From the NCBI GenBank assembly GCA_019550975.1, contig SDWH01000001.1, positions 248,001 through 312,000 on the forward strand: a stretch of 64,000 nucleotides of DNA. Reading direction: 5' to 3'. Shown piece after piece: positions 1 to 64,000 of the stretch (position 1 is its first letter; each line of letters begins with the position of its first letter). Origin of the DNA: Bacteroidales bacterium SW299 (GTDB lineage Bacteria > Bacteroidota > Bacteroidia > Bacteroidales > Bacteroidaceae). The notes under the pieces are model-generated. The model did not search any database and had not been told where the DNA came from. It saw only the letters and a list, made by a program, of their open reading frames with translations. The translations under genes and the position numbers were made by a program.

Positions 1-922
1 GGAGCTGGAAAACTACCTTTCCCCGTTCATGGATGCTTGGCTCGGAGGGGCTGCGGAGCAGCTCATGGGGCAGATAGCGTCGGCGAAAATCCCGCTTTCG
101 AGGATGATTTCCCCGCAGCTCTATTGGGTGATGTCGGACAGCGAGTTTACGCTGGACATCAACAATCCCGAAGAGCCGAAAATCCTATGCGTTGGCAACA
201 ATCCCGACCGTCAGAACATCTACGGGGCGGCTCTCGGATTGTATAACTCCCGTATCGTGAAACTCATCAACAAGAAGGGAATGCTGAAGTCATCGGTCAT
301 CATCGACGAGCTGCCCACGATATACTTCAAGGGGTTGGACAACCTTATAGCCACCGCCCGAAGCAACAAGGTTGCCGTGTGTCTGGGATTTCAGGATTTC
401 AGCCAGCTGGTGCGCGACTACGGTGATAAGGAGGCGAAAGTGGTGATGAATACGGTCGGTAACATTTTCTCCGGGCAGGTGGTAGGTGAAACGGCAAAGA
501 CACTATCGGAACGGTTCGGTAAGGTGTTGCAGAAACGGCAGTCTATCTCCATCAACCGGCAGGATGTTTCCACCTCCATCAACACGCAGATGGATGCGCT
601 CATTCCGCCGAGCAAGATTTCCGGTCTGACGCAGGGAATGTTTGTCGGTTCGGTGTCCGACAACTTCAACGAACGTATCGAACAGAAAATTTTTCACTGC
701 GAGATTGTGGTGGATGCCGAGAAGGTGAAGCGGGAGGAACGTGCCTACAAGAAAATTCCGGTCATTACCGATTTCACGGACGAGGACGGCAACGACCGCA
801 TGAAAGAAACGGTGCAGGCGAACTACCGGCGTATCAAGGAAGAGGTGAAGCAGATTGTGCAGGAGGAACTGGAGCGCATCGCGGGCGATGATAACCTGAA
901 ATATCTGTTGCAGCAGAAGTAA
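1..922 (+). CDS. mobC: MobC, type IV coupling protein (5' end outside window)
   Basis: This is the C-terminal part of a VirD4/TraG-type ATPase that links the relaxosome to the mating channel. The reading frame is open from base 2, so the gene begins upstream of the window and the ATG at 29 is internal. The motif SSVIIDELPTIYF near 274-312 is a Walker B-like strand, followed by a motif III-like region around VCLGFQDFSQL. A run of charged helices rich in Glu and Lys ends the protein. In CTnDOT-type elements MobC acts with MobA and MobB to start conjugation. The ATP-binding Walker A must lie in the missing part. The gene ends at a strong bidirectional hairpin. Confidence 0.85.
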   Translation, partial: ELENYLSPFMDAWLGGAAEQLMGQIASAKIPLSRMISPQLYWVMSDSEFTLDINNPEEPKILCVGNNPDRQNIYGAALGLYNSRIVKLINKKGMLKSSVIIDELPTIYFKGLDNLIATARSNKVAVCLGFQDFSQLVRDYGDKEAKVVMNTVGNIFSGQVVGETAKTLSERFGKVLQKRQSISINRQDVSTSINTQMDALIPPSKISGLTQGMFVGSVSDNFNERIEQKIFHCEIVVDAEKVKREERAYKKIPVITDFTDEDGNDRMKETVQANYRRIKEEVKQIVQEELERIAGDDNLKYLLQQK

Positions 923-924
923 AT

Positions 925-969
925 AAAAAAATGAAGAAAGGCTTACCATAAACCTTTCTTCATTTTTTT
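925..969. terminator. Bidirectional rho-independent terminator after mobC
   Basis: The arms 925-941 and 953-969 are perfectly complementary over 17 bp (ending GAAGAAAGG and CCTTTCTTC) with an 11-nt loop. A-runs and T-runs flank both sides, so it can stop both mobC (+) and the convergent gene that ends at 975 (-). Confidence 0.85.
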
Positions 970-974
970 AGAAC

Positions 975-1739
975 TTAAGCATTATCCATACTTACTAAGA
1001 TTCCGTTTTCCAAAATTTTTTGCAATGGAATTTTCTTTAAGATTTCTTGATAAGTGCTATAGAAGTCATTATCAAGTCCTATATAAACAATATTGTCATG
1101 TAATTCTTCTATAACACTAATATGTGAATGCAATTTGCACTTTTTATCAGAACAATCTGATACGATACTTTTAATTCGTTCCAACTTATTTAATAAATCA
1201 TCATATTGAGATAACCCTTTTGTAGTTGGTTGTATTTGATAATTAGTTTTCTTTGCCGGTTGTATATTATGTTCAGGATCTAATAATACTATGTGAAATA
1301 TAGAAGAATCCCGATCAAAATAACCTACAATACGCCCCGTACTTTTTGTTATCGAAAATTGCATTATTGGAAAATCTGTCTCATTGTCCAATATTTCTTT
1401 TGGTAGCCAATCTAAATCTTTTCGTTGAATAGGAATGTTTTTAGCACTCCAATCTATTGGATGACATCTTAATGCAATACTACCTCTATTTTCTTCTAAT
1501 ACTTCTTGCGGTGTCATAGTACCCAAAGCACCTAATCTTTCAAGAAGCCCAATATGCCATCCCTTAGAACACTCTCCAATCTGAAAATTAGGTATCTGCT
1601 TAAAGTAAGAGAAGGAAAAAGTTATCTTCCTTCTCTTTAACTCATTTTCTTGTTCTTTGGTAACTAATGATTTGTTTCCGTATTTAGGAGAATCTGAATT
1701 AAGATTTAATAGTTTCCCATTTTTTCCCATAATACTCAA
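975..1739 (-). CDS. Hypothetical protein, putative toxin partner of the Panacea protein
   Basis: This 254-residue protein has no enzyme motif I can name. Its N-terminus is basic. A central segment around residues 135-155 (GRIVGYFDRDSSIFHIVLLD, then PEHN) looks like a compact beta core with conserved His and Asp, and the C-terminal third is mostly helical with CSDKKCKLH in the middle. It starts inside the 3' end of the Panacea gene (41-bp overlap), so the two are probably translated together. Panacea-domain proteins are known antitoxins that pair with many unrelated toxins, so I infer a toxin role from position only. The pair is much richer in A+T than the rest of the element. An alternative start lies three codons in. 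Confidence 0.6.
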   Translation of the reverse strand: MSIMGKNGKLLNLNSDSPKYGNKSLVTKEQENELKRRKITFSFSYFKQIPNFQIGECSKGWHIGLLERLGALGTMTPQEVLEENRGSIALRCHPIDWSAKNIPIQRKDLDWLPKEILDNETDFPIMQFSITKSTGRIVGYFDRDSSIFHIVLLDPEHNIQPAKKTNYQIQPTTKGLSQYDDLLNKLERIKSIVSDCSDKKCKLHSHISVIEELHDNIVYIGLDNDFYSTYQEILKKIPLQKILENGILVSMDNA

Positions 1740-2178
1740 TCATTAGTTCTGGAGTAATAACCTTGTCACAACGCTCATTTACATTTAAATCTCCACGTGT
1801 TTCAATCCAAGGCATCTCATTGTGGGACAATCGTTCTAATTCAGCACCGCTATATTTAAGATAATTCTCCAATATAAAGTCAATGAATTCAGCGTCTTCT
1901 GATGATAAACTCACATTGTGATTCATGCAATCATCAATATTGATTTCTGAATAGAGATATTTTGTAGAATTAAATCGATTGTAGATTTCTCGATTTACCG
2001 GACCATGAATCCATGCTTCAAACTCGCCGTCAAACATAGGTTTTTTATTGATACCATAAGACCATGCTTGAACATAATACAATAACTTCTGCAACTTTAA
2101 ATTTATTAAAGACGCAAATCTATCTTCCGATTTTACTCGTAAGATAATGTAGTCTGTTATATCGTGTATTGAGTTCAT
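1699..2178 (-). CDS. Panacea-domain (DUF4065, SocA-like) putative antitoxin
   Basis: The 159-residue product begins with a helix and a segment LINLKLQKLLYYVQAWSY, followed by FEAWIHGPVNREIY, which is the hallmark pattern of the Panacea domain (DUF4065, named after SocA and phage GepA). Members act as antitoxins or as adaptors for proteolysis. It is the first gene of a two-gene unit and has its own promoter upstream; its partner starts inside its 3' end. The base composition (AT-rich) differs from mobC and rteC on either side, suggesting later insertion as cargo. The Panacea assignment is confident; the partnership is inferred from gene order. Confidence 0.8.
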   Translation of the reverse strand: MNSIHDITDYIILRVKSEDRFASLINLKLQKLLYYVQAWSYGINKKPMFDGEFEAWIHGPVNREIYNRFNSTKYLYSEINIDDCMNHNVSLSSEDAEFIDFILENYLKYSGAELERLSHNEMPWIETRGDLNVNERCDKVITPELMIEYYGKKWETIKS

Positions 2179-2206
2179 CTGAATTATGACTATATCAATT
2201 TCAATG

Positions 2207-2237
2207 CAAAGTTAATATCTTTTTCTAATATAACAAA
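2207..2237 (-). promoter_or_regulatory. Promoter of the Panacea two-gene unit
   Basis: On the minus strand TTTG (2237-2234) is followed after 19 bp by TAACTTTG (2214-2207). This is an exact match to the Bacteroidales -33/-7 pair. Transcription would start near 2200, about 22 nt before the ATG at 2178. Confidence 0.75.
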
Positions 2238-2281
2238 ATAATGAATTGAATTGATGTGATTTATTCTAATGAATTTGTTTT

Positions 2282-2887
2282 TTATCTCCTCATACGATCC
2301 AACTCATCATCGCGCAGCATCCTCTCGTTCAATTTCTCCTGCATTCTGTCAAGGAAGTAGGTGCGGCTTTCGTTCTTCCGGCGTTTGATATCGGTGTAGA
2401 AACGGTAGCAGTCCTTCGACTCAACCCCGAATATCTTGTAAAGGAGCGGGGCAAGCTGTTTGAGCGGCATGTTGCCGTTGTTGATGCAGCCCATCTCGTC
2501 GATGCCGTAGATAAGTTCCACGAGGTCGATGGCATTGCCCGTCCATTGCAGGAGGCTGGTGGCGGTTTCTGTTGTGTTGTTGGCGGATATCAGTGGCGGC
2601 ACTTGGGGCGTGGCAAGGAATTTCTGCATCTTCCTCACGAAAGACAGGGCCTTGCTGACATAGGCGGCAATCTCTCTCTTTTCTTCTGACAGGTTGCGCA
2701 CGGGATGGTGCTGCAACTCGATTTCGATGTAGGCAAGCGCGATGACGGTAAGGTTCGCGTCCATGCTACCGTTACACAGTTCGATCACTTGGGTGGCAAA
2801 AGCCGTGTATGCCGTTTCCATATTGCAGTCACCGGCTTCGTTTATCAGGCGGAAAAAGTCGGTTTCCGCCAGCAAGAAATAATTCAT
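2282..2887 (-). CDS. rteC: RteC, activator of element excision genes
   Basis: The product (201 residues from the ATG at 2887) is RteC. In CTnDOT, RteB activates rteC, and RteC then binds upstream of xis2c to switch on excision. The protein has an N-terminal helical part (MNYFLLAETDFFRLINEAG) and a C-terminal part (PLYKIFGVESKDCYRFYTDI, then KRRKNESRTYFLDRMQEKL) that fits its winged-helix DNA-binding domain. The frame extends to 2950, but the alignment with family starts and the upstream promoter region favour 2887. It is separated from rteB by the DHFR-like gene. Confidence 0.88.
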   Translation of the reverse strand: MNYFLLAETDFFRLINEAGDCNMETAYTAFATQVIELCNGSMDANLTVIALAYIEIELQHHPVRNLSEEKREIAAYVSKALSFVRKMQKFLATPQVPPLISANNTTETATSLLQWTGNAIDLVELIYGIDEMGCINNGNMPLKQLAPLLYKIFGVESKDCYRFYTDIKRRKNESRTYFLDRMQEKLNERMLRDDELDRMRR

Positions 2888-2970
2888 GGTTCTGTCAATT
2901 TTGAAAATTACACTTTGTTTTCTGCGTGCGCACATGAATATAATTGGCAAAAAACGCGGCAGAAAATAAA

Positions 2971-3005
2971 AAATCCAACACTCAATTTTACAAAGTACTG
3001 GATTT
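2971..3005. promoter_or_regulatory. Inverted repeat upstream of rteC
   Basis: AAATCCA (2971-2977) and TGGATTT (2999-3005) form a 7-bp inverted repeat 21 bp apart, about 85-120 bp upstream of the rteC start. This is where an RteB operator could lie. A TACTTTG sequence between the arms, on the minus strand, is one base short of a -7 box. Function is a guess. Confidence 0.3.
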
Positions 3006-3125
3006 CAGAGGTATAAAATTCAATATTTTTTCACAAGGACAAATTATCTCCGACTTAAATTGTTTGTAATCAGAACATTTATTCTATTCCTGAAAATAGA
3101 AATGTATGCTTGCCGCACATTTTGG

Positions 3126-3548
3126 CTATCTTGCTTTTTTATCAAGGATATAGATAATGCGACATACACCGTTGGAATAGCTTTTCAAGGAGGAAAGCGT
3201 CCAGTGTTGCTCTGGCAGAGCCGACTTAAAAAAATGTCGTCCGCTTCCGGATATGAAAGGAACGGTGTATAGTATGATTTCATCCACAGCGTGCATACGC
3301 AGTAGTCCGTTTATATAATCTGCCGTATCCAGTGTGGCTTCCGCGAGGTAACGGATGTTTGTGCCGTCTTTTCTCCATTCGTGCAGCATTGAAATGGAAT
3401 AGTCCGGTGTCACACGGTAAAGGGCTTTCTTCCTGATTTCATCAAGACCGCAACGGTCAAGGCACAAATCCTGATGTGCTTTATCATATAACTCTGAAGA
3501 AAGACATCCGTCCATCGTCAGTACGGCGAGAATCTGAACTTTACCCAT
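3126..3548 (-). CDS. RibD C-terminal/dihydrofolate reductase-like protein
   Basis: The 140-residue product has the DHFR/RibD-C look: a first strand with MGKVQILAVLTMDGCLSS (the S-x-DG-type substrate loop), a middle segment with IRYLAEATLDTADYINGL, the strand DEIILYTVPFISGSGRHFF, which matches the typical family pattern (PxxxGxGxxLF), and a final strand CRIIYILDKK. The family normally has 170-180 residues, so this copy is short, lacking much of the first half of the nucleotide-binding region, and may be a reduced relative. It sits between rteB and rteC and is preceded by a folded 240-nt leader with its own -7 box. Its role in the element is unknown. Confidence 0.65.
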   Translation of the reverse strand: MGKVQILAVLTMDGCLSSELYDKAHQDLCLDRCGLDEIRKKALYRVTPDYSISMLHEWRKDGTNIRYLAEATLDTADYINGLLRMHAVDEIILYTVPFISGSGRHFFKSALPEQHWTLSSLKSYSNGVCRIIYILDKKAR

Positions 3549-3603
3549 AATCGTTTCCTTTCGTTAGGCAAGGGTAAAAAAGTAGCGTGCAATTCACACT
3601 ACC

Positions 3604-3724
3604 TTCAAGCGATGGCTCTGGTAAAGCCTTTACGGAGAGTACGTGAATGCACGCTATGCGTAAGCATAGCATAAGCATCACGCAATCGTCTCCGTAGTTC
3701 CAATTTACCAGATTTTCGCTTGAA
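3604..3724. other. Long nested hairpin between rteB and the DHFR-like gene
   Basis: Five inverted-repeat pairs are nested: TTCAAGCGA 3604-3612 with 3716-3724; TCTGGTAAA 3617-3625 with 3704-3712; TACGGAGA 3631-3638 with 3689-3696; CGTGAATGC 3642-3650 with GCATCACG 3675-3682 (one bulge); GCTATGC 3653-3659 with 3664-3670 around a GTAA loop. About 40 base pairs are formed in 121 nt. The structure lies in the presumed 5' leader of the DHFR-like gene on the minus strand. It could be a regulatory RNA, a recombination site or a processed RNA. Confidence 0.7.
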
Positions 3725-3797
3725 ACGCCTTGCGGTCTTATCCTATATGTTGGCGGCGAAAAGCTCCTGCCAATCGCCGTTTTTCTCAAATGTTATG

Positions 3798-3805
3798 CAA
3801 AGATA
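3798..3805 (-). promoter_or_regulatory. Candidate -7 box upstream of the folded leader
   Basis: TATCTTTG on the minus strand matches TAnnTTTG exactly. There is no TTTG at the usual distance upstream, and the site lies just after the rteB stop. It would start a transcript near 3791 that runs through the nested hairpin into the DHFR-like gene. Confidence 0.45.
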
Positions 3806-3827
3806 GCCAAATTCAGTGAATTACGGG

Positions 3828-5150
3828 CTATGATTGCTTGAATTTATATTTAAGTCCATACTCTTCAAGTTTGCTGTATAGTGTTGTCCTGCCTATGCCG
3901 AGCAGTTCTGCGGCGACACTCCGGTTGCCGTTTGCCTGTTTCAACGCACGCAATATCCGCTCCTTATCCTCCGCGTCATTGCGCAAGGCGAAGCTGACAG
4001 TAGAGGTCGGTTTCGTCACGGCAAGTTCCAGATGCTCTTTCATGACAACACCTTCCTGCGCCTGCAATACAGCACCCATAACTTTCTGCCGAAGTTCCCG
4101 CACGTTGCCCGGCCATGCGTGTGTCAGCAACGCTTTACGTGCTTCGGAACTGAACCCGCTCACGCTACACTCCAGCTCTCTGTTTGCCATATCACGGAAG
4201 AACTCTGCCAGCGGCATGATGTCTTCCTGACAGTCACGCAACGGAGGAACGGTTATCCCGAAGTCGTGCAGGCGGTACAGAAGATCCTGCCGAAAACGCT
4301 TTTCATTCACCGCTACTTCCAAATCTTCATTGGTAGCAGCGATGATGCGGACATTGAAATTCCGGTCTGCCTTGTCTCCGACCGGGCGATACCGCCTCTC
4401 CTGTATGGCGCGGAGCAACATCTGTTGGGTTTCCAACGCGAGGTTTCCTACCTCGTCCAGAAAAAGCGTGCCGCCTTCCGCCTCATGGAAATATCCTTTC
4501 TTGGCATTGTCCGCACCTGTAAACGCTCCCTTGACGTGTCCGAAGAAAGCCGACGGTGCAAGCTCTTTGGAGAGTGAACCGCAGTCCACCGCCACAAATG
4601 GCTTGCCTGCACGTTTGCTCTTGTCATGCAACAGATGGGCAATATGCTCCTTACCCGTGCCGTTCTCACCAAATATCATCACGCTCATGTCGGTGGCGGC
4701 TACCAGCCTTATCCGGTGCATGATTTTCTGAAAAGCGGAACCTTCACGGGCGAATACAGGCATACGGCGTTGTCCTGCCTGACGTTCTTTCAGTATGGAA
4801 CGGATCAGGGGGACAAGTTTATCCTCCACAAGCTGTTTGGGAATATAGTCTATCGAGCCGAGTTTCATGCTTTCCACGGCGGTATTAACTTCGGCGTAGT
4901 CGGTCATAATGATGAAGGGCTGCATCTTTCCCTCCTTTCGCATCCAGCACAAAAGGTCTATGCCACTGCCGTCAGGCAGACGCAGGTCGGCAACCACGAT
5001 ATCATTATCTGTTGCCTGTTGCAGATGTTTCTTCGCGGTTGAGAGGTGGTAAGCCTTCATATTGCGGTAGCCCTCCCGTGACAGCATATTGCAGACATAT
5101 TCGCAATACACGATGTTGTCTTCCACCACAATTATTTTTGTCTTATCCAT
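3828..5150 (-). CDS. rteB: RteB, sigma54-type response regulator
   Basis: The 440-residue protein has a receiver domain with phosphoacceptor Asp55 (VVADLRLPDG), a AAA+ domain with Walker A GENGTGKE at 161-168, GAFTGA at 208-213 and Walker B LFLDEVG near 229, and a Fis-type helix-turn-helix at the C-terminus (GNRSVAAELLGIGRTTLYSK). The GAFTGA loop is the contact with sigma54 in this family. In CTnDOT, RteB activates rteC after tetracycline exposure. It overlaps the end of rteA by 8 bp and is co-transcribed with tetQ and rteA. Confidence 0.95.
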   Translation of the reverse strand: MDKTKIIVVEDNIVYCEYVCNMLSREGYRNMKAYHLSTAKKHLQQATDNDIVVADLRLPDGSGIDLLCWMRKEGKMQPFIIMTDYAEVNTAVESMKLGSIDYIPKQLVEDKLVPLIRSILKERQAGQRRMPVFAREGSAFQKIMHRIRLVAATDMSVMIFGENGTGKEHIAHLLHDKSKRAGKPFVAVDCGSLSKELAPSAFFGHVKGAFTGADNAKKGYFHEAEGGTLFLDEVGNLALETQQMLLRAIQERRYRPVGDKADRNFNVRIIAATNEDLEVAVNEKRFRQDLLYRLHDFGITVPPLRDCQEDIMPLAEFFRDMANRELECSVSGFSSEARKALLTHAWPGNVRELRQKVMGAVLQAQEGVVMKEHLELAVTKPTSTVSFALRNDAEDKERILRALKQANGNRSVAAELLGIGRTTLYSKLEEYGLKYKFKQS

Positions 5151-7461
5151 CTTCGTATTTTCTCCTTTCCTCTTCTGCCAACCGTATTATTTCCACTCCC
5201 TTATCCAGCACAGCAGTCACGGCATGGCTTAACGCTTCACCATCCGGGAGAGCATCGCCACGAAGCAATCCGTAAAGTACATTCAGCGGTTGGTCGGCAC
5301 GGAGCACCTCCCACGAACTGCGCAGGTGGTGGATCAGGGAATCCAGCTTTTGCAGGTCTTTTTCTTTTGCTGCATCCCGTACCGCCTGCATTTCCTTTTC
5401 TGTTTCAGTTATCAACTTTTCCAGCATGACGGCTTCATTGCCATAGGACAATAAGGCGGAAAAGTCCGGTTTCCCGTCCGGTGTCGCTTTTATGGCACAC
5501 CTGTCGGAAACCTCCATCAGTTCCGATATGGAGAACGGCTTGAACAGGCATCCGGCAAAGCCTTTTGCCAATAGTTCCCCTTTGTTACAACTGCCCGAAG
5601 CGGTTGCCACAACCACCGGGATTGTTGGTGAATTGCCCACGTTGGACGAACGCAACAGTTCCAGCAATTCGAAACCGTTTATACCAGGCATATTCAAGTC
5701 TGTCAGCAACAGGCTGTATTCTTTCTGGCGTATCATTTCCATCAGTGCCGCAGCATCGGTGCAAGTGTCGCAGTGTATTCCTTCTTGGGAATACATCTCT
5801 TTCAGCATTAGAAGTAATACCTCATCATTGTCAATGGCGACAACATCATGGAATTTATTGTTATGATAAACAGGTGTATTGCTTGTATATCCAAGCTGTT
5901 CTTCAGCTTCCTGCATAGAAATTTCAACTGTGAAACGACTGCCTTTCCCTTTCTTGCTGTCCAAACGGATTGTTCCGCCAAGCATCGACACAATATTACG
6001 CATTATGGCAAGCCCAAGCCCGAAACCCTCCTTTGCAGCGGCATTTGATAGACGTTCAAACGCACCGAACGCTTGTTTCTGTTCCTCTTCTGTCATGCCT
6101 GTACCTGTATCTTCAATGACCAGTGTCAGAACTCCATTATCATATTCAGTAATCAAAGAAACACCGCCTTCTTCTGTGAACTTGACAGCGTTTGACAGCA
6201 GGTTATTCCCGATTTGTATTATTCGCTCTTTGTCGGTCAATACAATGGCATCGTGTCCAGTCTTCACGGACAAGGACAACCCTTTGTTCACGGCAACAGG
6301 CATGAACTCCGTTTCAAGTGTGTGCGTGATTGCAGAAATCCGGCAGGGTGACAGACGGGGCTGTTCCTTGCCGTTGTCCAGGCGGAAGAAGTCAAGCAAA
6401 GTGTTGAGCATATCCCGCATACGGTCGGAGGATTGCAGTATATTTTGGATATATTGCCCATTATTACCGCTATTGCATTCTTTCCGCAAAAGTTCGGTAT
6501 AGCCGGTTATTGCCGTCAGTGGTGTACGCAACTCATGGGTAATAGTATATACCGCTTTCTTTCGGGAGGTTATGAGTATCTCATTTTGTTGCACGGACTG
6601 TTCCAATTGCTCGATCAAATCCGTTGTCTTGCGTTTGTATCGTTTAATGTTCTTTGCATCACGGTGTATGATGATATAGGAAATGACCAACAGCAAAAGA
6701 ACAAATCCCATCAAGCCGCCTATCTGCATAAATGATTTTTTACGCATGGCTGTTATCTCGCTTTCTCTATTTTGTAAATCAGATTGCACCTTCTTTTCGA
6801 TTTGGCAAATCAATCCTTGCAGTTGTCTGTTAAGTTCTGCATTACGGGCAGCAAGACTATCGGCTTGTTCTGACAATCGACGGCTCTGCGCATTCTGTTC
6901 GTTGACCATGTTTCTATTGGATGAACGGAGCGTAGTCGTTGTTGTCGTTGGCTTCGTTCCCTCTTTTTTGCCGAAGATGCTCAAGAAACCTTTTCGTTTT
7001 GGCTTTTTGGACTGTTCCTGCACACTTTTCTGCACAATAACCGGAATTTGATTGGCTATCTTCTTGTTAATAGATTGTTGTTCATCCATTAACCGGACTA
7101 TCTGGAACATCTGTCGTTCCTTATCCTCTAAAAGACTGCGCACACTATCGATGCGCTCTGCTGGATAGGTGGCCTTGAAACGGCAAAGCATACTGTCCAT
7201 TGCCATACGCCGTGCATGGTAATGCTCGATATCTTTATCGTTCCATTCCAGTATTGTTTCACCCAATAGAGAAAATTTTATCATTTGAATATTGATATTG
7301 TTTATTTCTTTTCGGAGCTCGTCTATTTTTTTATTGCCAAGTTCTAATGCTTCTATCTCCTGCCATTCATAGAGGCTATTATATGCCATACATCCGATAA
7401 GAATGGAGATAAGTATATATCCCAACTGTATTGCCTTATAGAAATTTCCTGACCGCTCCAT
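5143..7461 (-). CDS. rteA: RteA, hybrid sensor histidine kinase
   Basis: The 772-residue protein is a membrane sensor. It has a first membrane segment at about 10-27, a periplasmic helical region with a Thr-rich linker (TTTTTT near 172-177), a second segment at about 246-265, and a phosphoacceptor His309 in ITHELRTPLTAITGY. The ATPase boxes follow: NLLSNAVKF near 420, DTGTGM at 451 and GFGLGLAI at 479. It also has a receiver domain with Asp588 (LLLTDLNMPG) and a C-terminal HPt domain with a likely His711 (HHLRSSW). It would relay phosphate to RteB. Its ATG shares one base with the tetQ stop codon (TAATG), which points to translational coupling. Confidence 0.95.
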   Translation of the reverse strand: MERSGNFYKAIQLGYILISILIGCMAYNSLYEWQEIEALELGNKKIDELRKEINNINIQMIKFSLLGETILEWNDKDIEHYHARRMAMDSMLCRFKATYPAERIDSVRSLLEDKERQMFQIVRLMDEQQSINKKIANQIPVIVQKSVQEQSKKPKRKGFLSIFGKKEGTKPTTTTTTLRSSNRNMVNEQNAQSRRLSEQADSLAARNAELNRQLQGLICQIEKKVQSDLQNRESEITAMRKKSFMQIGGLMGFVLLLLVISYIIIHRDAKNIKRYKRKTTDLIEQLEQSVQQNEILITSRKKAVYTITHELRTPLTAITGYTELLRKECNSGNNGQYIQNILQSSDRMRDMLNTLLDFFRLDNGKEQPRLSPCRISAITHTLETEFMPVAVNKGLSLSVKTGHDAIVLTDKERIIQIGNNLLSNAVKFTEEGGVSLITEYDNGVLTLVIEDTGTGMTEEEQKQAFGAFERLSNAAAKEGFGLGLAIMRNIVSMLGGTIRLDSKKGKGSRFTVEISMQEAEEQLGYTSNTPVYHNNKFHDVVAIDNDEVLLLMLKEMYSQEGIHCDTCTDAAALMEMIRQKEYSLLLTDLNMPGINGFELLELLRSSNVGNSPTIPVVVATASGSCNKGELLAKGFAGCLFKPFSISELMEVSDRCAIKATPDGKPDFSALLSYGNEAVMLEKLITETEKEMQAVRDAAKEKDLQKLDSLIHHLRSSWEVLRADQPLNVLYGLLRGDALPDGEALSHAVTAVLDKGVEIIRLAEEERRKYEDG

Positions 7462-9386
7462 TATTTTGATGACATTGATTTTTGGAACATGAATAAAAGT
7501 TTATCTTTTTCGTTCATGCGGATATTATCAGAATAACCGCCTTTTGTTATTTGATACCCGCATGGCTTAACCATAAAAATGCCTAAGCCCTTAGTGTATG
7601 AACTTACTTCTGATGCATAGTCTTTACTTGTATTTAATGGAACTTTCCCTTTAATATGACACCACTCATTATTGCAACTGATGTCTTCAATCTCAGACAT
7701 CATTTTTTGCAAATCTGTAATAGCTTTGGAACTTGCCGCTTGGGGTATCTGCAACTCAAAATAGAGCATCGGTTCGAGAATGTCCACACCTGACTGTTGC
7801 AAGGCCAGCCTGAAGACATAAGGGGTCAGCTGTCTGAAATCAGCAGGTGTACTTACCGGGCTATAATACTCGGCTTGAGTAAAAGTTACTTTCAGATCAG
7901 TCACTTCCCATCCATGTAACCCGGATTGGCAAGACATACGAATCCCTTCAAAAACGGCATTTTGAAAAGAATGGTTCAGATAACCATAGGAGATGTCACT
8001 TTCGATTTGCAACCCTGTCCCTAACGGTAAGGGTTCAAGAGTCAGCCCTATTGTGGCCCAATAAGGGTTGGGCGGCACTTCGATCTGAATAATCTTATTG
8101 ACCTTTTTTACAGGTCGTTCTTTGTATATAGTCTTGATCTCATCAAAATGGACCTTTACGGAAAATCGTTCTTCCAGCAATGTCTGTATGATTTCCTTTT
8201 GGGTTAAACCATATAACGAGATTTCCAATTCATCACTATATGAGTTTATGGAAAAGGACAAAGACGGGTCTTCAATCCACAATGTATTCAGAGCGGATAT
8301 CACCTTGCTTCTCTCTTCGGGCCTGTCTGGCCGGACGGAGGATTTGAGAGCGGGATGCTGATGCGATAATCCTTGAATCAAACAAGGTTCAGCACCTAAA
8401 TAATTTCCGATTCGAAAATCATCCATATCCTCTACAATCGCGATATCATTGGCGCCCACTTCATCAACATTTATCTCTCTGCCCTGATTGATAGTTTTTA
8501 GATTTTTAATCTTGATGAATTTTTCCGAATCGTTGATTCTTACAACGTCTCGAAGTCTCAGACTTCCGTCAATTATTTTTAGAAAACTTCTTTTATGTCC
8601 TTTGGGGTCATGCTCTATCTTATAAAGATAAGATGAAAGTCTGTTTGAGACCGATGCCGGAGGAAGTATAAAAGAAGTGATGGCGTCCAACAACTCATTG
8701 ATACCGATATTGAACATTGCTGATCCATGTAGCACCGGATAGACTTTGGCTTTTGCCACAAGAGCGATTATCGTATTCCAATAATCAGCCGGTGAAATTT
8801 CGCTATCCGCCAAATATCGTTCTAATATATTGTCGTCATGGTTGCATACAAATTCTTTGTATTCTTCCTTTATATATGTTTGGGAGCAAACCGGATAAAC
8901 CGATCCATCGACAACATTTTGCATAAACAGGACATCTTGAGACAGATTTGCTTTTATATCCAGATACAAACGCTCCAAATTCACACCGGCTCGGTCAATC
9001 TTATTGATAAATATAATTGTCGGGATTTGCAGCTTCTGTAAAGTATTGAACAGCAACTTTGTCTGCGCTTGTATGCCTTCCTTTGCGGATAAGATGAGGA
9101 CTGCTCCATCAAGCATTTTGAATGTCCGCTCCACTTCCGCAATAAAATCCATGTGTCCCGGAGTGTCAATGATATTGCATTTCACACCATTCCAGATAAT
9201 AGATGTCGTAGAAGCCCGAACAGTAATTCCTCTACGTTTCTCTATATCCATAGAGTCCGTTATGGTGTCACCATTATCCACACAGCCGCACTTTTCCGTT
9301 GCTCCACTGGCAAACAGCAGATTCTCGGTTACGGAAGTTTTTCCTGCATCAATGTGAGCAAGAATTCCTAAATTTATAATATTCAT
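7461..9386 (-). CDS. tetQ: Tet(Q), ribosomal protection protein for tetracycline resistance
   Basis: The 641-residue product is an EF-G-like GTPase that removes tetracycline from the ribosome. The G1 motif is AHIDAGKT (residues 10-17), G3 is DTPGH and G4 is NKID. The family-typical length is met with the ATG at 9386. The frame stays open for 16 more codons to a GTG at 9434, which has GAGGAGG about 9 nt upstream, so a 657-residue form is possible. The gene heads the tetQ-rteA-rteB operon, so the drug induces resistance and transfer together. A folded leader upstream fits the known translational control of tetQ. Confidence 0.97.
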
Positions 9387-9397
9387 TTGGATTAAGC

Positions 9398-9502
9398 AAT
9401 AATATACTACAATAGATGCATTGTCGAAACGCACCTTTTAATACCTCCTCGTAGCATATGAGAACTACAGGATTCCTAACTCGTATTAATATGTATATTA
9501 TT
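9398..9502 (-). promoter_or_regulatory. tetQ leader with nested hairpins, translational attenuator
   Basis: Three nested pairings occur in the leader: 9398-9407 with 9493-9502 (10 bp perfect), 9439-9444 with 9483-9488 (6 bp), and 9446-9454 with 9464-9471 (about 7 bp with a bulge). The sequence GAGGAGG on the minus strand (9444-9450) is held inside the middle and inner stems, and the outer stem covers the region just before the ATG at 9386. It is known that tetQ of CTnDOT is controlled by translation through its leader; that these particular stems do it is inferred. Confidence 0.7.
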
Positions 9503-9547
9503 ACTGCCGCATAACGATTACAAAATTACACAAAAAAATATATCTAA

Positions 9548-9555
9548 CAAAAGTA
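9548..9555 (-). promoter_or_regulatory. -7 box of the tetQ operon promoter
   Basis: TACTTTTG on the minus strand matches TAnnTTTG. Transcription would begin near 9541 and give a leader of about 155 nt before the tetQ ATG. I see no clear TTTG at -33. Confidence 0.55.
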
Positions 9556-9652
9556 GGAGGATTTTTTAACTTTTTACCATAGACATTTTATTAGGGAAAC
9601 GTAGGTTCAACTGGTAAGTACAAATAAGTAGAAATGTTTGAACAACACTGTT

Positions 9653-9834
9653 TTAGGAAGTTGAAAAATCAAGTTTCTCTCTCGGTATAGCGTTTATTTT
9701 GGCCAATATCTTCTTTAGTTTGGCATTTGAGTATTTCCCATTCGTGTTCTATTTAGCTCCTTATTATGAGTATGTAGCAAGTTGCTTATCAAATTCAGCC
9801 TCTTTGAGGGTCAAATATGGTTTTGCAAATGGTG
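9653..9834 (-). pseudogene. Degraded coding remnant, perhaps a transposase tail
   Basis: Two short open stretches read as protein-like on the minus strand. One (near 9834-9764) ends in LTLKEAEFDKQLATYS and two stops. The next (near 9757-9656) contains NGKYSNAKLKKILAKINAIP and REKLDFSTS before a stop. The second resembles the C-terminal end of an IS30-type transposase, but the match is by eye and weak. No complete gene is present. The wider stretch 9556-9915 has nothing else I can support. Confidence 0.3.
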
Positions 9835-9915
9835 ACTGACAAGACATAAACAAGGTCAGCAGGATTTTTTACATAAATGGACATGAATGTATATAACCTA
9901 AAATAAGAATAAATT

Positions 9916-10019
9916 TTAATAAGGGCTGCCCAAAAAGAAAAAAATGCAGTTGCCATCCTACAGATACTTGCAGAAAGGATAAAATTTACTTTTAGACCTT
10001 TTGGGATAGCCCTTATTAA
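9916..10019. repeat. 104-bp element with terminal inverted repeats (MITE-like)
   Basis: TTAATAAGGGCT (9916-9927) is repeated inverted as AGCCCTTATTAA (10008-10019). The match continues inward with a small mismatch as CCCAAAA against TTTTGGG. The inside is short and has no open frame. It looks like a non-autonomous transposable element or an insertion-sequence end pair. Because it lies just after the stop of the methylase-helicase gene, it may also act as its terminator. Confidence 0.5.
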
Positions 10020-10042
10020 TACTTCAGATAAAATTCCTAAGG

Positions 10043-13000
10043 TTATATTTTCAATCCTTTGAACCGGGTTTCCTCCTTGGCATACAGTCCCGGACGCCCG
10101 ATTATGACATGGTTGGCAACGATACTATCCGCCGGACTGCGTATCTGCGGCGGTGCATTTTCGGGATATTGCGCCTGCCTGTTCCTCACATCTTCCGCTT
10201 CCGGCTTGACCTGTTGCCCTTCTTTCTCCTTTTCGGCGACTTCGGGCGTGGGCGGCGCAAGTTCCAGCTGTATTTTTCGGTCAAGGGCGGCAAGTTCGGA
10301 TTTCAGCTGCTTCAGCTCGTCCTCCTTCTTCCACACCTTGCCCGCTATCTCCTGCAACTGCGGTATCTCCCTCTCCAGCACCTCGTTCTTCGCCTTGTAC
10401 TGGTCGATAATGGAGGGTATCCTCTCCATCGCGTTCAGGAAGTTTCGGGCGGCAGCCATCGGATCAGCCATTGCCAGATGTCCGTTGTTATAGGTGTACT
10501 TGTAGTTCCCCTCTACCACGAAGCGGTTGTCGGTAAACTCCAATCCCTCTTTGAGTATCCTCTCGCTCACCACCTTTATCGGAAAACCGTACAGTTCTCC
10601 GACCTGTGTGTAAAGCCCGCCCGTAGTGGCGTTTTTCGCTATCTCCTGCAAACGCTTTCCGATAACCTTCTCATCGGCGGAATCCACACCGTCCACCTTT
10701 ATTATATTAAGGCGGTTGCCCTCCCTGTCGGTCTGCGCCACCGAAAGGAAGCGGTTCCAGTCCTCCGTCATGGCATCTATGAAAGCCGTGTTGTTACGCA
10801 ACTCGCCCGTCTTCGACTCTAACTTGAACTCCGAATCACGCTTGCCCTTGTTAAACGACTTGCGTTCCCCTTCGAGCGAGGCGATGCGCTTTTCAAGTTT
10901 CGCCTTGTCCAGCAGGTCGGTGTTGCCGGATAGCAACGCCATATATTCCGAAAAGTTCATGCCCGATTTCTCGTCCACTGCCCCCTCGTCGATGGTACGC
11001 GCCCCCATAGCACCGCTTTTGAGCTGGCTGATGAAAGTCTGCTTGCAGTGCAGGAGGTTGAACTTGTAGCTGTCCAGTGACTTCTCCACCGCGTAGATGA
11101 TTACGTCCACGTTGTTCCCGGCGAAATGCTTGGCAATTTCGTTTCCGGCTCTAACTCCGCGTCCGTCACGCTGTTGCAGGTCGGACGGTCGCCACGGCGT
11201 ATCGAGATGATGAATTGCCACACACCTTTTCTGTGCGTTCACACCCGTTCCGAGCATGGAGGTGGAGCCGAACAGAACACGCACCGTTCCGGCATTCATG
11301 GCGTCTATCACCGCCTTCCGAGCCTTGTCGGTCTTGCACTCCTGAATGAAGCGCACCTCGCTTGGCGGTATGCCGTAATCCTCCGTCAGCTTGCGCTTGA
11401 TTTCCGAATAGACGTTCCACCCGTCGCCCGGCTGATATGTCCCCAAGTCCGAGAAAACGAACTGCGTGCCTTTCTGCGCGTCGTATTTTTGGTAATACTC
11501 CGCGATCATCTTGGCACAGTGGCTCGCCTTGTTATCGGGGTGGTCTTCATAATGCGGGTCTATCATGCGCATGTCGAGTGCCATCTTGCGGGCGTAGTCG
11601 GTGGCGATAAGCATCTTCGCCTTTTCCTCCGTTTCCGAAAGCGGCAGCCTGCCCAGAAGTGTGGCATCGCCAGTCTTGGCGAACTGCATCAGCTTCTGTA
11701 TGAAGTCCTCCTGCTCCGGCGTGGGCGGTATGTGGTGCAGTATCTCATTCTTGTTGGGACGATCTACGCCCACGTCCTCTGCCGTGCGGTAGTCCGTGAT
11801 TTCATTATAGAAGGCGGCAAGTTCCGGCACCTTGATGAAGTAGCGGAAACGCTCCTTTTGAACCACGTTGTTCGTCACGTTAAATTCAAAATCCGTCGTC
11901 TTCTTGGCGAATATCGCCGCCCAAGCGTCGAAACATCGGATGTCCTGCCGTTCCAGCTCCTTCGGACGCAAATACTTGAACAGCAGATACAACTCCGTCA
12001 GCGAGTTGCTGATGGTAGTACCCGAAAGGAAGGTCGCTCCCAAGTCTCTGCCCGTGCGCTCCTGTATGGTGCGTATGGCAAAGAGCATGTTCAGTGCCTT
12101 CTGGCTTCCCTCGCTGTTGCCCAGTCCCGCCACACGGTCATGGCGCGTGTTGAACGTCAGATTTTTGAACTGGTGGCTCTCATCTATGAAGATGTGGTCG
12201 ATGCCCATCTGCTTGAAATCCACCACGTCGTCCGTGCGTGACTTTATGGCATGTTCCACCTTCTCCAGCTTCGCTTCAAGGTTGTGTTTGCGCTTCTCCA
12301 GACCTTTCAGCATAGCCCGCGACACGTTCTTTCCCTGCTGCCGCAGCACTTCGAGGTTTTCCTCCACCGTGTCAAGCTCCGCTTGCAGGATGCGCTGCTG
12401 CAACTCCGGCGACTGCGGTATCTTGCCGAACTGGTCGTGCGACATGATGACACAATCGTAGTCGTTGTTCTTTATATTATTGAAGAAGCGCACACGGTTG
12501 GCGGTCGAAAAGTCCTTCTCCGAAGCGTACAGAATACGTGCGTTGGGATATGCCGCCTGATAGGTGGCGGCAATCTCCGCAACGTTGGCTTTCAGCCCGA
12601 TAATCATCGGCTTATGTGCCAATTTCAGACGCTTCATCTCATGCGCGGCGATGCACATTATCAGCGTCTTGCCGGTTCCCACCTCGTGGTCGCAAATTCC
12701 GCCGCCGTTCTGTTTCAGCATCCAGACGCAATCCATCTGCGAGGGATAGACGCTCTTGATACCCCGGCTTGCCAAGCCTTTCAGATTGAGGTCGGGGAAG
12801 GTCTGGTGCGAGCCGTCATACTTCGGGCGCACGAAACAGTTGAACTTGCGGTTATACATTGTCGTCAGCCGTTCCTTGAACTGCGGCGACTGTTCTTCGA
12901 GCCATTCGGAGAAACCGTTGCGGATTTCATCAATCTTGGCGTTGGCGAGCTGTATGCCCTCGCTGTCGCGCACCTTGATGTCGTTGCCATGCTCGTCCTT

Positions 13001-15856
13001 GCCGATGGACTTCATCATGTCGGGGCAGGTGTTGTGCAGGGCGTGTTTCAAGAGGTGCATACCGTCATAGTTCCGGTAATACCCCTTTACCAGAAACTCG
13101 TCCGTGATTTTCATGGTGCGGTAGCCGCACGCAACCGAAAACTCGTCCATGCTTGCGGAATAGGCGATTTTCACCTCCGTGTCGAACAGCCGGCTCATGT
13201 AGGCGGCATAGACACCCGTCGGAATCCAGCGTTCCCCGAAATTGAAGTCCAGATCCTCGAAGGCGATACGCGGCGGTTCGGCATCTTTCAGAGCCTCCAA
13301 CGCCTGTTTCACTTCCGGCATACGCTCACTTTCGGGGTTTTCGCCCATCCAAGCCTCTATGCGTTCCGCCTTCTCTATCACGTTCCCGGCTATGAAGCGG
13401 TCTTTGATTTCGTAACCGGTCACGAGCGGATTGTAATAGATGCGTCCTTGCAGGGCTGTGAGCAACTCCTCCGCCGTGCTGTCGGTTATCTCCCGCATAT
13501 AGTCGAGATTGACCGTGCCATATTTGTTGAGCGACGCGGACAGGGCTTCTTCGGGAGAGCCTACGTTGGCATGGCTCTCCACGGAGAAGGAAACGGGATG
13601 CTCGAAGATGTCCGCCTTGACGAACTTTCCGTTCTCCACCCGTTCCAGCGAAAGGATGTCACGCCCGCCCGCGTCCATCATCACTAACTTCACGTTCTGC
13701 TTGGCGTTGAGGTTGCCGTAGCGCATGACAAACTCATCGTAACAGGTATTCAGATGCTCTCGCCACGGAACATTTGCCTCGCGCCGGAGCGATTCATAAC
13801 GGTACAGACGCTCGTAGGCGTCACGCAGCGACACATACAACAACGCCTTTTCCTTCTGGTATCCTTTCAGGTCGAGCGGCTGGAATGTAGCCCCGTATGG
13901 CGTGATGTCCTTCAGATAGCCGATGTTATGACGCCCCCGGTCAGCCACCAGCGAGCCTTCGCGCAGGTGCATCTCCGGCGTGCGATGGTAGGCACGCGGC
14001 GTAAGGTCCGCGACTTCCTCCTTCGGCTTTTCCGGTTCGATGTCGGGAAAAAGGGAAGTAGCCACCGTTTCCGGTGGAGCATCGGTAACAGCAGGTGCGG
14101 CGACTGCTTCCGGCTGTGTTTCCTCCTGCCGGGGTTGTTCACGTGGTACTTCCGGCGTGATCGTCGCAACCGTTCTGTTTTCATGTTTTTCATTATGCTG
14201 CCTTGCCAGCTCCCGAAGTTCCTTCCTGCGCTCCGGCGTGAGTTCCATCATCATCTCGTAGAAGCCGTTGATGGGAGGATTGGTTTCCCAGTCCAGCTTT
14301 GCATAGATGTCGTCCGGGTCGGCAGGCTTGGCGGTGTTCTCCGCTTTCACCTCCTTATTCTCCATAGCGGGTTTTGCAGTTGGAGCTGTCGGTGTAACCG
14401 TGACTTTCGGTTTGGGCGGAGTGGACTTTGCCGTAACTGCCTTTTTCACCGTCTTTTTCTTTTTGGAGGTTTTCGGTTGGCTGACCTCTTCCGTCATCCC
14501 CCAGAGGTCGAGCAAGGAGAGCTGCACCCCGTCAGAATATTTCGGACGTGGCTCTATCTCCGGTTTTTCCTCAACGGGTTGCGGTTTTTCCGTCGGAGTT
14601 TCCACCGTCTGCGCCGAAGATACCGTTTCCAATTTTATAGCAGGACGCTCCGCCTCCTTTTGAACGGTAACCTTTTCTTCCGTTCCCGACTGCCAGATTG
14701 TTCCCGAATACAGACGCATGGCGAGCCTGTAATGGAAATCCTCGTTGAGCATCCGGCGCAAGTCCCCGGCGATACCTGCGGTCTTGCCCTCGTGCAGATA
14801 AACCATAGCGGGCTTCCCGTAGGGGTCAGTGTCAAGTTTCGACGTCGTATGCACGATGCGTTCCGGGTGGTGGATGAAATAGGCGTTGTCGGTCAGGTCG
14901 GTTTTCGTGTCCGTCTGTATCACGGTCATCAGCCGCTCGTCCTGCGACATTTCCTTCTTGCTGAGGTTCTTTTGCAGGACAATCAGGTCGCTGCCCACCT
15001 CCGTCCCCGCGTTGTCCGTGAACAGGTTGTTGGGCAGGCGTATCGCGGATACCAGATTGGCCTGACTGAACAGCTCGTTACGCACGGAGGTCTTGGTGCT
15101 ATTCAATACCCCTTGCGAGGTGATGAACGCCACGATACCGCCGTCACGCACGGCATCCAGTCCTTTGAGAAAGAAATAGTTGTGGATGGTTTTCTGGGCG
15201 GAGCGTCTGCCGAAAGAGTCGCTCCGCTGAAACTCCGCGTCGAACACGGCAATGTCACCGAACGGAATGTTGGACACCGCCAAGTCGAAATAATTGTTGA
15301 ACGGTCTTTCGATTTTCTCAAAACCGCAGGTGCGCATTTTCTGGTCGGGATAGAGATGCCTCAAGATTGTACCCGTGAGCAGATCCTTCTCGAAAGCCAT
15401 CACATCCGCATTGGGGCTGTGCCGTAGCATGGAATCCACGAACACGCCGACACCTGCCGACGGTTCGAGCATACGGGCGGGGCGGACGCTGTAATCTGCC
15501 AGCACGTCCGCGATGGTGTCGGTTATCTCTTTGGGGGTGTAGAAAGCGGTCAGCACGGACGCTTTCAGCGAATCCACAAACCGCTTGTACTCTGTTTCGT
15601 CCTTGCTGTTCTCACGGATAAGCCTGTGCAGCTCCACCGTCGGGGCGAACAGTTCGAGGTCGGATTTCGCCCACCGGACGGCATCCGTCAGTTCCTTTGC
15701 AGGGTTGAGGATACATTTCAGACCGCCGAAACCGCAGTACCTTTGAAGTATGGCACGCTCTTCGGTTGTCGCTGTCCTGTTTTCCCTGTCAAGGATGAAT
15801 GCCGTCCGTATCGCCTCGATGTTGTCCCGCAGTTTCTGTTTGCGGTTAAACGCCAT
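10043..15856 (-). CDS. Fused N6-adenine methylase and SNF2-type helicase
   Basis: This 1937-residue protein joins two enzymes. The N-terminal part has methylase motifs: [12 protein letters not shown] at 102-113, the SAM-binding [12 protein letters not shown] at 129-140, and the catalytic-type SNIPFGD at 195-201. A long Pro/Lys/Glu-rich linker follows (about 420-620). The helicase part has Walker A HEVGTGKT near 1060, the DEAH-like IDESHQF near 1227, LSGTTISNS, and motif [16 protein letters not shown] near 1567, then a coiled C-terminus. Such proteins (BmhA-like) are common in Bacteroidales conjugative elements; protection or processing of element DNA is a guess. Its start overlaps the upstream DUF1896-like gene by 11 bp. 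Confidence 0.85.
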
Positions 15857-16298
15857 ATTCGTCTAAGTAAAGGACGGTTGCTCCCGTCAGCTCCGTGTAG
15901 AGCAGGTCGTAATCGGAAGACAGGGCGAAATTGTCATCCGAGAGGTCATAGACGGAGAACACGTTGCCGACAAGCGGCAGCAGTTTCAGGACAAAGGCTT
16001 CACGCTTCTCTTCCGGCACTTCATCGGCAAACTCGTTTTCCACGACTTCGCGGAGGATGGCGTAACGGGAATAATGCAGCCCGCGCAGCAGCGTGTCCAT
16101 CGCCAGTTCCTGCGCACCATCGGCGGGATAGCCTTCAAGCCGTGCCCTCTCATACGTTTCGGCGGCACGGTCGGCCCGTTCCCGTATGAAAGCGGTGTCG
16201 TCAGCCTGTTCAAACTTGTTCGTGCGGAGATAGTCCAGCAGGTACAGACCGTAATAGGAAAAGTCGGTCTGACCCTCGTTTTTCTTCTTGTTGTTCAT
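15846..16298 (-). CDS. DUF1896-like small protein
   Basis: The 150-residue acidic protein (start at 16298, [20 protein letters not shown]) resembles the DUF1896 family found beside topoisomerase and methylase-helicase genes in Bacteroidales mobile elements. No catalytic motif is visible. The frame reaches 16445, but the longer form reads through a terminator hairpin and lacks family similarity, so the ATG at 16298 is preferred. It overlaps the methylase-helicase start by 11 bp, implying coupled translation. Function unknown. Confidence 0.75.
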
Positions 16299-16299
16299 T

Positions 16300-16400
16300 A
16301 CTTTGGATTTAGCGGATTGATAATTAACGGGATAATCGGTTGGAAAAAGGAAGAAAAAGGCACTCGGTATCCCTCCGAGTGCCACCACTAAATCCAAAGT
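16300..16400. repeat. 13-bp inverted repeat flanking the terminator
   Basis: ACTTTGGATTTAG (16300-16312) and CTAAATCCAAAGT (16388-16400) are perfect inverted copies on either side of the terminator stem. The same core (ATACTTTGGATTT) recurs at 18569-18581, just before the topoisomerase start. It may be a shared regulatory site. Confidence 0.55.
16344..16383 (-). terminator. Terminator after the topoisomerase gene
   Basis: GGCACTCGG (16359-16367) and CCGAGTGCC (16375-16383) pair perfectly around a 7-nt loop. Read on the minus strand the stem is followed by a T-rich tract (TTTTTCTTCCTTTTTCC), so it can end transcription of the topoisomerase gene before the DUF1896-like gene. Confidence 0.75.
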
Positions 16401-16460
16401 ATGAGTGTAATCCGGTATCGAAGAACAATTCATTACTCTGAACAAGTGGCAAAGTTAATA

Positions 16461-18548
16461 CTATTTCTTCCGTCCTGAAAATTTCTTGCCCTTTTTAGCC
16501 TCCGGGAACACAAAAGTCGTGTTATATTCCCCGTCAAAGGCGACAACAGCATCGAAACTCTTGCCCTGTTTGCTCTTGAACCCTTTGAGCAGCTTGGTAT
16601 GCCCTTCGGTGAGCAGGTCTTTGATTTCATCGTCGGACAGGGTGCGTCCCGCTTTCAGCCGGAACACGGGCAGTCCGCACTCCGTGTTGTCGCAGCGTAC
16701 CACCTTGCCGTAGAACCGCATCCTGCCCGTGCCACACTTGGGACACGCGCAGCCGGAGTCACGGCTGCCGAAGAGCTTGTCGCACGAGAGCAGTTCGGAG
16801 GTTATCTCACGTGTGTACGCCTCTATCTCCTTGCGGAAGGTGTCGGCGGACAGTTCCCCGCGCTCGATACGCGCCAGCTCCTTTTCCCATTCGCCCGTCA
16901 TGGCAACATCGGCGATGCGCATCGTCTTGACGACGGAATTGAGGGCAAGTCCTTTTTCGGTGGGAACAAGCGACTTCTTGCAGCGTTCCATGTAACCGCG
17001 CTTGAAAAGCGTTTCGATGATGGAGGCGCGTGTGGCGGGAGTACCGATGCCACAGTCCTTCATCGCCTGCCGCAGTGCGTCGTCCTCAATTTCCTTGCCC
17101 GCCGTTTCCATTGCCGAGAGCAGGGTGGCTTCGGTATGCAGCGGCTTGGGTTTGGTCTTTCCTTCGGTAATGGACGAGCCTTTCGGTGTCAGCGTGTCGC
17201 CTTCCTGCCAGCCGGGGATGGTAATTTCCTCTTTTTCCTCGCCATAGACGGCACGCCATCCGGTTTGCTTCACGACGCTGCCTTTTACGGTAAACTCCAC
17301 TCCGGCACATTCCGCCGTGACAGTGGTCACATCCTTGACGCATTTCTCAGAGAATGCCTCGACCATGCGCCCGGCAATCATCTGATAGATGGTATTGTCC
17401 TCTTTGGAGAGGAAGAGCGGTTTCTCACCCGTGACGAGCAGGGCATGGTGGTCTGTCACCTTGCCGTCGTCCACGCTGCGGCGTGTCGGGGCGGCTTTTG
17501 CCCGCACCTTGTCTTTCCATTCGGGCTGTGTGCCGATGAAAGCGAGCAGTTTGGGAATTTCGGCAAACACGTCTTCGGGGATGTAGCGGCTTCCCGTTCT
17601 CGGATAGGTTATCAACTTCTTTTCGTAGAGTTTCTGCGCGATTTCAAGCGTCTGTTCCGCCGTGAAGCCGTGCTTGGCGTTGGCTTCTTTCTGGAGCGTG
17701 GTCAGGTCGTAGAGCAAGGGAGTTTCCTCCGTCTTCTCCTTGCGCTCGGCTTTCGTGACAGTGGCGCAACCTGCCGCCTTTACCTTATTATATAGTTCCA
17801 TCGCCGGTTCTTTCTCTTTCCATTTCTCGGAGGATGAGAATTTCACGACTTCGCCGTCGCAACCGTCCGTTGCGATATGGAGCAGCCAGAATGCTTCGGA
17901 CGTAAAGCGGCGGTTCTCCCAGTAGCGTTCACATACCATAGCCAACGTTGGTGTCTGCACCCGCCCCACGGAATACGTGCCGTGTCCGGCGGCGATGGAT
18001 AACGCCTGTGTGCCGTTGATGCCCACGAGCCAGTCGGATTCGCTCCGCGCTTTGGCGGCGAGGTAGAGGTTGTCGTATTTGCTGCCGTCTTCGAGTTTCC
18101 GCAGTCCCTCACGGATAGCTTTGTCGGTGAGAGAGCTGATCCACAGGCGCACGAAAGGAGTGGTGCAACCCGTATAGTGGTAGAGGTAGCGGAAGATAAG
18201 CTCTCCCTCGCGTCCGGCATCGGTCGCCACGATGATATGTTCGCTTGTGTCGAACAGTCTTTTGATGACTTTTATCTGCGACACCACGCCGCTGTCGGGC
18301 TTGTAACCTTTCTCCGTCCTGACCTGACGGGGGACGAGCGTGAATGTGTCGGGAATAATCGGGAGGTTGTCACGGACAAATCCGCGCACGCCGTAGCCGT
18401 CGGGCATGGCAAGCTGAACGAGGTGTCCGAATGCCCATGTCACGGCATAGCCGCCTCCCTCGAAATATCCTTCCTCTCTCTTTGTCGCGCCCACGATGCG
18501 GGCGATTTCACGTGCCACGGAGGGCTTTTCTGCAATGATTGTCTTCAT
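16461..18548 (-). CDS. exc: Topoisomerase III-like excision protein Exc
   Basis: The 695-residue product is a type IA topoisomerase. The Toprim motif DAGREGE is at 110-116, the active-site Tyr is Tyr315 in ITYPRTGSRYIP, and a C-terminal zinc-type segment has CPKCG and a CDNTECG element. In CTnDOT the equivalent gene, exc, has topoisomerase activity and is needed for normal excision in vivo. The start at 18548 gives MKTIIAEKPSVAREI, the usual TopB beginning; the frame runs upstream to 18605 without support. It lies in the xis2c-xis2d-orf3-exc operon. Confidence 0.93.
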   Translation of the reverse strand: MKTIIAEKPSVAREIARIVGATKREEGYFEGGGYAVTWAFGHLVQLAMPDGYGVRGFVRDNLPIIPDTFTLVPRQVRTEKGYKPDSGVVSQIKVIKRLFDTSEHIIVATDAGREGELIFRYLYHYTGCTTPFVRLWISSLTDKAIREGLRKLEDGSKYDNLYLAAKARSESDWLVGINGTQALSIAAGHGTYSVGRVQTPTLAMVCERYWENRRFTSEAFWLLHIATDGCDGEVVKFSSSEKWKEKEPAMELYNKVKAAGCATVTKAERKEKTEETPLLYDLTTLQKEANAKHGFTAEQTLEIAQKLYEKKLITYPRTGSRYIPEDVFAEIPKLLAFIGTQPEWKDKVRAKAAPTRRSVDDGKVTDHHALLVTGEKPLFLSKEDNTIYQMIAGRMVEAFSEKCVKDVTTVTAECAGVEFTVKGSVVKQTGWRAVYGEEKEEITIPGWQEGDTLTPKGSSITEGKTKPKPLHTEATLLSAMETAGKEIEDDALRQAMKDCGIGTPATRASIIETLFKRGYMERCKKSLVPTEKGLALNSVVKTMRIADVAMTGEWEKELARIERGELSADTFRKEIEAYTREITSELLSCDKLFGSRDSGCACPKCGTGRMRFYGKVVRCDNTECGLPVFRLKAGRTLSDDEIKDLLTEGHTKLLKGFKSKQGKSFDAVVAFDGEYNTTFVFPEAKKGKKFSGRKK

Positions 18549-18568
18549 GTTTTCTTGCTTTTTTGTTG

Positions 18569-18592
18569 ATACTTTGGATTTTATTTTGGATT
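18569..18592 (-). promoter_or_regulatory. Repeated AAATCCAAA motif before exc
   Basis: The gap between orf3 and exc carries two near-adjacent copies of a motif read on the minus strand as GAATCCAAAA and AAATCCAAAGTAT, about 20 nt upstream of the exc ATG. A further copy lies directly in front of the DUF1896-like start. Function unknown. Confidence 0.35.
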
Positions 18593-18609
18593 CAGTGGCG
18601 GACACGGGA

Positions 18610-20178
18610 TTACATTTTCATGCCTTTGTTGTTCTTCTTTTTCGGCTTCTCCTGCTGCTGTTGCTGGCGGTCGTCCTTCGGGGCGGTCTGACCTTTCTGC
18701 AAAGGCTCTTTCAGGTTCTTTGTCGCCTCGTTGGTTTTGCCCTCGTTGTTCACCGCCACCTGTGTGCGGCTCTCGTTGGACGGGGCGACCTGCTGGGCGT
18801 TGTCGGGGTTCGTTTCGTAGCGGTACGGGCGGCCCTTCTCCGGGTTGAACTTGATATACATCGTGGCATGGAAGCCCTGCTTGTCGGTCACGTTCTCCAG
18901 TTTCACGGCTTTACCCGCCACGTAGTCGGCTTTCTGCTTGTCGGTGAAGTTCACGCCGCTCCATTTGCTGATGGGGCGGATGCTGCCGTCCTCGTTCATC
19001 CACGTGTTGCGGCGTTGCTCCTTCTTGGTCTGTGCGGCATTTTCCCCGCCTTGCGCCTGACTTTTCGAGGTGTCACCTTTGGCTTCCTGCGTCTGTGCGG
19101 TACGGGGCGACCTTCCGGTTCCCGGCACGAACTCCACGCCGCGCTGCTCCACGTTCACTTGAAGGGTGGTGACGAACTTCCTGCCGTCGTTGCGCTCGAT
19201 GAGCTTGTCGCGCACGGGCAGTCCGGCGCGGAGCATGTCCTGCTCCTGTTTGGTGATTTCCGTCTTGCCGATGCGCTCCGGGATGCGCACCTTGTTTGCC
19301 GGAATGTCCGTGATTTCATTCGTCTTGCGGTCGATGCTGATGTAGGAGGGGATGATTTCGCCCGTTTCCCTGTCCTCAATGTCCACGACCCTGCCGAGGT
19401 TGCCCGTTTCGCGCAGGTTCTTCCGGTCATCGTCGGAGAATTTGTGTTCCTTGTACTCATCTAACTTCTGCTCCTTGCGGATGAAGTGCGGCACGAGGCT
19501 GACATTTCCCTCACCGTCCTTCTTGAAGGAGAGGCGGGCGTCCAGCTCGAATGATTCGCCGCCGAAGGTGGGCTTGACCTTTACCAAGTCGGACTTGCCG
19601 TAGTGGAGCATCTTCGTAAGGTCTCCGGACTTTTCAAGGTCGTCACGCTTCACGCCCCATCTGTCCTCCAGCTCCTGCCAGTTGATTTTGCTCTCGTTGA
19701 TGGGTTGGTAGCCCTGTCTGCCCTGCGTCTGTTGCGGGCTTTCCTGCTGTTCTTTCTGTTGTTCCATGTTTTCCTGTTTTTGAGGTTCTTGTTTCTCTGT
19801 CTTTTGTGCCGCCATCTCTTCCTGCACCTGCTGTTGATAAGGGAAGGTGTCGATTTTGTGCGGTGCAAGGATTTGTTTGTTCTGGTACGGATGCTGAAGC
19901 AGGTCTTTCATCACGCCAAGCATGGAATCCACTTGGTCTGCCGCGATGCGGTAGAAACCGAAGCGGCTGGGTTCCTTGCACTGCCGGAAGAAGTTCTTGA
20001 AGAAGTTGTCCAGCACGTCGCCGTGTCGGTCGAATTGCAGGAAACTCTGCGCGTTCTCAGCTTTCGCAGGGGTACGCTTGGGTGTGCCGTCTGCATTCAG
20101 CCCGGCTACCACGCTGATCTCGCCCGTCTTCTCATCACGGACTACCAGCACGTCCTTTTCGTCTTTTTTCTTTGCCAT
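18610..20178 (-). CDS. Orf3 of the excision operon, DUF4099/DUF3945 protein
   Basis: The 522-residue protein has a first part with QSFLQFDRHGDVLDNFF, a Gln/Glu-rich low-complexity linker near 120-155, a DUF4099-like segment (INWQELEDRWGVKRDDLEKS), a DUF3945-like segment (RETGEIIPSYISIDRKTNEI), and a Lys/Gln-rich tail ending in a basic stretch. In CTnDOT the gene called orf3 lies at this place, between xis2d and exc; its role is not well defined. It begins 20 bp after xis2d and is followed by a 61-bp gap before exc. Confidence 0.8.
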   Translation of the reverse strand: MAKKKDEKDVLVVRDEKTGEISVVAGLNADGTPKRTPAKAENAQSFLQFDRHGDVLDNFFKNFFRQCKEPSRFGFYRIAADQVDSMLGVMKDLLQHPYQNKQILAPHKIDTFPYQQQVQEEMAAQKTEKQEPQKQENMEQQKEQQESPQQTQGRQGYQPINESKINWQELEDRWGVKRDDLEKSGDLTKMLHYGKSDLVKVKPTFGGESFELDARLSFKKDGEGNVSLVPHFIRKEQKLDEYKEHKFSDDDRKNLRETGNLGRVVDIEDRETGEIIPSYISIDRKTNEITDIPANKVRIPERIGKTEITKQEQDMLRAGLPVRDKLIERNDGRKFVTTLQVNVEQRGVEFVPGTGRSPRTAQTQEAKGDTSKSQAQGGENAAQTKKEQRRNTWMNEDGSIRPISKWSGVNFTDKQKADYVAGKAVKLENVTDKQGFHATMYIKFNPEKGRPYRYETNPDNAQQVAPSNESRTQVAVNNEGKTNEATKNLKEPLQKGQTAPKDDRQQQQQEKPKKKNNKGMKM

Positions 20179-20198
20179 TTGAAAAATGTTTTAATGGG

Positions 20199-20549
20199 TT
20201 ATTTATGAAAGAAATTATGGATACGAGCCTTGTAGAAGGCTATATCTTCTTTTTTGAAGTCCTTGATATGGTTGGAAAGGAATGTCAGCACATCCTCCTC
20301 GCTGTAATAGGTTTTCTTGCCCAGTGTCTTGTAGGGCAATGCGCCGACACTGCGGTAGCGTTGCAGTGTGCGCTTGCTTATCTGGAGCAGCATGCACAAA
20401 TCCTGATTGTCGAAAAGGCGGATGCTTTCCGTGATAGTAGGCTGTTTCCCCTCAGCCTTCATCGCCAGCAGCAGTTCGTCCTGACGGTCGAGCCGTTCCA
20501 TCAGCTTCTGCATCCAGCCCTCGAAGTTGTTTCGTGTGAGCAGTTCCAT
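20199..20549 (-). CDS. xis2d: Xis2d, helix-turn-helix excisionase
   Basis: The 116-residue protein has a MerR/excisionase-type winged helix: DLCMLLQISKRTLQRYRSVG followed by ALPYKTLGKKTYYSEEDV. The recognition helix sits near residues 50-65. In CTnDOT, Xis2d binds the attachment region and works with Xis2c and IntDOT in excision. It starts 3 bp after the stop of xis2c, so the two are translated together. It comes before orf3 and exc in the operon that RteC activates. Confidence 0.88.
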   Translation of the reverse strand: MELLTRNNFEGWMQKLMERLDRQDELLLAMKAEGKQPTITESIRLFDNQDLCMLLQISKRTLQRYRSVGALPYKTLGKKTYYSEEDVLTFLSNHIKDFKKEDIAFYKARIHNFFHK

Positions 20550-20552
20550 GAC

Positions 20553-20909
20553 CTATGTCCTCCTTCCTTTTGGTTTGCCGCCAGTGCGCAGCGTGTGGTT
20601 GCGTTTCAATTCCTGCGGTGTCGCCGCGTCCTCGTTGACGGCACACGCTTCAAGCAGGCGGTCTATTTCCGACTGCCGGTAGCGGCATTTACCGCGAAGC
20701 ACGACATAACCGATGCGTTGCTCGCTGCGCATACGCTGGAGGGTGCGGGTACTCACGTTAAGCAGGTGCGCCGCCTCGCGTGTGGTGAGCAACCTGTCGG
20801 GCGATGCCGCTTTCTTGTCGCCGGAGGCGGCACGGACGTGTGCCGCAATCTCCGCTATCTGTTCCGTCAATGACCGGAAGGCGGAACTTTCCATCGTTAT
20901 CACTTTCAT
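20553..20909 (-). CDS. xis2c: Xis2c, helix-turn-helix excisionase
   Basis: The 118-residue protein (start MKVITMESSAFRSLTEQ at 20909) carries the excisionase-type motif LLTTREAAHLLNVSTRTLQR and a wing with YVVLRGKCRYRQSEIDRL. A basic tail (KRNHTLRTGGKPKGRRT) may add DNA contact. It is the first gene of the excision operon; the frame extends to 21065, but that would cover the divergent promoter region. The gene faces the regulatory gap 20910-21111. Confidence 0.88.
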   Translation of the reverse strand: MKVITMESSAFRSLTEQIAEIAAHVRAASGDKKAASPDRLLTTREAAHLLNVSTRTLQRMRSEQRIGYVVLRGKCRYRQSEIDRLLEACAVNEDAATPQELKRNHTLRTGGKPKGRRT

Positions 20910-20978
20910 ATTCAGTCCTTTCTTTTTGTTTCTGCAGCAAAAATCGGCAATAAACAAAAGGGGCTTTAACAACTCACT

Positions 20979-20991
20979 ACGTGACTCACGT
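20979..20991. promoter_or_regulatory. Palindrome in the divergent gap between xis2c and the HTH genes
   Basis: ACGTGACTCACGT is a perfect palindrome around one central base. It lies about 70 bp upstream of xis2c and 120 bp upstream of the divergent gene. A direct CTCACTACG-like copy sits beside it. It is a good candidate operator for RteC or for one of the local HTH proteins. Confidence 0.5.
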
Positions 20992-21084
20992 AAGATTTTT
21001 ACGGAAGATGGCTCCGTAACCCGGTCAAACGGCGCAACAGGCAGCCTTTCAGCGGAAAACGGCACGTGTTCAGGACCGTACCGT

Positions 21085-21092
21085 TACCTTTG
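21085..21092 (+). promoter_or_regulatory. -7 box of the divergent HTH genes
   Basis: TACCTTTG matches TAnnTTTG. Transcription would start near 21099, some 13 nt upstream of the ATG at 21112. No clear TTTG is seen at -33. Confidence 0.55.
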
Positions 21093-21111
21093 CGGGCAAA
21101 CCGATAATTGC

Positions 21112-21411
21112 ATGAATATGGAAATAGTATCTATCGAGAAAAAGACTTTCGAGATGATGGTGGCGGCATTCGGCGCACTCTCGGAGAAGGTCGCCGCCCT
21201 GAGGCGCAAAAGCGACACGAGGCGCATGGAAAGATGGCTCACGGGCGAGGAAGTCTGTAGGCAGTTGAGAATAAGTTCGCGCACGTTGCAGACGCTGCGC
21301 GACAGGCGGCTTATCGGCTACTCGCAGATAAACCGCAGGTTTTATTACAAGCCGGAGGAGGTGAAGCGGCTGATACCGCTTATCGGCACGCTCTATCCGC
21401 ACGGCAGATGA
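21112..21411 (+). CDS. Small helix-turn-helix protein
   Basis: The 99-residue protein has the same design as the two excisionases: an N-terminal helix (MEIVSIEKKTFEMMVAAFGA), then the DNA-binding motif WLTGEEVCRQLRISSRTLQT and a wing RLIGYSQINRRFYYKPEEV. It points away from xis2c and has its own -7 box. A regulator or further DNA-bending partner for the integrase is likely. The open frame starts far upstream, but the -7 box at 21085 fixes the ATG at 21112. Confidence 0.78.
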   Translation: MNMEIVSIEKKTFEMMVAAFGALSEKVAALRRKSDTRRMERWLTGEEVCRQLRISSRTLQTLRDRRLIGYSQINRRFYYKPEEVKRLIPLIGTLYPHGR

Positions 21412-21442
21412 TTTGATTTATTCACCCACTGAATCCGAAGTT

Positions 21443-21748
21443 ATGATGAACGAGAACAACGATGTTTTTACGATGGAAGACGAGCCGATAGCCTCTGTGG
21501 TGCAGGATATGCGCAAAGGCTCGAAATGGCTGTCCGCCTTTCTGGAAAGTTACCGTCCTCTGCTGGACGGGGAACGTTACCTGACGGACGGCGAGGTGGC
21601 GGAACTGCTCCGCGTAAGCCGACGCACATTGCAGGAATACCGCAACAACCGCGTGTTGCCCTTCATACTTTTGGGAGGGAAGGTGCTTTACCCGGAAACG
21701 GGGCTGCGTGAAGTGCTGGAAGCAAATTACCGCAAGCCGCTGGAGTGA
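21443..21748 (+). CDS. Small helix-turn-helix protein, second copy
   Basis: The 101-residue acidic-start protein contains YLTDGEVAELLRVSRRTLQE followed by RNNRVLPFILLGGKVLYP, again the excisionase-like fold. It lies 31 bp behind the first HTH gene and ends before a strong terminator, so the two form a unit. Two ATGs in tandem at 21443 and 21446 are possible starts. With xis2c and xis2d this makes four related HTH genes within 1.6 kb. Confidence 0.78.
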   Translation: MMNENNDVFTMEDEPIASVVQDMRKGSKWLSAFLESYRPLLDGERYLTDGEVAELLRVSRRTLQEYRNNRVLPFILLGGKVLYPETGLREVLEANYRKPLE

Positions 21749-21766
21749 GCGCGGTTGGCAAGAAAA

Positions 21767-21808
21767 AAGGAAACGGGCGACACTTTTTGTGGTGCTGCCC
21801 GTTTCCTT
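21767..21808. terminator. Bidirectional terminator between the HTH genes and orf2
   Basis: AAGGAAACGGGC (21767-21778) pairs with GCCCGTTTCCTT (21797-21808) over 12 bp. An A-run lies before the stem, giving a U-run on the minus strand. It separates the plus-strand HTH genes from int-orf2 on the minus strand. Confidence 0.8.
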
Positions 21809-21828
21809 GTCTTATGTGGTATGCGCAA

Positions 21829-22191
21829 TCAGCAGTACCCGGCTTTTCCGTTCTGTATGAACATCACGTATGCCTGCCGTTTCTCTTTGGCGAGAGCTTT
21901 TCCCACCAGCCATGTGCGGAACAGGTGGGTGTTGTAGGTGTTCAGCCGGAAGGCGACGGGGATGATGATTTCAAGCGCGTACACATCTGCGTACAGTCCG
22001 TTTTCAAGTTGCATGTAGCGGCACACCTCGTAGTCGTTAAGCACGTCCGACTTGCGGATGGCTTTGATGGCGGCGTTCACTGCCGGGACGGTCGTATGGA
22101 ACAGTCCGGCGATTTCGGTGGCGGTCATCCACACGTCGTTACCGGTTACGCTGACCGCCTTGTCCTCTATGATGATTATGTCACGTTTCAT
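21829..22191 (-). CDS. Orf2 next to the integrase gene, hypothetical protein
   Basis: The 120-residue protein follows int with a 12-bp gap and matches the position of orf2 in CTnDOT. It begins MKRDIIIIEDKAVSVTGNDV and has WMTATEIAGLFHTTVPAVNA, which resembles a helix-turn-helix of the RhuM/virulence-protein type, and then ALEIIIPVAFRLNTYNTHLF, also a RhuM-like pattern. So it may be a small DNA-binding protein. No role in integration is established as far as I know. Confidence 0.75.
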   Translation of the reverse strand: MKRDIIIIEDKAVSVTGNDVWMTATEIAGLFHTTVPAVNAAIKAIRKSDVLNDYEVCRYMQLENGLYADVYALEIIIPVAFRLNTYNTHLFRTWLVGKALAKEKRQAYVMFIQNGKAGYC

Positions 22192-22203
22192 GGCTTCTCT
22201 TTT

Positions 22204-23439
22204 TTAGATGGTGCAACCTGCAAATTCCTCAACACTGTTCAACCTTGCGGCAAGGTTCTTCATGTCCTGATTGAGTTTTTCTTTGGTTATCTTCGCGTAA
22301 ATCTGCGTCGTCTTTATGCTCTTGTGTCCGAGCATGGAGCTGACGGTTTCGATAGGTACGCCATTAGAGAGAAATACCGTCGTGGCTGCCGTGTGGCGGC
22401 TCTGATGCCACGTGATATGCTTGGTGATGCCGCAACGCTTGGCGACGGCACGGATACCGGCAAGGCACGTGTTATAATGCGGGACGGGGAATATCTTGCC
22501 GTTCTCGCACAGCCCACGGTATTTGCCGATTATGCGGTTGGCGATGTCAAGCAGGCGGATGTTGGACACCACGCCCGTTTTCTGGCGGTTGATGTTTATC
22601 CACTCGTGTTCGTCGAAGTAGGTGCGGATATTCTCTTCCGTGAGGTTGCGCATATCCGAGAACGACAACCCGGTGAAAGCGCAGAACAGGTAGAGGTCAC
22701 GGTACAGTTCCTGTTTGGCGTTTTTCAGTTTCCCGTCCATCAGCAGGCGTATTTCCTCTTTGGTCAGAAAACTGCGTGTTGTTTCCTCCTTCTTGATTTC
22801 ATACTCGCGGAACGGGTCGCGTGTCAGCCACTCGTTGTTGATGGCGATGAACACCATCGTCCGTAGCGGGCAGACGTACAGCCACACGGTATTGGTGCAG
22901 CAGTGTTTGTCCGTGCGCAGGAACATCTCGAAGTCGGAGATGAAAGCGGGGGTAAGCTCTTTCAGTGCGATGTCCTTCACATGGTAGCGGATGTCGAGGA
23001 ACTCTTGCAGGTGCTTGTAAACGATACGGTACTTTTCCAGTGTACCTTTTGCTTTCATGCCTGCTTCCACCTGTTTCTCATAGTCCTCATTGTGACGACG
23101 GTACACCTGCATCAGCGTGTGGTAGCGGTGTTCCAGTCCGAGAAAAGCGTTCTTCACCTTCTCAGCCGTGACGAAGTTGTCACGTTCCATGATTTCCTGA
23201 TAGTGCCTATTGATGCGCACCCGCATCTTGTCAAGCATACGGTTCGTTTCGAGTGCCGCCGCGCTTCTGCCTGTGACACGTCCACCTTTGGTGTCCCACA
23301 GTTTCGGATCGACTGTCAGCTTGCAGCTGAACTGCGTCTGGCTGCCGTCCACCGTGATGCGTCCCATGACGGGTACTGTCCCGTCCTTTTTCACTACCTG
23401 ACGCTTGAGGTAATAGATTACTGAAAATGTACTCTTCAT
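22204..23439 (-). CDS. int: IntDOT-type tyrosine integrase
   Basis: The 411-residue protein is the recombinase of the element. From the ATG at 23439 the catalytic residues fall at Lys287 (RQKTG), His345 and Arg348 (WHQSRHTAAT), His372 (MLGHKS) and the nucleophile Tyr381 (TQIYAKI). The first conserved Arg of the family is replaced by Ser259 (FTGLSFSDM), a known peculiarity of IntDOT. The length also equals that of IntDOT. The N-terminal arm-binding region starts MKSTFSVIYYLKRQVVKKDG. The frame extends 26 codons upstream without support. Confidence 0.95.
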   Translation of the reverse strand: MKSTFSVIYYLKRQVVKKDGTVPVMGRITVDGSQTQFSCKLTVDPKLWDTKGGRVTGRSAAALETNRMLDKMRVRINRHYQEIMERDNFVTAEKVKNAFLGLEHRYHTLMQVYRRHNEDYEKQVEAGMKAKGTLEKYRIVYKHLQEFLDIRYHVKDIALKELTPAFISDFEMFLRTDKHCCTNTVWLYVCPLRTMVFIAINNEWLTRDPFREYEIKKEETTRSFLTKEEIRLLMDGKLKNAKQELYRDLYLFCAFTGLSFSDMRNLTEENIRTYFDEHEWININRQKTGVVSNIRLLDIANRIIGKYRGLCENGKIFPVPHYNTCLAGIRAVAKRCGITKHITWHQSRHTAATTVFLSNGVPIETVSSMLGHKSIKTTQIYAKITKEKLNQDMKNLAARLNSVEEFAGCTI

Positions 23440-23518
23440 CGTCCTTAATTTTTTGGTTTCAAAATTAGTTGGTGAAGAGTCCGGTGTCGGTACGCAAAAC
23501 GGGGAGGAACGGAGCAAT

Positions 23519-23768
23519 CTTTTTCCGTAACCGAAATTTTTGCGTGAGTTATCGGTAACTCACTATTCCTTAACGTATTGTTTCGCTATCCGTACCCGTT
23601 TGTCGCATTTTCGGGCATGGTTACGAACAAGTAACGTTGCGGCGTCAGGATTTGGCTTCGGCAGGGATTGTAATGGCTTCACGAATTATCGCCACTTCAA
23701 CTAAAACCCTTGTAACTCAATTCTATCACTATAACTTTCCGCATTTCACTTTTTTGTAGTAACTTTGT
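23519..23768. other. Right attachment region with GTAAC/GTTAC repeats and att core
   Basis: The core match GTAACTTTGT (23759-23768) fits GTAnnTTTGC except for its last base. Between it and int lie many GTAAC or GTTAC units: near 23526, 23556, 23620, 23631 and 23712. GTGAGTTA and TAACTCAC (23544-23563) form an 8-bp palindrome with a 4-bp centre, and GTAACTCA is repeated directly at 23556 and 23712. These are likely arm-type sites for the integrase and the Xis proteins. Individual assignments are inferred. Confidence 0.7.
23736..23767 (+). promoter_or_regulatory. Hybrid promoter at the element-host junction
   Basis: TAACTTTG (23760-23767) is a perfect -7 box and lies within the att core. TTTC (23736-23739), one base off the -33 TTTG, lies 20 bp upstream inside the element. 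Transcription would start near 23774, about 15 nt before the ATG of the histidine kinase gene. Confidence 0.6.
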
Positions 23769-23788
23769 TATCCAAATCAATTGCTGCC

Positions 23789-24844
23789 ATGAATATCAAA
23801 GACACCCGCCACCGACCGCTGGAGCTGGTAATACATATCATCTGTTGGGGACTTTTCTTCGGATTCCCGCTTTTCTTCACCCAACATGACAACGGAACAA
23901 TCGACTGGAAGGCATTCCTTCGCCACACCGATGTTCCGGCATCAATGTTCGTCATTTTTTACATCAACTACCTGCTGCTGATTCCCCGCGTATTATTCAA
24001 GGGACAGACCGGAAAGTTTCTGCTGCTGAACATGGCGGCAATAGGCATCGTCACCATCTGCCTGCGCTATTGGCATAACATCAGCCTGCCGCCCCCCGAA
24101 CCGCGTCCGCACATGTTCATGCCGCCTCAATACATATTCTTCCTGCGCGACATTGTCAGCTTTATATTCGTCTGCGGACTGAGCGTAGCCATCCGGATGA
24201 GCCTGCGATGGAGCGAAACCGAACTAGAACGGCAAAAGGCCGTGAAAAGCCGCACAGAGGCCGAACTGAAGAACCTGCGCAACCAGCTGAACCCGCATTT
24301 TCTGCTCAACACGCTGAACAATATCTATGCCCTTACGGCTTTCGACACCGAAAAGGCGCAGCAGGCCATACAGGAACTGAGCAAACTGCTCCGCTATGTG
24401 CTGTATGAAGACCAGCAGACTTTTGTGCCTCTTGAAAAGGAAGTCGACTTTATCATCAACTACATCGAACTGATGCGCATCCGGATCTCTGCGCAGACAA
24501 AGATTGAAACGCATTTCGACATCAAGCCGAACAGCCAAAGCCCTATAGCTCCCCTACTCTTCATTTCTCTCATAGAAAACGCTTTCAAGCACGGAATATC
24601 GCCAACCGAACAAAGCTTCATTGACATACGAATTACCGAAAAGGAAAATACCATCAGCTGCGTCATACGGAACAGCAACTTCCCGAAAAGCTCCGCCGAC
24701 AAAAGCGGTTCTGGAATCGGACTGGAACAGGTGCAGAAAAGACTGAAACTGCTCTATCCCAACCATTACGCATGGAAAAAACAGATTTCTGACGACGGAA
24801 AAGTATATACGTCTTCGCTTACCATCAATATACCTCATCCTTAA
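23789..24844 (+). CDS. LytS-type membrane sensor histidine kinase
   Basis: The 351-residue protein has four predicted membrane segments (about 11-30, 49-70, 77-93 and 116-138), a coiled linker (ETELERQKAVKSRTEAEL) and the His_kinase domain of the LytS family. The phosphoacceptor His170 is in NQLNPHFLLNTLNNIYAL, and the ATPase has LIENAFKHGIS and GIGLEQVQKRL. It has no separate extracellular sensor domain. The ATG at 23789 is chosen over the TTG at 23765, which lies inside the att core. It pairs with the LytTR regulator 12 bp downstream. Confidence 0.9.
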   Translation: MNIKDTRHRPLELVIHIICWGLFFGFPLFFTQHDNGTIDWKAFLRHTDVPASMFVIFYINYLLLIPRVLFKGQTGKFLLLNMAAIGIVTICLRYWHNISLPPPEPRPHMFMPPQYIFFLRDIVSFIFVCGLSVAIRMSLRWSETELERQKAVKSRTEAELKNLRNQLNPHFLLNTLNNIYALTAFDTEKAQQAIQELSKLLRYVLYEDQQTFVPLEKEVDFIINYIELMRIRISAQTKIETHFDIKPNSQSPIAPLLFISLIENAFKHGISPTEQSFIDIRITEKENTISCVIRNSNFPKSSADKSGSGIGLEQVQKRLKLLYPNHYAWKKQISDDGKVYTSSLTINIPHP

Positions 24845-24856
24845 AAACTTGAAAAC

Positions 24857-25588
24857 ATGACACTTACATGTGCAATTATCGACGACGAGCCCCTGGCGCT
24901 AGGCCTGCTGGAAAGCTATGTAAAGAAAATGCCCTCACTCGAACTGTGCGGACTGTATTCAAGCGCCATCGAAGCGATGAAAAGCCTGCCGGACAAACCT
25001 GCGGACCTTTTGTTTCTGGACATACAGATGCCTGAACTGAACGGCCTTGAATTTTCGAGAATGGTTCCTGAAAGCACCCGCATCATCCTTACCACCGCTT
25101 TCGGACAATATGCCCTCGACGGATATAAGGTCAATGCGCTTGACTATCTGCTCAAGCCTATCAGCTACGCCGACTTTACTGGAGCCGTGAACAAGGCAAT
25201 CCAGTGGTTCGAGCTCAAACAAAAGGCAGAAACAGGACCGGCCGGAACCGCACCGGGGAAAGAGATGAAATACATTTACGTGAAAAGCGACTATAAGCTG
25301 GTGCAGATTGAACTGGAAAAGATTCTCTACATCGAAGGACTTAAAGACTACATCAAAATACATCTGGAAGACATGGCGCGGCCCATACTTTCACTCACCA
25401 GCCTGAAGGCGATGGAGGAAAAACTTCCGGCCGACCGGTTCATCCGGGTCCACCGGTCGTTCATCGTACAGAAGCCGAAAATCAAGATCATCGAAAAGGG
25501 ACGCATCATTTTCGGAAAAGACTACATCCCCATCTCTGACAGCTACAAGCAAGAGCTCCAAAATTATGTTAACGAACATATTATTTGA
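24857..25588 (+). CDS. LytTR-family response regulator
   Basis: The 243-residue regulator has a receiver domain with Asp55 (LLFLDIQMPELNGLEF) and the conserved Lys in LLKPIS, and a C-terminal LytTR DNA-binding domain (YIYVKSDYKLVQIELEKILY, later FIRVHRSFIV). Such regulators often act on a few nearby genes or on their own operon. The start is 12 bp behind the kinase stop. Downstream lies a candidate small RNA unit. The target genes cannot be told from this sequence. Confidence 0.92.
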   Translation: MTLTCAIIDDEPLALGLLESYVKKMPSLELCGLYSSAIEAMKSLPDKPADLLFLDIQMPELNGLEFSRMVPESTRIILTTAFGQYALDGYKVNALDYLLKPISYADFTGAVNKAIQWFELKQKAETGPAGTAPGKEMKYIYVKSDYKLVQIELEKILYIEGLKDYIKIHLEDMARPILSLTSLKAMEEKLPADRFIRVHRSFIVQKPKIKIIEKGRIIFGKDYIPISDSYKQELQNYVNEHII

Positions 25589-25647
25589 TTCACAATTTGT
25601 ATATTCGACAAAAAAAACGATTATCCGTCTTTTTTTCACGAAATTGT

Positions 25648-25678
25648 TTTGGTAAGTAGAAATTAACATTTATATTTG
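25648..25678 (+). promoter_or_regulatory. Promoter of the candidate small RNA
   Basis: TTTG (25648-25651) and TATATTTG (25671-25678) are spaced by 19 bp, an ideal Bacteroidales promoter. The predicted start is near 25685. No gene start follows before the terminator. Confidence 0.75.
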
Positions 25679-25684
25679 TGACGT

Positions 25685-25798
25685 ACATAATAAAAAGGAA
25701 GTTGTGAAACTTCCGATTAGAATAGTTTAGTTAAGTCTAGTTTAGTTTTTGTGTTGTGATACTCCCGGCAATAGAGATTGTCGGGAGTGTCTTTTTTT
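25685..25798 (+). ncRNA. Candidate small RNA, about 114 nt
   Basis: The transcript would run from near 25685 to the T-run at 25792-25798. A perfect hairpin, GGAAGTT (25697-25703) with AACTTCC (25708-25714) around GTGA, is followed by an unpaired TTTAG-rich stretch and a terminator hairpin. There is no convincing open frame. It lies behind the LytTR gene and converges on the nitroreductase gene, so its 3' end is 12 nt from the stop codon of that gene. Confidence 0.6.
25761..25798 (+). terminator. Terminator of the small RNA unit
   Basis: ACTCCCGGCA (25761-25770) pairs with TGTCGGGAGT (25779-25788), with one G-T pair, and is followed by a run of seven T. Confidence 0.85.
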
Positions 25799-25809
25799 AC
25801 CCCGCTTCT

Positions 25810-26334
25810 TCAGCGGACAATGCGGAAATATCCTTCTTTTCTCGGTTTGGCCGGAGAAGGATCGCCCTGCGGATAACCCAAAGCCAGCCCGCCGATACCC
25901 GCCAGTCCGTCGGGAAGCCCCCAGCTCTTCATCAGCCTTCTGCCCCTCTCGGTAGCAAACATCTCTTTTTCCCTATGGATCCAGCAGCTTCCCAAGCCGA
26001 TGGAATGGGCGGCAAGCATCATGTTTTCAAGCACGCAGCTCCCGTCCTGCACCGGATTGGGAGCATCGGAAGGAGCAAAAACAAGCACATAGACAGGAGC
26101 GTCATAATAAGGATTGGAAGCCACTCCCATAATCTCCGCATTCATCGCCGCCAGTTCCGCGCGCTGCTCTTCATTCTGCACCGCAACGATAAAGGGAGCC
26201 TGCAAGCCCCTTGAAGTGGGAGCATAAGTGCCCGCCTCGAGAACCGCCTGCAACTCTTCGTCCGTAATCTGGTCGGGCCTGTATTTCCGGCAGCTGCGCC
26301 TGGTCTTGATGATTTCCAAAAAATCTGCATTCAT
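25810..26334 (-). CDS. Nitroreductase-family FMN oxidoreductase
   Basis: The 174-residue protein is a short member of the nitroreductase family. It begins with the FMN-binding pattern FLEIIKTRRSCRKYRPDQIT, then has LQAVLEAGTYAPTSRGLQAP, and later LENMMLAAHSIGLGSCWIH with the typical Gly-Leu-Gly-Ser-Cys-Trp turn. The C-terminus has IGGLALGYPQGDPSPAKPRK. Such enzymes reduce nitro compounds or quinones with NAD(P)H; the natural substrate is unknown. It lies 30 bp behind the amidase-like gene on the same strand and may be read with it. Confidence 0.88.
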   Translation of the reverse strand: MNADFLEIIKTRRSCRKYRPDQITDEELQAVLEAGTYAPTSRGLQAPFIVAVQNEEQRAELAAMNAEIMGVASNPYYDAPVYVLVFAPSDAPNPVQDGSCVLENMMLAAHSIGLGSCWIHREKEMFATERGRRLMKSWGLPDGLAGIGGLALGYPQGDPSPAKPRKEGYFRIVR

Positions 26335-26364
26335 AAAAATTCATTATTTAAAACGGTTTATCGC

Positions 26365-29232
26365 TTATCTTTTCTTCAGCAACGTATTCAGAACGGCCTG
26401 CATCACATGGTCGCGCGCCGCAACATCCTGAATGCACTCGAACGGGAAGCCCAGCACAAATGTCCTGTAATCCTTGCCTCTGTACACGACTCCCGTGCCA
26501 TAATTCCCTTCGGTATAGACAAACGCGGAATAGCTTCCGGAAACGGGAAGCACGCACTGGATGGAAGGCACGGCATAAATCTGTTCATTGGCACGGCCCG
26601 CCAAGGAGAAGCGGACATTGGCTCCCGACAAATCCCTGCCGTTCAGGTTGCTGAAAGTGCCTCCGTCCTTGCACTTCAGCACCTTTGCGCCAAAGTCATC
26701 CTGCACCAGACTCTTCTTCAGCCTGGATCCGCTGACGAACAACCGGCCTCCGGCATTGCAATACCGGAGCAGGGCATGCCTGAAATCAGAAGAAAAGCCT
26801 CTGTCGTCCGCTCCGCAAACCACATCCACCATCCTGTAATCTTCAAGATTCACGCTTCCGCTCTCGACCGTTTCATCGCTGCAAGACACGAATGAATACC
26901 TTCCGGCACGCTGTATCGACTTGCCATGTACAAACACATAATCGAACGTGTTTCCGGCTATCAGACGGCCCTCCATGCCATCGCCGCTGAACCCCAGTCC
27001 GCCGGCCGTTTCGATTCCCATCCGGCTCCGGTCGAAGCTCTGCTGGAGTCCGCAGAAGGCGGGCGTGCTCTGATAAGAAAGTCCCGGATCCGCCTGAAGA
27101 TCAAAGCCCTCCATCAGAGGCGACTCTACGGAGGCCGGAGCGCTCACCTTGTCGAAAGCATTGACTATAAGCACCGTTCCCCGGCTTCTTCTGGCCTTGT
27201 AAGCCGAAAGGATTTCCGACGGGAAGCTTTCGCCTCCCTTATTGACCGCGGTCACCTTGAAGCTGTATACGAGTCCCGGCTCGACCTTCACGGTATATTC
27301 AGGCTTCCGCACGTACACGCCGTTGTCAAAGCCTCCATACCCCACACGCGTATAGACGATATAACCCTGGGGGCGTGCGGTAGGCTCGAGCACATCTTCG
27401 GTTGCGGTCCACCGCAGAACGAATGTATTTTTCTTCTCTCCCTCGCGGACGGCGAAATGGCTGACCGGCAGAGGCTGGACCGTATAGTCCGTGCCGTGCA
27501 TCTCCGCCACGTATTTCAATACCGACTTGTAGACAGACCTGCCCACCACGAACTTAAACCTCGGATCATGCCCCAGCTTCATGTCGGCAAAGTTCTGGTG
27601 AGAAAGCAGTTCGAGAATCATGGAGGGCACGGCCGGCAAGCGCGTTTCGCTATAATTCCGGTTCCACATGCCTCGCCGGTTCCAGCGTATTCCGAAACGT
27701 GAGGCGATGTCGCGCTGGAGGCCCGTCAGCACCATATCGGCCAGATCGCGCGAGGCATAGCGCGAGATGCCGCAATTCAGCTTCCCATCATTGAAGCCGG
27801 TGGTATAGATGCCCAGAGATCCTACCAGCGAGCCGTCTTCCCTGTATCCGGCATCCGAATGCAGGGCCAGCGACAATTCAAACGGCACTTTCAGCCCCTC
27901 TTCCGCGGGGTTATACACGGAGCCTCCGCTCAGATAGTTGAGCATGAGCGAGCGCGCATTGATGTCGTCGGTATAATCGTTCTTTCCTCCGCTCTTGCTA
28001 TACACCTCATAAGGCATCCCCGCCCATTGCGCCGAATAGCGCGCCCCTTCAAGATAGCGGGGCAGGCCGCTCACCTTTCCGCCCCGCGAAATATTGCCCA
28101 TTCCTCCTCCGAAGCGCACCGCATCGGCACATACAACTCCCTTGCGTGAACTTTCATTGCTCAGCACCACCATCCCGTAGTCGTTCATGCCCTTGTCGAA
28201 TTCAAAAGTGCCCAGATAAACCCACGTTCCTCCTCCCATCCGCTGGTTGACCTTAAACTCAGACACTCCCCCGTTGTGGAACACCAGGTATTTCGCGTCG
28301 TCAACGCTCTCGGGCAATGTCTGGTAGCTTATGTAAACGGCATACCTGCCTTTTTCCGGGATGTCGGGAATCCACTCGGCAAAAGCCTTCTCGGGCTTCG
28401 ACTGGGTTGCTATGAAGCGCGCCGTGCCGTCCGTGAAGGGATTGTGATTGTCGGGATACTCCCGGTATTTCTGCGCAAAGCCGGGGATGCCGGTGTCTGC
28501 CCATCTGTATCCCTTATCCTCCACCTCCAGGTAGCGGCTTCCGGGAGGGCAAGTATTGTTGTCAACGATCACCTCATGCCTCTGCCAGTCGCGTTCGCGG
28601 GGAGTGAACACCACCGCTCCGGCATTTTCAAGCATGGGGATAAGGTAAGGGACGACGAACGACTGGGTGAACAAGTCCTCGGTCGTGCAGAACAGCCGGG
28701 GGCGCTGCCACCTCCATTCGTCACGGTCGTTCTTGTAGAATTTCCCATGGCTCTGCCACACGGCCACATGCCGGTTCTGAAGGCCCTGGGTGATGTCGAA
28801 AGGGCGCGACACGTTCTTCACCCACGGGCTTCCCTTGTAGTCGGCCTTTCCGTAGAGCCTCGACTTGTCCTTCTTCCTGCGGAAAGCGTTCGGCACCAGA
28901 TTCTCTATCGGCTGCCCGTCGGCAAACACCTGGAGCGAATAGTAGTTCACCGGGCCGGGAAGAACCTGCTTCAGCGAGCGGTAGATGGCCGAGGTGTTCT
29001 CTTCCGTGAAGGGCTGGTATCCGAAGGCCGCATTCGCATATACCTTGAGCGTTTTCTTCTCGTTGTCCAGCTCAAAACTTTCCAGCCCGCATCTTCCGAT
29101 TTCGGCGTACAGCGTTTCATAGTTGCCGAAGAAAGTTTCCAGTCTTTGGCGCACAGTCCGTTCCAGGCTCTGCGCAAGCCCCGCCAGGCAAAAGCAGAAG
29201 GAAACGGCAAACAAGAGCAAATATCTTTTCAT
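26365..29232 (-). CDS. Secreted amidase-like protein with golvesin-like and FN3 domains
   Basis: The 955-residue protein has a signal peptide (MKRYLLLFAVSFCFCLAGLA). An amidase_3-like zinc-hydrolase fold seems to be split: its first half lies near 150-230 (VAVWQSHGKFY), a golvesin C-terminal-like beta domain lies near 253-378 (GRYAVYISYQTLP), and the second half follows with LALHSDAGY at 457 and a Glu at 541 (MILELLSH). A fibronectin III domain is near 590-690. Relatives are often labelled xanthan lyase in Bacteroidales, but cell-wall amidase activity fits the motifs better. The start at 29232 is favoured because a -7 box at 29266-29273 would exclude the longer form. Confidence 0.78.
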   Translation of the reverse strand: MKRYLLLFAVSFCFCLAGLAQSLERTVRQRLETFFGNYETLYAEIGRCGLESFELDNEKKTLKVYANAAFGYQPFTEENTSAIYRSLKQVLPGPVNYYSLQVFADGQPIENLVPNAFRRKKDKSRLYGKADYKGSPWVKNVSRPFDITQGLQNRHVAVWQSHGKFYKNDRDEWRWQRPRLFCTTEDLFTQSFVVPYLIPMLENAGAVVFTPRERDWQRHEVIVDNNTCPPGSRYLEVEDKGYRWADTGIPGFAQKYREYPDNHNPFTDGTARFIATQSKPEKAFAEWIPDIPEKGRYAVYISYQTLPESVDDAKYLVFHNGGVSEFKVNQRMGGGTWVYLGTFEFDKGMNDYGMVVLSNESSRKGVVCADAVRFGGGMGNISRGGKVSGLPRYLEGARYSAQWAGMPYEVYSKSGGKNDYTDDINARSLMLNYLSGGSVYNPAEEGLKVPFELSLALHSDAGYREDGSLVGSLGIYTTGFNDGKLNCGISRYASRDLADMVLTGLQRDIASRFGIRWNRRGMWNRNYSETRLPAVPSMILELLSHQNFADMKLGHDPRFKFVVGRSVYKSVLKYVAEMHGTDYTVQPLPVSHFAVREGEKKNTFVLRWTATEDVLEPTARPQGYIVYTRVGYGGFDNGVYVRKPEYTVKVEPGLVYSFKVTAVNKGGESFPSEILSAYKARRSRGTVLIVNAFDKVSAPASVESPLMEGFDLQADPGLSYQSTPAFCGLQQSFDRSRMGIETAGGLGFSGDGMEGRLIAGNTFDYVFVHGKSIQRAGRYSFVSCSDETVESGSVNLEDYRMVDVVCGADDRGFSSDFRHALLRYCNAGGRLFVSGSRLKKSLVQDDFGAKVLKCKDGGTFSNLNGRDLSGANVRFSLAGRANEQIYAVPSIQCVLPVSGSYSAFVYTEGNYGTGVVYRGKDYRTFVLGFPFECIQDVAARDHVMQAVLNTLLKKR

Positions 29233-29265
29233 AAGCACAACGGTCATTATCCATTTTATCAGGCT

Positions 29266-29273
29266 CAAAGATA
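29266..29273 (-). promoter_or_regulatory. -7 box of the amidase-like gene
   Basis: TATCTTTG on the minus strand matches TAnnTTTG. Transcription would start near 29259, upstream of the ATG at 29232. Confidence 0.55.
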
Positions 29274-29275
29274 CG

Positions 29276-29315
29276 AAAAAGGCCGCTCCGCACGAAAGCG
29301 GAACAGCCTTTTTTT
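29276..29315. terminator. Terminator after ilvC
   Basis: AAAAAGGCCGCTCCGC and GCGGAACAGCCTTTTTTT pair with a small internal mismatch around ACGAAA. T-runs exist in both directions. It ends the ilv operon on the minus strand. Confidence 0.85.
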
Positions 29316-29338
29316 ATCATCATATCCGGAAACTTCCA

Positions 29339-30382
29339 TCAATTGTTTTCCGGACGGAGCTTGCGCACGGTAACGGCGGTCTGCCACATTTCGCTCTCGC
29401 GCAGAGCCTTCAGCTCGGCGTTCAGCTTGTCGCGATAGTCGGGCTTCGAGTTGCTGTCGATCGAGATCTGCGCCTCGTGGCCGCTCTTCACGCTTTCATA
29501 CAGCTTCTGAACCACGGGCTTGATGGCATCGTGGAACGGGCCCATCCAGTCGAGCGCGCCGCGCTGCGCCGTGGTAGAGCAGTTTGCATACATCCAGTCC
29601 ATGCCGTTCTTGGCGAAGAGAGGCATGAGCGACTGGGTAAGCTCTTCTACGGTTTCGTTGAATGCCTCCGAGGGAGTATGCCCGTTTTCGCGCAGCACTT
29701 CGTACTGGGCGAGCAGCAGGCCCTGGATAGCGCCCATCAGCGAGCCTCGTTCGCCCGTCAGGTCAGAGGTGGCCTCGCGCTGGAAAGTGGTTTCAAACAA
29801 GTATCCCGAGCCGATGCCGATGCCGAGCGCGATGGTGCGGTCGTAAGCTTTCCCGGTAAAGTCCTGATAGATAGCATACGAAGAGTTCAAGCCTCTGCCT
29901 TCGAGGAACATGGTGCGCAGCGATGTTCCCGAGCCTTTCGGGGCAACCATGATCACGTCGATATCCTTGGGAGGAACCACTCCGGTGCGGTCGTTCCATG
30001 TGATGGCGAACCCGTGCGAGAAGTAGAGCGCCTTTCCGGCGGTCAGATGGGGCTTGATGGCGGGCCATACGGAGATTACCGCCGCATCCGAGAGCAGGCA
30101 CATGATGACGGTGCCCCTTTCGCAAGCCTCTTCGATGCTGAACAGCGTTTCGCCCGGCACCCATCCGTCGGCCACGGCCTTCTCGTAGGTTTTTCCCTGG
30201 CGCTGGCCCACGATGACATTGAACCCGTTGTCACGGAGGTTCAACGACTGGCCCGGCCCCTGCACGCCGTATCCGATGACGGCTATCGTTTCGTTCTTCA
30301 ATACTTCACGCGCTTTTTCCAATGGAAACTCTTCGCGGGTTATCACGTTTTCAATAACCCCTCCAAAATTCATTTGTGCCAT
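29339..30382 (-). CDS. ilvC: Ketol-acid reductoisomerase
   Basis: The 347-residue enzyme performs the isomerisation and NAD(P)H reduction that follow acetolactate synthase in valine and isoleucine synthesis. The N-terminal Rossmann motif is IAVIGYGVQGPGQSLNLRDN, and NFGGVIENVITREEFPLEKA precedes it. The C-terminal knotted domain carries acidic metal ligands such as DLTGERGSLMGAIQGLLLAQ and SLMPLFAKNG. It is the last gene of the ilv operon, 47 bp behind the acyl-ACP thioesterase gene, and is followed by a strong terminator. Confidence 0.97.
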   Translation of the reverse strand: MAQMNFGGVIENVITREEFPLEKAREVLKNETIAVIGYGVQGPGQSLNLRDNGFNVIVGQRQGKTYEKAVADGWVPGETLFSIEEACERGTVIMCLLSDAAVISVWPAIKPHLTAGKALYFSHGFAITWNDRTGVVPPKDIDVIMVAPKGSGTSLRTMFLEGRGLNSSYAIYQDFTGKAYDRTIALGIGIGSGYLFETTFQREATSDLTGERGSLMGAIQGLLLAQYEVLRENGHTPSEAFNETVEELTQSLMPLFAKNGMDWMYANCSTTAQRGALDWMGPFHDAIKPVVQKLYESVKSGHEAQISIDSNSKPDYRDKLNAELKALRESEMWQTAVTVRKLRPENN

Positions 30383-30429
30383 TTTACAATCTTTTTACGC
30401 GGCATAAGCCGCCGTTATTAAAACTTTAG

Positions 30430-31182
30430 TTAACTGAATATCACTTTGCTCCGAACGGCCACTTCCGAGCCGTTCTTCTTTACTTCCATATCGTATTCGT
30501 TCTCGCCTTTCCGCTCGCGGAAGAACGTGAGCCTGTCGCCGTAATAGCTTTCGGCCACGTAGGCCATCTCGAAGCGCCGCACCGTCTTCTCGCGGAACAT
30601 GTCCAGCGGAAACAGGTCGAGGATATGCTCGATGTACTTGATGCTGTTCACGTGTCCGTTGATGTCGATGTCGCTGTATTTTGTCTGATACTCGGCCTCC
30701 GGGCTTCCCCCGCTCACCTTGATGCGTCCCGGCCGGTCGATGGGGCATTCCTTGTCGCAGACATATCCCGTTATGGCTCCCCCGTGCAGGGTGAGCAGGT
30801 CGGCGGGTCTGCGCGTTTCCATGCTGATCATCGCCCACACGGAGCGGGCATACCCGAGCGGCCTCCCCTTTTCGTCGAGGATGGCAAAATTGCGGTCGGT
30901 AAAGAGCCTGTATACATTTTCGACCCACGTCTGCACGCTGAACTTCTGGTAAGCCCGGGGCATATCCTCCAGCTCGACGGCCAGGCGCGACAGCACCCAC
31001 GTGTAATGGTTTTCGTTCAGCTCCGCAATCCCGAAGCCGCGCTCTGCGGCATGAAAGCCCGCGCAGTTCAGCAGGTGGTTTCCGAGCACCCCCATCGTGA
31101 GGCGTCCGGCGAAGTCCACATGAAAGGGTTCGGCCACAAACTGATACGTTCCGACTTTGTCATTTCCATCCATATCGTACAA
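30430..31182 (-). CDS. Acyl-ACP thioesterase
   Basis: The 250-residue protein has the double-hotdog design of acyl-ACP thioesterases: FHVDFAGRLTMGVLGNHLLN in the first half, and NGHVNSIKYIEHILDLFP in the second, with the Asn-x-His pair typical of the active site (DINGHVNSIKY). Such enzymes release fatty acids from acyl carrier protein. Its place between ilvN and ilvC is known from other Bacteroides; it may link branched-chain precursors to fatty-acid supply, which is a guess. It starts 16 bp behind ilvN. Confidence 0.9.
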   Translation of the reverse strand: MYDMDGNDKVGTYQFVAEPFHVDFAGRLTMGVLGNHLLNCAGFHAAERGFGIAELNENHYTWVLSRLAVELEDMPRAYQKFSVQTWVENVYRLFTDRNFAILDEKGRPLGYARSVWAMISMETRRPADLLTLHGGAITGYVCDKECPIDRPGRIKVSGGSPEAEYQTKYSDIDINGHVNSIKYIEHILDLFPLDMFREKTVRRFEMAYVAESYYGDRLTFFRERKGENEYDMEVKKNGSEVAVRSKVIFS

Positions 31183-31198
31183 CTGTTTTTCAGGTGAA

Positions 31199-31750
31199 TC
31201 ATTTTCCGTTTCTGTAGCGTTCTTCGCGATGCGCCAGGTATTCGTTTACCCGCTCGAAGCAGCTGGTGGAAACGGCCACGCGCCCCGAGCGCACGAACTG
31301 AAGCACACAGTTCAGGTCCTTCAGGTTCTGGAACAAGGCCGTTATCTCGCTGCTCATCCCCACCTTCTCCACGATGGCGAACGTGGGGTTCACCTCCACG
31401 ATGTGCGCGCTGAACCTGCGTATCACCTTCGAGGCCTCGGGATTGGCCTGAAACTCGGGCATCGAAACCTTATACATGGCCACTTCGCGCTGGAATATTT
31501 CCGCGTCGGTGAAATAATGCGCCTGGATCACGTCAATCTTCTTCTCGATCTGCCTCACCACCTTCTCCACGATGTCTTCGGTTGTCCAGCAGGTTATCGT
31601 GTACTTGTGCACTCCCTTGATGGACGACGCCGACACGTTCAGGCTCTCGATATTGATCTGGCGGCGGGTGAACACGGCCGTTATCTGGTTCAGCGTTCCC
31701 GCGAGGTTCTCCGAATGAACGATTATCGTATACAATGTCTTATTTTCCAT
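31199..31750 (-). CDS. ilvN: Acetolactate synthase small (regulatory) subunit
   Basis: The 183-residue protein begins with an ACT domain (LYTIIVHSENLAGTLNQITA, then VFTRRQINIESLNVSAS) which binds valine as feedback inhibitor in this family. The C-terminal part holds the contact region to the large subunit. It follows ilvB with a 12-bp gap. The length (183) is normal for IlvH/IlvN proteins. Confidence 0.93.
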   Translation of the reverse strand: MENKTLYTIIVHSENLAGTLNQITAVFTRRQINIESLNVSASSIKGVHKYTITCWTTEDIVEKVVRQIEKKIDVIQAHYFTDAEIFQREVAMYKVSMPEFQANPEASKVIRRFSAHIVEVNPTFAIVEKVGMSSEITALFQNLKDLNCVLQFVRSGRVAVSTSCFERVNEYLAHREERYRNGK

Positions 31751-31762
31751 ATCCTATCCGAA

Positions 31763-33478
31763 TCAACATTCCATTAACATATAATTGACTGAACTTCCCG
31801 GAGGAGTCATCGGAAGCACGTTTCCTTCCTCAACCACACATACCTCGAGCAGGAAGGGCCCTTCGGCGGAGATCATCTCCTGTATGGCGTCTTCGAGCTC
31901 TTCGCGCCCGGTCACCCTCCGCGACGGTATCCCGTAGGCAGAAGCCACCAGCATATAGTCGGGATTCATCATCGGAGTGAACGAATAGCGCCGGTTGAAG
32001 AACATGGCCTGCCACTGGCGCACGTTGCCCAGGTAGTTGTTGTTGAGCAGAATCATCTTCACCGGAACCTGCTGCTCCATCACGGTGCCCAGCTCCTGCA
32101 TGGTCATCTGCAGGCCCCCGTCGCCCATGAATGCGCACACGGTGCGTTCCGGGCATCCGAAAGTGGCTCCGATGGCGGCGGGCAGGCAGAATCCCATCGT
32201 GCCCATGCCTCCCGAAGTGACGATGCTCCGGCTCTTCGTAAAGCGGAAATACCGGCAGGCCATCATCTGGTTCTGACCCACGTCTGTAACGAGAACCGCT
32301 TCGTTCCGCGTGGCCTCGCTCACCGCATGAACAACCTCGCCCATGTTGACGGGGCCTTGGGCGGGGAAGACCTCCTTCCTGATGACTTGCTCGAACTCTT
32401 TCTCTTCGTAAGGCTTGAAGCTCTCAATCCACTCCGTATGCTTCTGCGGCTGTACCAGTTCGGTGAGCAGGGCCAGCGTGCGCTTGCAGTTGCCCAGCAC
32501 CGGTACGTCCGCCGGCACGTTCTTGCCGATTTCGGAGGGGTCCACGTCGAGATGGATGACCTTCGCCTGCCTTGCATACGTTTCGAGCTTTCCCGTCACG
32601 CGGTCGTCAAAGCGCATTCCTACAGCTATCAGCACGTCGCATTCGTTGGTTTTCACGTTGGGCCCCAGGTTGCCGTGCATGCCCAGCATCCCCTTGTTCA
32701 GCCTGTGTCCGCTCGGCAGGGCCGAAAGCCCCAGCAGGGTGCATCCGCAAGGCATGTCGCCCTTTTCTACAAACGCCCGGAGCTCTTCCTGCGCGTTGCC
32801 CAGCTCCACGCCCTGGCCCACGAGCACCAGCGGCTTCTGCGCCTCGTTGATGAGGCGCACGGCTTCGGCCACCATCTTCGGGTCGGTTTCGGGATCGGGG
32901 TCGTAGCTCCGGATAAAGTCGAGGTCAACCGGCTCGTATTCGGTCATTTCAGTCTGCGCGTTCTTCGCGAAGTCGAGCACCACCGGTCCCGGCCGTCCGC
33001 TCCGCGCGATATAGAATGCCCTGGCCACCGCCCATGCCACATCCTCGGCGCGCCGTATCTGGTAGCTCCATTTGGTTATAGGCTGGGTGACGCCCACCAG
33101 GTCGACTTCCTGAAAAGCGTCGGTTCCCAGCAGTCCTGCGCCTACCTGTCCGGCAATCACCACAATCGGGGTGCTGTCGATCATGGCGTCGGCCACTCCG
33201 GTAATCGTGTTCGTGGCTCCGGGTCCGCTGGTGACCAGACACACCCCCACCTTTCCCGAAACCCGCGCAAAGCCCTGCGCCGCATGTGCAGCTCCCTGCT
33301 CGTGCCTCACCAGCACGTGGTTGAGCTTGTCGAGATGGTCGTACAACGCATCGAAAACGGGCATGATCGCTCCTCCGGGGTATCCGAAAATCGTCTTCAC
33401 CCCTTCATGCTCCAGCGAGCGCATCAAAGCCTCAGAACCTGTTATCTTTTCTTTCATACCTACTTTTGATTTTATCAT
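31763..33478 (-). CDS. ilvB: Acetolactate synthase large subunit
   Basis: The 571-residue protein is a thiamine diphosphate enzyme that joins two pyruvates, or pyruvate with 2-oxobutyrate. The N-terminus has the catalytic Glu region ([14 protein letters not shown], then [16 protein letters not shown]), and the cofactor motif is [15 protein letters not shown] ending with LLNNNYLG. Its ATG at 33478 overlaps the ilvD stop codon in an ATGA arrangement, which supports this start; a second ATG seven codons in (33457) fits the family start as well. It is the second gene of the operon. Confidence 0.95.
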
Positions 33479-35283
33479 TCAACAATCCTGACTCCCCCCT
33501 TGTCGGCCGAGCTGACCATGCTTGCGTAAGCCTTGAGCGCCTTCGACACCTTCCGGCTGCGCGTGAGAGGCGCCATGGGCCTTGCGGCCAGCTCCTCGTC
33601 GGTCAGCCTCACGCTGATCGAGCGGTTGGGGATGTCTATATCAATGATGTCGCCGTCAACGATTTTTCCGATGTCTCCTCCGGCCGCGGCTTCGGGCGAG
33701 ATGTGCCCGATGCTCAGTCCCGACGTGCCTCCGCTGAAACGCCCGTCGGTGATGAGGGCGCATTCCTTGCCCAGGTGCTTCGACTTGATGTAGGAGGTGG
33801 GATAAAGCATCTCCTGCATTCCGGGCCCTCCCTTAGGGCCTTCGTGGGTGATGACCACCACGTCGCCGCTCTTCACCTTGCCTCCGAGTATGCCTTCGCA
33901 GGCCGCTTCCTGCGAGTCGAACACCTTGGCGGGGCCTGAGAACTTCCAGATGCTCTCGTCCACTCCGGCGGTCTTCACCACGCATCCGTCCTGCGCGATG
34001 TTTCCTTTCAGCACGGCCAGGCCTCCGTCGGCCGAATAGGCATGCTTCAGGTCGCGGATGCATCCGGCCTCACGGTCTGTGTCGAATTCCTTGTATTCGT
34101 TCTGCTGGGAGCCCATCTCGGTGCTGAACTTTCCTCCGGGCGCGCTCGAGTAGATGCGCCTGGCTTCGGGGTCGATTTCAGAGGCCGGCTTGCAGATGTC
34201 GTATTTTGCGATGGCCTCAGCCAGCGTCATTCCGTCTACACGCTTCGCCGAAGTGTCGAGCAGCCCTCCCTTTGCCAGCTCCGCGAGGATGTTCATGATT
34301 CCCCCCGCACGGTTCACGTCCTGTATGTGGTATTTCTGAGTATTGGGAGCCACCTTGCAGAGGCAGGGCACGCGGCGCGACAGCATGTCGATGTCGTCCA
34401 TGCGGAAGTCCACCCCGCCTTCGTGGGCGATTGCCAGCAGATGGAGCACGGTGTTGGTAGAGCCTCCCATGGCGATGTCGAGCGTCATGGCGTTCAGAAA
34501 CGCCTCGCGTGTGGCTATGCTCCGCGGAAGCACGCTCTCGTCGCCCTCCCCGTAGTATTTGCAGGCGTTCTTCACGATCAGTTCGGCCGCGTCCTTGAAC
34601 AGGCGGCTGCGGTTGGCGTGTGTGGCCACCACGGTTCCGTTTCCCGGCAGGGCAAGTCCGATGGCCTCGTTCAGGCAGTTCATCGAGTTTGCCGTGAACA
34701 TTCCCGAGCAGCTTCCGCATCCGGGACAGGCGCGGCGCTCGATCTGGAACACCTCCTCATCGCTCACCGTAGGGTCGGCCGACTTGATCATCGCGTCGAT
34801 CAGGTCGAGGCGCTGCCCCTTCCATTCGCCGGCTTCCATCGGCCCTCCCGACACGAACACGGCGGGGATGTTCAGGCGCATGGCGGCCATCAGCATCCCG
34901 GGGGTAATCTTGTCGCAGTTCGAGATGCAGACCATTGCGTCTGCCTTGTGCGCGTTGACCATATACTCCACGCTGTCTGCTATCAGGTCGCGCGAGGGGA
35001 GCGAATACAGCATCCCGTCGTGTCCCATGGCGATTCCGTCGTCAATGGCTATCGTGTTGAACTCTGCGGCAAAGCATCCCAGCCTTTCAATTTCCGCCTT
35101 CACCTGCTGGCCGATTGCGTGCAGGTGCGTATGCCCCGGCACAAACTGGGTGAACGAGTTGACTATGGCTATAATGGGCCTTCCCATCATTTCTTCTTTC
35201 ATGCCGTTGGCCTTCCACAAGGCGCGTGCTCCGGCCATCCGCCGGCCTTCGGTACTCATCGAGCTGCGTAACTGGTGTTTCAT
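33475..35283 (-). CDS. ilvD: Dihydroxy-acid dehydratase
   Basis: The 602-residue enzyme dehydrates dihydroxy acids to 2-oxo acids in the valine and isoleucine pathway. Iron-sulfur ligands are visible: a Cys in SNCDKITPG, a Cys in [19 protein letters not shown], and an upstream Cys near GCFAAEFN. The substrate region has [18 protein letters not shown]. The ATG at 35283 gives [19 protein letters not shown]; six upstream codons to 35301 are less likely. It is the first structural gene after the leader-peptide attenuator. Confidence 0.95.
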
Positions 35284-35302
35284 TTTCCTTCTGTTTTTCA
35301 AT

Positions 35303-35340
35303 TAAAAAGCCTCTCTCATCATTCGGGTGAGAAAGGCTTT
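35303..35340 (-). terminator. ilv attenuator terminator, with competing antiterminator
   Basis: On the minus strand AAAGCCT (35340-35334) pairs with AGGCTTT (35312-35306), and TCTCA pairs with TGAGA within, followed by TTTTTAATT. The 5' arm contains the sequence CTCACC, complementary to GGTGAG at 35386-35381 inside the leader-peptide reading frame. The two pairings exclude one another, as expected for an attenuator. Confidence 0.82.
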
Positions 35341-35362
35341 CGTACAATATCACTGCAAGCAA

Positions 35363-35458
35363 CTACATACATGAAGCTCCCTCACCTCTTGGTTCGACGA
35401 CCACGACGCGAATAATGTGCAGGACTGCCAGGACAATCAGTGTATGAATTGCTTTCAT
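35363..35458 (-). CDS. ilv leader peptide, 31 codons, rich in Ile, Val and Leu
   Basis: This short frame starts at the ATG at 35458 and ends with TAG at 35363. Thirteen of 31 residues are branched-chain amino acids: Ile at 4, 8, 15 and 16; Val at 9, 12 and 18-21; Leu at 7, 10 and 13. The core reads HIIRVVVVEP. The four Val codons in a row lie just ahead of GGTGAG (codons 25-26). Stalling there would leave GGTGAG free to pair with the terminator arm, so the operon would be read when valine, isoleucine or leucine is scarce. The pattern is like the E. coli ilvB leader in style. It is too short for most gene finders. Confidence 0.85.
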   Translation of the reverse strand: MKAIHTLIVLAVLHIIRVVVVEPRGEGASCM

Positions 35459-35491
35459 TCTGTTTCTTTTTTTTCGGTTGTTTTACACTTG

Positions 35492-35522
35492 CAAAGGTAA
35501 AGGCTTTTTTGAAACAAACAAA
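35492..35522 (-). promoter_or_regulatory. Promoter of the ilv operon
   Basis: TTTG (35522-35519) and TACCTTTG (35499-35492) on the minus strand are spaced by 19 bp. Transcription would begin near 35485, about 27 nt before the leader-peptide ATG. Confidence 0.8.
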
Positions 35523-35620
35523 TAAAATGACACTTTTTTTTCAAATAAATTATTATTCGTAAGAAACAAGTGTGTTTTATTGTCAGTTTATCAGATGCCG
35601 TTTTCCGAGCCGCGCATAAA

Positions 35621-35653
35621 TCATCTGCGAAAATCCGCGTTAGCCTGCGTTTC
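35621..35653. repeat. 33-bp dispersed intergenic repeat, copy 1
   Basis: The stretch beginning TCATCTGCGAAAATCCGCG is repeated at 41945-41977 with 31 of 33 identical positions. It lies in the gap between the ilv promoter and the mutase terminator. No gene or open frame is visible in 35523-35776 otherwise. Confidence 0.6.
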
Positions 35654-35776
35654 CGGACAGACAGGCTTTGCATAAACGGGTTCTCAACATCCGCTTATTC
35701 CGGCACGCCTCCTTCCATGCTCCCCTTCACACCCGGACCTTTTCCGCCCTTTTTTACTGATATAAACGAAAAAAAC

Positions 35777-35811
35777 GGCCGCCGTACACCTTTTCAGGGC
35801 ATACGGCGGCC
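35777..35811 (-). terminator. Terminator after the phosphohexomutase gene
   Basis: GGCCGCCGTA (35777-35786) and TACGGCGGCC (35802-35811) pair perfectly. On the minus strand the stem is followed by GTTTTTTTCG. Confidence 0.85.
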
Positions 35812-35839
35812 AAATATGCAAGAAAATTCTTTTCCGGTG

Positions 35840-37582
35840 TCAGATTCCCAGCGACTTCTTCACGGCCTCAATCTTTTCCATCGCGTCAGCAGTTGCTCCG
35901 GCATAGCATTTGGGGCACTGCATTTCGCCCTTGATTTCCATGTAGAACTTGATTTTGGGCTCTGTTCCCGACGGGCGCACGGAAACCTTCGTGCCGTCGG
36001 CGGTGAAGAACTGGAGCACGTTCGACGTTTCGGGCATGTCGAGCGCGCTGACGTTGCCCTGGCTGTCGGTAGCCTTCAGCGTCTTGTAGTCTTTCACCAG
36101 CACCACTTCCGAGCCTCCCAGCTCTTTCGGCGGGCACGAGCGGAAGTTGTCCATCATCGCCTTGATTTCGTCGGCTCCGGTCTTTCCCGGCTTCACCACG
36201 TTTACGGTGACTTCTTTCGAGAATCCGTATTCCACGTAGATTTCCATCAGCACGTCATACAGCGTCTTGCCCTGGTCTTTCGCCCAGGCGCAGATTTCGG
36301 CCAGCAGCGAGCAGGCTGAAACGGCGTCCTTGTCGCGCACGAAGTCTTCGGCCAGGAATCCGTAGCTTTCTTCGCCTCCTCCGATATACTGTTCCTTGCC
36401 TTCGCGCAGGCGGATTTCGCGGGCTATCCACTTGAATCCCGTATAGCAGTCGATCATCTTGATATGGTTCTTGTCGGCCACGGCCTTGATGAGTTCGGTG
36501 GTCACGATGGTCTTCACGATAAACTCGTTGCCCTTCATCTTGCCGGTGGCGATGCGGTTCTTGATGATGTAGTAGAGGAAGATCAGGCAGGTCTGGTTGC
36601 CGTTGATGAGCACCCATTCGCCCTTGCTGTCCTTGCATGCCATTCCCACGCGGTCGGCGTCGGGGTCGGAAGCCATCACGATGTCGGCGTCGATTTCCTT
36701 CGCCAGCTTGATGGCCAGCGTCAGCGCCTCCGCGTTTTCGGGGTTCGGCGAAACCACGGTGGGGAAGTCGCCGCTCTTCACCATCTGCTCGGGCACGCAG
36801 TGCACGTTCTCGAATCCCCAGAGCTTGAGCGACTGGGGGATGAGCATCATGCCCGTGCCGTGGAGCGGGGTGTATACGATGCTCAGGTCTTTCTGGCGTC
36901 TGATGACTTCGGGGTCGATCGAGATGGAGTGAACCTCTTTCAGGTATTCGTCGTCGATGTCCTTGCCCACGATCTGGATCAGGCTCTTGTTGCCCTCGAA
37001 TCTGATGCCGTCCACCTTCACCTTGTTCACCTCCTCGATGATGCCCGTGTCATGCGGAGCGAGCACCTGCGCTCCGTCGTCCCAGTAGGCCTTGTATCCG
37101 TTGTATTCTTTCGGGTTGTGCGAGGCGGTGATGTTGATTCCGCTCTGGCATCCCAGATGACGGATGGCGAAAGACATTTCGGGAGTGGGGCGCATGTCGT
37201 CGAACAGATACACCTTGATGCCGTTTGCCGAGAAGATGTCGGCCGAGATTTCGGCGAACTTGCGGCTGTTGTTGCGGCAGTCATGCCCTACCACCACCGA
37301 GATGTCTTCCTTGCCGGCGAAGCATTTGTTCAGGTAGTTGGCAAGCCCCTGCGTGGCGGCTCCCACGGTATAGATGTTCATGCGGTTCGACCCTGCTCCC
37401 ATGATGCCTCTCAGGCCTCCCGTGCCGAACTCCAGGTCCTTGTAGAACGCGTCGATGAGTTCTGTCTTGTCGGGGTTTTCCAGCATGCGCTTCACTTCTG
37501 CCTGTGTTTCCGCATCATAAGCCGGAGTAAGCCACGACTGGGCTTTTTCCGTGCATTGCTTGATCAATTCTTCGTTTTCCAT
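35840..37582 (-). CDS. Phosphoglucomutase/phosphomannomutase family enzyme
   Basis: The 580-residue protein is an alpha-D-phosphohexomutase that moves phosphate between C1 and C6 of hexoses. The active-site Ser is in NITASHNPKEYNGYK, the metal loop is ASDPDADRVGM, the sugar-binding loop GGGEESYG is present, and the phosphate-binding loop is VSVRPSGTEPKIKFY near the C-terminus. The length fits the long PGM/PMM type of Bacteroidales. It is a single-gene unit with a -7 box upstream and a terminator downstream. Confidence 0.93.
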   Translation of the reverse strand: MENEELIKQCTEKAQSWLTPAYDAETQAEVKRMLENPDKTELIDAFYKDLEFGTGGLRGIMGAGSNRMNIYTVGAATQGLANYLNKCFAGKEDISVVVGHDCRNNSRKFAEISADIFSANGIKVYLFDDMRPTPEMSFAIRHLGCQSGINITASHNPKEYNGYKAYWDDGAQVLAPHDTGIIEEVNKVKVDGIRFEGNKSLIQIVGKDIDDEYLKEVHSISIDPEVIRRQKDLSIVYTPLHGTGMMLIPQSLKLWGFENVHCVPEQMVKSGDFPTVVSPNPENAEALTLAIKLAKEIDADIVMASDPDADRVGMACKDSKGEWVLINGNQTCLIFLYYIIKNRIATGKMKGNEFIVKTIVTTELIKAVADKNHIKMIDCYTGFKWIAREIRLREGKEQYIGGGEESYGFLAEDFVRDKDAVSACSLLAEICAWAKDQGKTLYDVLMEIYVEYGFSKEVTVNVVKPGKTGADEIKAMMDNFRSCPPKELGGSEVVLVKDYKTLKATDSQGNVSALDMPETSNVLQFFTADGTKVSVRPSGTEPKIKFYMEIKGEMQCPKCYAGATADAMEKIEAVKKSLGI

Positions 37583-37631
37583 GATTTCTGTTGCTATTTT
37601 TTAGTTTTCCGGTATTCAGTCTATGCGAAGA

Positions 37632-37639
37632 CAAAAATA
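37632..37639 (-). promoter_or_regulatory. -7 box of the phosphohexomutase gene
   Basis: TATTTTTG on the minus strand matches TAnnTTTG, about 50 nt upstream of the ATG. No clear -33 TTTG. Confidence 0.5.
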
Positions 37640-37744
37640 AGAATTTTATTCGAGAAATCCTATAGCCGGACGATTTTTTTTCGGCCTGCCGGGAAACGGC
37701 CGCCACGGCGCTCCCCGGCGCCGCTTCCGCAAAAGCCTTACGCC

Positions 37745-37939
37745 CTTACAGACTTACAGATTACAGTATTACAAAAAGCTGATATTCGTCTGTATCCGAT
37801 GGAATATAGAGGTTATAATATATATTATATATAAATATATTTATATATAATATATATTATAAAATTATTTACTAATGTTTTTGCTGATGAAAGGAGCTTT
37901 TATCTCAGAAAAGCAAACTGTAATCTGTAAGACTGTAAG
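37745..37939. repeat. Large inverted repeat enclosing an all-AT palindrome
   Basis: The 23-bp arms 37745-37767 and 37917-37939 match in 22 positions as inverted copies and are built of CTTACAG units. The 50-bp perfect palindrome 37813-37862 lies between them, roughly in the middle. A related CTTACAGTCTTACAG string occurs at 44093-44107. The intervening DNA has no open frame that I trust. Confidence 0.75.
37813..37862. repeat. Perfect 50-bp palindrome made only of A and T
   Basis: The two halves 37813-37837 and 37838-37862 are exact reverse complements with no loop. The centre reads AAATATATTT. This can extrude as a cruciform. It lies between the mutase gene and the C69 dipeptidase gene. Confidence 0.95.
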
Positions 37940-37978
37940 GCTGTAAGGAAGAAGAGGGGCGGCACGCACGCTTTTCAT

Positions 37979-38058
37979 GCACATTCCTGCATGTTTCTGC
38001 ACGTTTCTGCACATTTTTGCAAATTTCTGCACGTTTCTGCGCGTCCGGGCACGTCTGC
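37979..38058. repeat. Degenerate tandem repeat of about 11-12 bp
   Basis: Units like TTTCTGCACG recur about six times (TGCATGTTTCTGCACG, then TTTCTGCACATTTTTGCA, then AATTTCTGCACGTTTCTG). Both strands have open stretches, but they only mirror the repeat and I do not call a gene. Confidence 0.55.
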
Positions 38059-38115
38059 AAACTCCGTTCCGCAGATTCCCGCTACTTTCGCCCCAGGTAT
38101 TCAGAACTGTGCAGA

Positions 38116-38150
38116 GAAAAAAAATCACGGCAGAGATTTCTCTTCTGCCG
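38116..38150 (-). terminator. Terminator after the C69 dipeptidase gene
   Basis: CGGCAGA (38128-38134) pairs with TCTGCCG (38144-38150). On the minus strand the stem is followed by TGATTTTTTTTC. Confidence 0.75.
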
Positions 38151-38224
38151 CGAAAAATGCGGAACCTGTCCGCCCGGAACCATGAATCTGAGCGGACAAG
38201 TCCTTCCGGCGGAGGTCTTTGACA

Positions 38225-39889
38225 TCACTTCAGCGCTTTCACCCTGTAGCGGTCGCCCGTTTCCTTCACCAGCTGCCTGAGGAAGTCCTCGGAGTATCCC
38301 GGACGGTCGAGGGGCGCGGTGTTTCCCGTGGCCGGACGCTGTATCTGCCCGTCCTTCATGCGCTTCACCACCCCGTCGTTGTAGCGCACGATGAGGAACT
38401 CGCCCAGCCTTTTCCAGCTGTCTACGGCCGTCTGCGCCGTCATCGAGGTGTAGGCGGAGAGAAACTCGCGGGCCTTCTTCGGGTCCTGCTGCCATAGCTC
38501 GAGGGCCGTGCTTTCGATGCCCTTCTGCGCGTCGGCAAACGTATCCTCCAGCGTGTTCTGCACGGCGCGCATGTCGCCCTCCATGAGGCTGTAGCGGGGG
38601 CGTACCATGCCGGCCACCCAGTTGTAGATCCAGAATCCCGAATCCCACGAGAAGGTCACGCAGTCGCCGTTGCCCTGCCTGTAGGGGACGGGCACCTTGT
38701 CGGTCTGGCAGTATACGGGGGTGAACACGGTCATGTTCGCGTCGTCGAGCCCGAACCACAGCACTCCTCCCACCGCATCGGGGAGTTTCGAGCGCATCTG
38801 CGAAACGAAGACGAATCCGCTCTGCTGGGTGGATATGGGGCGTTCGTTGAAGTACTCCTGGCCGTCGACCTTGAAGGTGAGGGGCGACAGGCGGTAGGGC
38901 GTGTTGAAGCATCCCGCTCCCATGTCGCCGGTGATGTCGAGCGGAGTGCCCTCGTAGTGGTCGCGCATGGCCTGCTGGATGTCGCGCACCGACACCTTGC
39001 GGTCGGGCTTCACGTAGAGCGGGAGCGGCTCTCCTCCCTCGCCCTGGATGTAGGGGAGCCATGCCTGTCCGGTCGTGCGGCTGAACATGTTGTAGAAGCT
39101 CCACACGCGTGCTTCGCAGGCGCGCAGGCCGCTGAAGTCGAGCGGGCAGTAGGCGTCGGCAAAGCTGAAGTCTTCGTTCTTTCCGCTGAAGTATCCCTTC
39201 TCGCGGGCGAACGAAATCACGTCGGGCGAGTAGAGGCAGTTTTCCTTGTCGTCCATGTCGAAGCGGTGTATGCGGCTCTGGTTGGCGTGCGCGGCGATGC
39301 AGTCGTCAGGAACGCGCACGGCCACCCATACGGCTCCCCTCACGCCGGGCCCCTTGCCTATCATTTCGAGGATCCAGGCCTCGTTGGGGTCGGCCACGGA
39401 GAACGACTCGCCGCTGCTGTAGTATCCGTATTCCTTCACGAGGTCGGTCATCACCTTGATGGCCTCCTTTGCGGTGCGCGAGCGCTGCAGGGCCACGTAG
39501 ATGAGGCTTCCGTAGTCCATCACGCCGGCGGTGTCGGCCAGCTCGGGGCGTCCGCCGAAGGTTGTTTCGCCGATAGTCACCTGAAACTCGTTGATGTTTC
39601 CGATCACGTTGTATGTCTGCTTCGCCTCCCTGATCTGCCCCAGATACTTTCCGGTGTCCCACTCGTAGATGTCGCGCATCTCGCCTCCGGCATGTGCCGC
39701 CGCGGGATAATGGCACAGGAAGCCGTACATTCCGTATGAATCGGCCGAATACGACACGATTACCGACCCGTCGGCCGATGCCTTCTTGCCGACAATAAAG
39801 TTGGTGCAAGCCCATCCGCTCGCCACTCCTGCCGCCAGCATCAGAGCCGCGGCCATCAGTTTTTTCATTCCCATCATCATTTTTCTCAT
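38225..39889 (-). CDS. Secreted C69-family dipeptidase
   Basis: The 554-residue protein has a signal peptide ending in ASGWA before Cys28 (ACTNFIVGKKASADGS). In family C69 (PepD type) this Cys becomes the N-terminal nucleophile after processing. Further family landmarks are YGMYGFLCHYPAA, INEFQVTIGETTFGG, and DPNEAWILEMIGKGPG. The enzyme probably splits dipeptides in the periplasm or outside the cell. It is close to the M23 peptidase on the same strand (30-bp gap), so the two may be read together. An alternative start is the ATG eight codons in. Confidence 0.92.
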   Translation of the reverse strand: MRKMMMGMKKLMAAALMLAAGVASGWACTNFIVGKKASADGSVIVSYSADSYGMYGFLCHYPAAAHAGGEMRDIYEWDTGKYLGQIREAKQTYNVIGNINEFQVTIGETTFGGRPELADTAGVMDYGSLIYVALQRSRTAKEAIKVMTDLVKEYGYYSSGESFSVADPNEAWILEMIGKGPGVRGAVWVAVRVPDDCIAAHANQSRIHRFDMDDKENCLYSPDVISFAREKGYFSGKNEDFSFADAYCPLDFSGLRACEARVWSFYNMFSRTTGQAWLPYIQGEGGEPLPLYVKPDRKVSVRDIQQAMRDHYEGTPLDITGDMGAGCFNTPYRLSPLTFKVDGQEYFNERPISTQQSGFVFVSQMRSKLPDAVGGVLWFGLDDANMTVFTPVYCQTDKVPVPYRQGNGDCVTFSWDSGFWIYNWVAGMVRPRYSLMEGDMRAVQNTLEDTFADAQKGIESTALELWQQDPKKAREFLSAYTSMTAQTAVDSWKRLGEFLIVRYNDGVVKRMKDGQIQRPATGNTAPLDRPGYSEDFLRQLVKETGDRYRVKALK

Positions 39890-39919
39890 TTATATGCGTT
39901 TTTTTATTTCCGTTTCTTG

Positions 39920-41584
39920 TCAGAACGAGCACTCCCTGCGCCCCACGTTTCCGCAGCAGTCGGTCACCACCGCCTCCACCTTGTGCGCCTCTCCGCGCTT
40001 CACCCGCTCCTTGTCCTGGATGACCAGCACGCCCTTCTTCAGCGCGAAGAGCACGAACTTTCCGTCGACGTACACTTTATAGGAAGCGATTCCGGAGCCG
40101 GCGTCGCTCACCCGGAAGCGGATGTTGCGCGACGCCCTCCAGCCTTCCTGCCCCAGGGGGACGATGCGCGGCGCCACCGTGTCGAGCGCCACGGCAAAGG
40201 TGCCCAGCGAGCGCACCCTGGTCTTCATCCATCCGTTTTCGTATTTCCCGCCCATCGGGGCGCGCCTCCTGCCCCACTTCTGCACCACGTAGTACTTCGT
40301 GGTGTCGGCCACCGGAAGGCAGCGCATGCCTATCGACAGGGGGCACCAGGCGTGCAGGGGCGTGTATCCGGCGTCGAGCACATAGTCGAAGGAGATTCCG
40401 GCGCTGTCGCCGCAGATTCCGGCGCGGAGCTTCACGTCGTCATAGAGATTGTATTTCGGCACCACCAGTTCCAGGCCGGGACGCTGCACCACGTTCGTCC
40501 GGTTCCAGCAGAGGGTCTGCCCCCTGCGCTCTTCCCGCGCGGGTATCTCCTGCTTCCTGCCCCGCACCGTGAAGCTGTACGTGCGGCGGTTTCCGAAGTT
40601 GTCTTCCAGCACATAGCGGAAGCGGTAGTCGCGTTCTTCGCAGATGTCCACAACGCCGCGGTTTCCGTCCGTATGGAGCAGGCGCAGGCGGTTTCCGGGC
40701 GACTTGTACGAGCGCATGACCAGCCGGCGCGTGCGGCTCAGCTCCTCAAAGTCGGTAAAGGCGTTGATCATCCGGTTCTCGTCGGGCATGACGGCATCGG
40801 TGACCGAGCGGAACACCTCCGCCGAGTCCACATAGAGGGTGACCGAATGCACCCCGTAGAAGTTTGACGTTCCGTCCATATAGTCTTTTGCGCTGATGCC
40901 CGTATAGATTTTCCCCCAAGCCGTGACCGGAGTCCCGAGCCTTGACACGGGCGCCAGCTTCTTCGCGGCAGACCCGTCGACCACCCCCTGGCCGGGCACC
41001 GGATAGAATCCGACCAGGCTCGCCACGGGCGGCTTCGTGTCTTTGATGTAGCGTCTGAAATAGGGCATGGGGTCGATGTATTCGTTTGTCGCGGTGCGCC
41101 GGAGCTCCAGGTGCAGGTGGGGGCCCGCCGAGGCTCCCTCGTTTCCGCTCAGGGCGATGACCTCTCCCTGCCTCACGGGAAGCTCTCCGGGCGCGAACGT
41201 CAGGTCGCACACGAAGGTTTCGCGGGCATACTGGTATGCGCGCACCGCCTGCTGTATGGCAGGGGCGAACGAAATGACATGCCCGTATACGGAGGTCAGC
41301 CCGTTGGGGTGGTTCACGTAGACCACCTGCCCGTATCCCCCGTGGAGCACCGCCACGCGTGCCACATACCCGGCGGCCACGCACCGCACGGGCTTGCCCG
41401 TCACGCCCTGCGTCTTGATGTCGATTCCGTTATGGAAATGGTTCGGCCTCAGCTCCCCGAAGTTCGCGCTCAGCAGCAGGGGGAAGTCGAAGGGCGAAGT
41501 GAAACAGTTTTCGGCCGTATGCTGCTGCGCCCGTCCGCACAATGCGGAGAAGAGCGCAAGCGCCAGTGCAAGTTTGCGCATCAT
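39920..41584 (-). CDS. M23-family (LytM-type) cell-wall peptidase
   Basis: The 554-residue protein has a signal peptide (MMRKLALALALFSALCGRA). The M23 zinc motifs HFHNGIDI and HLHLELRR lie in the N-terminal third, so the enzyme should cut peptide bridges of peptidoglycan. The C-terminal two thirds are beta-rich (for example ARDEVRRFRV-like segments of Ig type) with SDAGSGIASYKVYVDGK near the end. The ATG at 41584 overlaps the stop of the 50-codon gene before it (ATGATG), which decides the start over the longer frame to 41737. Confidence 0.9.
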   Translation of the reverse strand: MMRKLALALALFSALCGRAQQHTAENCFTSPFDFPLLLSANFGELRPNHFHNGIDIKTQGVTGKPVRCVAAGYVARVAVLHGGYGQVVYVNHPNGLTSVYGHVISFAPAIQQAVRAYQYARETFVCDLTFAPGELPVRQGEVIALSGNEGASAGPHLHLELRRTATNEYIDPMPYFRRYIKDTKPPVASLVGFYPVPGQGVVDGSAAKKLAPVSRLGTPVTAWGKIYTGISAKDYMDGTSNFYGVHSVTLYVDSAEVFRSVTDAVMPDENRMINAFTDFEELSRTRRLVMRSYKSPGNRLRLLHTDGNRGVVDICEERDYRFRYVLEDNFGNRRTYSFTVRGRKQEIPAREERRGQTLCWNRTNVVQRPGLELVVPKYNLYDDVKLRAGICGDSAGISFDYVLDAGYTPLHAWCPLSIGMRCLPVADTTKYYVVQKWGRRRAPMGGKYENGWMKTRVRSLGTFAVALDTVAPRIVPLGQEGWRASRNIRFRVSDAGSGIASYKVYVDGKFVLFALKKGVLVIQDKERVKRGEAHKVEAVVTDCCGNVGRRECSF

Positions 41585-41733
41585 AGTTCTCCAAGTACTT
41601 CCTCGGCCACGGCATCCGCCCCTCCTTCCGGGAGAAGCATTTTCTTCACTTTCTTCAACACGCTTATATCGCGCACATTCAGAACCTCGCGTATCACTTC
41701 GTTCTGCAATGCCTCCAAAGCAACAGTTCCCAT
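41581..41733 (-). CDS. Small 50-residue helical protein before the M23 peptidase
   Basis: The 50-codon gene gives a mostly helical, acidic and Leu/Val-rich peptide with the pattern ALEALQNEVIREVLNVRDIS and a Lys-rich middle (VLKKVKKML). Its layout resembles small antitoxin-like or chaperone-like proteins in Bacteroidales, but this is by feel and I do not name a family. Its stop overlaps the start of the M23 peptidase gene, and a -7 box lies 29 nt upstream, so it looks like a real first gene of the unit. Confidence 0.6.
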   Translation of the reverse strand: MGTVALEALQNEVIREVLNVRDISVLKKVKKMLLPEGGADAVAEEVLGEL

Positions 41734-41761
41734 ACATGTCTTTTTTTCAAGATTATACCGG

Positions 41762-41769
41762 CAAAGATA
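41762..41769 (-). promoter_or_regulatory. -7 box of the small gene and M23 peptidase
   Basis: TATCTTTG on the minus strand matches TAnnTTTG. Transcription would start near 41755, about 22 nt before the ATG at 41733. Confidence 0.55.
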
Positions 41770-41920
41770 GCACAAAATCCCAACTTTAAGGTGATTTTGC
41801 GGAAAGAATATGAAAGGAAAGGCACTTGCGCAAACGCAAAGCATCATTCTGACTAAAGTTTTCATACTAAATAAGCAAGTGTGCAAATTAAATGATATTA
41901 TTAAAACACAGATTTTCACA

Positions 41921-41977
41921 GATTAACGCAGACAACCAGCACAATCATCTGCGAAAATCCGCGTTAATCTGCGTTTC
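41921..41977. repeat. 33-bp dispersed intergenic repeat, copy 2, with inverted partner
   Basis: TCATCTGCGAAAATCCGCG begins the copy at 41945-41977. GATTAACGC (41921-41929) and GCGTTAATC (41961-41969) also form an inverted pair, so this copy can fold. The remaining sequence from 41770 to 42105 has no gene I can support. Confidence 0.6.
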
Positions 41978-42079
41978 TGAATACAAAAACAAGCACCTAT
42001 TTATAGAGAAGTCAAGCAAGTGTCCATTCTGTCTATAAAAAGATAAACAATCCTCCATTCCAAAATAAAATGCCCCCCG

Positions 42080-42113
42080 TTTCGCCACAATCAAAAAGTT
42101 ATGATTAAATTTG
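42080..42113 (+). promoter_or_regulatory. Promoter of the phoH operon
   Basis: TAAATTTG (42106-42113) matches the -7 box; TTTC (42080-42083) is a poor -33 with a 22-bp spacer. Transcription would start near 42120, about 37 nt before the ATG. Confidence 0.5.
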
Positions 42114-42156
42114 CGGAAAATAAACGAAACACAAGCATAATCCGAATTTTGACTGA

Positions 42157-43161
42157 ATGATAGAAAAACATATCGTACTGGAAGAGATCGACCCCGTCAT
42201 ATTCTATGGGGTGAACAACGCAAACATGCAGATGATCAAGGCGCTGTTTCCCAAACTGAGAATCGTGGCGAGGGGAAACGTCATCAAGGTGATGGGAGAT
42301 GAGGAGGCCATGTGCGCCTTCGAAGACGCGATAACCGCGCTCGAAAAGCACTGCGCCACCTACAACTCGCTGAACGAGGAGGCGATACTTGACATCGTGA
42401 GCGGAAACATGCCCAAGATAGAGAAGACGGGCGACGCCATCGTGTTCAGCGTGACGGGAAAGCCGATCACGCCACGGAGCGAAAACCAGCTGAAGCTGGT
42501 GCGCGAGTTCGAGAAGAACGACATGATATTCGCCATCGGTCCGGCCGGCTCGGGAAAGACGTACACCGCCATCGCCCTGGCCGTGCGCGCCCTCAAGAAC
42601 AAGGAAATCAAGAAAATCATACTGAGCCGGCCCGCGGTGGAGGCCGGCGAGAAGCTGGGATTCCTTCCGGGCGACATGAAAGAGAAAATCGACCCCTACC
42701 TCCAGCCGCTCTACGACGCGCTGCAGGACATGATCCCGCCCGTGAAGCTGAAGGAATACATGGAGCTGAACATCATCCAGATAGCCCCGCTCGCCTTCAT
42801 GCGCGGACGCACGCTGAACGACGCGGTGGTTATCCTCGACGAGGCGCAGAACACCACCGCCCAGCAGATCAAGATGTTCCTCACGCGCATGGGAATGAAC
42901 ACGAAGATGATCGTGACGGGCGACATGACGCAGATCGACCTCCCCCCGTCGCAGATGTCCGGACTGGTGCAGGCCATGAAGATCCTGAAAGACGTGAAGG
43001 GAATCAGCTTCGTGGAGCTTACGAAGAAGGACATCGTGCGCCACAAGCTGGTGACGCGCATCGTGGAAGCCTACGAGAAGTTCGAAGAAAAGACAAGAAA
43101 GGAAAAAACCGATTCATCCAACAATTTAAACAAGAAGAGAAATGAGCAAAGCATTGACTAA
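42157..43161 (+). CDS. PhoH-like ATPase
   Basis: The 334-residue protein has an N-terminal RNA-binding-like (KH-type) part followed by the PhoH ATPase domain: Walker A GPAGSGKT at 128-135, the family signature [17 protein letters not shown], and Walker [10 protein letters not shown] with [10 protein letters not shown] further on. PhoH proteins are linked to RNA handling and stress. The C-terminus is Lys/Glu-rich. Its end overlaps the purC start by 20 bp, so the two are probably translated together. The exact role here is not known. Confidence 0.92.
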
Positions 43162-44086
43162 GACAGACTATCACTTTCCGGGTCAGAAAAGCGTGTACCA
43201 CGGGAAAGTGCGCGATGTGTACAACATCAACGACGAAAAACTGGTAATGGTGGCAACCGACCGCATCTCGGCATTCGACGTGGTGCTCCCCGAAGGCATC
43301 CCCTACAAGGGACAGATGCTCAACCAGATAGCGGCCAAGTTTCTCGACGCCACCGCCGACATCTGCCCCAACTGGAAGCTCGCCACTCCCGACCCGATGG
43401 TGACGGTGGGCGTGCTGTGCAAGGGATTCCCCGTTGAAATGATCGTGCGCGGATACCTGTGCGGAAGCGCATGGCGGGCATACAAGAGCGGAGTGCGCGA
43501 AATATGCGGCGTGAGCCTGCCCGAAGGAATGCGCGAGAACGAAAAGTTCCCCCGCCCCATCATCACCCCTACCACGAAGGCCGAAATGGGCCTGCACGAC
43601 GAGGACATCTCGAAGGAGGAAATCCTGGCCAAAGGGCTGGCCACTCCCGAAGAATACGAAATCCTCGAGAAATACACCCTGGCTCTGTTTGAGCGCGGAA
43701 CGGAAATCGCCGCCGAACGCGGACTGATCCTCGTGGACACCAAGTATGAGTTCGGAAAGCACAACGGAGAAATCTATCTGATGGACGAAATCCATACGCC
43801 CGACTCAAGCCGCTACTTCTATTCGGAGGGATACCAGGAACGCTTCGAAAACGGAGAGCCGCAGCGCCAGCTCTCGAAGGAGTTCGTGCGCGAATGGCTG
43901 ATGGAAAACGGATTCCAGGGAAAAGAGGGACAGAAGGTGCCCGAAATGACCCCGGAAATCGTGAAGTCAATCAGCGACCGCTATATCGAGCTGTACGAAC
44001 ACCTCACGGGAGAAACTTTCGTGAAAGGGGATACGGACAGCCTGAACGGACGGATTGAAAAGAACGTGACGGATTATCTGAAATAA
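43142..44086 (+). CDS. purC: Phosphoribosylaminoimidazole-succinocarboxamide synthase
   Basis: The 314-residue enzyme makes SAICAR, the aspartate-adding step of purine synthesis. The conserved regions are visible: [40 protein letters not shown], the motif [13 protein letters not shown], and [20 protein letters not shown] followed by HTPDSSRYF. The length is that of the longer (yeast-like) class of PurC proteins. It overlaps phoH by 20 bp. About 80 bp of repeat-bearing DNA follow before menG. Confidence 0.96.
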
Positions 44087-44092
44087 AAAACA

Positions 44093-44143
44093 CTTACAGT
44101 CTTACAGCTGACAGTTGACAAAAACGCCAACTGCCGGCTGTCA
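44093..44143. repeat. CTTACAG repeat and hairpin between purC and menG
   Basis: CTTACAGTCTTACAG (44093-44107) matches the arms of the large inverted repeat near 37745-37939. Next to it TGACAG/CTGTCA and AGTTG/CAACT form a nested hairpin (44109-44143). No T-run follows, so it is not a plain terminator. Confidence 0.5.
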
Positions 44144-44165
44144 CCCATCAACCATCAACTGCAAC

Positions 44166-44906
44166 ATGCCTCACTATCCTCAAGAAAACATCAAGCCTTA
44201 CGACAAGAACGGGAGCAAGAAGGAACAGGTGGAAAAGATGTTCGACCACATCGCTCCCGCCTACGACAACCTGAACCACCTGCTCTCGTGGGGCATCGAC
44301 AAGAGCTGGCGGAAGAAAGCCATCAACCTGCTCAAGCCTTTCCGCCCGCGGCGCATCATGGACGTGGCCACCGGAACGGGAGATTTCGCAATCAAGGCCT
44401 GCCGGATGCTCGACCCCGAAGAACTGGTGGGCACGGACATCTCGGAAGGCATGATGAACGTGGGGCGCGAAAAGGTGAAGCAGATGGGGCTCGACCGCCA
44501 GATCTCGTTCGCCAAAGAAGACTGCACGGCACTCTCATTCCCCGACAACCGCTTCGATGCCATCACCGTGGCCTTCGGGGTGAGAAACTTTGAAGACCTC
44601 GACCGCGGGCTCAGGGAAATGCGCCGGGTGCTCGCTCCGGGCGGACACCTGGTGATCCTCGAGCTTTCCACCCCCGAACGCTTCCCCATGAAGCAACTCT
44701 ACTCCGTCTACTCGAAGGCCGTGATCCCGACACTGGGAAAACTCCTCTCGAAAGACCGGAGCGCCTACACCTACCTGCCGCAATCCATCAAGGCATTCCC
44801 GCAAGGCGAGGTGATGCAGGAAATCATGCTGCGGGCAGGATTCGGCCAGGTGAGCTTCAAACGGCTCACAATGGGAATATGCACGCTCTATTTCGCCACC
44901 AAATGA
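44166..44906 (+). CDS. menG: Demethylmenaquinone methyltransferase
   Basis: The 246-residue SAM-dependent enzyme performs the last step of menaquinone synthesis. Motif I is [17 protein letters not shown]; other family blocks are [40 protein letters not shown] with [18 protein letters not shown], and the MenG/UbiE hallmark [20 protein letters not shown]. The ATG at 44166 gives [14 protein letters not shown]; an upstream in-frame extension to 44115 overlaps the repeat and is unlikely. It precedes aroE by 58 bp. Bacteroidales respire fumarate with menaquinone, so this gene is essential to that chain. Confidence 0.94.
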
Positions 44907-44964
44907 AACACGGACGCGGTCCCAAACAGACGCATTACAACAAACTAATTATGACTGGTTACTC

Positions 44965-45708
44965 ATGAAAAAATACGGTTTAATAGGATATCCTCTCGGC
45001 CACTCCTTCTCTAAAAACTTCTTCAACGAGAAGTTCCATTCAGAAAACATCGACGCCGAATACGTGAACTTTGAAATCCCTTCCATCGACGAGCTCCCCA
45101 AGGTGATCGCCGAAAACCCGAACCTGGAAGGGCTGAACGTAACCATACCCTACAAGGAAAAGGTAATCTCTTATCTCGACAGGCTGGACGATACGGCCGC
45201 CGCAATCGGAGCGGTCAACGTGATAAAAATCGACCGGACAAAGGGAAAGGTGAAGCTGGCGGGATACAACTCAGACATCATCGGCTTCACGCGCTCCATC
45301 GAGCCGCTCCTGGAGCCCTACCACAAGGGCGCGCTGATTCTGGGAACCGGAGGCTCCTCGAAGGCCATCCGCCAGGGACTGGAGCAGCTGGGGCTCAAAA
45401 CGCTCTTCGTTTCGCGCAGCAAGCACAACGGAAACACCGTCACCTACGAGGAAATCACTCCCCAGATAATGAGCGACTACAAGGTTATCGTCAACTGCAC
45501 CCCGGTAGGGATGTATCCCCAGGCCGACAAGTGCCCGCAGATTCCCTACACCCTGCTCACTCCCCAGCATCTGCTCTACGACCTGCTCTACAACCCCGAC
45601 ACCACGCTTTTCATGAAAAAGGGAAGCGACCAGGGGGCTATCGTGAAGAACGGGCTTGAGATGCTTCTGCTTCAGGCTTTCGCGTCGTGGGACATCTGGA
45701 ACGAATGA
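44965..45708 (+). CDS. aroE: Shikimate dehydrogenase
   Basis: The 247-residue enzyme reduces 3-dehydroshikimate in aromatic amino acid synthesis. Landmarks are the N-terminal YGLIGYPLGHSFSKNFFNEK (shikimate-binding Ser pair), the catalytic Lys in NVTIPYKEKVI, an Asn-Ser-Asp element YNSDIIGF, and the NADP loop LGTGGSSKAIRQGL. The short length matches Bacteroidales AroE. Its stop overlaps the next start in an ATGA arrangement. Confidence 0.94.
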   Translation: MKKYGLIGYPLGHSFSKNFFNEKFHSENIDAEYVNFEIPSIDELPKVIAENPNLEGLNVTIPYKEKVISYLDRLDDTAAAIGAVNVIKIDRTKGKVKLAGYNSDIIGFTRSIEPLLEPYHKGALILGTGGSSKAIRQGLEQLGLKTLFVSRSKHNGNTVTYEEITPQIMSDYKVIVNCTPVGMYPQADKCPQIPYTLLTPQHLLYDLLYNPDTTLFMKKGSDQGAIVKNGLEMLLLQAFASWDIWNE

Positions 45709-46670
45709 AAGGGAGGGTCCGCATGAAAAAGAAACTGCTGGCGGGAGCCGGCATCGCACTGCTGGCTCTCATGGCCGCCTCCATCGGAGGGGGGATGTAT
45801 CTGATTGACTATGCTCTCCGCCCCGACAGGCCGGAACGCAGCGTGCGCGAAGCCATCGCCGAAACCTGCAAGGACTATCCCGCCATCACTACGTGGGCAG
45901 GCAGCCTGCAAAGGCACAAAGCACTGAAAGACACGTTCGTCACGGCTCCCGACGGAACGGCTCTCCACGCGTTCTATGCGTATGCCGCCCGTCCGACGGG
46001 AAACACGGCGCTGGTGATTCACGGATACGGAAACCGTGCCACCGACATGCTCCACATCGGATACATGTACAACCATTCGCTCGGATACAACATCCTGATG
46101 CCCGACCTGCGCCATGCGGGACAGAGCGGAGGCGAGGCCATCCAGATGGGCTGGCTCGACCGGCTGGACGTGATGCAATGGATCGGCGCGGCTCCGGCTC
46201 TCTTCGGCGATTCGCTCCGGATGGCGGTACACGGCATATCCATGGGAGGAGCCACAACGATGATGGTGTCGGGCGAAGACCTCCCCGGCTATGTGCGCTG
46301 CTTTGTAGACGACTGCGGCTATACGAGCGTATGGGACGAGTTCAGCAAGGAGCTGAAGACGCAGTTCGGGCTCCCTCCCTTCCCTCTGCTCCACACCGCG
46401 AGCTGGCTCTGCGGCATGAAGTACGGATGGAACTTCCGCGAGGCCTCAGCACTGAAGCAGGTGGCGAAGTGCACGAAGCCGATGCTCTTCATCCACGGGG
46501 CAGACGATGACTACGTGCCCACATGGATGGTCTATCCGCTCTACGAGGCCAAGCCCCAGCCCAAGGAGCTATGGATCGTTCCGGACACGGAACATGCAGA
46601 GGCATACCGCAACCGTCCGGAAGAATATACACGGAGGGTGAAGGAGTTTGTGGGGAAATACATCCGGTAA
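45705..46670 (+). CDS. Membrane-anchored alpha/beta hydrolase
   Basis: The 321-residue protein (start at 45705, MKGRVRMKKKLLAGAGIALL; an alternative ATG at 45723 removes six residues) has one N-terminal membrane segment or signal anchor. The alpha/beta-hydrolase core shows VIHGYGNRATDML at the oxyanion region, the nucleophile elbow GISMGGATTMM (Ser in GxSxG), the acid FIHGADDDYVP and a His in PDTEHAEAYR. The substrate is unknown; relatives are often described as peptidase- or esterase-like. It overlaps aroE by 4 bp (ATGA). Confidence 0.85.
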   Translation: MKGRVRMKKKLLAGAGIALLALMAASIGGGMYLIDYALRPDRPERSVREAIAETCKDYPAITTWAGSLQRHKALKDTFVTAPDGTALHAFYAYAARPTGNTALVIHGYGNRATDMLHIGYMYNHSLGYNILMPDLRHAGQSGGEAIQMGWLDRLDVMQWIGAAPALFGDSLRMAVHGISMGGATTMMVSGEDLPGYVRCFVDDCGYTSVWDEFSKELKTQFGLPPFPLLHTASWLCGMKYGWNFREASALKQVAKCTKPMLFIHGADDDYVPTWMVYPLYEAKPQPKELWIVPDTEHAEAYRNRPEEYTRRVKEFVGKYIR

Positions 46671-46695
46671 CTCCTCCCCCGGATTACATGCCTCC

Positions 46696-49683
46696 TCAGA
46701 AAGCCTTGGGAATCCTCACCACAACGGGAACGGCGGAGTACAAATCCGACTGGCAGCCGTAACGCGCGGCATCCCTGATGTCGGGAAGCTCTACCGTAAC
46801 CCTGCTTCGTGCGCCTTCCGATGCCACCGCAACCGTTTCTCCCTCATAAGGATTCATGCCCGGCACGGGATATGCGTAAACTCCGGGCTTCAAGGCAAGG
46901 GACAACGTGAAGCTCAGCGTCTGCTTCTTTCCGTCGGGCATGGGATTGCCGACGGACAGCACCCATCCGTCCCCCGTATCACGCAGCATAATCTCGGCTA
47001 CATCGTCTGATACGACCTTCACCCCTCCGGCTTCAATCTCGTCCGGGCGGAAGAAAGCGTATTGCCAGGTTTTCTCATCAGCGGAATAGGCCGCATGGGC
47101 CGACTTCGGCTTCTGCACGAGTTCCAGACTGCCCAGCAAAGCCTCAACTTTTTCCGGCATTTCTTCCGCACTGACGTTCGGAAGCTGGATATAGCGGCAA
47201 GCGTCGCTCCATTCCTCTCCCGGCACCGATCCGTGGCCGATGGCTATGATGAAGTTTGGTTTTCCTCCCGCCTCCCGGGGGTCGGTTGCATTGATTTCCT
47301 TTCCGGTCTTTATCAGCAGCTGCAATTTTCCTTCCGGAAGCAGCACATATCCCTTCTTGCCCTGATGCAGCCAGCATACGCCCTCGACAGGTTCGGCTAT
47401 ATTCACCGATTCATCCGGAGCGATTTCATGCCGCTTTCCGTCCGCATACCACGTAAGCGTGCCGCGCAAGTCCGACTGGTCAATGAACGTCACGATATCC
47501 TCGTGCCGGCCTTCCCTTTCGCGGGCGATTCCGCTGGCCATGGAGATAATCTTGCCGCCGATGAAATGGTACGTCTTGAATGCGGAAGCTGAACTATAGA
47601 ATTCTGCGGGCAGGTGCCGGTAAATGCCCATGCCGGCCACACCGTCTGCCAATACGCCGGCAATCTTGTTCCTCCCGGGGAGAGATGCCTGCGAACCTCC
47701 CTCCAGCGGAAAAGGGTCGGTGCGCCACTCCTCGGTCAGACCGGGCAAGGCGTGCCAGTCGAAGTTCTTCAGCACCTTGTCCGAATACTCGTCGCCGTCC
47801 ACCTTCACCGGAAGGATTCCATATCCCATGTGCCAGGAATGACGGACCTTGCGGTCAAAATCCTCCGCACCCACGGTACGCTCGGACTTCAGCTTGAGGG
47901 AGGCATAGAAAGACGGCTCATTCTCTCCACGGCGGTGCACCAGAAACTCGTTCACCCAATAAGCGTGCGTACCGGAATGCTCGTAAGTGTTTTCCTTGAG
48001 CCTCCGGCAAACCTCCTCCAGCTCTTCCGCCCTCTCCAGCCGGGTATCCCTGCTGCGTGCCCTGAACAGGCTGCGGACGGCGTTCGGATAAGTCTTCAGC
48101 GCAAAACGCCGCATATCATGCAAAAAAGAGCGGCCTGCCACCAGAAAATCCATCCGCTGCTTGTAGAACAACTTGGGATACACCTCCAGCAGGCGGTCGA
48201 GCTGGAACTGATAGTGCTTGTCCGCAATCTTGAACGGCGTGTCCCTGAAACAGGCATATCCCTCCGAACACTCCGTAAGCCACTCAAAGCCGTATGCCAC
48301 CATCGCCGCATCCGTACCGTGCCCGATATGATGCGACACCGTACCGTCGGGCTGGAAGCCGGACTGGGCATAGCGGTGCGCGGGGATGTTATACTTCGTC
48401 ATCCAGTAGCTTACGTCAGACACCACACCGTGCGGGCTCCATCCCGGCTGGAAGCTGAACCCCTCGAAAGGCTTCCCTCCGTAAAAGTCCTCGTACCAAT
48501 ATTGCACGTATGTCATCGGACGGTTATAGTCGGCCCAGATAAGCGGAAGGGCCAGCATGGTGCGCGAACGGTGCCCGAGATTGGCATCCGCCCAGGCTCC
48601 GGAAGAATAGAGCGTGTCGCGGATTTCCCCCCAGCGCTCGTCGGGATTGTCGATGGCCCGCCGGCTCTTGATCACGGACATGAATATCTGGAAATAACGT
48701 ACCAGCGCATCATGCACCTGCAGGCAGGTTTCATCCCCCTTCTTCATGCCCTCAAGCAGACCGGGCATCAGATGCAAGGCCGGAACAACCAGCGGGTCGG
48801 TCATTGTCCACTGGTGCGTAGGAACCTGACGCCCGATGATTCCGTCCGCCTCCAGCAGGCTGAACCCGTCGCCCGTACAGTCGCCGATGGGCTTCCCGTC
48901 AATCATCACGTCATCCCCCTCCACGGGAACCGACCTCGTATATGCGAGAATAGCCTTATACAAGGCATTCTTCAACCGCTCGCGCTTGTCCGTCCGGCCT
49001 TCCGGGCCATATACCTCCGATGCGGCATAGGCATAGCCCATCTGCCCGATCTTGCTGGCGATGGATGTCCAGTCGTGCTCGATTGTATTTCTCCCGTCAA
49101 AATCCTGCGGTTTCGTGCCGTACGAACGGAAGCCCTCGAACTTTCCTCCACTGCGCTCCACCTCTTCAATCATGGCCCCAATCTCTGCATCTGTACATTT
49201 CTTGTTGCCGTACATACGGGGGTTTCTGAGCGTCTTCGGAAGATAGCGTTCATAAAGCAGACTCCACAATGTCTGCTTTACGATGCGCACGTTCACATTG
49301 AACTTTTCCAACTGCCTGTTTCCGTCCTTCAAGGCTACGGTCATCCGATAGTTCCGGGGATTTGAAGGAGTGCTTTTCCCTTTATCCACCGCCAATACTC
49401 CCATCATGCGCTTTGACAGGTCATACCGGGTTTCGATGCGGAACAGCGCCTCTTCCGGCTGGCGGAGAATCTCAAAGTGATAGCCTTCGGGAACCGGCAT
49501 CGTATGCACGTCCTTGTTCCTCTCAAGATGGATGCGTCCGGTCACTTCCGTCCCTTCCGGGCTATCAACCAGTATGTCAAAATAACTTGCCAGCACCTTT
49601 TCATGAGCCGCAAACAAACTTACGGGCAACAGGCAAAGCAGGCAAATCAAGCTTGTTCCAAAAAGCAAATGCATTCTTTTCAT
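46696..49683 (-). CDS. Secreted polysaccharide lyase, family 8-like
   Basis: The 995-residue protein has a signal peptide (MKRMHLLFGTSLICLLCLLP). The N-terminal alpha/alpha toroid is followed by the catalytic region SFQPGWSPHGVVSDVSYWMT and GFQPDGTVSHHIGHGTDAAM, which resembles the conserved region of PL8 lyases for chondroitin or hyaluronate, then beta-sandwich domains with AGGKPNFIIAIGHGS and PVPGMNPYEGETVAV. The exact substrate cannot be told. It is followed by no SusC/SusD pair in this window. It shares strand and close spacing (22 bp) with the DUF6250-like gene, suggesting one transcript. ATG at 49683 chosen for the signal peptide. Confidence 0.75.
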   Translation of the reverse strand: MKRMHLLFGTSLICLLCLLPVSLFAAHEKVLASYFDILVDSPEGTEVTGRIHLERNKDVHTMPVPEGYHFEILRQPEEALFRIETRYDLSKRMMGVLAVDKGKSTPSNPRNYRMTVALKDGNRQLEKFNVNVRIVKQTLWSLLYERYLPKTLRNPRMYGNKKCTDAEIGAMIEEVERSGGKFEGFRSYGTKPQDFDGRNTIEHDWTSIASKIGQMGYAYAASEVYGPEGRTDKRERLKNALYKAILAYTRSVPVEGDDVMIDGKPIGDCTGDGFSLLEADGIIGRQVPTHQWTMTDPLVVPALHLMPGLLEGMKKGDETCLQVHDALVRYFQIFMSVIKSRRAIDNPDERWGEIRDTLYSSGAWADANLGHRSRTMLALPLIWADYNRPMTYVQYWYEDFYGGKPFEGFSFQPGWSPHGVVSDVSYWMTKYNIPAHRYAQSGFQPDGTVSHHIGHGTDAAMVAYGFEWLTECSEGYACFRDTPFKIADKHYQFQLDRLLEVYPKLFYKQRMDFLVAGRSFLHDMRRFALKTYPNAVRSLFRARSRDTRLERAEELEEVCRRLKENTYEHSGTHAYWVNEFLVHRRGENEPSFYASLKLKSERTVGAEDFDRKVRHSWHMGYGILPVKVDGDEYSDKVLKNFDWHALPGLTEEWRTDPFPLEGGSQASLPGRNKIAGVLADGVAGMGIYRHLPAEFYSSASAFKTYHFIGGKIISMASGIAREREGRHEDIVTFIDQSDLRGTLTWYADGKRHEIAPDESVNIAEPVEGVCWLHQGKKGYVLLPEGKLQLLIKTGKEINATDPREAGGKPNFIIAIGHGSVPGEEWSDACRYIQLPNVSAEEMPEKVEALLGSLELVQKPKSAHAAYSADEKTWQYAFFRPDEIEAGGVKVVSDDVAEIMLRDTGDGWVLSVGNPMPDGKKQTLSFTLSLALKPGVYAYPVPGMNPYEGETVAVASEGARSRVTVELPDIRDAARYGCQSDLYSAVPVVVRIPKAF

Positions 49684-49705
49684 GGTGCCAGCCATTCTAC
49701 AGCCC

Positions 49706-50401
49706 TCAGTCAATCTTTTTTACTCGGAAACCGGTCACCTGCACATGGTTTTCCAGCAGACGGAGGCCGAAGTTTCCGTCACACTGGCCTTCCTTCACGG
49801 CATAGCGGAAAAGTTCTTCCCCGTCCACGCTATACGTCGTAACCCCTTCCTCCACACGGATGCGGATATTCATCCAGCGGTTGGGCTTCAGCAGGTGGGC
49901 TTCGTCGGTATACTCCTTAATGACGGGACGGGTCACATCATCCTTCGTATCCATGCCCTGTCCGAAATATTCGCGGAAACGGGTCGTTGAGTTATGGTTC
50001 CCCCCATAGCCCACATACATCAGCGTGAGCGACTTGTACCGCTGGAAGATTCCCATCCTCCATCCTGCCCGCGCATAAAGGTCGCCGGGATGCTGGGGGT
50101 CGTTGGCTCCCCAGAAACAATTCAGGTCACTCAGCCGGTCGCAAGCCCCTCCCTGCATCAGCACACACGCACGATACGCAATCTCGTAATGTCCGGTCAG
50201 ACGGGGCGTATACCACAAGGTCACCCCTTTCGGCGAAACGATGTCCAGCGTATCGCCCGCCACCTCAATGCTCATCTGCCCGGAATGATCCTCGGCCTTC
50301 CAATACTTCAGCGAAACCTGCTGCGCATGAAGGCACGCCGCCGGGCAGCACAACGCCAGAACTCCCGCAAGATTTCTTATCAGATTCCTTTTCATCCCCA
50401 T
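49706..50401 (-). CDS. Secreted DUF6250-like (concanavalin-fold) protein
   Basis: The 231-residue protein has a signal peptide (LAGVLALCCPAACLHAQ). The body is a beta sandwich, with WYTPRLTGHYEIAYRACVLM, CFWGANDPQHPGDLYARAGW, YVGYGGNHNSTTRFREY and ELFRYAVKEGQCDGNFGLRL. This fits the DUF6250 domain that is often found with carbohydrate-active enzymes. It may bind or clip a glycan. It begins 12 bp behind the nadE stop and ends 22 bp before the lyase start. An ATG two codons in (50395) is an alternative start. Confidence 0.72.
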   Translation of the reverse strand: MGMKRNLIRNLAGVLALCCPAACLHAQQVSLKYWKAEDHSGQMSIEVAGDTLDIVSPKGVTLWYTPRLTGHYEIAYRACVLMQGGACDRLSDLNCFWGANDPQHPGDLYARAGWRMGIFQRYKSLTLMYVGYGGNHNSTTRFREYFGQGMDTKDDVTRPVIKEYTDEAHLLKPNRWMNIRIRVEEGVTTYSVDGEELFRYAVKEGQCDGNFGLRLLENHVQVTGFRVKKID

Positions 50402-50413
50402 GACTTTTACTTG

Positions 50414-52351
50414 CTACCCCTGCAACTCTTCGCACTCCTTCAGCCACAAAGCCGCACTCGCATCGCTCGGCATACGCCAGTCGCCGCGGGGGCTGAGCGA
50501 CACGGAACCCACCTTCGGGCCGTCGGGCAGGCACGAACGCTTGAACTGCTGAGAGAAGAAGCGTCGGAAGAAGATGGTCAGCCATTTCTTGATGGTTGTA
50601 CTGTCGTATGTGTTTCGGAAAGCAATCTCGGCCAGGTAATAGATCTTTGCCGGACGCGCGCCGAAACGGAGGAAATGATACAGGAAGAAGTCATGCAGCT
50701 CATACGGCCCTACCAGGTCTTCGGTCTTCTGCCTGATGTTTCCGTTCTCGTCCGCCGGAATCAGTTCCGGACTGATGGGCGTGTCGATGATGTCGAGCAG
50801 GGTGTTGCGCGAAAGCGTGTCCACGCCGGTCTGCGCCACCCATCCCACCAGGTAGCGCACCAGCGTCTTGGGGATGCTGGCGTTCACCCCGTACATCGAC
50901 ATGTGGTCGCCGTTGTAGGTGGCCCATCCGAGAGCCAGCTCCGAAAGGTCGCCCGTACCGATAACCAGCGCCCCGATCTTGTTTGCATAGTCCATCAGCA
51001 CCTGCGTGCGTTCGCGCGCCTGGCCGTTTTCGTAGGTCACGTCGTGCACCGACATGTCTTGCCCGATATCCTGGAAATGCTGGATGCAGGCATCCTTGAT
51101 GCTTATCTCCTTTGGCGTGACCTGCAGCGAAGCCATCAGCGAAAGCGCATTGTTATAGGTGCGGTCGGTTGTTCCGAATCCCGGCATCGTGATGCCCGTA
51201 ATCCCCTTGCGCGGCAAGCCCAGCTTGTCGAAGGTTTTCACGCACACCAGCAGGGCCAGCGTAGAATCCAGTCCGCCGGAAATGCCCACCACCACACTCT
51301 TGCAGCCGGTATGCACCAGACGCTTGGCAAGGCCTGCCACCTGTATGGAGAATATTTCCTCGCAGCGCTCGTCAAGCTGCCTGCTCCCCGACGGAACAAA
51401 CGGATGCGGGTCGACGCTCCGACTCAATGTCAGCTCGCGCGAAGCCACCAGTTCGGCCGACACCCTCAGAGGCTGGCCGGAAGCGTTTGCCCGGACACTG
51501 GCGGCAAAAGTGGTGTTTACCAGACGCTCCCCGCGCAGACGCTCCACATCAATCTCGCTCACCACCAGCTGCTCCTCGAACGAGAAACGCTCGGAAGCCG
51601 CCAGCAGGTTGCCGTTTTCATAAATCAGACCGTTTCCGGCAAACACCACATCGGTTGTAGACTCTCCGAAACCCGAAGAGGCAAACACATATCCCGCCAG
51701 GCATCGCGCCGACTGCTGGGCGAGCAAAGAGCGGAGATAAGCGTGCTTGCTGATATTCTCCGTATCGGCCGACAGGTTGAAGATGATCTCGGCTCCCTTC
51801 AGAGCCAGTCCGGAACTGGGCGGTATGGGCGCCCATACATCCTCGCAAATCTCCACGCCGAAGCATGTGTCGGACGTGTCGAAAAGAATGTTCGCGGTGA
51901 GCGGAACAAGCTGGCCGCACAGACGGACCGTCGCATTGTCCGGAAGCGTGGAAGCAGAGGCAAACCATCGCTGCTCGTAAAACTCTTTATAGTTGGGAAG
52001 ATAAGTCTTCGGAACCACACCCAGTATCTTGCCCTTCTGAAACACCACGGCACAGTTCATAAGCACCGGCCCGGCCGTTACGGGCATGCCGACAATGGAA
52101 ATGATGTCGAGCTGGCGCGTGTTGTTCATCACCTGCATCAGAGCGAACTCAGCCTGCTCGAGCAGCAGGGACTGGGCAAACAGATCGGCGCACGAATAGC
52201 CCGTCAGCGAAAGTTCCGGAAACACCACAATCTGCACGCCCTTGCCGTCGGCAATCACGATCTGCTTCTCTATTTCCTGCGCATTGAACTTGCAGTCAGC
52301 AACCTTTACAGAGGGAACGGCTGCCGCAACCTTTACAAAACCATATTTCAT
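50414..52351 (-). CDS. nadE: Glutamine-hydrolysing NAD synthetase
   Basis: The 645-residue enzyme makes NAD from nicotinic acid adenine dinucleotide. The N-terminal nitrilase-like domain supplies ammonia; its Glu (FPELSLTGYSCADLF), Lys (VVPKTYLPNYKEFYEQRWF) and Cys (GVEICEDVWAP) are all present. The synthetase domain has the ATP motif GISGGLDSTLALL. The start at 52351 gives MKYGFVKVAAAVPSVKVADC; the longer frame is not supported. A -7 box lies 20 nt upstream. The two genes downstream may be co-transcribed but have unrelated functions. Confidence 0.95.
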   Translation of the reverse strand: MKYGFVKVAAAVPSVKVADCKFNAQEIEKQIVIADGKGVQIVVFPELSLTGYSCADLFAQSLLLEQAEFALMQVMNNTRQLDIISIVGMPVTAGPVLMNCAVVFQKGKILGVVPKTYLPNYKEFYEQRWFASASTLPDNATVRLCGQLVPLTANILFDTSDTCFGVEICEDVWAPIPPSSGLALKGAEIIFNLSADTENISKHAYLRSLLAQQSARCLAGYVFASSGFGESTTDVVFAGNGLIYENGNLLAASERFSFEEQLVVSEIDVERLRGERLVNTTFAASVRANASGQPLRVSAELVASRELTLSRSVDPHPFVPSGSRQLDERCEEIFSIQVAGLAKRLVHTGCKSVVVGISGGLDSTLALLVCVKTFDKLGLPRKGITGITMPGFGTTDRTYNNALSLMASLQVTPKEISIKDACIQHFQDIGQDMSVHDVTYENGQARERTQVLMDYANKIGALVIGTGDLSELALGWATYNGDHMSMYGVNASIPKTLVRYLVGWVAQTGVDTLSRNTLLDIIDTPISPELIPADENGNIRQKTEDLVGPYELHDFFLYHFLRFGARPAKIYYLAEIAFRNTYDSTTIKKWLTIFFRRFFSQQFKRSCLPDGPKVGSVSLSPRGDWRMPSDASAALWLKECEELQG

Positions 52352-52370
52352 ATCTACATCTTTTAATGCA

Positions 52371-52378
52371 CAAAAATA
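52371..52378 (-). promoter_or_regulatory. -7 box of nadE
   Basis: TATTTTTG on the minus strand matches TAnnTTTG. A TTTG at 52404-52401 lies 22 bp upstream, a little far. Transcription would start near 52364. Confidence 0.5.
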
Positions 52379-52485
52379 AGCAATATTCAGACAACAGGAG
52401 CAAAGTTCGCCCTTTTTTCGTCCGCCCGAAGGCGCCCGCATGCAAAGACAAAAGATGCCGTCTGATTCCGGCAAAAAAATGACCC

Positions 52486-52561
52486 GTCATCTTCATCAGT
52501 CTTTCCCATCATCCTCATCAAAACAAGCCGTCATCTTCATCAAGATTACACGTCATTTTCA
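52486..52561. repeat. 22-bp-period repeat array between nadE and the Fur gene
   Basis: The core GTCATCTTCATCA occurs at 52486 and 52530, with a variant (ATCATCCTCATCA, 11 of 13 matches) at 52508 and a shorter one (GTCATTTTCA) at 52552. The starts are exactly 22 bp apart. The 9-bp stretches between cores differ. The array is preceded by CCGGCAAAAAAATGACC, which is also seen before the array at 61900. No gene lies in 52379-52637. Confidence 0.75.
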
Positions 52562-52637
52562 ACACCTCCTCCAGCCATGTCCGGCAAAGGAAGAAAGCAA
52601 GAAAGAAAGTAAAAAAATCAAAAAAAGCAGGCAAGGC

Positions 52638-52668
52638 TTTGCCAATATAAAAAATCTTTATACATTTG
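52638..52668 (+). promoter_or_regulatory. Promoter of the Fur-family gene
   Basis: TTTG (52638-52641) and TACATTTG (52661-52668) are spaced by 19 bp. The start is predicted near 52675, about 37 nt before the ATG at 52712. Confidence 0.8.
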
Positions 52669-52711
52669 CCATCGAATTAGAATTGTAACAATTACATAAT
52701 TGAAAGAAAAG

Positions 52712-53134
52712 ATGAACGTTTACGAATACCTGCTTAATTACAACATCAAGCCATCCGTACAACGCATTGCAATTATGGACTATTTGCTCAAGCATGAAAC
52801 GCATCCGTGTATCGATGAGATTTATATGGCACTGTGCAAAGAGATTCCGACTCTTTCAAAGACTACGGTCTACAACACCCTGAAGCTGTTTGTAGAACAC
52901 GGAGCCGCAAAGATGCTGACGATTGACGAGCGCAATGCCTGCTTTGACGGAAACACAAGCCTGCACGCACACTTCCTGTGCAGAAGCTGCGGAAAGATTT
53001 TCGACATGCCGCTGAAAGAAGAGCTCACCGACACAGACAAGCTGGGCGAAGAAGGGTATGTGGTTGAAGAAGTCCACTACTACTACAAAGGAATCTGTCC
53101 GGAATGCGCGAAACAGAAGAGCAAAAAAAACTGA
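52712..53134 (+). CDS. Fur/PerR-family regulator
   Basis: The 140-residue protein has the Fur winged helix (NIKPSVQRIAIMDYLLKHET, and the recognition helix in SKTTVYNTLKLFVEHGAAKM), a His-rich metal region (HAHFLCRSCGKIF), and two CxxC pairs (CRSC and CPEC) typical of the structural zinc site. The placement next to rubrerythrin and the lack of iron-uptake genes suggest a peroxide-sensing PerR-like role, which is inferred. The start at 52712 is used; a TTG at 52700 would add four residues. The gene has a full promoter of its own. Confidence 0.9.
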   Translation: MNVYEYLLNYNIKPSVQRIAIMDYLLKHETHPCIDEIYMALCKEIPTLSKTTVYNTLKLFVEHGAAKMLTIDERNACFDGNTSLHAHFLCRSCGKIFDMPLKEELTDTDKLGEEGYVVEEVHYYYKGICPECAKQKSKKN

Positions 53135-53187
53135 TTTTGAGTTTTAACTAACTGCAACATAAACTAATAACTTAAACTTTTAGACGT

Positions 53188-53739
53188 ATGAAAAAATTTA
53201 TCTGTACTGTATGTGGTTACATCTACGAAGGTGAAACAGCTCCTGAAAAGTGTCCGCTCTGCAAGGCTCCGGCATCTAAGTTCAAAGAAATGGAAGAAAC
53301 CGCCGGCGGACTGACTTTCGCTGACGAACATGTCATCGGCGTTGCCAAAGGCTGCGATGAAGAAATGATCAAGGACCTGAACAACCACTTCATGGGCGAA
53401 TGCACTGAAGTAGGAATGTATCTGGCCATGAGCCGTCAGGCCGACCGCGAAGGCTATCCCGAAATTGCTGAAGCTTTCAAACGCTATGCTTGGGAAGAAG
53501 CTGAACACGCTTCAAAATTCGCCGAACTGCTGGGCGACTGCGTATGGGACACCAAAACCAACCTGGAAAAGCGCATGAACGCTGAATGCGGAGCTTGCGA
53601 AGACAAGAAGCGTATCGCTACCCGCGCAAAACAGCTGAATCTGGATGCTATCCACGATACGGTTCACGAAATGGCTAAAGACGAAGCTCGCCACGGCAAA
53701 GGCTTCGAAGGTCTGTACAACAGATATTTCAAGAAATAA
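53188..53739 (+). CDS. Rubrerythrin with N-terminal rubredoxin domain
   Basis: The 183-residue protein starts with a rubredoxin-type iron site (Cys6, Cys9, Cys22 and Cys25 in CTVCG and CPLC) and continues with a ferritin-like diiron domain ([34 protein letters not shown], and [13 protein letters not shown]). This is the reverse order of classical rubrerythrin, as in peroxide-reducing proteins of anaerobes. It lies 53 bp behind the Fur-family gene, whose regulation it probably shares. A strong terminator follows. Confidence 0.93.
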
Positions 53740-53764
53740 TCACTGTCTGCCAGACATCTGAAAA

Positions 53765-53829
53765 AAACGCAGGCTGACGCTGAAAACAAACCGATGTGCA
53801 TACGTCGGGAAGAAGCGCCGGCCTGCGTT
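53765..53829. terminator. Bidirectional terminator after rubrerythrin
   Basis: AAACGCAGGC (53765-53774) pairs with GCCTGCGTTT (53820-53829) with a longer internal loop. T- and A-runs flank both sides. It ends the fur-rubrerythrin unit and the convergent small gene. Confidence 0.65.
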
Positions 53830-53856
53830 TCGCTTTTTCTGCAAGTGCCGCCTTCC

Positions 53857-54054
53857 TTATTTCTTTCTGCGGAACACCAGCCGGTAAACGGTGAGAACCA
53901 GATCGACGGCCACAACCAGCCCCCATATTACGAACGCCACGGTAAGCACCGTATTTTCCGGATTCCACAGCATATAGATGCAAGCCAGCGCACACAGATC
54001 AACCAATCCGCCCAAAACGCTGGAGCGTGAAAACAATCCTCTTGCCATAATCAT
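53857..54054 (-). CDS. Small two-pass membrane protein
   Basis: The 65-residue protein has two membrane segments (about 13-31 and 38-59) and a basic C-terminus (YRLVFRRKK). It has no named domain that I recognise. Two in-frame ATGs lie at the 5' end (54054 and 54048). The frame, the coding look and the convergent terminator make it a likely real gene, with unknown role. Confidence 0.6.
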   Translation of the reverse strand: MIMARGLFSRSSVLGGLVDLCALACIYMLWNPENTVLTVAFVIWGLVVAVDLVLTVYRLVFRRKK

Positions 54055-54129
54055 TTTCTTTTTTCAGTTATACAACACATTTCAGCAGGCAAAAGTAATG
54101 ATATTCTCACAAAGAAAAAACAGGATGCG

Positions 54130-55500
54130 TCAGCGTACTTCCCAATACTTGTCACAGAAGTTCAGATAATCCGGTTCGGGGTGCGTTCCAAACAGCAGAG
54201 CATAGAAAGAAGTGCCGCTCAGTTTTGCCTTGCGCACCGACTCCAGAAGCGCATCATCGGCGGGAGGAAGCTCAAAGTCGGAGATAAGCACCACGTCCGA
54301 ACGCTTCCATCCCTGGTTGCGAAGCATCACCAACGCCTCGCCGACGGCCGGACGTATATCCGTACCTCCGTCAAAGCTGTGCGCAAGAAACTCGGCCAGC
54401 ATCGGAAGGTCGGTTCTGAAATCGCGCACCAGCAGGGTCCGCACTTCTTCGGCAAAATTGATGACATAGCATCTTCTGTGTGTCTTTTCCACAAGCCGGG
54501 CAATGGCAAGCACCGCCGACTTGGCAAGCATCTCTCTCCGTCCCCCCATCGAACCGGAGGTGTCGACACAAACGATAAAAGGCCCTTGCCCGCTCACGGG
54601 GTGACGCTCCGAACGGCTCGAACTGTCAACGGCCACCGAACGGCTATCGAACACCTGCAGGCGCTTTTCCACATATTTCCGGAGAAAGACCGGATGGAGC
54701 CTCTCGTCAGACAGGCAGCAATATTCTGCCGGAAGCAGGCTGTTCAGGTTATCCCCCACGGTTATTCCTTCAATATCGCTCTGCACGGCATGGCGCACCA
54801 GGCTTTCTTTCGATATGCCCGAGAGCGAATCAAACGACATGCGCTCCCCCGCACTCCGCTTTCCAAGCACACGGACCAGTTCGCGGATAGAGGCATTCTT
54901 TTCCATCTGCCGCTCGTAAGGAAATATCCTGCGGTAAAGTTCGGGATGATTCAGCATCAGCCACTTGATCCGGGAACCCGGCTGGCTGGCCTCGGTCTTC
55001 AGCCCGAAACGCTTGTCGAGCAGGATAAAGCCCCGGCAAAGCTCGTCGATGTGGTGATACTGGTAGTCGTATTCCTTGGCGTTCAGCAGACGATGCCACT
55101 TGTCCAGAAAACTCTCCTGCAATTCCTTCCGCTCTTTTCCTGCCTGAGGAAGCATCTCCATCCGCCCGATATAATAGTCTATATCCAGTTCAAACAGCGG
55201 ATAACGCTTTGCAAATGCCGGCTTCATCCGCTTCATGAAATCCAGCATGGCGGAAGGAGAAAGCGGCTCGCTCTCATAAAACACCTCCCACTCGGGAGTA
55301 TAGCGCGAGTAGAACTCCTGCAAGGAAGGCGATGTCTTCTGATAATAACCCCACACATACGCTTCCAGCTCGCGCGGAAACACGGTCTGCTCGCGCAAGC
55401 AGTCCTCAAGCTTCGCATAGCATTCAGCGCGAAGACGCTCCAAATAGACCGCCTTCAGGTCTTTCAGACGGATATTCCTGATTCTCTTTACGGTAGGCAT
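54130..55500 (-). CDS. VWA-domain protein, ViaA-like
   Basis: The 456-residue protein has a long helical N-terminal part and a C-terminal von Willebrand A domain with the metal site FIVCVDTSGSMGGRREM, then YVINFAEEVRTLLVRDF and SFDGGTDIRPAVGEAL. It resembles ViaA, the partner of RavA, which helps build or mend protein complexes. The gene begins inside the end of the RavA-like gene with a 77-bp overlap, an unusually long one; no later ATG lies near the N-terminus, so either the overlap is real or a non-ATG start is used. Confidence 0.85.
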   Translation of the reverse strand: MPTVKRIRNIRLKDLKAVYLERLRAECYAKLEDCLREQTVFPRELEAYVWGYYQKTSPSLQEFYSRYTPEWEVFYESEPLSPSAMLDFMKRMKPAFAKRYPLFELDIDYYIGRMEMLPQAGKERKELQESFLDKWHRLLNAKEYDYQYHHIDELCRGFILLDKRFGLKTEASQPGSRIKWLMLNHPELYRRIFPYERQMEKNASIRELVRVLGKRSAGERMSFDSLSGISKESLVRHAVQSDIEGITVGDNLNSLLPAEYCCLSDERLHPVFLRKYVEKRLQVFDSRSVAVDSSSRSERHPVSGQGPFIVCVDTSGSMGGRREMLAKSAVLAIARLVEKTHRRCYVINFAEEVRTLLVRDFRTDLPMLAEFLAHSFDGGTDIRPAVGEALVMLRNQGWKRSDVVLISDFELPPADDALLESVRKAKLSGTSFYALLFGTHPEPDYLNFCDKYWEVR

Positions 55501-57052
55501 GCTTCAACTCTTCAAACTCGTTGCGGTAGCGGCCGGCTGCTCCCTGCTGGGCCTGCAACATCCGCACCATCTTTTCTTTTTCTTTTGCGGAAAGGAAAAG
55601 GTGCTCCTGGCAATACTGCTGCTCCGCATCCAGCAGGTCCCGGCAGCCGCCTTCCACATTCGAAAGCATCCGGTCCAGATGAATGAACTTTTCCTCTACA
55701 GCCTTTTCTGAAATCCCTTCGCTTACGGGAACCGCATCGCCTCCCGGCACACACAACAAAGGATATTCGTAGTCATTGACAAGCACCGACCGGCATCCCC
55801 TGCGCAAAGAATAAATCTTCGACTGGGGAACTTTATTCCGCATCGAGGGATCGTATTTCTTCAGTATATAGCAGTTCGTTTTATACTTGTCCTTATGCAT
55901 ATAGAACAGCCTGCCCCTGTCGTTCAGATTCTGATAATCATCGGCAAACAGCAGCAGACGCCCGGGAATGCGCGCTTTCTCTATCTGGTAATAAAAATTG
56001 TCGACCAGCTGAAGAGCCGGATCACGGCTTTCATTCAAACCGGAAACGGAAGCCAGCTCACTTTTCAGATTCTCCAGTTCACGGCCCACACTCGCAAGAT
56101 TCAGCATGTATCCCTCCATGCTTTTCCTCACCGAAGCCATCACCGCCTCCGCAGCCCAGTCAATCTGGTCCGGCTCGCCCCAAAGGCAATGCGCCAGCAG
56201 CAGGCAGTCGGACAAACGGACCGTATCCGATCCGTTCAGAAAGGCAGAAGCCCGCATCAGCCTGACCAGCTTTTTCCACCGCCGGTCGGACACATAGAGA
56301 TAAGGCACTCCCGACGCATCATTCTCGATACGTCCGTTGTATTCTTCGATCTGCTCGCGCAGCAGATGGATAACCTCCAATACAGAATAATGTACCTTTA
56401 TCTCCGAAATGCGCCGCTGCCATTCCGCATATTCTTCCCTGTCTACCGGCAGATCCTCCGGAACAACCGGCTCGCTCTCGTCCGAAGAAAGAACCATCCG
56501 GTCGAAGTCGGACACATCCTCCACGCCTCCCACAAGCAGACGGATCAGAAAACGGTCATACAGCGCCTCCAGTCCCTGCCCCTGTGCCGGAAGTTCATTC
56601 GAAGCCGCTATCAGTCCCTTCAATGGAATGCGGAGCAGATTGTTTCCGTTACGGTAGACTTTTTCGTTAATGACTGTCAGCAAAGCGTTCTGAATGGCAG
56701 GTCCCGCTTTCCATATTTCATCAAGAAACACTACATCAGCCGTCGGAAGATAGCCCTCTGTTACCCGCTCATACTTGTCCAGGTCCTTCAGCCTGGAGAT
56801 AGACACCGGACCGAAAATCTCATCGGGAGTACTGAAACGGGACATCAGGTATTCAAAAGCCGTACCATGACGGAAAGCCAGTTTAAGCCGGCGCGCCACC
56901 ATACTCTTCGCCACGCCCGGAGGACCGAACAGAAAGATGCTCTCGCCCGCCATAGCCGACAAGAAAGACAAGGCTATGACATGCTCTTTTCCATACACCC
57001 GCTCATTCAATACTTCCAGCAATTGCCGGACACGAACTCTCAACGTTTCCAT
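55424..57052 (-). CDS. MoxR-family AAA+ ATPase, RavA-like
   Basis: The 542-residue protein (start METLRVRVRQLLEVLNERVY) has Walker A GPPGVAKS at 43-50, a FEYLMSRFSTPDEIFGPVS segment with the MoxR signature, Walker B VVFLDEIWKAGPAIQNALL, and the RavA-type LARA-like C-terminal region. MoxR ATPases work with VWA-domain partners as chaperone-like pairs. It overlaps the end of the EamA gene by 13 bp, and the ViaA-like gene starts inside its 3' end, so the three genes are one unit. Confidence 0.88.
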   Translation of the reverse strand: METLRVRVRQLLEVLNERVYGKEHVIALSFLSAMAGESIFLFGPPGVAKSMVARRLKLAFRHGTAFEYLMSRFSTPDEIFGPVSISRLKDLDKYERVTEGYLPTADVVFLDEIWKAGPAIQNALLTVINEKVYRNGNNLLRIPLKGLIAASNELPAQGQGLEALYDRFLIRLLVGGVEDVSDFDRMVLSSDESEPVVPEDLPVDREEYAEWQRRISEIKVHYSVLEVIHLLREQIEEYNGRIENDASGVPYLYVSDRRWKKLVRLMRASAFLNGSDTVRLSDCLLLAHCLWGEPDQIDWAAEAVMASVRKSMEGYMLNLASVGRELENLKSELASVSGLNESRDPALQLVDNFYYQIEKARIPGRLLLFADDYQNLNDRGRLFYMHKDKYKTNCYILKKYDPSMRNKVPQSKIYSLRRGCRSVLVNDYEYPLLCVPGGDAVPVSEGISEKAVEEKFIHLDRMLSNVEGGCRDLLDAEQQYCQEHLFLSAKEKEKMVRMLQAQQGAAGRYRNEFEELKHAYRKENQEYPSERPEGGLFGASSR

Positions 57053-57945
57053 TTGACATAAATTGAAGGAGTCATCTTCTTCTGATGAAGCAGGACACTG
57101 CACGTCTGAAGCACCACAGACAGGATAATCAGTCCCAGTCCGAAATAAAAGCTCGCGCCCAGATCCTTTGCTTCATGAAAAATAATCATCGCCCCGATGA
57201 TGCTATAGATAGGCTCCAGATTGTAGCTCAAATTGACCGTAAAGGCCGAAACCTTCTTCAGCACCTGAATCTGCAGGATGTAAAGCACAACCGTACAGAC
57301 GGATGCAAGACAAAACAGATAAACGAAATCCTTCATCTCGGGCACAATCGTCCCTACCGGGAAATAATGCAGATAGAAGGGCAACACGCACGATATGCCG
57401 ACAAATCCGCCTGCCATCTCATAAAGCAGCATGGTGCTCGAGGTATATCCCACCGAAACCTTCTTGTTGACAATGGTGAACAAAGAGGCCAAAGCGGATG
57501 AAACCACTCCCATGCAGATGCCCAAGCGGTAGCGCGTATCAAAATGAAATATCAGCACAATTCCCATCACCGCAACCAGGCTGAACAGAATCTCGCGCAC
57601 AGATATGCGGTGGCGGTTGATTGCCGGCTCGAACAAGGCCGTAAAAATGCTCATAAGCGAAAGGCATACCACGCCGATAGAAACATTCGAGGCCTTGATG
57701 CTCCCGTAAAAGAAAAGCCAGTGCGCCGAAAGCAGCAGCCCCACACCGCCTATCTTCAGAACATCGCGGAGCGTCACCTTGCGAAGCTTCTTCCACACGG
57801 CAAGCAAAACCGCAAACATCAGCGAGGCAAGCATCATCCGATACCACACGAGCAGCGCCTCGTTCAAAGTGATCAGCCTTCCGAATATTCCCGTTCCTCC
57901 GGCTATCAGAATAGAAAGATGAAGTTTGACAAAAGCTTCTTTCAT
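57040..57945 (-). CDS. EamA/DMT-family membrane transporter
   Basis: The 301-residue protein has ten membrane segments and two EamA halves, as in drug/metabolite exporters. Examples are LHLSILIAGGTGIFGRLITL, VGLLLSAHWLFFYGSIKASN, and the second-half segment LSYNLEPIYSIIGAMIIFHE. The substrate cannot be told. It lies upstream of ravA and overlaps its start by 13 bp, so translation of ravA may depend on it. The genes have no evident functional link. Confidence 0.88.
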   Translation of the reverse strand: MKEAFVKLHLSILIAGGTGIFGRLITLNEALLVWYRMMLASLMFAVLLAVWKKLRKVTLRDVLKIGGVGLLLSAHWLFFYGSIKASNVSIGVVCLSLMSIFTALFEPAINRHRISVREILFSLVAVMGIVLIFHFDTRYRLGICMGVVSSALASLFTIVNKKVSVGYTSSTMLLYEMAGGFVGISCVLPFYLHYFPVGTIVPEMKDFVYLFCLASVCTVVLYILQIQVLKKVSAFTVNLSYNLEPIYSIIGAMIIFHEAKDLGASFYFGLGLIILSVVLQTCSVLLHQKKMTPSIYVKWKR

Positions 57946-57965
57946 ACCCTAACTCAGTTTAAATC

Positions 57966-58002
57966 AAAGGGCTGCACCAAATACAGATTGATACAGCCCT
58001 TT
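57966..58002. terminator. Hairpin between the carboxyltransferase gene and the EamA gene
   Basis: AAAGGGCTG (57966-57974) pairs with CAGCCCTTT (57994-58002). On the plus strand a T-run follows; on the minus strand the tail is TTTGATTT, so it may stop the carboxylase operon only partly. Confidence 0.6.
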
Positions 58003-58042
58003 TTCTACCAAATGATAAGTCTAATTCTAAAATCGAGCGGCA

Positions 58043-59575
58043 TTAGAGCGGCATGTTGCCGTGCTTCTTCGGCGGATTGCTCTGGCTCTTGTTCTGAGTC
58101 ATCTCCAAAGCCTGAATCAGCTTGAAGCGTGTATCCTTCGGAAGAATGATTTCGTCGATATATCCCTGTTCAGCCGCACGGTACGGGTTAGAGAACTTTT
58201 CCTTATAGTCTTCGATGGCCTGCGCCTTTTCCTCGGGCGTCGCCTTGCGGTAAAGAATGTTCACGGCACCGTCTGCACCCATCACGGCAATTTCTGCCGT
58301 AGGATATGAGAAGTTCACATCCGCGCCGATCGGCTTACTGTTCATCACGATATAGGCGCCGCCATAGGCCTTGCGCGTAATCACTGTGATTTTAGGCACG
58401 GTTGCCTCGGCATAGGCATAGACAATCTTCGCACCGTGACGGATGATTCCGTTGTGCTCCTGCGCACATCCCGGAAGGAAGCCCGGAACATCCTCGAACG
58501 TAACGATAGGAATATTGAAACAGTCGCAGAAGCGGATGAAACGTGAAGCCTTGTCAGAAGCGTCGATATCGAGCACACCTGCCAGATAAGCCGGCTGATT
58601 GGCTACAATACCTACCGAACGTCCGCCCAGACGTGCAAATCCCACCACAATGTTCTTTGCAAAATGCGGCATCACCTCGAAGAAATACTGGTTATCTACA
58701 ACCGGCTCGATGATGTTCTTGATGTCATACGGCATATTCGGATCGTCCGGAATGACAGACATCAGCGATTCGTCGGCACGGCGGACATCATCTGTGCATG
58801 GAACCATCGGCGCATCTTCCATGTTGTTTGAAGGAAGGAAGCTAAGCAGTTCGCGGATGCTCATCAGAGTTTCCTCTTCCGTATCGCAAAGAAAATGAGT
58901 CACGCCGCTTTTGCTGCTGTGCGTATAGGCACCGCCCAGTTCCTCTTTGTCGACTTCTTCGTGTGTCACGGCCTTTACCACATCCGGGCCGGTAATGAAC
59001 ATGTGGCTCTTTTCCTTCACCATGAAAATGAAGTCGGTCAGGGCCGGAGAATAACATGCGCCTCCCGCACACGGTCCGAGAATGGCCGAAATCTGCGGAA
59101 TGACACCCGAGGCAATGGTGTTCTGATAGAAAATGGAAGCATATCCGGAAATGCTGCCGACACCTTCCTGAATGCGTGCGCCTCCCGAATCGTTCAGAGC
59201 GATGACCGGAGCACCGTTCTTCAAGGCCAGTTCCTGCACCTTCACAATCTTTTTTGCACCGGTTGTGCTCAGCGTGCCGCCGAATACGGTGAAATCATAT
59301 GCATACACATACACCAGCCGCCCGTCGATTTTTCCATAGCCGCAAACGATGCCGTCACCGGGAATGTGCTTCTTATCCATTCCGAAATCAGAACAGTGAT
59401 GAACTACGAATTTGTCTATTTCATTGAAAGTGCCCTTGTCGAGCAACATGTCAATCCGTTCACGTGCGGTCATGTGACCGTTTGCGTGCTGTTTTTCCAC
59501 ACGCTCCACACCGCCGCCTTGCGAAGCCAGCTTGTCAAGCTCCTCAAATTTCTTATATTGTTCTTCTGCTGTCAT
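58043..59575 (-). CDS. Acyl-CoA carboxylase carboxyltransferase subunit (propionyl-CoA type)
   Basis: The 510-residue protein carries the two carboxyltransferase halves, with TDFIFMVKEKSHMFITGPDV, GGAYTHSSKSGVTHF and the acyl-CoA site RKAYGGAYIVMNSKPIG. The family includes propionyl-CoA carboxylase beta and methylmalonyl-CoA decarboxylase alpha. In Bacteroides such a complex is linked to propionate formation through methylmalonyl-CoA, so it may run in either direction. It is the last gene of the operon, 2 bp behind the biotin carrier gene. Confidence 0.93.
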   Translation of the reverse strand: MTAEEQYKKFEELDKLASQGGGVERVEKQHANGHMTARERIDMLLDKGTFNEIDKFVVHHCSDFGMDKKHIPGDGIVCGYGKIDGRLVYVYAYDFTVFGGTLSTTGAKKIVKVQELALKNGAPVIALNDSGGARIQEGVGSISGYASIFYQNTIASGVIPQISAILGPCAGGACYSPALTDFIFMVKEKSHMFITGPDVVKAVTHEEVDKEELGGAYTHSSKSGVTHFLCDTEEETLMSIRELLSFLPSNNMEDAPMVPCTDDVRRADESLMSVIPDDPNMPYDIKNIIEPVVDNQYFFEVMPHFAKNIVVGFARLGGRSVGIVANQPAYLAGVLDIDASDKASRFIRFCDCFNIPIVTFEDVPGFLPGCAQEHNGIIRHGAKIVYAYAEATVPKITVITRKAYGGAYIVMNSKPIGADVNFSYPTAEIAVMGADGAVNILYRKATPEEKAQAIEDYKEKFSNPYRAAEQGYIDEIILPKDTRFKLIQALEMTQNKSQSNPPKKHGNMPL

Positions 59576-59577
59576 AA

Positions 59578-60099
59578 TTATTCTTCGTCTTTATTTATCA
59601 CATCCAGAGTCATGATCACCTGGTTGCTGTTTACTGAATCACCTTCATTCACCAAGATTTCCTTCACCGTACATTCGCTGTTCACCTTGTAGTTGCTCTG
59701 CATTTTCATGGCTTCGATCACAGCTACGATGTCGCCCGCTTCCAGACGGTCGCCCACCTTTACGGGGATCTTGACCACTTTTCCCGGCATGGGCGAAACA
59801 ATCTTGTCCTGCTGTTTTTCTTCGCCACCTTTGCGCATACGCAAATACTTGGCTTGAGAATCGATAATGTCGATGTTATACGACTGATAATGGGCATTGA
59901 CGGTATAACTCTTTCCGCCGTCCTTGCGTATAAGTTCGGCATTATACGATTTGCCGTTATGAAGGATAGAGCAGCTTCCGTTCTCAGCCATCACAATGTC
60001 TACATCGTAAGGAACGCCGTCGATTGTAAGCTGTACCTTGTTTCCTTCCTTGTTGACCAATGACACATCAGCCACTCTGTCACCTATATGTATTTCCAT
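59578..60099 (-). CDS. Biotin carboxyl carrier protein
   Basis: The 173-residue protein has a first beta-rich part and a C-terminal biotinyl domain with the target Lys132 in VIEAMKMQSNYKV. A Gly/Pro-rich hinge (SPMPGKVVKIPVKVGDRLEA) opens the domain. It carries the biotin arm between the carboxylase and carboxyltransferase subunits encoded on both sides, 15 bp behind the first and 2 bp before the second. Confidence 0.93.
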   Translation of the reverse strand: MEIHIGDRVADVSLVNKEGNKVQLTIDGVPYDVDIVMAENGSCSILHNGKSYNAELIRKDGGKSYTVNAHYQSYNIDIIDSQAKYLRMRKGGEEKQQDKIVSPMPGKVVKIPVKVGDRLEAGDIVAVIEAMKMQSNYKVNSECTVKEILVNEGDSVNSNQVIMTLDVINKDEE

Positions 60100-60114
60100 A
60101 ATTTCCTGCTTTAT

Positions 60115-61626
60115 TTAGATTCTCAATACACCCTTCTTCAAGCCAAACTCACGCCAGCGGCTGATCGGACGGTTGTCCGTAGAAGCCGTCTTGTTTTCTT
60201 CGAGGTTCATCAAATAATCGATGTAGGCCGCAATCATCGCGATGTTTTCAGTTTCCTCCTCCTTCTTGTTAGCCCACTTGCGGAGTATATCCTGATGCTT
60301 GGGTATAAACAGCGTATCATAACGGCCTTCCACAAAATCGGGCACGTTCATGATATGGCGGAGGTATCCGATATTGGTTTTCAATCCTGTGATCTTGTAT
60401 TCATAAAGCACACGGCGCATCCGCTCGATGGCGAACTGGCGGGTTGTGGCCCACACAATCAGCTTGCCGATCATCGGATCATAATAAATAGGGATTTCGT
60501 AGCTCTCATACACATAGCTGTCGATGCGCACGCCGATGCCGTTCGGTTCAATCAGCTGACGGATAACGCCCGGCGAAGGCATGAAGTTATTTTCCGAGTC
60601 TTCGGCGCAGATGCGGCATTCGATCGCATGTCCGCGCTGCACCAGCTCTTCCTGCTTAAGATGAAGCGGCTCGTTGTTGGCAATGCGGAGCTGCTCTTTC
60701 ACCAAATCCACGCCAAGCACTTCTTCCGTAATCGGGTGCTCCACCTGCAAACGGGTGTTCATTTCAAGAAAATAAAAGTTGCGGTGCTTGTCGACAAGGA
60801 ATTCGATTGTGCCTGCTCCCTTGTAATGTACGGCTTTGGCGGCCGCCACGGCAGCCTCTCCCATCTTCTGTCGCAGTTCGGGAGTTACAAAAGGCGAAGG
60901 AGTTTCTTCAACTATTTTCTGATTGCGCCGCTGAATGGAGCATTCGCGCTCGTAAAGATGGATTGCGTTTCCAAAGTTGTCCCCCAAGATCTGGAACTCG
61001 ATATGGTGCGGCTCTTCTACAAACTTTTCCAGATAAACAGTATCGTCACCGAACGATGACATGGATTCCGAACGGGCCGTATTGTATGCCTCTTCCACTT
61101 CGTCCTCACTGTGAATCAGACGCATGCCTTTTCCGCCTCCTCCCATGGAAGCCTTCAGCATTACGGGATAGCCGATGCGGTTGCAGATTTCTTTCGCCTC
61201 TTCAACGCTCTGCAAAGGCTGCTCTGTGCCGGGAACCACCGGAACGCCCGCAGCAATCATGTGCTTGCGGGCAGAAATCTTGTCCCCCATCGCGTCCATC
61301 GTTTCCGGATCCGGACCAATGAAGATGATGCCTTCCTGACGGCAGCGGCGGGCGAACTCTGAATTTTCCGACAGAAATCCATACCCCGGATGGATGGCGT
61401 CCACTCCATGACGCTTGGCCGCCATGATAATCTTGTCGATGTTCAAGTAACTTTCGCGAGATGCCGCCGGTCCTATCAGACAGGCTTCATCCGCATAAAG
61501 TACGTGGCGGGCTGTCCTGTCGGCCTCAGAGAAAACTGCAACGGTGCGGATGCCCATTTCGCGGCACGAACGCATCACACGCACAGCTATTTCACCACGA
61601 TTAGCGATCAATACTTTGTGTATCAT
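60115..61626 (-). CDS. accC: Biotin carboxylase subunit
   Basis: The 503-residue ATP-grasp enzyme loads CO2 onto biotin. The N-terminus is IHKVLIANRGEIAVRVMRSC, the glycine loop is KASMGGGGKGMRLIHSEDEV, the active-site region is VEEPHHIEFQILGDNFGNAI, and EMNTRLQVEHPITEEVLGVD is the catalytic block. The C-terminal extension (GLKTNIGYLRHIMNVPDFVE, and after) is longer than in E. coli AccC. It is the first gene of the operon, with a promoter about 110-140 nt upstream. Confidence 0.94.
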   Translation of the reverse strand: MIHKVLIANRGEIAVRVMRSCREMGIRTVAVFSEADRTARHVLYADEACLIGPAASRESYLNIDKIIMAAKRHGVDAIHPGYGFLSENSEFARRCRQEGIIFIGPDPETMDAMGDKISARKHMIAAGVPVVPGTEQPLQSVEEAKEICNRIGYPVMLKASMGGGGKGMRLIHSEDEVEEAYNTARSESMSSFGDDTVYLEKFVEEPHHIEFQILGDNFGNAIHLYERECSIQRRNQKIVEETPSPFVTPELRQKMGEAAVAAAKAVHYKGAGTIEFLVDKHRNFYFLEMNTRLQVEHPITEEVLGVDLVKEQLRIANNEPLHLKQEELVQRGHAIECRICAEDSENNFMPSPGVIRQLIEPNGIGVRIDSYVYESYEIPIYYDPMIGKLIVWATTRQFAIERMRRVLYEYKITGLKTNIGYLRHIMNVPDFVEGRYDTLFIPKHQDILRKWANKKEEETENIAMIAAYIDYLMNLEENKTASTDNRPISRWREFGLKKGVLRI

Positions 61627-61732
61627 GCTTTATGTTTTAGTTATTACTTCCGTTTGACAATCCGGCACGAACTCTTCGGCCGGACAAAGCCGCTTGCGCC
61701 AGACAAATCGGCACAGCAACCTTAAATCTGTG

Positions 61733-61765
61733 CAAAAATAACAAAAAAAGAAACATCAGTCCAAA
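61733..61765 (-). promoter_or_regulatory. Promoter of the acyl-CoA carboxylase operon
   Basis: TTTG (61765-61762) and TATTTTTG (61740-61733) on the minus strand are spaced by 21 bp. The start is predicted near 61726, so the leader before accC has about 100 nt. Confidence 0.65.
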
Positions 61766-61899
61766 GAACGGCCTTTTTTTTGCCGAAAGGGATGTTTTTA
61801 TCTCCAAAAACACGAAGAAAACCGACAGAAGGAAAAGCATATACAGGAAACGCAAACTCCAGTTTGCAAACAACGGCAGCAACCGGCAGACAAAATGAC

Positions 61900-61965
61900 C
61901 GCTCATCTTGCTCAAGACGGGCGGTCATTTTCGGCAATACGGGCGGTCATCTTGCCCATTATGTG
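61900..61965. repeat. 22-bp-period repeat array upstream of accC
   Basis: Units starting CGCTCATCTTGCTCA (61900), CGGTCATTTTCGGCA (61922) and CGGTCATCTTGCCCA (61944) are exactly 22 bp apart. The stretch before them (CCGGCAGACAAAATGACC) resembles the stretch before the array at 52486. The array lies between the phosphoesterase stop and the carboxylase promoter. The remainder of 61766-61899 shows nothing else. Confidence 0.72.
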
Positions 61966-61976
61966 GGGCAAATCCG

Positions 61977-62921
61977 TCACTTGGTTCTTTTCACGGTGTG
62001 AATCACCTTTCCCTCCTTGTCTATCATGTGCAGACAGAGTTCATTCTTGTCGAGCGTGATGAGCGAAAAGCCGGAAGCGTCGCTGCAGAACTGTGTTCCC
62101 TCGACCGGCTTCACCTTGCGGCTCAGCGAGCCCGAAGTGTTCACAACATAGTCAATCCCGCTTCCGGGCATGCGTATGTGCTGGAAGTTATGGATGTGCC
62201 CGCAAAGATACATGTCGACATTCTTATGCTTGCGGAGAAGCGAGTCGACACGCTTCTGCATATCCGTCCGTTCCGAATCATTCTTGTCCGTATCCGCATA
62301 AATGGGATGGTGGCCTACCACAAGCACCCAGTCCTCCTTTGCAGCCGTAAGCACCGAATCAAGCCAGGCCAACTGTTTGTCGACGTCCTGCAGATGCGCG
62401 TCCGGATATTTTTCCGTGTCTTTACGGTATTTGTCGAGCAAGGGAGGAGTGTCGATCATCACCAGGCGCAATGTCGCTCCATCCTCCTCCATCGTTTTCG
62501 TATAATAACGCCCGGCTATCTGCCAGCGTGCACTTACACCTGCATAGTCAAGCACGGCCTGCGTATTTCCCCGGTACTCGTGATTTCCAAGAATCGGATA
62601 CCAAGGCAACATCAGATCCGGGTGGCTGTAAATAAGCTCATAGTTGGTCATCCACAAAGGGTCATCCACACTGCGCACTCCTTCGAAATGATGCACATCG
62701 CCGGCGGCAACCACAAATTCAATGTCTATGGTTTCAGCCATCTTCCCCATCAGTTCCGCAATCGGTTTCTGGTCGTAATATCCGTTACGTCCCAAATCGT
62801 TAGCCAGATAGAAATTCAAAGGCTTTTCAAGCGGTTTCCAGTCGGCCGGTGTCTGTGCGAAAGCGGAAAACGCAAACAAAGCTACTCCCAAAGTGCTTAA
62901 AGTTCTTTTCAATGAAATCAT
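61977..62921 (-). CDS. Secreted metallophosphoesterase, purple acid phosphatase-like
   Basis: The 314-residue protein has a signal peptide (LSTLGVALFAFSAFA) and the calcineurin-like metal motifs: FYLANDLGRNGYYDQKPIAE, VVAAGDVHHFEG, PILGNHEYRGN, VVGHHPIYAD, and CGHIHNFQHI. The order and spacing fit tartrate-resistant acid phosphatases. The start at 62921 is chosen because it gives a clean signal peptide; the frame reaches 63050 with no support. A weak -7-like box (CAACTTTG on the minus strand at 62969-62962) lies about 40 nt upstream. It is a single gene between two terminators or arrays. Confidence 0.85.
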   Translation of the reverse strand: MISLKRTLSTLGVALFAFSAFAQTPADWKPLEKPLNFYLANDLGRNGYYDQKPIAELMGKMAETIDIEFVVAAGDVHHFEGVRSVDDPLWMTNYELIYSHPDLMLPWYPILGNHEYRGNTQAVLDYAGVSARWQIAGRYYTKTMEEDGATLRLVMIDTPPLLDKYRKDTEKYPDAHLQDVDKQLAWLDSVLTAAKEDWVLVVGHHPIYADTDKNDSERTDMQKRVDSLLRKHKNVDMYLCGHIHNFQHIRMPGSGIDYVVNTSGSLSRKVKPVEGTQFCSDASGFSLITLDKNELCLHMIDKEGKVIHTVKRTK

Positions 62922-63028
62922 ACTAAAAACTGTTTTAAATGTTATTTTCGTTTTGTCATGGCAAAGTTGGGTCCGAAAACTGAAATAAATATGAAAAAAT
63001 CCCAGCCGCCACGAAAAAACAATTAAAA

Positions 63029-63063
63029 AAGCCCGGATGCTTTTTATCAATATATCCGGGCTT
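63029..63063 (-). terminator. Terminator after the beta-helix gene
   Basis: AAGCCCGGAT (63029-63038) pairs with ATCCGGGCTT (63054-63063) around a 15-nt loop. On the minus strand TTTTTTAATTG follows. Confidence 0.85.
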
Positions 63064-63109
63064 CCAAAGAAATGAATGTATATCAGCTGTGTCTCAAAAA
63101 GAGCCTGAA

Positions 63110-64000
63110 TTATTCTGCCCCGTATGCACCGAAATGATTCTGGGGAGCCGGAGATTTATATGCAGTTCCGTTAATGGTCAGACCCGTTGTTCCGAAAAGC
63201 GGAGCCATATCCGATGCGCCTGCGCCATAACCGCCTGTCAGGGCCGGAGAACCCGCCTGCAAATGGAAATCCCAGTTATCATTATAAACGTAGCTGGTCA
63301 ACGGAGTAGCATTGATGTCAAAATTGACGAACATCGGGTCTTTGCTGTCATTTTCCGTTGCAATGATGCTGTTCGCATCCACTACACCGTCATAATAATC
63401 ATCGTGGTCATAATTATATCCTTCCCACGAATAGTTGATTCCCTGCTCATAAACATAGTTCGGATCTACCTCCTGAGCGCCCGATGCATAGTAGTTATAG
63501 TCGATAACCGAATTTACATTATCATATCCGCCTTCCACGTTGGCCAGGTTATCCAGCGATGGAGTCTGTGCGCGGAACTTGCAGTTCACCATCAGGTTGT
63601 TGTATACATGAACCCTCACATTCTCTTCAGCATAGATACTTCCTCCCTTATCGCTGTCACGGCGCCATCCGGCATTGATCATCGTGTTGTTGTACGCCTG
63701 GATACGTGCCTGAGAACGCACGTCACTCTGGTCAGAACTTGAAAGCTTCAGTCCGTTAGTGTTGGGGGCAAACATCACATTGCCGGCAACATCCACTGCA
63801 CATCCAGACTTCACATTGACCGCTTCCTCGCCTGTTTCACCGTTTGCAACAAACAGATTGTTCATGATAATCGCATTGCCTCCCATCATATAAATGGCAT
63901 CCGACACGCCATTGCGCAAAATGGAATTCATGATAACATAGCGGCCATTCACATTGTTTGTTGTAATCTGCGGATAGGCATCGTCGCCGGCTTCGTAATA
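63110..64000 (-). CDS. Right-handed beta-helix (DUF4957/DUF5123-like) protein, start outside window
   Basis: At least 296 residues of this protein are present; the frame is open past the window edge at 64000, so the GTG at 63952 is only internal. The sequence has repeated short strands rich in Asn (GRYVIMNSILRNGVSDAIYM, MGGNAIIMNNLFVANGETGE, RIQAYNNTMINAGWRRD, VHVYNNLMVNCKFRA), the look of a pectate-lyase-like parallel beta helix. The tail ends HFGAYGAE. Such proteins occur in Bacteroidales polysaccharide-use loci and are usually secreted. I cannot name the substrate. Confidence 0.8.
   Translation of the reverse strand, partial: YYEAGDDAYPQITTNNVNGRYVIMNSILRNGVSDAIYMMGGNAIIMNNLFVANGETGEEAVNVKSGCAVDVAGNVMFAPNTNGLKLSSSDQSDVRSQARIQAYNNTMINAGWRRDSDKGGSIYAEENVRVHVYNNLMVNCKFRAQTPSLDNLANVEGGYDNVNSVIDYNYYASGAQEVDPNYVYEQGINYSWEGYNYDHDDYYDGVVDANSIIATENDSKDPMFVNFDINATPLTSYVYNDNWDFHLQAGSPALTGGYGAGASDMAPLFGTTGLTINGTAYKSPAPQNHFGAYGAE

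Follow-up and report, generated by a model that had tools for sequence, protein, structure and literature searches.

The window (the whole stretch of 64,000 nucleotides analysed here) contains two short arrays of palindromic repeats. Array 2 occupies positions 61892..61953, has no strand, and consists of three 18-bp palindromic units at a 22-bp pitch in the gap between the 5' end of an accC-like biotin carboxylase gene (60115..61626, minus strand), its downstream neighbour, and the 3' end of a metallophosphatase-like gene (61977..63050, minus strand), which is about 24 bp away and lies outside the system. The units are at 61892-61909 (AAAATGACC/GCTCATCTT), 61914-61931 (AAGACGGGC/GGTCATTTT) and 61936-61953 (AATACGGGC/GGTCATCTT), with the spacer gctc between units 1 and 2 and cggc between units 2 and 3. 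Array 1 (52476..52559, also without strand) has four units at the same pitch (52476-52493, 52498-52515, 52520-52537 and 52542-52559) and is reported by TRF with a period of 22, 3.9 copies and a score of 81. It lies in the divergent gap between a nadE-like NAD synthetase ORF (50414..52474 as listed, minus strand, with the true start more likely near 52358) and a Fur-family regulator gene (52700..53134, plus strand); like accC, these genes merely flank the repeats. A preliminary description had reported array 2 as three units with a 22-bp step, akin to the array near 52486, and this is confirmed. The AAATGACC stretch that it placed ahead of the repeats forms the left half of unit 1. Elsewhere in the window, an AT-rich tandem repeat (period 16/28) and then a 10-bp repeat, TTTCTGCACG, are found at 37813-37876 and 37973-38044.

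The unit is an 18-bp imperfect palindrome made of AAAAY, an 8-bp core and RTTTT. The spacer is always 4 bp long while its sequence varies freely, and unit plus spacer thus give the 22-bp pitch; because the units are imperfectly palindromic, an array amounts to a series of 11-bp half-sites in alternating, inverted orientation. In the genome from which the window comes (G000), one half of the unit, CGTCATYTT, is fairly constant, and the other is drawn from a short list that includes AAAATGTCC, AAAATGAGC, AAAATAAGC, AAAACAAGC and AAAATTACC. The exact palindrome-type AAAAGACCGCGGTCTTTC occurs in a few units, and some units are inverted inside arrays. Three arrays of this genome (L047, L050 and L063) each carry one exact palindromic unit, AAAAGACCGCGGTCTTT(C/T), amid the usual ones. 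Four units are usual here (14 of 24 arrays by automatic detection), and unit number is typical of the clade: mostly four in G000 and G157, mostly three in G152 and G159, and mostly five, among the matches listed, in Phocaeicola mediterraneensis (G164, which we infer to be Bacteroides/Phocaeicola mediterraneensis Marseille-P2644T). In the G164 arrays that were read, with both ends pooled, A opens the outermost half-site every time (40 of 40) but the next one inward only 11 times in 40, arguing that the array is a bounded object with two-fold symmetry. The symmetric boundary, the fixed spacer length and the free spacer sequence together point to a defined nucleoprotein complex as the probable basis of the repeats, rather than slippage.

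The relation between the two halves of a unit is less simple. Perfectly palindromic cores number 4 in G157 where half-word frequencies predict 14.6 (n=98), covariation within the unit core is mostly nil, with the central pair avoided in G000 and G157, and core self-complementarity exceeds chance only in G152. Units resemble each other within arrays more than between arrays in G152, where subfamilies are present, and slightly so in G000, but not in G157. A search of 80 loci for palindrome repeats of any pitch gave a weak excess at 21-22 bp.

Both arrays belong to a dispersed family. The pattern GTCATYTT-N14-GTCATYTT (at most 3 mismatches) has 13 matches in the window, the majority inside or at the edges of the two arrays, compared to a mean of 2.2 and a maximum of 7 in dinucleotide shuffles. 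In the 3.87-Mb genome, which is assigned to Phocaeicola on the basis of named relatives, a 31-base pattern finds 21+21 = 42 matches at about 28 loci, with none for the reversed control; the array count for this genome rests on such pattern matches. The genome-wide family suggested in the preliminary description is thus borne out and extends through the genus, and a few genomes from other families of Bacteroidota share the frame. In the near-complete G164 chromosome, arrays lie along most of the length, among the matches listed.

The arrays are intergenic, overlapping only with short or doubtful ORFs, and their neighbours are unrelated housekeeping genes (panB, panD, fbp, ileS, clpB, rlmN, pyrB, ttcA, folK, rpsO, nadE/fur and accC, the names being assigned by reading translations). 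The 65 classified arrays occupy 32 codirectional, 17 divergent and 16 convergent gaps, while ordinary gaps sampled in G164 divide 70/27/17 in the same order; array gaps are therefore near background, with a modest excess of convergent ones. Arrays sit somewhat closer to the 3' ends of genes, so that the link to gene ends raised in the preliminary description exists but is weak; the link to a regulator raised alongside it found no counterpart, and no binding protein or regulator for the arrays was identified. One further array (L057:4593-5095, G000:C16:46.7-47.2 kb) lies directly 3' of a second Fur-family gene, and two Fur-family genes of this genome therefore adjoin arrays.

Across the genus, each species has its own spelling of the 8-bp core. 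A search for two units of the frame AARAY-N8-RTYTT with one mismatch gave matches in 44 of 61 genus genomes, 28 of them with at least 10 matches and G157 with the maximum of 183 unit pairs; reversed-frame controls gave 0-10 per genome, and few or none in array-rich genomes. The core words are GCCT/GTCA in G157, GTCC/GAAC in G097, GCTT/GACG in G159, GCAA/GCAC in G164, and the groups GACA, GTGG/TTGC and ACGG in G152; Phocaeicola barnesiae DSM 18169 has one array in the G097 vocabulary. The G000 spelling is absent from the other genomes among 150 sampled in the family, but diverged versions are present in congeners. Because the words are species-specific, the exact G000-type pattern has no match in GTDB220 contigs or IMG/VR. 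Elsewhere in the order, frame matches are at control level apart from G502 and G213, which have clear arrays with other words, and G474, with 31 three-unit matches compared to 0 in the control (a pattern count alone). Other Bacteroidota families have arrays in a few genomes (G848, G871, G790, G911 and G602).

Among 2.9 million viral contigs, one exact three-unit match was found, beyond phage tail-like genes and possibly in host flank, and with this single match a phage- or virus-borne repeat was rejected. On the viral contig L275 (11516-11784), about 12 units form a composite run, likewise beyond phage tail-like genes. It is built of blocks that each repeat one word, GTGC/TTAC (four), GAAC/GTTC (three) and GACY/TGAT (four), adjoining three copies of a 50-bp tandem repeat.

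Comparison of orthologous gaps reveals gain, loss and respelling. The nadE-fur gap holds an array in G000 and in none of 29 congeners (30 genomes compared), and arrays have therefore been gained or lost. At other gaps, two species both have an array but share none of the words: upstream of ttcA in G000 and G157 (arrays L062 and L166), upstream of a large secreted-protein gene in G000 and G140, in the tRNA-Thr/rnz gap in G159 and G152, at L041/L226, and at L073/L214, where the three units also retain their pattern of orientations. In the accC/phosphatase gap, an uncultured relative (L086) has a respelled array of three units; the caecigallinarum group has an ordinary terminator-like hairpin at the position of array 2, and in mediterraneensis nothing can be recognised there.

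The clustering of units and the spelling peculiar to each species suggest that the arrays are landing platforms for a fast-changing putative DNA-binding factor. The leading explanation, held tentatively and at close to an even chance, is that they are dispersed non-coding protein-binding platforms that spread in a REP-like manner and co-evolve with a putative DNA-binding or mobilising protein. A dimer would recognise each 18-bp unit through its two inverted half-sites, each made of AAAAY and a short word, and the 22-bp pitch, equal to two helical turns, would place three to five dimers on one face of the DNA, where they could stack into a single complex. The arrays would spread and turn over between genes as REP-type extragenic repeats do, and the vocabulary of a genome would track the present specificity of this trans-acting protein, one that would shift by lineage; such changes in the proposed reader could explain why arrays at orthologous places are respelled. 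The role may be chromosome organisation, one of the functions suggested in the preliminary description, or selfish dispersal. In this picture the geometry, the dispersal between genes, the species vocabularies, the respelling at conserved positions and the gain and loss of arrays are observations, and the protein, its dimeric binding and stacking, and the role are inferences. The scarcity of palindromic cores in G157 is not what a simple symmetric dimer predicts, and the strong RNA hairpins formed by some arrays (see below) also speak against this reading.

The arrays could instead be non-autonomous mobile elements (MITE/REPIN-like), substrates of a putative transposase or recombinase, with the vocabularies reflecting bursts of a changing master copy. 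This is rather unlikely; in its favour are the presence or absence of arrays at orthologous gaps, their bounded symmetry with distinct outer half-sites, the G152 subfamilies, the sporadic occurrence in other Bacteroidota families and the intergenic placement toward 3' ends. The closest known comparison is with REP/BIME/REPIN elements and their RAYT (IS200-like Y1) transposases (PMC3116915, PMC2817692), which share with the arrays the dispersal of short extragenic palindromes, regular spacing, alternating orientation, lineage-specific sequences and presence/absence among relatives. The dispersed extragenic palindromes are likewise numerous, to judge from the loci in G000 and the unit pairs in G157. 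The arrays differ, however, in their fixed 22-bp pitch, fixed small unit number, frame of AAAAY/RTTTT around a variable 8-bp core, and lack of exact copies: no two arrays read from the same genome agree in full unit order, orientation and spacers, and the arrays therefore do not represent a fixed element in several copies. In addition, the G164 flanks that were read showed no consistent target-site duplication, and an orthologous position retained with every word replaced is not expected from simple insertion. A RAYT/Y1 transposase was rejected as the mobiliser: it is missing from most array-rich genomes, of the 61 genomes of the genus, 6 have PF01797, and the most array-rich ones (G157, G164, G200, G097, G194 and G196) all lack it.

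Less probable again is an action at the RNA level, in which transcribed hairpins serve as bidirectional terminators or stabilisers of mRNA 3' ends. The folding is strong in places: array 2 reaches -30.6 and -31.7 kcal/mol on the two strands (z -4.9 and -5.7), z falls to -9 and -10.6 in arrays of G164 and G152, and complementarity between the first and last units exceeds that of shuffles in G152 (p<0.001). One might also cite the 16 of 65 arrays in convergent gaps and the ordinary terminator hairpin that replaces array 2 in related species. However, the 17 arrays in divergent gaps have no gene end to act upon, the all-direct array L039 is unfolded (z +1.4), complementarity of first and last units is missing in G000, G157 and G164, and core self-complementarity stays at chance level save in G152. 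Intrinsic terminators in the strict sense, defined by 3'-end position, stable hairpin and U-tract, fit some arrays only and were rejected as a general identity.

The preliminary description had also proposed operator clusters. The operators of one conventional regulon might look like these arrays, with nearly identical palindromic sites in tandem at a spacing of two helical turns, and L062 and L166 do lie upstream of ttcA. Nevertheless, such a regulon is very doubtful: the neighbours share no function, every gap type is used, and many arrays are upstream of no gene. Simple-sequence bias or chance, which the A/T-rich frame might invite and which the preliminary description named as one result that would overturn its proposal, has a negligible probability, since the window exceeds its shuffles (13 matches to 2.2), the genome exceeds its reversed control (42 to 0), and reversed controls elsewhere are near zero against tens to hundreds of matches.

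Other known systems resemble the arrays in part. The Neisseria dRS3/NIME repeats (ATTCCC-N8-GGGAAT) have short inverted arms, a variable 8-bp core and intergenic arrays in common with them, but their arms are different, they border longer repeats and are not known to follow a 22-bp phasing, whereas the core vocabulary here is species-specific and common to the units of an array. At Tn7 and Mu ends and in iterons, a transposase or replication initiator has three to four or more tandem sites, each of about 22 bp and spaced by two turns, but these are direct repeats tied to one element or origin; array units are instead near-palindromic, orientation-free and scattered over the chromosome. Rfam gave no match above the gathering threshold in window positions 50000-64000.

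Returning to the protein-binding platform, one candidate reader came from the HU/IHF superfamily, namely HU-HIG (PF18291), which is expanded in Bacteroidota. Two genomes from another family of Bacteroidia, with differing gene surroundings, have an array about 110-350 bp upstream of an HU-HIG gene (L278:770-1153, minus strand; L279:1710-2093, plus strand), which made this protein an attractive lead. No HU-HIG gene was found near the other array loci examined, and in Phocaeicola the correlation of HU-HIG copy number with the number of arrays is weak and negative (rho -0.38, n=38); the candidate is therefore unsupported.

A more ambitious version of the platform model, possible though on balance not expected, is that these bounded arrays, phased by two turns, are phylum-wide chromosomal marks whose 8-bp species vocabulary is respelled throughout the genome when the trans-acting reader changes specificity. 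If true, this would be a self-renewing code of site and reader in bacterial chromosomes, without known counterpart. RAYT or insertion-sequence mobility is the usual explanation of extragenic repeats in bacteria; in contrast, the present family is widespread in common gut bacteria, lacks RAYT in most array-rich genomes, and keeps positions while sequence is replaced. No description of phased arrays in Bacteroidota was found in the literature searched; RepRanger includes REPs from two Flavobacterium genomes and one Thermoflavifilum genome, three of Bacteroidota in all, and phased arrays are not described in the passages found. The family merits attention because its geometry is strict, its distribution is wide and no described system found fits it. 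Should the arrays be read by a protein, they would provide a natural record of coordinated evolution of sites and reader in dozens of species, and would also add, for Bacteroidota, a so far unrecognised level at which chromosomes are organised or genomes are in conflict.

Palindrome arrays with a 21-22-bp pitch but unlike sequences, such as TTCCAAGGCTTGGAA, AAGTAAGATATCTTACTT and CAAAAGTTTTG, occur in the gap downstream of the phosphatase gene in other Bacteroidales (L118:3880-3945, L134:4190-4300, L111:4040-4140, L099:4170-4270 and L102:4110-4215), and are perhaps more families of the same kind.
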